Positions 1 through 22,511 of a DNA stretch of 22,511 bases are shown here, piece after piece (position 1 is the first letter of the stretch; every line of letters begins with the position of its first letter). Source of the DNA: a virus; IMG/VR virus record IMGVR_UViG_3300025771_000212, positions 1 to 22,511 of that record; one strand, written 5' to 3'. Under the pieces are notes generated by a model that did not search any database, was not told the origin of the DNA, and saw nothing but the letters and a program-made list of their open reading frames with translations. The position numbers and the translations under genes are program-made.

Positions 1-2
1 AA

Positions 3-776
3 AAAGGTTCGGCAGTCGATAGTGTTGAAGTAAGTATTGATTTTAATTCAGTAGATGAATACGAGCCTAGGCTTAGTGATAATGACGTTCTTGTTCATGT
101 TTCAGGTTTAAATCGACATGGTGAAATGAGAGTAAAAAAAGAGTATGGCATTAAGCTATTGGCAGACCAAATTAAAGAAGAGCCAGATAGAAAAAATGCT
201 TACACTGGCTTTTATCCAAAGGGAGAAATAGTAGACATTGGGATGCCAGTAAGGTGGAATAATGACCCAAAGGGCTTAATTGTTCACTATACTGCTGGAT
301 GGTCTAACACAGAGCAAAAGTCTATCAATACTTTACGCGGTGGAAAAAAGAACGGTTATACATATTGGACTATGAGCGAATCGGGTACGGTTTACATGGA
401 CACTAAAGCAACGGAGCATGGCTATCATTGCGGCACGTATCATCATAGAGATCATTTGGGAATCGAAATAAACAATGGTGGCAAGCTTGGCTCAGATAAA
501 AAGACTTGGTTTAAATATGCTCCACCACAAAACCGCATAAGATACGCTGATTATCCGAACCAGGAAAAAGGCTTTTATATGACTTACACTAAAGAGCAAG
601 AAGAAAGCTTGGTAGATTTATGTTATTGGCTTAAAGACACTTACCCTTCATTCTCATTCGATAACGTACTTGGACATGATGAAGTAGCCAAAGGGAGAAA
701 GAACGACCCTGGGGGAAGTTTATCTATGTCTATGAAGGACTTTAGGCAGTTTTTGAAAGACAACTACAAATCATGA
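3..776 (+). CDS. N-acetylmuramoyl-L-alanine amidase (Amidase_2/PGRP fold), 5' end outside window
   Basis: Probable phage endolysin or virion-associated amidase that cleaves the MurNAc-L-Ala amide bond of peptidoglycan. A zinc site of the AmpD type can be read: His in IVHYTAG (codon at 285), His in GHDEVAKG (codon at 675) and Asp in KNDPGG (codon at 705). The spacing and the DPGG ending are typical of Amidase_2. The first ATG in frame is at 126, but it has no convincing ribosome site and the frame is open with coding-like content back to base 3 (41 codons, including DNDVLVHVSGLN). I therefore read this as a 5'-truncated gene of at least 257 codons whose start lies before the window. If the ATG at 126 were used, the product would be 216 residues. 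A terminator follows at 842. The amidase call is firm; the true start is unknown. Confidence 0.85.
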   Translation, partial: KGSAVDSVEVSIDFNSVDEYEPRLSDNDVLVHVSGLNRHGEMRVKKEYGIKLLADQIKEEPDRKNAYTGFYPKGEIVDIGMPVRWNNDPKGLIVHYTAGWSNTEQKSINTLRGGKKNGYTYWTMSESGTVYMDTKATEHGYHCGTYHHRDHLGIEINNGGKLGSDKKTWFKYAPPQNRIRYADYPNQEKGFYMTYTKEQEESLVDLCYWLKDTYPSFSFDNVLGHDEVAKGRKNDPGGSLSMSMKDFRQFLKDNYKS

Positions 777-841
777 TAAAATGATCTTGCTTAAAAGCGG
801 TAAAGCAACCGGCCTGTATTTGTAATAAACGCGGTTTGCAT

Positions 842-870
842 GGGGGGACGATAATTCCCTCCTTTTTTTT
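842..870 (+). terminator. Rho-independent terminator after the amidase gene
   Basis: Seven-base stem GGGGGGA (842-848) with TCCCTCC (856-862), including one G-U pair, a seven-base loop, then eight Ts (863-870). It closes the amidase transcription unit. Confidence 0.8.
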
Positions 871-880
871 ATTTGGCACG

Positions 881-910
881 TTGACAAAAAAGATAACCAG
901 TATACATTAT
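881..910 (+). promoter_or_regulatory. Sigma70-like promoter for the ParB/PAPS-reductase operon
   Basis: A consensus -35 TTGACA lies at 881-886. Two imperfect -10 candidates follow: TACATT (903-908, spacer 16) and CATTAT (905-910, spacer 18). It sits 10 bases after the terminator T-run and about 25 bases before the first gene of the next operon. Confidence 0.55.
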
Positions 911-933
911 TTTCAAATAACATGGAGTATTTT

Positions 934-2067
934 ATGGACATTCAAAAAAACATGCTGGAGTTGGTTAGTTATATCGAAGGGTTAGATCTTGATGAAAAGG
1001 TAGAGGCGATAAACTTTGTACGGTCTGTTATTCATGACATTAGCCCTTTTCGGGACGAGCCGGTTGATTTTGTCAAGTGGGTAAAAAACGACACTGTTGT
1101 ATCAAACGACTATAATCCAAATAAAGTAGCACCAACAGAGATGAAGCTTCTAGAGTTATCTATCCATAATGATGGATACACTCAGCCGATAGTTTCGTGG
1201 AGCAATCCAGAAAAAGATAAAACAGAAGTAATTGACGGTTTTCACAGGCACAGAGTAGGTAAAGAGTCTAAAGCAATACGTGAAAGGGTTAAGGGTTATC
1301 TTCCCGTTGTTGACATACGAAAAGAGCAAAGCGGCAAGAAAGACAGAATAGCATCTACGATCAGGCACAACAGGGCTAGGGGAAAACACCAGATTGATGC
1401 AATGAGCGAGATTGTCATTGAGCTAAAGAATAGAAATTGGAAAAATTCTAGAATTGCTAGAGAACTCGGCATGGACGAAGAAGAGGTTTTAAGACTTTGC
1501 CAGATATCGGGGCTTGAAAATCTTTTTAGCGATAAGGATTTTAGTAGAGCATGGGAAGCTCAAGATTCTTTATCTGATGCTGATTGGCAAGATATAACTG
1601 ACGATGACGGCGACGACGATGTTAGAATACCGCACATGAACGACGAACAAAGAATATTTCACACCTACCACCATTGGGAATGTCACAAGGCAGGATTCTA
1701 CGCTTCTAACGTTGAGGGGAAAACAAAAAAACAGTGTGAAGAAGAGTATAAAAACTTTTTATCTGACAAAAGTTTATTTAAAGAAACTTTAGAGAAAGTC
1801 ATAACAGAATGGAAGTTTTCATGTGAGCATTATCTTACTAATAAAGCTATGAATAGAATTGCTTGGCTTGGGCAAGCTTCGGCGTGTTATGCTCTTGGTT
1901 TGCCGTCAAAGTTTTGTGGTGGTTTTAATTTGATGTCTGAAGAAGAGAGACACGAGGCTAACTTGATAGCGTTGGATGCTCTGAATAAATGGCTTACAAA
2001 TAATGGTATGGATGTGGTAAGTCTTGAGCAAGGTTTAAACGCTACTAAGCAAGTGGAGCTATATTAA
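934..2067 (+). CDS. ParB-like/IbrB-like nucleotide-binding-fold protein with an extra conserved C-terminal domain
   Basis: Start chosen at the ATG at 934 because TGGAG (923-927) sits six bases upstream; an in-frame ATG at 922 overlaps that site. The product has 377 residues. Residues about 60-160 carry ParB/Srx-type motifs: DGFHRHRVGKE (D101-G102-F103-H104-R105) and IRHNRARGKHQ near 145-154, the pattern of IbrB-type proteins. A helix-turn-helix-like segment follows (about 170-195, RIARELGMDEEEV). After an acidic linker (DDDGDDD) comes a separate domain from about 235 to 377 with HHWECHKAGFY, EWKFSCEHYL and NRIAWLGQAS; I do not know its function. The stop codon is directly followed by the GTG of the PAPS-reductase-like gene, which implies translational coupling and joint action. 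Classical plasmid-partition ParB is unlikely: there is no ParA and the partner is IbrA-like. Confidence 0.75.
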   Translation: MDIQKNMLELVSYIEGLDLDEKVEAINFVRSVIHDISPFRDEPVDFVKWVKNDTVVSNDYNPNKVAPTEMKLLELSIHNDGYTQPIVSWSNPEKDKTEVIDGFHRHRVGKESKAIRERVKGYLPVVDIRKEQSGKKDRIASTIRHNRARGKHQIDAMSEIVIELKNRNWKNSRIARELGMDEEEVLRLCQISGLENLFSDKDFSRAWEAQDSLSDADWQDITDDDGDDDVRIPHMNDEQRIFHTYHHWECHKAGFYASNVEGKTKKQCEEEYKNFLSDKSLFKETLEKVITEWKFSCEHYLTNKAMNRIAWLGQASACYALGLPSKFCGGFNLMSEEERHEANLIALDALNKWLTNNGMDVVSLEQGLNATKQVELY

Positions 2068-3273
2068 GTGTCTAAGAAAGTTTATTTAAAAAAGTCTGTT
2101 TTAGCAGCATCGAGAGAAAGAATATCCGAGGCTTTTGATAGCTTTGAAAGGCTTTACATTAGTTTTTCTGGGGGTAAAGATTCTACTGTCATGACTCACT
2201 TGGTGATGCGAGAAGCCATTAAAAGAAAGCGAAAGGTTGGGCTTTTAATTATAGATTTAGAGGCACAATATACAGCAACTATATCGCACATAGAGGAGAT
2301 GGTTGAGAGGTATCGAGATCACATAGACCTTCATTGGTTTTGTGGTGAGTTGTTGTTGAGGAATGCCGTTTCAAACTATGAGCCTAAGTGGGTGTGTTGG
2401 GACGAAGACAAAAAGGATATTTGGGTAAGAGAAAAACCAAAGCTTGCTAGTGATCTAAGCCAGTATAGTTTTTATGTTCCCAAGATGGAATTTGAAGAGT
2501 TAATGGTTATTTTTGGTAAGTGGTACTCTCAGGGGAAAACATGTGGTGCATTTATCGGGATTAGGTCAGATGAAAGTTTGCATCGGTATAGGGCTATAGT
2601 TTCTGAAAAAAATGGTTTGATGATGAACAATAGAAAATGGACGACAAAAGTAGCTAATGGCCTTTATAATATTTATCCGATATATGACTGGAGGACTGAA
2701 GACATTTGGTTGTTTCACTCTAAACATAAGGAATATTGTTATAATAAAATATATGATCTTATGACTAGGGCGGGGGTTAAGTTTAGCAATCAAAGGTTGT
2801 GTCAGCCTTTTGGTGATGACCAGAAAAAAGGGTTGTGGCTTTATCATATACTTGAGCCGGACACTTGGTATAAGTTAATCAATAGAGTAAGTGGAGTTAA
2901 TTCAGGTGCTTTATATGCTCAGGAGACTGGTAATATAAACGGAAGCAATAAGATAGAAAAACCGAAAGATCATACTTGGCATAGTTACACTAACTTTCTT
3001 TTGAAAACCCTTCCAAAGAAAATGCAAGAAAATTACCGTGAGAGGTTTAGCAAGTTTATAGGTCAGTGGAAAAAGAGAGGTTATGACACTATTCCAGATT
3101 ATGCTCCACATGATCTGGAGGTAAAGCAGTGGGCGCCATCGTGGAGAAGGATGTGCCGTTGCATTTTGAGGAACGACTACTATTGCAAGGGATTGGGTCA
3201 GACTCAGCCTTTTTCAGAAGCTTACGGTAAGTACAAATCTTTGAAAGAAGTTGAAAAGATCAACATGGCCTGA
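2068..3273 (+). CDS. PAPS-reductase-family PP-loop protein, IbrA-like with DUF3440 C-terminus
   Basis: GTG start with no gap after the preceding stop codon; 401 residues. The PP-loop SGGKDS (residues 34-39) marks an ATP-pyrophosphatase of the phosphoadenosine-phosphosulfate reductase superfamily. Further family marks are LEAQYTATISHIEEM, WVCWDE...WVREKP, FIGIRSDESLHRYR (about 164) and YPIYDWRTEDIW. The C-terminal part with PSWRRMCRCILRNDYYCKG (about 357-375) matches the DUF3440 region of IbrA-type proteins. Such enzymes adenylate a substrate, usually as part of a sulfur-transfer or modification reaction; the substrate here is unknown. The neighbour is the ParB-like partner, as in ibrB-ibrA pairs. 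True sulfate assimilation is unlikely because the other pathway genes are absent. A DndC-type DNA phosphorothioation role is possible, but no Dnd partners lie in the window. Confidence 0.85.
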   Translation: MSKKVYLKKSVLAASRERISEAFDSFERLYISFSGGKDSTVMTHLVMREAIKRKRKVGLLIIDLEAQYTATISHIEEMVERYRDHIDLHWFCGELLLRNAVSNYEPKWVCWDEDKKDIWVREKPKLASDLSQYSFYVPKMEFEELMVIFGKWYSQGKTCGAFIGIRSDESLHRYRAIVSEKNGLMMNNRKWTTKVANGLYNIYPIYDWRTEDIWLFHSKHKEYCYNKIYDLMTRAGVKFSNQRLCQPFGDDQKKGLWLYHILEPDTWYKLINRVSGVNSGALYAQETGNINGSNKIEKPKDHTWHSYTNFLLKTLPKKMQENYRERFSKFIGQWKKRGYDTIPDYAPHDLEVKQWAPSWRRMCRCILRNDYYCKGLGQTQPFSEAYGKYKSLKEVEKINMA

Positions 3274-3280
3274 TTTTTTT
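3254..3280 (+). terminator. Weak terminator-like hairpin after the PAPS-reductase gene
   Basis: AAAAGATCA (3254-3262) pairs with TGATTTTTT (3271-3279) with one wobble around an eight-base loop, running into a T-tract. It is AT-rich and overlaps the gene end and stop codon, so it may only attenuate transcription. Confidence 0.35.
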
Positions 3281-3296
3281 ATTTGCGCTTGTTTCA

Positions 3297-3305
3297 TGCT
3301 AAAAT
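3297..3305 (+). promoter_or_regulatory. Extended -10 promoter element before the phosphoesterase gene
   Basis: TGC followed by TAAAAT (3300-3305) matches an extended -10 element. There is no good -35. It lies 23 bases before the phosphoesterase ATG and just after a T-tract, as at 4459 and 6237. Confidence 0.4.
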
Positions 3306-3327
3306 AAAGTAAAAAACAGGTGTAAAA

Positions 3328-4077
3328 ATGAGAACTCATTTTGTTATCTCTGATACTCAAGTAAAGCCTAGTGTAAGTCAAAATCATATAGACTGGTTAG
3401 CTAGAGCTATCTGTCATTATATGCCAAACGAAATTATATGCCTTGGCGATTGGTGGGACATGGAAAGCCTGTCAACGTATGACATGGGAACTATAAACGC
3501 TGAAGGCAAAAGATACTATCAAGACATAGAAGCGGGCAATGAAGCTATGAAGCGGCTAATAAACCCGATTAAAAAGCGAATGAAGCTTAAGAAGAAGTGG
3601 AAACCTAAATTTACTTTTCTACTGGGCAACCATGAGCAACGTATTATTCGGACGGTAAAAAACTACCCGCATTTAAAAGACAAGCTAAGTTATGATGATT
3701 TATATTTGAAAGACTGGAAAGTTTTCGATTTTTTAAAAGTCGCTAAAATCGACGGTGTTTCTTATTCTCATTATTTTGTTAATCCAATGACCGGCAATCC
3801 TTACGGCGGAAATATTCAAAACTTGATTGCAAAGCTTGGATATAGTTTTGTGATGGGACATAAGCAAGTTTTAGAGTTTGGGAGAAAAGACTTAACTGAC
3901 GGCAATGTGGTTATGGGCTTAATTACTGGCAGCTACTATCTACATGACGAAATGTACAAAGGCCCACAGGGTAATTATCATTGGCGCGGGTGTTGTGTGC
4001 TTCACAATGTTAGAAGCGGCGTGTTTGATCTTGAGACTTTATCGCTGGATAGAATGAAGCGAGAGTATGGAAAATGA
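3328..4077 (+). CDS. Calcineurin-like metallophosphoesterase
   Basis: A 249-residue protein with the ordered metal-binding motifs of the calcineurin-like fold: SDTQ (D9, Q11 in place of the usual His), GDWWD (G40-D44), GNHEQR (G100-E103), a histidine in SYSHYF (H148) and GH in VMGHKQV (H178). The usual second His of the last GHxH motif is replaced (GHKQ). Small phosphoesterases of this type are common in phages and may act on nucleic acid ends or nucleotides; the substrate cannot be read from sequence. AGGTG stands six bases before the ATG. The gene overlaps the next by four bases (ATGA), so the two are probably translated together. It may belong to the ParB/PAPS-reductase operon or be served by its own extended -10 element. 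Confidence 0.85.
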   Translation: MRTHFVISDTQVKPSVSQNHIDWLARAICHYMPNEIICLGDWWDMESLSTYDMGTINAEGKRYYQDIEAGNEAMKRLINPIKKRMKLKKKWKPKFTFLLGNHEQRIIRTVKNYPHLKDKLSYDDLYLKDWKVFDFLKVAKIDGVSYSHYFVNPMTGNPYGGNIQNLIAKLGYSFVMGHKQVLEFGRKDLTDGNVVMGLITGSYYLHDEMYKGPQGNYHWRGCCVLHNVRSGVFDLETLSLDRMKREYGK

Positions 4078-4385
4078 AAAGCTTTAGAGATTATCCAAAA
4101 TTAGTTGATGTTGAGTCGATGAATTGGGAAGTTAGATTCAAAAGGAAACTTTTTCATGAGGGGAAAGAAGTAGACGGTTTGTGTGACTATGACGAAAAAG
4201 TGATTTATATTCGCATAAAGAAAGACCGTTGCGATATGTTTAGGGTATTTGTCCATGAAGTCTTACATGCCATAGAATATGAGAACGATCACGACATACC
4301 GCATAAATACATAGAACAAATTGACACCGGCCTAGCTAAGTTTATGAGGAAAAACATTGATAAATTGATAAAGATAATTGTTTAA
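4074..4385 (+). CDS. Small zincin-like metalloprotein with HExxH motif
   Basis: A 103-residue protein whose only recognisable motif is HEVLHAIEYEN (H61, E62, H65, E68), the helix of zinc metallopeptidases. Comparable short zincins (SprT-like or ImmA/IrrE-like minimal forms) occur in phages, but the sequence is too short to place in one family. The start overlaps the phosphoesterase stop (ATGA), showing coupled expression. It is the last gene before a strong terminator. A peptidase role is inferred; a structural zinc protein remains possible. Confidence 0.65.
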   Translation: MKSFRDYPKLVDVESMNWEVRFKRKLFHEGKEVDGLCDYDEKVIYIRIKKDRCDMFRVFVHEVLHAIEYENDHDIPHKYIEQIDTGLAKFMRKNIDKLIKIIV

Positions 4386-4417
4386 TATAGAATTTATGAT
4401 CTAACCTTTTTCGCTTG

Positions 4418-4451
4418 GGAGCCGTCATTTTTTGACGGTTTCCTTTTTTTT
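4418..4451 (+). terminator. Rho-independent terminator after the accessory operon
   Basis: CCGTCA (4422-4427) and TGACGG (4433-4438) form a perfect stem with a five-T loop, extended by GGA/TCC at the base, followed by eight Ts (4444-4451). Confidence 0.85.
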
Positions 4452-4458
4452 ATTTTGG

Positions 4459-4467
4459 TGCAATAAT
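4459..4467 (+). promoter_or_regulatory. Extended -10-like element before the membrane-gene cassette
   Basis: TGC followed by AATAAT (4462-4467), eight bases after the terminator T-run. No clear -35 box. The first gene of the cassette starts 41 bases downstream. Confidence 0.35.
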
Positions 4468-4508
4468 AAACACAATTTTGTAAACATTTTTGTCGAAAGG
4501 ATTTTGTT

Positions 4509-4772
4509 ATGGCTGAAAAAGGCATAAAAGAAATTAAAGAAGTTTTGGAAGGTGTGTTTGCTCTTTACGATTTTATGAAGAAAGAAGCGGAAGATGGGCT
4601 AGACTGGACAGACGCGGGAAGTCTTATTGTTAAGATTGTAGACGATGAAGAGTTTAGAACTAAGCTGGTTGACGCTTTCCAAGGTTATGAAGAACTTGGT
4701 GGGGAAATTTCTGACTTGTCTTTTAAAGAAGGTATTGAGTTGGTGGAGCTAGTTCTTGAAAAACTCAAGTAA
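4509..4772 (+). CDS. Small acidic helical protein of unknown function
   Basis: 87 residues, preceded by AAAGGA (4496-4501) seven bases before the ATG. The sequence is predicted to be almost entirely helical and acidic (for example VELVLEKLK at the end and EAEDGLDWTDAG in the middle). There is no signal peptide or membrane segment. It is the first gene of a cassette of small membrane-linked proteins, and its end overlaps the next gene by 17 bases. I do not recognise a family with confidence. Confidence 0.65.
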   Translation: MAEKGIKEIKEVLEGVFALYDFMKKEAEDGLDWTDAGSLIVKIVDDEEFRTKLVDAFQGYEELGGEISDLSFKEGIELVELVLEKLK

Positions 4773-4932
4773 ATCATACTTTAGAAGTAAGACAGTTTTT
4801 TTTAACCTAGTCTTAATTGCCGGGGGTATGTTTGCCCCTGGTTTAACTTCAGAAGTTAGGAATATTCTAATTACCAACGGCGTTATTGGGCTTGGCTTAA
4901 GGGCTAAGACAGATAAGCCATTGAGGTTTTAA
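4756..4932 (+). CDS. 58-residue holin-like/phage membrane protein with TTG start
   Basis: A TTG at 4756 is preceded by GGTGGAG (4742-4748) at proper spacing, and the frame runs 58 codons to TAA at 4930-4932, ending right against the ATG of the lipoprotein gene. The product has a SKTVFFNLVLIAGG hydrophobic helix near residues 11-26, a second mildly hydrophobic stretch (ILITNGVIGLGL) and a basic tail LRAKTDKPL. The pattern SKT-x-FN near the N-terminus, one or two helices, then LR-x-x-T resembles small membrane proteins often found in phage lysis regions. Any internal ATG would cut the first helix. The non-ATG start and short length make it easy to miss. Confidence 0.65.
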   Translation: MKNSSKSYFRSKTVFFNLVLIAGGMFAPGLTSEVRNILITNGVIGLGLRAKTDKPLRF

Positions 4933-5631
4933 ATGCGCTACATGCTTTTAGCTTTAATTATTTTCGGTTGTTCATCTATCGAAAAAGAAGAAAAGAAAAA
5001 CACTTTACACTTTGATGATTCTAATTATCGGCGAGAGCTAAAGTTTTCTGTAAATGGTCAAGAGATTGACGGCTACGGTACGGCCAAAAAATCCCCGTTT
5101 GGCTATACCGTCGAGGCTAAAGTTTCCGACGAAATCTTTCGTGGTTTTGTTCGTTCTTGTAATGGAACCAAAAAGCTTGAAATACAAGAGCAGGGAACTT
5201 TTAAAAAGAAAAAATATTTTAAAACTTTCATTCCAGTATTAGGGGAGCCTTTCGACATATCCTGCTTAATAGAAATATTTTTGTTTAGCGGTAACGGTGT
5301 CCATCTTTTCGGTGTGTTTGATACTATCGGAGAAGAAAAGCTTCGGTTTCAATCTTCATGCAATTATGACAACGGCCCAAAGGTAGGCTCTGATTTTTGT
5401 CATAGCTCTGTTGGTGATTATTATTTTTTAGACTTCAAGGGAAAAAAAGTTAAATTTTTCTTTGATGAAAATTTATGCCCCGAACCAGAAGCTTTAGATG
5501 AAAATGGAAAGTATCAAATCAGGATAGTTAAAACACCATGTATATATTTAATTGCTCACAAATTATTCAAACAACGTGCTAGAATTACAATTATGGGATG
5601 GAATGATATCTTTTTAAGGGAAATATTTTGA
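4933..5631 (+). CDS. Cysteine-rich phage lipoprotein, function unknown
   Basis: A 232-residue protein opening with a very short lipoprotein signal: MRYM, a hydrophobic LLALIIF stretch, then GCSS with the lipidated Cys at residue 13. The mature part holds six more cysteines (in RSCNG, ISCLI, SSCNY, DFCHS, NLCPE and TPCIY), an even number consistent with three disulfides in the periplasm. It ends ITIMGWNDIFLREIF. The ATG abuts the stop of the preceding membrane gene, and its own end overlaps the next start. Known phage lipoproteins act as outer spanins or as superinfection-exclusion factors; at over 200 residues this is much longer than Rz1-type spanins, so exclusion or surface modification is my preferred but unproven reading. 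Confidence 0.7.
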   Translation: MRYMLLALIIFGCSSIEKEEKKNTLHFDDSNYRRELKFSVNGQEIDGYGTAKKSPFGYTVEAKVSDEIFRGFVRSCNGTKKLEIQEQGTFKKKKYFKTFIPVLGEPFDISCLIEIFLFSGNGVHLFGVFDTIGEEKLRFQSSCNYDNGPKVGSDFCHSSVGDYYFLDFKGKKVKFFFDENLCPEPEALDENGKYQIRIVKTPCIYLIAHKLFKQRARITIMGWNDIFLREIF

Positions 5632-5813
5632 TTTATAAATATGTCTTTTACATAAATCTTATTTGTATTCTTGGCTTGATTGTTACAGATAAATGTAATG
5701 ATGGGCTTTTAAAGGAGATGATTAAAGACTTTTATGTAATAATTTTTACATTGACGAGCGCGGGTGTTTGTATCTTGGAATTTATGATTATTTTTAAGCG
5801 AGGTTATTTTTAA
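5628..5813 (+). CDS. Small two-helix membrane protein (holin-like candidate), TTG start
   Basis: 61 residues starting from TTG at 5628, overlapping the lipoprotein stop by four bases, with AAGGG upstream. Two hydrophobic segments, YVFYINLICILGLIV (about 4-19) and FYVIIFTLTSAGVCILEFMII (about 35-55), are separated by a short polar loop (TDKCNDGLLKEMIKD). Size, topology and position fit a class II holin or antiholin, but sequence alone does not prove this. Its stop overlaps the next ATG by one base (TAATG). Confidence 0.6.
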   Translation: MIYKYVFYINLICILGLIVTDKCNDGLLKEMIKDFYVIIFTLTSAGVCILEFMIIFKRGYF

Positions 5814-6181
5814 TGTGGGGAGCAATTGGAACTATAGCCAGCATTTTGATGTGGGTTTTAGACAAAATCGGCGTTTCTAAAGAGCGACAAGATAAAATAA
5901 AACGTGAAATAAATATTCAAGTTAGGAAGATAATAAAAGGCCCAAGCAATAGCACAATCATACGAGATCAATACAGGGATTTAAAAGACCAAGTGGACGA
6001 TTATTTGAGCGATGAGCCAAAAAAAGATGATTTGGCAAAACCCGTGAAAGACCCACGCACCAAGGTTTCTAGGATAATCAAGGTTAAATGCCCTATATGT
6101 GAAAGAGTTAGTGAAGTGGTTTCTCTTTACCCAGATGGAGACATGGTGCTAAAGTGTGGTCATATAAAGCCGAAAGACTAA
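5813..6181 (+). CDS. Membrane-anchored small protein with C-terminal zinc-ribbon-like motif
   Basis: 122 residues. The N-terminus MWGAIGTIASILMWVLDKIG is a hydrophobic helix that may sit in or on the membrane. A charged helical region follows, and the last 30 residues carry CPIC (C93, C96) and KCGH (C115, H117), which looks like a small zinc ribbon. The start overlaps the preceding stop by one base, so it is co-translated with the two-helix membrane protein. It is the last gene before a strong terminator. Similar N-terminal pieces occur in small phage proteins near lysis genes; the zinc-ribbon tail is the unusual part. No function assigned. Confidence 0.6.
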   Translation: MWGAIGTIASILMWVLDKIGVSKERQDKIKREINIQVRKIIKGPSNSTIIRDQYRDLKDQVDDYLSDEPKKDDLAKPVKDPRTKVSRIIKVKCPICERVSEVVSLYPDGDMVLKCGHIKPKD

Positions 6182-6204
6182 TAGGCTTGGTTTATGGCTT
6201 TTGG

Positions 6205-6233
6205 TTCGCCTCTTTGTAGGCGAATTTTTTTTT
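6205..6233 (+). terminator. Rho-independent terminator before the terminase block
   Basis: TTCGCCT (6205-6211) pairs perfectly with AGGCGAA (6218-6224) around a six-base loop and is followed by nine Ts (6225-6233). It also rules out the upstream ATG at 6194 as the start of the next gene. Confidence 0.9.
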
Positions 6234-6236
6234 GTG

Positions 6237-6245
6237 TGCTAAGAT
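6237..6245 (+). promoter_or_regulatory. Extended -10 promoter element before the terminase block
   Basis: TGC followed by TAAGAT (6240-6245), four bases after the terminator T-run and 20 bases before the ATG at 6266. No -35 match at normal spacing. Confidence 0.4.
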
Positions 6246-6265
6246 GTTTACAAAAGGAAGTTTTT

Positions 6266-6511
6266 ATGATTGTAGTTTTGAGGCTTAAAACTTACAAAGA
6301 CTATAAGTATATCAATTTTGCTAACGTGACATACTTTGAGCGGTACACAGAAGACGAAACAAAGAGCATGGTTTATTTTGTAAACCGAGAGCCTCTTTTA
6401 GTTCATGTTGACGCTGAGATTATACACGAAGAATTGCAAGAAATCATAGAGGGTATTTTACTTGGCGAAAAAGAGGAACAAAAAGAAGCAGGGGAAAAAG
6501 ATCGTCATTAG
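6266..6511 (+). CDS. Small phage protein of unknown function upstream of terminase
   Basis: An 81-residue product from the ATG at 6266, with AAAGGAAG (6253-6260) just upstream. An in-frame ATG at 6194 exists but would place a terminator hairpin inside the gene and give an implausible Cys-rich N-terminus. The protein begins with a beta-like segment (VVLRLKTYKDYKYI) and ends in a glutamate-rich helix. It overlaps the probable small terminase gene by 50 bases. No family recognised. Confidence 0.6.
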   Translation: MIVVLRLKTYKDYKYINFANVTYFERYTEDETKSMVYFVNREPLLVHVDAEIIHEELQEIIEGILLGEKEEQKEAGEKDRH

Positions 6512-6992
6512 TGAGGAAGAATTTAAAAAAGCTTCTTCTGACTTAATGGAGTTGGTCGCTATTGCTGTTCGTGAAGGATACTCTATTACTGATATAGTTA
6601 GACGATTTGAGGTTGATAGAGATAAGGTTCAAATTATACAAGACCAAGAGCTAGAGATTGCAAAGCAAAATGCACTAAGCCAAAGAATACTTTTTAGGCA
6701 AGATGTCAGAGACAAAATGAATCACGCAAAGAAATTTATGTCTGATGTTATGAAGGGTGATTATGATTTTGAACCTCACAAAAGAACTTCTCTTAAACTA
6801 AGAGCGGCGCAAAGTCTGTTAAGTTTTGGTAAAAGCTTCATTGATGAAGACCCTTTAACGCTTTACGTCGAAGCACCTACGGATAATGTGGAAAAACTTA
6901 ATAAACCTCATTTTGAGGTTGGCATGGATGAGACCGGAAAGACTACCTTTGATGTGGATTACGTAGAGATTAAACCTGATGAAGATAACTGA
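6462..6992 (+). CDS. Probable terminase small subunit
   Basis: 176 residues from a TTG at 6462 with GAGGG (6449-6453) eight bases upstream. A lysine-rich N-terminus (AKKRNKKKQGKK) is followed by a helix-turn-helix-like stretch (YSITDIVRRFEVDRDKV, about residues 41-57) and a long helical region, the usual plan of DNA-recognising small terminases. The strongest evidence is position: it overlaps the start of the large terminase gene by 14 bases. The assignment rests on context and the helix-turn-helix; sequence similarity to a specific family is not obvious to me. Confidence 0.6.
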   Translation: MAKKRNKKKQGKKIVISEEEFKKASSDLMELVAIAVREGYSITDIVRRFEVDRDKVQIIQDQELEIAKQNALSQRILFRQDVRDKMNHAKKFMSDVMKGDYDFEPHKRTSLKLRAAQSLLSFGKSFIDEDPLTLYVEAPTDNVEKLNKPHFEVGMDETGKTTFDVDYVEIKPDEDN

Positions 6993-8493
6993 TGACATGC
7001 TACCGGCGCTTTTGAGGAGAAATCTTCCCAAAAGACCCCAAGCGCCAATTCGGTTTTCTTTGCCGGCTGGATATCATGAATGGCAGAAAATGCTCATGAC
7101 AAGCGATATTAAGCTTATGGTATTCCCTTGCGCTACAAAGGTAGGTAAGACCCTTGGGGGAACAGGAAGGCTAATAGGAAAGAGCCTAGCGGCCCCTGAT
7201 GGGCTTGATGCGACATTTAGAACCATTGCCCCTACCGTTGCATTAACTAGGCTCACATATCAATACTTAAATAGACTGGTCCCTGAAAACTGGCCACAGC
7301 CTAACAATATGTCTTTATCCGATTACCAAGACTTAAACGAAACATGGAGGGCTTTTACACCAGATAGGAGTCAACATAAAGGGACGATGTTTTGGCAGCA
7401 TAATAGCGCCTTAATCGAGTGTATCCATGGTGATAATCCAGAGGTAACAATTGAGGGTGCTAGGGTAATGGGTAACTGCTTTGACGAAGCTGCAAAGTTA
7501 AAGAAGCAGGTTTTTGATTCAGCGGTTTCAACGACTACCCAGACAAACGGCTGGAACTGTCTTTATGGTACTCCACGCGGCAAGAATTTTTATTATGATC
7601 TTTTTATGGAATGCCAGATTCACATGCAATGGGCGGCTAAGAACAATAAGCCACTTGAAATGTTTGCAATGCAAGCTAGAACGATTGATAATCCTTTTGT
7701 ACCAAGGGAAACAATCGCGCGGGCAATGAAATATTTATCAAAGAGAATTTTTAGGCAGTTATTTCTAGCCGAGTTTTTAGATGATGGCTCGGTTTTTGTT
7801 GGGCATAGGGACTGCATTAAAGGCCCACTACTGGACTTTCCAGAAGAAAAGAAGGTGCAATCTTGGTTAGCAGAAGGAGCCGATGAAAAGTCTGTTGTGC
7901 TTGGCGTAGACTGGGCGAAACGTCAAGATTATTATGTAGCCATTGCGATAGATGTAAAGTCTGATGTGCCTAGAGTGGTTGGCTTCCAACGGGTAACGGG
8001 TATTAGCTATAAAAAATGTGTGGGGATGCTTTATAAATTCTCGCAGGAATTTTTAGAAGTGGTGACATGCAGACACGATAGGACGGGTGTGGGCGATGTA
8101 ATTGATGAGATGTTAGAGCCTTTACCTTTTCCGATTGAGCCTGTAGTATTCTCGAACACAAGCAAGTCTAACATGGTTGAAGCTTATATGGTGGCGCTGG
8201 AAGAAAAAGACGTAGAGCTACCGAACTGGCCGGAACTTCTTAAAGAACATGATAATTTTGATGTAACCACAACAAGTTTAGGGCTTCCAAAGTATGAAGC
8301 TAGCGGCGGTGGGCATGACGATATTATCATGGCTTTAATACTTGCATATTTTGCAGTTTCCGAGATGAAAGATTCAGATTTTAGTGTTAGGATACTAGAA
8401 GACCTTTCAAGGGAAAAAGATTTAGAAAAAGAAGAGGTTGATTATTTGAATGATTTAATCAATCAATTTGAAGATGAAGAAGACTATTTTTAA
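6979..8493 (+). CDS. terL: Terminase large subunit (ATPase-nuclease packaging motor)
   Basis: A complete 504-residue large terminase that pumps DNA into the prohead and cuts it. The ATPase half has a Walker-A-like loop CATKVGKT (residues 51-58) and the DEA coupling/Walker B motif in GNCFDEAAKL (D169-E170-A171). The RNase-H-like nuclease half shows GVDWAKRQD (D311), RHDRTGVGD and the C-terminal HDD (H446-D447-D448) acidic triad. Length is normal for the family. The start overlaps the small-subunit gene by 14 bases, and the CsrA-like gene begins two bases after the stop. I cannot infer cos or pac cutting from the motifs alone. Confidence 0.95.
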   Translation: MKITDDMLPALLRRNLPKRPQAPIRFSLPAGYHEWQKMLMTSDIKLMVFPCATKVGKTLGGTGRLIGKSLAAPDGLDATFRTIAPTVALTRLTYQYLNRLVPENWPQPNNMSLSDYQDLNETWRAFTPDRSQHKGTMFWQHNSALIECIHGDNPEVTIEGARVMGNCFDEAAKLKKQVFDSAVSTTTQTNGWNCLYGTPRGKNFYYDLFMECQIHMQWAAKNNKPLEMFAMQARTIDNPFVPRETIARAMKYLSKRIFRQLFLAEFLDDGSVFVGHRDCIKGPLLDFPEEKKVQSWLAEGADEKSVVLGVDWAKRQDYYVAIAIDVKSDVPRVVGFQRVTGISYKKCVGMLYKFSQEFLEVVTCRHDRTGVGDVIDEMLEPLPFPIEPVVFSNTSKSNMVEAYMVALEEKDVELPNWPELLKEHDNFDVTTTSLGLPKYEASGGGHDDIIMALILAYFAVSEMKDSDFSVRILEDLSREKDLEKEEVDYLNDLINQFEDEEDYF

Positions 8494-8495
8494 TT

Positions 8496-8705
8496 ATGGC
8501 TTATGTGACTTATCTAAAACGCGGCGAAGCATTAAAGATCGGGGATAGTGTTATGATTCTCGAATCTGTTAGAGGTGCAAAGATAGTTTTAGAAGTTGAC
8601 GATGATACCGTCATACATAAGCTTTCTTCAGAGGAATTAAAAAATGCCAGATACCGCAAAGCGCCGACATTATCCCAGCCAAAAGAAAAAGATAAAAAAA
8701 CCTGA
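8496..8705 (+). CDS. CsrA-like small RNA-binding-type protein (candidate)
   Basis: 69 residues. The first 45 align by eye with CsrA/RsmA: KRGEALKIGD matches the CsrA R/K-x-x-E-x-(I/L)-x-IGD strand region, VRGAKIVLEV matches its V-x-G-x-(Q)V-x-L-G-(I/V) strand, and TVIHKLSSEEL corresponds to the VHREEI end, with Lys where CsrA has its RNA-binding Arg44. The C-terminal 20 residues are Lys/Pro-rich. CsrA dimers bind GGA in mRNA leaders and block translation. Here the gene lies between terminase and portal, and the portal start and its ribosome site (AGAGGA) lie inside this gene's 3' end. The ribosome site of this gene itself is poor. Chance resemblance in a short beta protein is possible. Confidence 0.5.
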   Translation: MAYVTYLKRGEALKIGDSVMILESVRGAKIVLEVDDDTVIHKLSSEELKNARYRKAPTLSQPKEKDKKT

Positions 8706-10818
8706 AGACATTGGAGAGACTAAGTACATAGACATATACGGAAGACTAGGCGAGCCTACGGGTGGCTTTTGGTCGAGTGAAAACCGAGCGTATATGGATA
8801 TACTTACCATTAAGACCCTTTTCCAATCTGAAGATTGGGTGTTTCTAGCGGTTGACGCGATTGCAGACCCTATTAGTACACTTCCCCTTAAAGTTTACAA
8901 GGTAAGCTACAACGACGAAGGAGAGAGGGTTTTAGACGCTGACATGAGCCATAAGGTAAATGTTAGACTGAGAAAACCAAATAAGTTTTCTACCCAAAAA
9001 GATTTACTTTATGGATTAGCCGCTGACTATGTACTAGCTGGCAATTCATTCGCATGGCTTGGAGATGCTGGAAACCTTTACCATGTACCGGCTGAGAAGG
9101 TTTTATATAGGTGGGGTACTGATAACATTCCAAATGGTTATTATATCGTATCGGATTTTGACGATGCAATGCCGGTTCCACAGTTTGAGACAGACTTAGA
9201 CGAGATGGGACATACAAAAAGACCTAACCCAAGCAGCACAATCTACGGGCTTTCACCTTTTGCACCGGCTAAAAGATCGGTTCTTTTTAACAGGTATTCA
9301 CAAGAATACTTGAACAACTTCTATCTTAAAGGTGCTACTCCACAAATGGTGCTAGAGCTACAGAAGGAAGCACAGGAAAAGAGTTTAAATAGACTTCAGA
9401 CTACTTTCGAGCAAAGCTTTGTCGGGCGTAGAAATCAGCGTAGAACAATGATTTTGCCAAAAGGTGTTCAATCTAAAGTTATTGAGAATAAAATAGCAGA
9501 TCAAAACTTGATTGAGCTAATCGAGATGAATGCAGACAGAATTTTGTCAGTGTTAAAAGTTCCTAAACATGTAGTCGGAAGACAGGAAAGCGGTTCACTT
9601 GGTAGCCAAGAAATGAAAATGGCTATGAAGTATTTCTGGCAAACTACAATCACAGATACGGCTAACGCTTTAAGTCAGACATTATCGAGATTGTTTTATA
9701 AACAACTTGGCCCAGAGTACACAATAGAATTTGATTTTCACAATGTGCCAGAGCTACAGGAAGACGTTTACCAAAAAGCAGAAACGTCTAACAAGATGTT
9801 GGGCTTTATGACTGTGAACGAAGTCAGGAAAATGTACTGGGGTTTAGACCCCGTGGCGGGTGGAGATGTTTTAGCATCGGCGCAGCAAACGCAACCGTTT
9901 TTTATGCCGCAAACTTTGTCAATTCCACAGAGTAACGGCGAAAAAAAAAACGAAAATAAGTTAGACCCTGAAAAAATTAAGCAAGCTATTAAGCAAGTTG
10001 ACGAAGAGATGCGCGGCATTGAGAAAGATAAGTTTGATTCAAGAAACGAAGCGGCATTGGGTGTTTTAATCGAGCAGAATTTAGAAGCGGTTGACCTTCT
10101 AAGAAAGATGGGAAAGAAAACTCTTAAGGCAAGAATAAAAGAATTTTCTATCAAAAAAGAAGAATTTGAAAAAAGGCTTTTTGATTCTTATGAAGCAATG
10201 AAAGAAGAATATTTGGATGGACATAGCGAAGACTTAAAAGATGTTACGGATCTTGGTTTTGACCAGCAGCTAACCTTGTATACGAATCCAGCTAACGCCG
10301 ATGCGATTGCAGCTAGTAAGGAAAGAAGTCAGGACGGAAGATACAGGACATTAGCAGACCGTGGACTTTTCAGTTTTGAGAGCGTGAGAGATACTAGCTT
10401 AGATAATGTAATGAAAGAGATTACAAGAGGGCTAGAAGAAGGACTTTCTATTGACGATGTGGAAAAGAACATTAAGAAATATTTTGAGGTTCATTCTGTC
10501 AATAGGGCAAATACTGTAGCTAGGACAGAAACGCTGCAAGCTTTGACGGTTGGGCAAGAGTCAGTTTTTGACGAAGCAAAGGAAGCTGGTATAGAATTTA
10601 ATAAGGTTTGGATTACCGCACAGGATGAAAGAGTTAGAGCAGATCATGTGGGCGCTAATGGTCAAGAGGCTAACGACGATGGATTTTTTAATGTTGGTGG
10701 AGAAAGCCTAAAATATCCTCGTGACCCTTCTGGAAGTGCTTCAAATACAATCAATTGCAGGTGTACGGTTTTGATGTTGCCAAAAGATGAAGATTTTGAC
10801 TTAGGAGAAATTGCATAA
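8644..10818 (+). CDS. Portal protein fused to MuF-type head morphogenesis domain
   Basis: 724 residues. Residues about 30-425 are an HK97-type portal: LTIKTLFQSEDWVFLAVDAIADPISTLPL-like entry, the YGLSPFAPA region, and VPKHVVGRQESGSLGSQEM near 305. Residues about 520-715 are a MuF/minor-head domain: SVNRANTVARTETLQA, a DERVRADHVGANGQ stretch and NTINCRCTV at the end. The portal forms the dodecameric DNA gate; MuF-type proteins are minor capsid components often ejected or bound inside. The start at 8644 has AGAGGA at good spacing and overlaps the CsrA-like gene by 62 bases. The linker between the halves holds an A10 run (9941-9950) where slippage would truncate the product to a portal of normal length. 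Confidence 0.9.
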   Translation: MPDTAKRRHYPSQKKKIKKPEDIGETKYIDIYGRLGEPTGGFWSSENRAYMDILTIKTLFQSEDWVFLAVDAIADPISTLPLKVYKVSYNDEGERVLDADMSHKVNVRLRKPNKFSTQKDLLYGLAADYVLAGNSFAWLGDAGNLYHVPAEKVLYRWGTDNIPNGYYIVSDFDDAMPVPQFETDLDEMGHTKRPNPSSTIYGLSPFAPAKRSVLFNRYSQEYLNNFYLKGATPQMVLELQKEAQEKSLNRLQTTFEQSFVGRRNQRRTMILPKGVQSKVIENKIADQNLIELIEMNADRILSVLKVPKHVVGRQESGSLGSQEMKMAMKYFWQTTITDTANALSQTLSRLFYKQLGPEYTIEFDFHNVPELQEDVYQKAETSNKMLGFMTVNEVRKMYWGLDPVAGGDVLASAQQTQPFFMPQTLSIPQSNGEKKNENKLDPEKIKQAIKQVDEEMRGIEKDKFDSRNEAALGVLIEQNLEAVDLLRKMGKKTLKARIKEFSIKKEEFEKRLFDSYEAMKEEYLDGHSEDLKDVTDLGFDQQLTLYTNPANADAIAASKERSQDGRYRTLADRGLFSFESVRDTSLDNVMKEITRGLEEGLSIDDVEKNIKKYFEVHSVNRANTVARTETLQALTVGQESVFDEAKEAGIEFNKVWITAQDERVRADHVGANGQEANDDGFFNVGGESLKYPRDPSGSASNTINCRCTVLMLPKDEDFDLGEIA
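9941..9950 (+). other. A10 slippery run in the portal-MuF linker
   Basis: Ten As read in frame as GAA AAA AAA AAC, which includes the classic heptamer A-AAA-AAC (9945-9951). A -1 shift meets TAA at 9957-9959 and gives a 438-residue protein; a +1 shift meets TAG at 9962-9964. Either ends the protein in the linker, just before the MuF half. Whether slippage takes place is not shown by sequence. Confidence 0.4.
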
Positions 10819-12077
10819 TGAAGAAAACTTTAGAAAGCTTTTTGCATATCAAAAGTGCAAAGCAAGACGAAAAAAGCGGTGTTGTGATTGAAGGCTATGC
10901 TAATTACAACGAGATGGATCGAGTTAAAGAAAGAATGGATCCCAAGACGGTTAAGCTAGAAAACTTTCTAAAAAACCCGATTCTTCTCTTTAATCATGAC
11001 ATGGATTACCCAGTGGGAAAGGTGATTGATGTAGAGCCAAGGGAAGAAGGGCTTTATGTCAAGGCCCGCGTATCAGGTGCCAAGAGTTCTAAAATCGAAT
11101 ATATTAGAGAGCTAGTGCTAGAAGGTGTTTTAAAAGCTTTCTCAATTAGGTATGATGTTGAAGACGTTTCCAAAAGCTTTCATGATGACCCAGACAACAA
11201 GGACGGCACCCTAATTACCGATTGGGAATTACAGGAGCTATCCATTGTTACAATCCCATGTCAACAAGATAGCTTGTTTAATTTGGCTCAAGTAAAATCA
11301 TTAGGAGAGGCTAGAGACATGGCACTAAATTTAAAAGGCGCGAGCGCCGCGGCGATGATTAACAAGGCTATTGAGGCAGCGGTAAAAGGTGGAGCCGAAA
11401 AAGGTGACATTATTGAAAAGCTTTCCAAGGTATCAGGCTTAGAGTTGGGCGAAATTAGCCAAGCATTAGCTGGAGACATGACCCCGCTACCAGATCAATT
11501 TAAAGAGGCTTGCAAAGATATTCTCGAAATCGAGTCAAATGATCTTGATAACGCTGATGCTCAAGACGTTGAGAACCAAAAGTCTAAAGAGGGCGACGAA
11601 GAAAAAGAAAAAGGTTCGGATGAAGACAAGGGTGAAGACAAGAAAGAAGAGGAAGCAGACGAAGACAAAATGCCTATGGATAAAGAAAAAGCCGTAGAGC
11701 CTGGGCATGAAAACCCGATGCTAGACAAGCTTGATTCTCTTATATCCATCATGGGAGCCGTTGTTAATAAGTTGGATCTTATGGCACAAATGATGGAAGG
11801 CATGGGCAAGACCGAAAAGCTTGAGTATGAAGACGCAGAAGGCGGCGAAGAAAAAATGACCGAAGAAGAAAAAGAAGCCGAAATGGACGTTGAAGACGAC
11901 GATAAAGGCGGCGATTACAAAGAAGAAGACGATAAGGGCGATTATAAAGAAGACGAAGAAGACGAAGAAGAACAAATGAAAAAGGGCATTAACGAGCTAC
12001 GCGAAAAATATGCTGACCAGTGTAAAAAAGCGGGAATTGATCTTGATGAGTTTTTGAAAGACTTAGAAGAAGAATAA
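10818..12077 (+). CDS. Prohead protease (HK97 gp4-like, S78) fused to an acidic scaffold-like region
   Basis: 419 residues. Residues 1-165 are the HK97-type serine protease: GVVIEGYANYNEMDRV, catalytic His60 in LLFNHDMD, Ser109 in KAFSIRYD, and the conserved LQELSIVTIPCQQDS. The remaining 250 residues are helical and extremely acidic, with low-complexity Lys/Asp/Glu stretches, and end in a charged helix; this resembles a scaffold joined to the protease, so the protein probably guides capsid assembly and then digests itself and the capsid N-terminus. No separate scaffold gene exists between it and the capsid gene. The ATG overlaps the portal stop by one base, with TTAGGAG upstream. Confidence 0.88.
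   Translation: MKKTLESFLHIKSAKQDEKSGVVIEGYANYNEMDRVKERMDPKTVKLENFLKNPILLFNHDMDYPVGKVIDVEPREEGLYVKARVSGAKSSKIEYIRELVLEGVLKAFSIRYDVEDVSKSFHDDPDNKDGTLITDWELQELSIVTIPCQQDSLFNLAQVKSLGEARDMALNLKGASAAAMINKAIEAAVKGGAEKGDIIEKLSKVSGLELGEISQALAGDMTPLPDQFKEACKDILEIESNDLDNADAQDVENQKSKEGDEEKEKGSDEDKGEDKKEEEADEDKMPMDKEKAVEPGHENPMLDKLDSLISIMGAVVNKLDLMAQMMEGMGKTEKLEYEDAEGGEEKMTEEEKEAEMDVEDDDKGGDYKEEDDKGDYKEDEEDEEEQMKKGINELREKYADQCKKAGIDLDEFLKDLEEE
11897..11972 (+). repeat. Acidic tandem low-complexity repeat in the scaffold region
   Basis: Two adjacent copies of GDYKE(E)DDK/GDYKEDEED-type peptide, visible also in DNA as repeated GGCGATTAxAAAGAAGA, followed by a Glu/Asp run. Such tracts grow or shrink by slippage. 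Confidence 0.7.
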
Positions 12078-12110
12078 TTTAGTTCTATGGTGTTGCTGTT
12101 AACAGAAAAC

Positions 12111-12116
12111 TATAAT
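12111..12116 (+). promoter_or_regulatory. Consensus -10 box before the major capsid gene
   Basis: A perfect TATAAT lies 17 bases before the capsid ATG in the 55-base gap after the protease gene. There is no good -35 at 15-19 bases, and no TGn extension, so this is only a candidate for extra capsid expression. Confidence 0.35.
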
Positions 12117-12132
12117 ATGCTAGAGGTATCCA

Positions 12133-13515
12133 ATGTCAAAGAAAGTTAAATCAAAATTAAACGCGATAGAATCTAAAATCAAAGAAGGGCTTGAAAAGTC
12201 TGAAAATGAAAAGGCTTCTGTCATTCATGGTGGTAACAAGATCACCAAGGAGAACAAAACTATGACTACGAGTTCAGAAAAAAGATTGCTTCAAAGCTTT
12301 GGCGTAAAAGACGTTAAGGGACTTTTGGAAGTGAACATTGGAGCGCCTAAGTATGCTCACCTTGATGCAGGGATGAAGCAAGCTGCAATTCAATTAAAGC
12401 AAGATATTGACTGTGCAAGATTTACCGCACAAATTTTTGACGGTGCGCCTTTGGACACTGACAAAAGAGATGCGAAAGTTAAGTTTTTAGATTCAAGCTA
12501 TGCTAAAAATGTTGACCTTAAAGGTAGACTAAAAGCATTTGGTTCTGAAGTAGTTGGTGAAGGTGACGAGTGGGTTCCTACTCTTATCTCTCAAAACTAC
12601 ATTGAGGAATTTCACCTAGAGCAAAAGCTTGCTAAATACTTCAAGCAGGTTCCTATGGCTTCTTCTCCTTTTGAACTTCCCGTACAAACTGATTCAAAGA
12701 AAGCTAAACTAGTTGGCGAAGGTGCTACTAACACTTCAAGAACTTTCGGAACTGAAAAACTAAGCTTCTCAGCTAAGAAAGCTTCTGAGTTTTATGAGTT
12801 GCCAGAAGAACTTAACGAAGATTCAGCACCAGCTATTCTACAACTTGCAAGACAAGAAGTAGTGGATGCTGTTACAAGAGCAATTGAATCAGCTATAATT
12901 AACGGCGACACAGCCGGTAATCACCAAGATTCTGACATTGTTGGAGATGACTTTGACAAAGCTTGGGACGGGCTAAGAAAGGTTGCACTAGCGGCTTCTT
13001 CCACTACGGACTTTGGCGGCGCTGCAATTGACAAAACAAACTTAAATCTTATGCGTAGAAGCATGGGTAAGTACGGTGTAAACCCTGCTAGACTTGCTTG
13101 GGTATTCGGCCCTAGTGCTTATGCACAAGCGCAAAACCTTGAAATTGTCGAGTCACTAGAGAAATACGGCCCTAATGCAACGGTTCTTTCTGGTGCGCTT
13201 GGTGTTTACAACGGTATCGCCGTATGTGTTTCTGAGTGGGTTCGTGAAGACCTTAACGCTACTGGCGTTTATGACGGTGTTACTACCGACAGAACAGCTA
13301 TCCATCTTGTTAACATTGACCGATTCATGATGGGAATGAGAAGACCTATTAGAATCCGAGTTGCACAAGACCCAAGAGCTGAGTTTGACAGATGGCAGCT
13401 AGTTTCCTACACAAGACAAGCCTTCACTGGCCACAAGCAAGCTGGAACTGCTTACGCAAGCGGTACGGTTTCTTCAGAGCGTTCAAGTGTTCTTGGAATC
13501 AACATACTAGCCTAA
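12133..13515 (+). CDS. Major capsid protein, HK97 fold
   Basis: 460 residues from the ATG at 12133 (AGAGG upstream). The main body follows the HK97 plan: an N-terminal helical delta-like segment that the upstream protease would remove, then WVPTLISQNYIEEFHLEQKLAKYF, the E-loop region with KKASEFYELPEELNEDSAP, and the C-terminal P-domain with LARQEVVDAVTRAIESAIINGD, RLAWVFGPSAYAQ and a terminal DRFMMGMRRPIRIRVAQDP. A second in-frame start at 12262 (residue 44) has the better ribosome site, AAGGAG, nine bases upstream. The mature capsid would be the same after protease trimming, so the two starts matter for assembly stoichiometry. A strong terminator follows, as usual for this abundant protein. 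Confidence 0.92.
   Translation: MSKKVKSKLNAIESKIKEGLEKSENEKASVIHGGNKITKENKTMTTSSEKRLLQSFGVKDVKGLLEVNIGAPKYAHLDAGMKQAAIQLKQDIDCARFTAQIFDGAPLDTDKRDAKVKFLDSSYAKNVDLKGRLKAFGSEVVGEGDEWVPTLISQNYIEEFHLEQKLAKYFKQVPMASSPFELPVQTDSKKAKLVGEGATNTSRTFGTEKLSFSAKKASEFYELPEELNEDSAPAILQLARQEVVDAVTRAIESAIINGDTAGNHQDSDIVGDDFDKAWDGLRKVALAASSTTDFGGAAIDKTNLNLMRRSMGKYGVNPARLAWVFGPSAYAQAQNLEIVESLEKYGPNATVLSGALGVYNGIAVCVSEWVREDLNATGVYDGVTTDRTAIHLVNIDRFMMGMRRPIRIRVAQDPRAEFDRWQLVSYTRQAFTGHKQAGTAYASGTVSSERSSVLGINILA
12247..12264 (+). promoter_or_regulatory. Internal ribosome binding site and second start in the capsid gene
   Basis: A full AAGGAG (12247-12252) stands nine bases before an in-frame ATG (12262-12264), which would yield a 417-residue capsid precursor lacking the first 43 residues. 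Confidence 0.5.
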
Positions 13516-13537
13516 TAAGCTTTAAAAGTTTACAATC

Positions 13538-13561
13538 AAAGGGGCAAATGCCCCTTTTTTT
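13538..13561 (+). terminator. Rho-independent terminator after the major capsid gene
   Basis: AAAGGGGC pairs with GCCCCTTT around an AAAT loop (13538-13557), with seven Ts at 13555-13561. It ends the head-gene unit. Confidence 0.92.
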
Positions 13562-13603
13562 AGATGTTGCTGCAAACATAACACTTCACCAATTAACGCC
13601 GGT

Positions 13604-14173
13604 ATGATTATGTATAAGCTTTTTTTAAACATAGTGGAAAGCATTAGCCGAAACATTGGTTATATTTATGTGCCTTTTAATAATCGAAAGATAAAGGCTA
13701 GGCACTATAGATATATGGAAAAGCGGCTAATGGTCGGTGATATAATACTATGTAAAAGCAATGGATACTTATCAAATTTATTTATTGGTAAATATACTCA
13801 TGTGGGAATATATGCGGCCCATGATACGGTGGTAGAAGCTACTCCCAAGGGTGGTGTTTTAAAAACTGACCTGATAGACTTTAGTTTAAAAAGAGATAAA
13901 GTTTTAATTTTAAGACCTAACTTTTTGACAGAGCCAGTTGAAAGAATTGAGATACAAGACAGGCTATATGAGCAGGTTGGCAAAGATTATGATTTTAGTT
14001 TTCAAGCGGATATTAAGGATTTTTATTGCTCTGAGTTGGCTTTATACGCTTATAAGAATCCGAAGCTAAAATTCAAAGATAGGTATGGAAGTCTGACTTT
14101 TATTCCTGATGATTTTATTGATTACATAGGAACAGAATTTAGGGTGATTTATGATTCTCAAAAACAAAAGTAA
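13604..14173 (+). CDS. Permuted papain-fold hydrolase, YiiX/NlpC-P60-like
   Basis: 189 residues with the layout of the circularly permuted NlpC/P60 (YiiX/YaeF, LRAT-like) group: LMVGDIILCKSNGYLSNLF, then catalytic His66 in KYTHVGIY, an acidic VVEAT (E78) and, C-terminal, Cys142 in DFYCSELALYAY. In the permuted group the His precedes the Cys, as here. These enzymes act on amide or ester bonds of lipids or peptidoglycan. It stands alone after the capsid terminator and overlaps the next small gene by 23 bases. The start may be the ATG at 13604 or the one at 13610; neither has a strong ribosome site. A virion-borne enzyme and an accessory host-acting enzyme are both possible. Confidence 0.75.
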   Translation: MIMYKLFLNIVESISRNIGYIYVPFNNRKIKARHYRYMEKRLMVGDIILCKSNGYLSNLFIGKYTHVGIYAAHDTVVEATPKGGVLKTDLIDFSLKRDKVLILRPNFLTEPVERIEIQDRLYEQVGKDYDFSFQADIKDFYCSELALYAYKNPKLKFKDRYGSLTFIPDDFIDYIGTEFRVIYDSQKQK

Positions 14174-14387
14174 AATGCACATTATTGTACACAATGGAAA
14201 AACATTTGAAAAGATTGAGGCTGGTGGCGTTTCTAGTGACATGCCTGAAAAAGTTGCACAAGAGCAATTGCAAAAGTTTAAAGGATTAGGTGAAGCTTTA
14301 GAGGTTTATGTTGAGAAAGAAAAACCTCTGACCAAGAAAGCGCCGAAAAAAGGCAAAGATAAAAAAATGGAAAAACTAGAGGACTAA
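14151..14387 (+). CDS. Small structural-region protein of unknown function
   Basis: 78 residues, ATG at 14151 with AGGGTG upstream inside the preceding gene's end. The N-terminal part (HIIVHNGKTFEKIEAGGVSSDMPEKVA) looks like a small beta fold; the C-terminal third is Lys-rich (KKAPKKGKDKKMEK). It sits just before the head-tail connector gene. Small basic-tailed proteins in this place occur in siphoviruses, but I do not recognise a family. Confidence 0.6.
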   Translation: MILKNKSKMHIIVHNGKTFEKIEAGGVSSDMPEKVAQEQLQKFKGLGEALEVYVEKEKPLTKKAPKKGKDKKMEKLED

Positions 14388-14388
14388 T

Positions 14389-15015
14389 ATGCCTTTAAAC
14401 GAAAATGCTTTGGTTGATTTAGACACGATGAAAAATTGGTTAGGTATTGACCTTCTCAATACTGACTTTGATTTTAAAATAGAATTGTTTATAAATTCAG
14501 CAAGCAAAAAAATAGAGACTTACTTAAACCGCAAGCTATCGAAGCGCCAATACACTGTCAGAAAAGACGGAGTAAGATCGGCTAAGATTGTGCTTAGGCA
14601 TTATCCAGTTGGTACAGTTACAAGCTTGTCTCTTAGCAACGATTGGGACTTCACAGAAACGGTGGACACTGCCAATTATATTTTTTCAGAAGACGGCGTT
14701 ATAACACTTAGGGAGCTAGTAGCAGGACGCGGTAACGCTAACATACAAGTTGTTTACGAAGCTGGCTATGTGACCCCTCTTAGTCCAATACAGACGGGCG
14801 AGGCTTTGCCAAGTGATATTGAGATGGCTTGTATTACATTTGTTAAGTGGCTTTGGAATTTAGACCATGACGAGAGAATGGGCATACAGAGCCGCGATAA
14901 GCAAAACCAGAACACTACCTACATAAACGGCATACCAAAAGAAATTTGCGATATGATCGAAGACCACAGACGGGTTGAGGTTACTTCTGAAAATGCAGTG
15001 ATTGAGATGTTTTAA
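14389..15015 (+). CDS. Head-tail connector protein, gp6-like adaptor
   Basis: 208 residues. The opening LVDLDTMKNWLGIDLLNTDFDFKIELFINSASKKIETYLNRKL is the helical pattern of HK97 gp6 / SPP1 gp15-type adaptors, followed by a beta-rich middle (YTVRKDG, LRHYPVGTVTSLSLSND) and the helical DIEMACITFVKWLWN typical of the family. It would form the ring below the portal. AGAGGA lies at good spacing before the ATG. It is followed without a gap by the gp10-like gene (TAATG overlap). Confidence 0.8.
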   Translation: MPLNENALVDLDTMKNWLGIDLLNTDFDFKIELFINSASKKIETYLNRKLSKRQYTVRKDGVRSAKIVLRHYPVGTVTSLSLSNDWDFTETVDTANYIFSEDGVITLRELVAGRGNANIQVVYEAGYVTPLSPIQTGEALPSDIEMACITFVKWLWNLDHDERMGIQSRDKQNQNTTYINGIPKEICDMIEDHRRVEVTSENAVIEMF

Positions 15016-15467
15016 TGGATATTGAAAAGCTTATAGCCAAACTAAAAAGATACGATAAAAAGATTGCATCTAATCAAATCCTTCACCGTATTGGTTTACG
15101 TCTTACCAATAGACTAAAGGTAGAAGTGACTAGGTTAAAAATAATTGATTCTGGCAGGCTTAGAAACTCTATTGCATACAAAGTAAGTGGCCAAGAATTA
15201 GATGTTGGTGTGTTTGGTGTGAGATACGCTAAATTCCATGAATTTGGCACAAGGCCAAGCACAAGAATGGCTAGGTTTTTACTTTGGAAGATGAGAAACG
15301 AAAGAGTCAAAAAACCCAGTAAAGGTGTGATTGAGTGGGGCGGCTATGGGAAAAATAGAACTGCTAGGATTAGACCTAGACCGTTTTTCTTTAATACTAT
15401 AGAATCTGAAAAAGATTACATTTATGACATGATGAAAGCTTGGTACTCGATAAATGCCGACACCTAA
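15015..15467 (+). CDS. HK97 gp10-like head-tail joining protein
   Basis: 150 residues. Features of the family are the DSGRLRNSIAYKV segment (about 45-57), VRYAKFHEFGTRPSTRMARF in the middle, and the RPRPFFFNTIE near the C-terminus. Proteins of this type act at the neck or tail side of the head-tail joint. Its end overlaps the next gene by 14 bases. Confidence 0.82.
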   Translation: MDIEKLIAKLKRYDKKIASNQILHRIGLRLTNRLKVEVTRLKIIDSGRLRNSIAYKVSGQELDVGVFGVRYAKFHEFGTRPSTRMARFLLWKMRNERVKKPSKGVIEWGGYGKNRTARIRPRPFFFNTIESEKDYIYDMMKAWYSINADT

Positions 15468-15897
15468 CATTGACAGAGCAATTTTAGACGCAATGCAAAC
15501 GACACTTGAGGCTTTGCCTTGGGTTAGATCCGTTGAGTCTGAAGATATAAAAGTCGCTTTTGATAGTGATGAGTTTGAAATTCCTTATGTGCAAATATTT
15601 GGAAATGGTCAAAGGTTTAAGCACGAAAGAAATGGGCGGGTGAAGGTTGATTGGTCTATTATTGTTGAGTTGGTTTTAAAAGAAGATCGAAACGGATCTT
15701 ACAATCAACGTGTTCTTATGGATAGAAGACAAGAGATAGAACAAGCAATTGGAGCCAATGTCCGATTGGGTATACCAGAGGTAATAAATGTGTTATATTT
15801 GAACAATCTTGACGACATTGGATTGGTTCGACCGTTTTACGTTACTCAAATGGAATTTAATGTTGAGTATCATAAAACATATTCTGGATTTTGCTAA
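15454..15897 (+). CDS. Tail completion/terminator protein
   Basis: 147 residues with an alpha-beta plan: an N-terminal helix (DRAILDAMQTTLEALPWV), paired strands (FEIPYVQIFGNGQRF, DWSIIVELVLK), a helix (RVLMDRRQEIEQAIGA), and a final strand VTQMEFNVEYHK. This plan and the location between the gp10-like joining gene and the tail tube fit the tail terminator that caps the tube. The sequence shows no obvious ribosome site, so it is probably translated by coupling with the overlapping upstream gene. Assignment is mostly by position and fold plan. Confidence 0.65.
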   Translation: MPTPNIDRAILDAMQTTLEALPWVRSVESEDIKVAFDSDEFEIPYVQIFGNGQRFKHERNGRVKVDWSIIVELVLKEDRNGSYNQRVLMDRRQEIEQAIGANVRLGIPEVINVLYLNNLDDIGLVRPFYVTQMEFNVEYHKTYSGFC

Positions 15898-15934
15898 GGA
15901 CTAGCGCAAATTATTTTTTCAAAAGAGGTAAAAA

Positions 15935-17167
15935 ATGGCAAAAAATTATGCAAGTTTGTATAGTTCAGCGTTAGATTCATCGGCATTGAATCAATCGCTT
16001 TACGTCAAAAAGGAAACGGTTAACGGTACGATGATTGCACCAACAGATTCAGACTTTACTTTTGTATTGGCTGGTGGTTCGATGTCATTCTCTCAACCGC
16101 AAGAAAGCTCTCCGCATAGAAGCGGAAGACATAACAACAACACAATCTTGAAAAAGAAGACGCTAGAGTGGTCATATCCTACTTATGTAAACATAGACAC
16201 TGGTGTAGCGGCTGGAGCTACAGAGGTTGAAGATGGAATCAAGGTTCTTTGGGAATCCGCACTAGGTAGAGAAACTATTGATGTTACTGGTTGTGCTTAT
16301 GATTCAGCCAATGACCCTAGCACTACTTTTACAATTTTTGAAATTGGCGATATGTGGTGTAAGCAAGGCTATGGGTGCTTTGTTGATAGTGCCGAAATTC
16401 AGTTGGTCGGTGATGGAGAATCCCAAATTAACTGGAGTGGAATGGGTGTAGAGTCTTACCTAGTTGGTATGTCTCAATCTGTAATTGATAACAACGGTGG
16501 AAACACCGTAACGGTAGCAGCGGGAGAAGGCAAACGCTTCCCAGTTGGCTCAATGGTTATGCTTGTTGAGTCAGACGGTTTAACACGTTCTGCGGATACT
16601 CCAAATGGTTCGCCTAGGTTTGTTACGAGTGTTGCGGGTGATGTTGTAACGCTTGACGGCGCTGCATTAGCTGACGCTGACGGATCGGTAACACCTGTTT
16701 ATTTGGTTTACTACGAGCCAGAATCACCTGTAGGGATTGATAATCCCCAAACAGGGCTTGTTGGTGATTTTATTTCTGCCTCTATGGGTGGGCAGTGTGT
16801 TCGTAATGCTACAATAAACATTGCAAACAATCATGAGCCTGTTAACTACTGTTTTGGTACTGATGCTCTTTCTGGTTCATTGTTTGTACCTGCTTCAAGA
16901 CTAGAGGTTTCTGTTAGTGTTGAAATAAACCTTAACAAAGAAAATGTTGGAATTTACAACGACATTCAAAACTTTGTAGACCAAGACCTTCAGTTTATCT
17001 TGGGAGATTCAACCACTAGACATTTCCAGGTAACACTTCCAAGAGTTGAATTTACAACACCTTCTATAGATGTACCTGAAAGTGGTTCTATCCCTGTGAC
17101 GTTTGAAGGTATTGCTTACCAAACAGCACTAGACGCGGCCAATGAGATTGAGGTAAAATATCTCTAA
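15935..17167 (+). CDS. Major tail tube protein
   Basis: 410 residues with AAGAGG six bases before the ATG. Mostly beta-rich, with features of siphovirus tube proteins: NQSLYVKKETVNGTMIAPT near the N-terminus, SSPHRSGRHNNNTILKKKT in the stretch that precedes tube strands, and a C-terminal DVPESGSIPVTFEGIAYQ. Position before the frameshifted chaperones and the tape measure fixes the role. It is longer than the usual 150-250 residues; the middle part (GGNTVTVAAGEGKRFPVGSM to VYLVYYEPESP) looks like an inserted beta domain that may decorate the tail surface. A strong terminator follows the gene. Confidence 0.82.
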   Translation: MAKNYASLYSSALDSSALNQSLYVKKETVNGTMIAPTDSDFTFVLAGGSMSFSQPQESSPHRSGRHNNNTILKKKTLEWSYPTYVNIDTGVAAGATEVEDGIKVLWESALGRETIDVTGCAYDSANDPSTTFTIFEIGDMWCKQGYGCFVDSAEIQLVGDGESQINWSGMGVESYLVGMSQSVIDNNGGNTVTVAAGEGKRFPVGSMVMLVESDGLTRSADTPNGSPRFVTSVAGDVVTLDGAALADADGSVTPVYLVYYEPESPVGIDNPQTGLVGDFISASMGGQCVRNATINIANNHEPVNYCFGTDALSGSLFVPASRLEVSVSVEINLNKENVGIYNDIQNFVDQDLQFILGDSTTRHFQVTLPRVEFTTPSIDVPESGSIPVTFEGIAYQTALDAANEIEVKYL

Positions 17168-17200
17168 GCTTTTATTCATTGCTCCATTTACTCTATGTAG

Positions 17201-17231
17201 AGAGAAGTCTTTTCAAGGCTTCTCTTTTTTT
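17201..17231 (+). terminator. Rho-independent terminator after the tail tube gene
   Basis: An 11-pair stem (17201-17211 with 17215-17225, one T-G wobble), TTC loop, then seven Ts (17225-17231). Confidence 0.92.
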
Positions 17232-17238
17232 GTATACT
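17210..17238 (+). promoter_or_regulatory. Promoter candidate overlapping the tail-tube terminator
   Basis: TATACT (17233-17238) with TTTTCA (17210-17215) at a 17-base spacing. The -35 lies inside the terminator stem-loop. It could drive the chaperone and tape-measure genes. Confidence 0.4.
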
Positions 17239-17279
17239 TCAAGCAATTATCATAAACATTTTTTTAAGGATTAAAAAAA

Positions 17280-17747
17280 ATGCCATTATTCTTTTCTGCA
17301 ATTAAATCAAAAGAAATTAGAGTTGTTTCACAAAAAGACGATGCTTTAACCGAAGACGTAACACCTGAAGTTTATCAAGAGTATTTGAAAGATTTGGACG
17401 AATCAAAACTAACTTTCAAAGAAGGCGAAACACCGACATATTTTGTTTTAAAAACAGCCGGATCACAAGAAGAGATTTTAAGACAAAAAGACAACATGGC
17501 TAGCCTTGCTATGAAATCAAAAGATACTGGTGAAATGCCTATCTATTCTATGATGCTTGCAACGGTTCGAGTTGCGTTAAAGGATATGGTTACAAACGGA
17601 GAGAGTCAGATTTTAAAAGATACTTCTGGACTAGCTTCTGAGGAGTTTATGACTTGGCTAGTTGCTAATGACATTATCACAGACTTATTCACTGCTTTAG
17701 AAGGGCAAAGAGGCGCAACGGATCAAGAAATACTTAAAAAAAAATAA
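17280..17747 (+). CDS. Tail assembly chaperone, gpG-like short form
   Basis: 155 residues from the ATG at 17280, with AAGGA (17266-17270) nine bases upstream. The protein is soluble and mixed alpha-beta, with a helical C-terminal half (FMTWLVANDIITDLFTALEG) and an ending ILKKK encoded in the A9 run. As in lambda gpG, it is the abundant product and lies between the tail tube and tape measure genes; it would coat the tape measure during tail assembly. A fraction of ribosomes can shift into the -1 frame at the last codons and make the long form. Confidence 0.82.
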   Translation: MPLFFSAIKSKEIRVVSQKDDALTEDVTPEVYQEYLKDLDESKLTFKEGETPTYFVLKTAGSQEEILRQKDNMASLAMKSKDTGEMPIYSMMLATVRVALKDMVTNGESQILKDTSGLASEEFMTWLVANDIITDLFTALEGQRGATDQEILKKK

Positions 17748-18199
17748 GTGCGATTATTGATCTTAATTTTGCCGACCACGCAAAACTAAAAAAACAAGGC
17801 AGAAGTTTTAATTGCTCAACATGCAAGGTTTCTCACTTGAGAAGATGCAAAGAAGACAAATGGGATTTTAACGAAAAAGATTCAAATGTTTTTCCGATGT
17901 ATGTGCATCAAGGTGGAACTTTGTATGGTTTTTGCCCCGCTAAAGCCACCTGGGATAATGAGGCCACAGAGATTTATAAGACGTTAATTGTCTCAAGGGA
18001 GTGTGGTATAATGTTATCAAACGGTGGAATACTTGAACAGCCAGCATGGTTTATAGATTTACTCTCATGGTTCACAACTAGATACGACCATGAGAAATTT
18101 GCGTCAAGGGCTAGAATGGTTTTGGGCGACGGTAAAAACGCTGCAAAAGGGCAAAATAACAATGGCAGTAAACACAGAAGAACTAAATATAAAAATTAA
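17280..18199 (+). CDS. Tail assembly chaperone long form (gpGT-like) made by -1 frameshift
   Basis: Joined reading: zero frame 17280-17744, then -1 frame from 17744 to the TAA at 18197-18199, giving about 306 residues (155 + 151). The extension frame has no start of its own before 17837, is closed by a TAA at 17735-17737 just upstream, and so can be entered only within 17736-17744, exactly the A9 run. The extension carries NCSTC (C179, C182), RRC (C190) and GFCPAK (C219), which could form a zinc site. By analogy with lambda gpGT, the T part would bind tail tube protein and bring it to the tape measure. The 3' end overlaps the tape-measure ATG by 38 bases. Confidence 0.8.
17736..17744 (+). other. 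A9 slippery site for -1 frameshift in the tail chaperone gene
   Basis: Nine As read as AAA AAA AAA before the zero-frame TAA (17745-17747). The heptamer A-AAA-AAA (17738-17744) is in the correct register for -1 slippage. Transcript slippage on the run is an alternative route to the same product. Confidence 0.8.
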
Positions 18200-21100
18200 G
18201 ATAAACAACAGGCAAGCTAAAAAGTCTGTTGATGGTTTACTCAAAAGCCTCGGTGAACTTACTACTGAAGTAGACGGTTTAGAAACCAGTGTAAAAAAAG
18301 GTGGGAAAGCTAACCAAAGTTATAGCAATTCATTTTCAAAAATAGGTGCAGCGGTTATAGAAGCTAATCAAGCTTTAGATTTAGCATCTAGGGCTTTTCA
18401 AGCTGTATCTAATTCAGTTGGCAGGACTGTGAGAGCCTTTACAGATTTTGAAACTGCTTTGGTTGGTGTTCAAAAAACGTCTAATCTTTCTGACAATGAA
18501 ATAAAAAACTTTGGATCTAACATTTCTGATTTATCCAAGACTATACCAGTAGCAACGACAAGGCTTCTAGCTTTCTCACAAACAGCTGGGCAGTTAGGTG
18601 TTGAAGGCCAAGAAAACTTAGAAAACTTTGCAGAGACAATGGCTAAAGTTGAAACCGCTACTGACCTAGCGGGTGATACAGCGGCCACAGCATTTACCCG
18701 TATTTTAACAGTTACTCGCACTAGCATAGATGAGATTGATGAATTTTCTTCTGTGATTGTTAGGCTTGGAAATAACTTTGCAGCTACCGAGTCAGAGATT
18801 GCAAGGATGACAAACGAAGTAGCTAGGTCAATTGGTCAGTTTGGGGCTAGTGCTGATGAAGCAGCCGCTTTAGGTACTGCAATGAGAGCGATTGGAATTA
18901 GGGCAGAACTTGGTGGTAGTGCTATCGGTAGACTTTTAAGAACTATGGAATCCTTAATTAGAGAAGGAGGCCCAGGATTAGAAGAGTTAGCCAGAATTTC
19001 GGGAGTTACTTCTAAAGAATTTGTTGAAGGGTTTGGTGAAAATGCTACCGATGCTCTTTTAAAGTTTTTAGAAGGTTTAAGCCGTACAGATTCAGCGGCG
19101 GCGGCTTTAGAAAATTTAGGTTTAAAAGGCGATGAAATAAATAAAGTCATTCCCCCATTATCAGAAAACTTTTCATTGTTTGCAGAAGCATTAGGCATGG
19201 CCAGAGACGAGATGCAAAACGCTACAGCTCTCAACGAAGAAGCAGCTAAAGCATTTGCTACGACAGGCTCAGAGATACAATTATTTTTTAATGCTATTAA
19301 CAATCTTGCGGTTTCCGTTGGTAGTGTTTTATCTCCATTCCTTACTAGCCTCTTATCAGTGTTATCAAGTTTAGCAAATGGAATTGCTTTTGTAGTCGAA
19401 GAACTAAGAGAAGTTTTAATTGTCTTTGGAGCGGCTGGACTTTTAAGGGCTTTGCCTTTAGTCATATCGGGATTTGGGGCTTTAAAAACAGCAATTGCAG
19501 CAACTACTGTCGGTGTTTTTTTAAAACAGTTTTTAGCTATACCATTAGCGATGAAAGCGGTTTCAGCTAGTTCAACTTTAATGACGGGTGTTTTAACTGC
19601 AAACTTTGCAGCAATAAGAGCAGGTGTTTCAGGACTAATTGCTTCATTTGCAGCACTAGCAAGAACACTACTTTTAAATCCTTTCACATATATTATTATA
19701 GGCGCAGCCGCTTTAATAAAAGCACTATCTGACCTTCAAAGTAACTTCGAGTTTTTGACAGATCTTTATGAAGTTTTTGTGCCTGCTTCGGATGAAATAA
19801 ACAAGAGCATAAAAGAAACAGAGGCACAGGTTGGATTTTTAGAAAAAGCATTTAACTTACTACAAAAAATTATAGTTGCTACCATTGGTGGGCTTGTAGG
19901 ATTGATGGGTAGATTTGTCGGTCTTTTTTCGGATCTTCCCATAGTTGGTGGTTACTTTGATGGGCTATCAAAAAGAGCCGAAGCATTCATGAACAAAATG
20001 AAAATTGTTTATGATGAGATAGGGAAGGCAAAAGAAAAAGTAGAAGAGGTTTCAGCCGAGCCTGTAGTTGATAATACCTCTATTAGTGGTAATGCTTCTA
20101 AAGATTATGAGAACATAAAAGATCTTATTAAGAACTTAAACGATCAGACTAAAGAAATCAGAAATGAACTAACAATAAGTAAATTTATAGAAGATTCTGA
20201 TGATAAAGAATTATCAAGATTGCGGATTTTAAATACTTTAAAAACTGAAGAACTTGAAACAATCAGAAAGCAAATAATAGAATATAAAACAGACATAAGA
20301 CTAAAACAACAAGCTTTCGATGCTTTGATAAATCTAAGACAAGCCACTCAAGAATATTTTAGGGTTCAAGAGAGATCTTTCATTACTAAAAGAATAAACA
20401 TACTAAAAAAAGAAATTGAAGAATTAAATGAATCATTAAAAGAAAGCAGAGAAATAATAACAGGTTTTAACGATAATAATTTTGAAAAAATAGTTAAAAG
20501 TTTTAGAAAAAAAAGAGAAGACCTTGTAAAAGAGCAAATAGAAGCTTCAAAAAAAGAAGAAGAACTTATAAATAAAATAGAAAATTCAATAAAAAATAGA
20601 ACACCAAAAGAAACCGTTTCAAAGCTACAAGAGGAATTAAAATCTCTTAGAGATAAAAGAATTAAATTGTTTGTAGAGCTTGATGTAAATGAGGAACTTC
20701 TTGACTTAGCAATATTTGCCGAAAAACTAAACATGGCTAATGAATTTGTATCGGCAGCCGGTAGCGGAGCGGATGCAATGGTAACAAAAACAGTTGATGC
20801 TATTGGTTCACTCTATGGCCCTATAGGTCAATTGGTTGCTGGCATTGTTAACGTAGTCAGACAAGGTTACAAAGCAATGTATGACCTGTCTAAAGGTTTC
20901 ATTGACATTATGATAAACCTTCCACAGGTGTTAGGCGAAGGTATCATGGGACTTGTTGACGGTATTTTTGATGCTTTAATTGCTGCATTTTCAGACCCGG
21001 ATAGAATAGCAAGGATGTTAGTTGGATTGGGTACTGGTATTATAAATGCGATTACTAGCGCAGTAAGAAAACTTCCACAGCTACTTATGAAAGTTTTAAG

Positions 21101-22511
21101 TATAAAGTTTTGGGCAGATGTTATGGAAGCTGCATTTTTAGCTTTACGAGATGCCCTAGTAGGACTTTTTGAATCTGTATTAGATTTTTTCACAGGTAAC
21201 TTTGGTGATGTTGTAGCAGAGTCTTTTATTGAGGGTATAAAGATTGCTGGAGAATCTCTAACGGGGTTTGCTAGTAGAGTGTTTGAAGTTGTCACTGATA
21301 CTACAGCCGGGTTAATGGGAAGCGATGAAAACGATACACAGAAAAGTGCTAAAAACGCCGGTAAAGCAATGGCAGAGTCTTTTGTAGAATGGCTTGTTAG
21401 ATTTTGGCATTTTTTCGTAGATGCTGGTGAAGCTATTTGGTTAGCTTTCCGTGATGGGCTTTCTGGACTAGGTGAATTTTTAGTTAAAGCTGGCAAAGAA
21501 TTTTTTGATTTTATTATGACTATCCCAAAAGCCTTATGGGACAGTATTGTTTATTTTATAGAAAAATTCCCTGGACAATTGTTTGAAGGTCTGATGGACT
21601 TCGGTGAAAAAATGTGGATTCTATTTAGGGATGCATTTTCTAGCCTTGGTGGTTTCTTCCTAGATGCGTTTAAAGGAATTGCAGGTGGTTTGTGGCAGGC
21701 TTTCAAAGATGCATTTTCTGGTATTGGTAATTTCTTTTCAAATATTTTTGGTGACCTTTGGGACGGTTTTAAAGACGGTATATCAAACTTATTCAGTTTC
21801 CCAGAGAGCAAAGGGACTGTAGAAGGTTGGATGGGTGTTGACTTACCAGTTTTGAAATTTGCTGAAGGTGGTGTTGTACCGGGCATAGCACCAGTGAGAG
21901 GAGATTCACCAAAGAACGACAATCAACTATCAATGCTTTCACCGGGTGAGTGGGTGATACCAAGAAGTATTACACAAGACAAAGAAAAGGCAACACAGCT
22001 ACAGCAAGTTATTTCTGGAGATGTCCCACAGTTTTTCATGGGAGCCATTAGAAAGGCTGGAGAAGTAACGGGTGTTTCAAAAGCCATTAGTGATGTTGGC
22101 GAAGCAACGGGTGTAAATAGTATTTTAGAAGAAGCTGAAAATGCTTTCAAGGGTTTAAGCACTACCTTAAAAGCTGTTTATAATTGGGTTTCTGATAATA
22201 TTGGTGCAGTAGACATAGTTAAATTTGTAGAAAATCCAGTTAAAGCAGTTATGAAAATGATTGAAAACGGAATGGCAGGATTTGTTGAGCCTAGAGCAAG
22301 CGGAATTATAAAATCATTAGCGCAAAAATCCTTCCACAGCGGCGGCTTTGTCGGTAACAACGGAATGGCTAACCTACAGGGTGGTGAGTTTGTTATGAGA
22401 AAATCAGCCGTTAATAACATTGGACTTCAAAACCTAATGGGAATGAATGCAGGTAGCTCAATGGCTGGTAGTAACCAAGAATTTAATATTGATATAACAC
22501 TTAACACGACC
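18162..22511 (+). CDS. Tail tape-measure protein, 3' end outside window
   Basis: Frame is open from ATG at 18162 to the last base: 1450 codons without a stop. Residues 1-370 hold a tape-measure core (ALVGVQKTSNLSDNEIKNF, TKVETATDLAG-type and LGTAMRAIGIRAELGGSAIGRLLRTME). Hydrophobic segments lie at about 415-445, 505-530 and 567-588; a Lys/Glu-rich coiled coil covers about 645-855. Residues 990-1215 have degenerate repeats around F-R/K-D-A-F-S-G-L-G. Two copies of the GG-x-V/F-P/G-G...PGE-W/F-V motif occur at 1233-1270 (LSPGEWVIPRS) and 1391-1415 (QGGEFVMRKSAV), typical of tape measures. It sets tail length: at about 1.5 angstrom per residue this part alone spans over 210 nm. AAAGGG precedes the ATG. 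Confidence 0.93.
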   Translation, partial: MAVNTEELNIKIKINNRQAKKSVDGLLKSLGELTTEVDGLETSVKKGGKANQSYSNSFSKIGAAVIEANQALDLASRAFQAVSNSVGRTVRAFTDFETALVGVQKTSNLSDNEIKNFGSNISDLSKTIPVATTRLLAFSQTAGQLGVEGQENLENFAETMAKVETATDLAGDTAATAFTRILTVTRTSIDEIDEFSSVIVRLGNNFAATESEIARMTNEVARSIGQFGASADEAAALGTAMRAIGIRAELGGSAIGRLLRTMESLIREGGPGLEELARISGVTSKEFVEGFGENATDALLKFLEGLSRTDSAAAALENLGLKGDEINKVIPPLSENFSLFAEALGMARDEMQNATALNEEAAKAFATTGSEIQLFFNAINNLAVSVGSVLSPFLTSLLSVLSSLANGIAFVVEELREVLIVFGAAGLLRALPLVISGFGALKTAIAATTVGVFLKQFLAIPLAMKAVSASSTLMTGVLTANFAAIRAGVSGLIASFAALARTLLLNPFTYIIIGAAALIKALSDLQSNFEFLTDLYEVFVPASDEINKSIKETEAQVGFLEKAFNLLQKIIVATIGGLVGLMGRFVGLFSDLPIVGGYFDGLSKRAEAFMNKMKIVYDEIGKAKEKVEEVSAEPVVDNTSISGNASKDYENIKDLIKNLNDQTKEIRNELTISKFIEDSDDKELSRLRILNTLKTEELETIRKQIIEYKTDIRLKQQAFDALINLRQATQEYFRVQERSFITKRINILKKEIEELNESLKESREIITGFNDNNFEKIVKSFRKKREDLVKEQIEASKKEEELINKIENSIKNRTPKETVSKLQEELKSLRDKRIKLFVELDVNEELLDLAIFAEKLNMANEFVSAAGSGADAMVTKTVDAIGSLYGPIGQLVAGIVNVVRQGYKAMYDLSKGFIDIMINLPQVLGEGIMGLVDGIFDALIAAFSDPDRIARMLVGLGTGIINAITSAVRKLPQLLMKVLSIKFWADVMEAAFLALRDALVGLFESVLDFFTGNFGDVVAESFIEGIKIAGESLTGFASRVFEVVTDTTAGLMGSDENDTQKSAKNAGKAMAESFVEWLVRFWHFFVDAGEAIWLAFRDGLSGLGEFLVKAGKEFFDFIMTIPKALWDSIVYFIEKFPGQLFEGLMDFGEKMWILFRDAFSSLGGFFLDAFKGIAGGLWQAFKDAFSGIGNFFSNIFGDLWDGFKDGISNLFSFPESKGTVEGWMGVDLPVLKFAEGGVVPGIAPVRGDSPKNDNQLSMLSPGEWVIPRSITQDKEKATQLQQVISGDVPQFFMGAIRKAGEVTGVSKAISDVGEATGVNSILEEAENAFKGLSTTLKAVYNWVSDNIGAVDIVKFVENPVKAVMKMIENGMAGFVEPRASGIIKSLAQKSFHSGGFVGNNGMANLQGGEFVMRKSAVNNIGLQNLMGMNAGSSMAGSNQEFNIDITLNTT
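21144..21740 (+). repeat. Degenerate F-R-D-A-F-S-G-L-G-x-F repeats in the tape measure
   Basis: Related peptide units begin at 21144 (LRDALVGLF), 21447 (FRDGLSGLGEF), 21624 (FRDAFSSLGGFF) and 21702 (FKDAFSGIGNFF). Spacing is 303, 177 and 78 bases, so not a regular tandem array. The last two are the closest copies. Confidence 0.6.

Follow-up and report, generated by a model that had tools for sequence, protein, structure and literature searches.

The viral sequence analysed here encodes, side by side, a ParB-like protein and a PP-loop protein that by their sequences are an IbrA/IbrB (YbdN/YbdM) pair, both of the features that define the pair being found. Whereas this pair is known, the third component that we found tied to it in viruses, an all-helical domain for which the name Bc was coined in this analysis, is new and was previously unnamed. 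We tentatively propose that IbrB and IbrA act together with Bc as a single phage enzyme complex which modifies nucleic acid, probably without the use of sulfur. Pairs of the IbrA/IbrB type are widespread, being found in E. coli, in hundreds of plasmids and in over 200 sequenced phages, yet their reaction is not described: in the literature searched, no paper was found that deals with the chemistry of IbrA, of DUF3440 or of YbdN/YbdM, nor any describing Bc or the reaction.

The analysed stretch (the window, 22,511 nucleotides) is a 22.5 kb viral record with the gene order amidase, IbrB–IbrA pair, metallophosphoesterase, terminase, portal, capsid and tail genes. The original prediction described the pair as two genes with zero gap, and the examination of the open reading frames and the sequence agreed with it (Table 1): the GTG start of IbrA directly abuts the TAA stop codon of IbrB at 2065–2067, and all of the motifs that had been named, DGFHRHR, RHNRARG and SGGKDS, were found. 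The longest open reading frame of IbrB begins at 922; however, the alternative ATG at 934 is preferable, because a GGAG sequence is located at 924–927, six bases 5' of it; IbrA, too, has a Shine-Dalgarno GGAG of this kind (Table 1). The identity between IbrB and E. coli YbdM amounts to 53% over 204 residues, and that between IbrA and E. coli YbdN to 39% over 389 residues; therefore, this is the same gene pair as ybdNM/IbrAB and not a distant look-alike. IbrB adjoins IbrA at almost every IbrA locus fetched, so the pairing is not a matter of chance. A lack of conserved pairing in related phages had been named as a finding that would speak against the original prediction; the pair is conserved across them.

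Table 1. Positions of the features of the IbrB–IbrA module in the window and of a second small protein family in other loci.
Feature	Position	Strand	Remarks
Intrinsic terminator separating the amidase gene upstream from the pair	842–870	+	Stem 842–862, T run to 870
Promoter-like TTGACA with a weak -10	881–910	+	TTGACA 881–886; 10/12 matches
IbrB–Bc fusion protein	934–2067	+	377 aa from ATG 934; 381 aa if from 922
ParB/Srx nucleotide-binding-type domain of IbrB	1066–1380	+	Residues 49–153 (922 numbering); DGFHR 1234–1248, RHNRARG 1363–1383
Helix-turn-helix region of IbrB	1384–1524	+	Residues ~155–201; matches the KorB DNA-binding domain
Linker between the ParB/HTH part and Bc	1546–1641	+	Residues ~209–240; low-confidence model, probably flexible
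Bc domain of IbrB	1642–2064	+	Residues 241–381, all-helical; without Pfam or PHROG family
Conserved Bc motif EW..S.E..L.....N..AW.G.A	1807–1878	+	Within Bc
IbrA, PP-loop (PAPS reductase-like) + DUF3440	2068–3273	+	GTG start, GGAG 2055–2058
SGGKDS PP-loop (ATP-binding) motif of IbrA	2167–2184	+	
Conserved motif region of IbrA	2557–2691	+	GIRSDESLHR 2557–2586; YPIYDW 2674–2691
DUF3440 part of IbrA	2773–3207	+	Two Pfam stretches, 2773–3081 and 3115–3207
Second small family, modules without Bc	L003:571–948, L137:1280–1645, L143:2209–2613, L153:5627–6055, L160:1787–2596		Five more loci

The pair had also been credited with a TTGACA promoter of its own. The hexamer is present and is followed by a weak -10 element, but such promoter-like matches were not above chance (14 versus 10.9 ± 3.4 in shuffled sequence). 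Terminator-like sites numbered 7 against 1.9 ± 1.4 expected, and the terminator that precedes the pair is a better sign than TTGACA of a separate transcription unit. On the 3' side of the pair, the same strand encodes a metallophosphoesterase (phrog_221, 3328–4077) and a small metallopeptidase-like protein (4074–4385). A lipoprotein-like open reading frame without a family match (4933–5631), possibly with a surface or exclusion function, lies between the pair and the terminase. Elsewhere in the window, the portal and a Mu F-like head morphogenesis domain share a single open reading frame of 724 residues (8644–10818), and a gene of a YiiX/C92-type permuted papain-like amidase (13604–14173) is situated between the capsid and head-tail genes. 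The Rfam and tRNA scans across the window gave no matches, and the direct repeats downstream were chance-level pairs only.

The predicted fold of IbrB resembles that of the ParB family. The model aligned with KorB at Z 14.2 across 140 residues, the helix-turn-helix (HTH) included, and with ParB and Noc at Z 13–14.6, while the ParB/Srx relatives SbnI and SerK (both serine kinases) and sulfiredoxin aligned at Z about 8; the matches in this search with the whole IbrB model were reported for the ParB/HTH part. By sequence, IbrB matched a ParB-like PHROG (2e-69) and Pfam ParB_N (3e-4, below the curated cut-off of that model), with no PADLOC match and no relative among solved structures. The motifs that form the CTP pocket of ParB CTPases, the GERR-type motif 2 and the ENxxR-type motif 3, are replaced by DG.HR and RHN.ARG.H, which are nearly invariant in IbrB (189/190 and 188/190 proteins, respectively). 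Judging from the model, IbrB retains a nucleotide pocket of the ParB type, with changes in its motifs. The suggested nucleic-acid link of IbrB is thus supported, because the protein is predicted to combine a ParB nucleotide-binding domain with an HTH.

The same architecture could belong to a regulator of gene expression, with IbrB as a ParB-like promoter-binding transcription factor, IbrA supplying or sensing an adenylated nucleotide ligand, and the nucleic acid left unmodified. We regard this as rather unlikely but as a serious rival, since IbrB has an HTH and its best structural match spanning both domains is the transcriptional repressor KorB, ybdNM is under the control of CitR in E. coli (PMC9068703), and IbrAB activates the prophage eib genes in E. 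coli ECOR-9, according to the passage of PMC10434257 that cites Sandt et al. 2002. The activation of eib, the only phenotype that is known for IbrAB, fits plain gene regulation as well as it fits modification. On the other hand, an intact, strongly conserved ATP-using enzyme and the optional cupin or GNAT enzyme of the module exceed the needs of a regulator.

IbrA matched Pfam PAPS_reduct (6e-15) and DUF3440 (2e-37). Its AlphaFold2 model (pLDDT 80) aligned with FAD synthase, APS/PAPS reductase and CysD at Z 11–12.5 (ties within 1), and the sequence comparison with solved structures gave weak matches to CysD, FAD synthase and CysH. In PADLOC, the similarity of IbrA was limited to weak matches to DndC and BrxP. 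Across 191 IbrA proteins, the residues conserved in at least 97% were the PP-loop, D63/E65, several tryptophans, R121, R166, E169, S170, R173, YP.YDW, D212, R243, R273, N369 and D370. The predicted fold and the conserved PP-loop agree with the suggestion that IbrA is a PP-loop enzyme of the adenylating kind. In the structural comparison, IbrA was best matched by FAD synthase (tied with the reductases), an enzyme whose adenylation target is a free nucleotide, and this brings in another serious rival: the system might act on free nucleotides or small metabolites, making, breaking or tagging a nucleotide or an amino-acid-nucleotide, for instance in counter-defence, with IbrB acting as a ParB/Srx-fold kinase or NTPase. 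The alignment of IbrB with SbnI, SerK and sulfiredoxin is in line with such a function, as is the use of small molecules by ectoine synthase and GNAT enzymes in their known pathways. Nevertheless, IbrB keeps a full HTH and is aligned better by ParB, KorB and Noc than by SerK and SbnI (Z 14 versus 8), and we consider an action on free metabolites unlikely.

The conserved residues of IbrA bear directly on sulfur. No cysteine is universal across the 191 proteins, the invariant positions being the PP-loop and residues of acidic, basic or aromatic character; the catalytic ECGLH motif of PAPS reductases occurs in none of them, and CxxC occurs in two. From this, it follows that the reduction of sulfate is very unlikely and the transfer of sulfur is unlikely for the family as a whole. 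The best-kept cysteines, C245 and C373, are conserved at 88–89%, both being missing in 6/191 proteins; they are invariant in the clade with fused Bc, therefore a thiol role may be possible in that subgroup. A sulfur-based modification of DNA or RNA (phosphorothioate or thio-base) is a further rival, in line with the sulfur transfer that the original prediction named beside adenylation. In its support, IbrA is weakly similar to DndC (PADLOC 6e-7, NCBIfam 1e-4), the Dnd system likewise pairs a PP-loop protein with the ParB-superfamily protein DndB (PMC10853773), and the two cysteines above are candidates in the fused clade. However, DndC requires cysteines for a 4Fe-4S cluster as well as a cysteine dyad (PMC11662687, PMC10853773), which does not suit a family without a universal cysteine, and sulfur-based modification appears improbable to us.

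It is more improbable still that IbrA is a true PAPS reductase (cysH) serving as an auxiliary metabolic gene for sulfate assimilation by the host. Annotation does point in this direction: besides the Pfam match, the family phrog_2302, with 216 phage records, is named PAPS reductase/cysH, and virome and phage papers annotate such genes alike (PMC8725595, PMC10434257). The missing ECGLH, the extra DUF3440 and the association of IbrA with a ParB/HTH protein and Bc all argue against this assignment. Many viral "cysH/PAPS reductase" genes counted as sulfur-metabolism genes may consequently not reduce sulfate, and among the phage auxiliary metabolic genes annotated as PAPS reductase, many probably code for proteins of the IbrA type that lack the catalytic cysteine.

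The C-terminal ~140 residues of IbrB, overlooked in the original prediction, constitute the distinct domain Bc. The similarity to YbdM is limited to the first ~215 residues of IbrB, and behind the low-confidence linker, Bc is modelled with high confidence, most of the domain having a pLDDT of 87–98. Bc had zero matches in Pfam and PHROGs, and neither the PDB profiles nor the sequences of solved structures gave a convincing match. Near IbrA and IbrB, Bc occurs as a separate small gene in Microcystis phage Mwe-JY13, Pseudomonas phage Amjad_SA, Pseudoalteromonas phage XCL1123 and Mycobacterium phages Gaia and Nebkiss. The occurrence of Bc as a fusion to IbrB in the clade of the window and as a separate gene elsewhere argues that Bc and IbrB cooperate.

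Bc and IbrA were found together when Bc itself was used as the query. Two Bc searches of 50,697 phage records yielded six records in total (Microcystis, Pseudomonas, Pseudoalteromonas and three Mycobacterium phages), every one with IbrA. In a scan of IMG/VR with a Bc profile, at least 600 stretches matched, 592 were confirmed among the matches listed, and the best 80 were kept; the best viral loci fetched in this way (78 new) contained IbrA in 78/78 and IbrB in 76/78 cases, and in both exceptions without IbrB, IbrA runs off the contig end. When loci were fetched via a diverse IbrA profile, Bc was present in 68/80. With the same Bc profile, a limited search (a single scan with one short pattern) of 84,980 bacterial and archaeal genomes gave four loci. 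Bc is thus almost absent from these genomes as compared with viruses, and the contrast is large.

When Bc was scored as "Bc fused", "Bc separate" or "no Bc" on a tree of the 191 IbrA proteins, these states were strongly clustered. The fusion state of Bc needs only four changes on this tree, and 63 fused sequences, the window included, make up one clade (starred). A tyrosine integrase was encoded in 3/57 records with Bc and in 4/11 records without it (Fisher p = 0.011; the numbers are small, the contigs partial and the records non-independent). Together with the scarcity of Bc in bacterial genomes, these counts suggest that the three-part form resides mainly in non-integrating phages and the two-part form in prophages and chromosomes. 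Such a distribution also weighs against the regulator reading, as the activation of prophage genes makes little sense for the Bc version, the carriers of which mostly lack an integrase. Two viral contigs (L235 and L261) harbour two different IbrA/IbrB sets close together, one a 358-residue IbrA with its own ParB and the other IbrB–Bc–IbrA; in L235, a DNA methylase lies between them.

Some modules contain an additional enzyme. A cupin of the ectoine-synthase family (PF06339, E 2e-35) is inserted between IbrA and IbrB in four loci (L108, L223, L241 and L245), and in Mycobacterium phages it is joined to the N-terminal end of IbrB; in L258 and L259, the cupin–IbrB fusion was deduced from an open reading frame matched by both profiles. 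All eight cupin matches were within the module, the full-length ones being placed in one of these two ways, and all 13 matches to a GNAT acetyltransferase were inside or overlapping it. These counts come only from loci fetched through IbrA or Bc and therefore describe the position inside the locus, not absence elsewhere. Among the 50,697 phage records, such a cupin was found in five, four of them in IbrAB modules. The tailoring enzymes are present in a minority of loci. In modules without Bc, a second unnamed small protein family was encoded directly upstream of IbrA (10/10 matches; Table 1). The other immediate neighbours (PD-(D/E)XK nucleases, YqaJ, DnaB, NinG, RusA and helicases) are those of a replication/recombination region. 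Among the 25 commonest of the 66 families assigned to 120 immediate neighbours, there was no DndA, DndD or DndE, which may count further against the sulfur-based reading, and no ParA or TGT-like DpdA; neither DndD nor DndE was found in the window genes scanned.

From these results, a mechanism may be put forward for the proposed nucleic-acid-modifying complex. IbrB would recognise the nucleic acid or load on it, acting as a hub, and IbrA, as a cysteine-independent PP-loop enzyme of the ATP pyrophosphatase type, would use ATP to activate a target oxygen of a base or nucleotide. PP-loop enzymes without a sulfur relay, such as TilS, FAD synthase and the GMP and NAD synthetases, activate their substrates likewise. 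The adenylyl group would then be displaced by a nucleophile, probably other than sulfur. Bc, which may be an obligatory subunit in phages, would position IbrA or the substrate, and in some phages the GNAT acetyltransferase or the ectoine-synthase-like cupin might tailor the product. The most likely net effect would be that nucleic acid is chemically modified in the course of infection, so that the expression of phage DNA is altered or the DNA is protected; evasion of restriction by the pair, as first suggested, is possible.

A bolder version of the proposal, which we think has a small chance of being correct, is that IbrA–IbrB–Bc belongs to a new class of phage machines for nucleic-acid hypermodification: a PP-loop enzyme bound to DNA would add to a base a group linked through nitrogen, instead of sulfur, and some phages would acetylate (GNAT) or cyclise (ectoine-synthase-like cupin) the product. 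The analogy here is with lysidine synthesis followed by EctA/EctC-like tailoring. The ectoine-pathway parallel (EctA is a GNAT, EctC a cupin) stays a hint, because GNAT and cupin were not found together in the same module. Links to two established hypermodifications were considered and rejected, a thymidylate synthase homologue (thymidine) being encoded by 2/48 carriers and QueC (deazaguanine) being above the cut-off in 0/48; this scarcity of typical hypermodification partners speaks against the proposed complex. To our knowledge, none of the carriers is known to have a modified nucleoside. Genetic handles on the chemistry are offered by Bc, which in one large clade is fused to IbrB, and by the optional cupin and GNAT enzymes.

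The closest known system is IbrA–IbrB of E. coli ECOR-9, or YbdN–YbdM of K-12, in which the same two proteins are encoded by adjacent genes; it lacks Bc and has the order IbrA then IbrB, whereas in the window the IbrB–Bc fusion precedes IbrA. IbrA shares the PP-loop fold (residues ~6–262) with CysH, CysD and FAD synthase, but it lacks the ECGLH cysteine and has the additional DUF3440, and its partners are a ParB/HTH protein and Bc. IbrB resembles the CTPases ParB, Noc and KorB in having a ParB-N nucleotide-binding domain and an HTH; it differs in its DG.HR and RHN.ARG.H motifs, in the presence of Bc in place of the ParB dimerisation domain and in the lack of ParA among the neighbour families shown. 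The Dpd system, which introduces 7-deazaguanine into DNA, also joins a ParB-like ATPase, DpdB, to a base-modifying enzyme (PMC12839542), but a TGT-like DpdA was not among the neighbour families shown here, and QueC was above the cut-off in 0/48 carriers. In the Dnd system, DndB–DndC are likewise a ParB-superfamily protein and a PP-loop, PAPS-reductase-like protein (PMC10853773), but IbrA is without universal Fe-S cysteines, the DUF3440 tail and Bc are added, and the DndA, DndD and DndE families are not among the neighbours shown. By the features tested, then, the pair in the window is neither a PAPS reductase nor a Dnd system. By analogy, the system would in its working come closest to a PP-loop enzyme that is targeted to DNA and has a ParB-type partner; Dnd shows this arrangement too, and Dpd shows it with a different enzyme beside the ParB-type partner.
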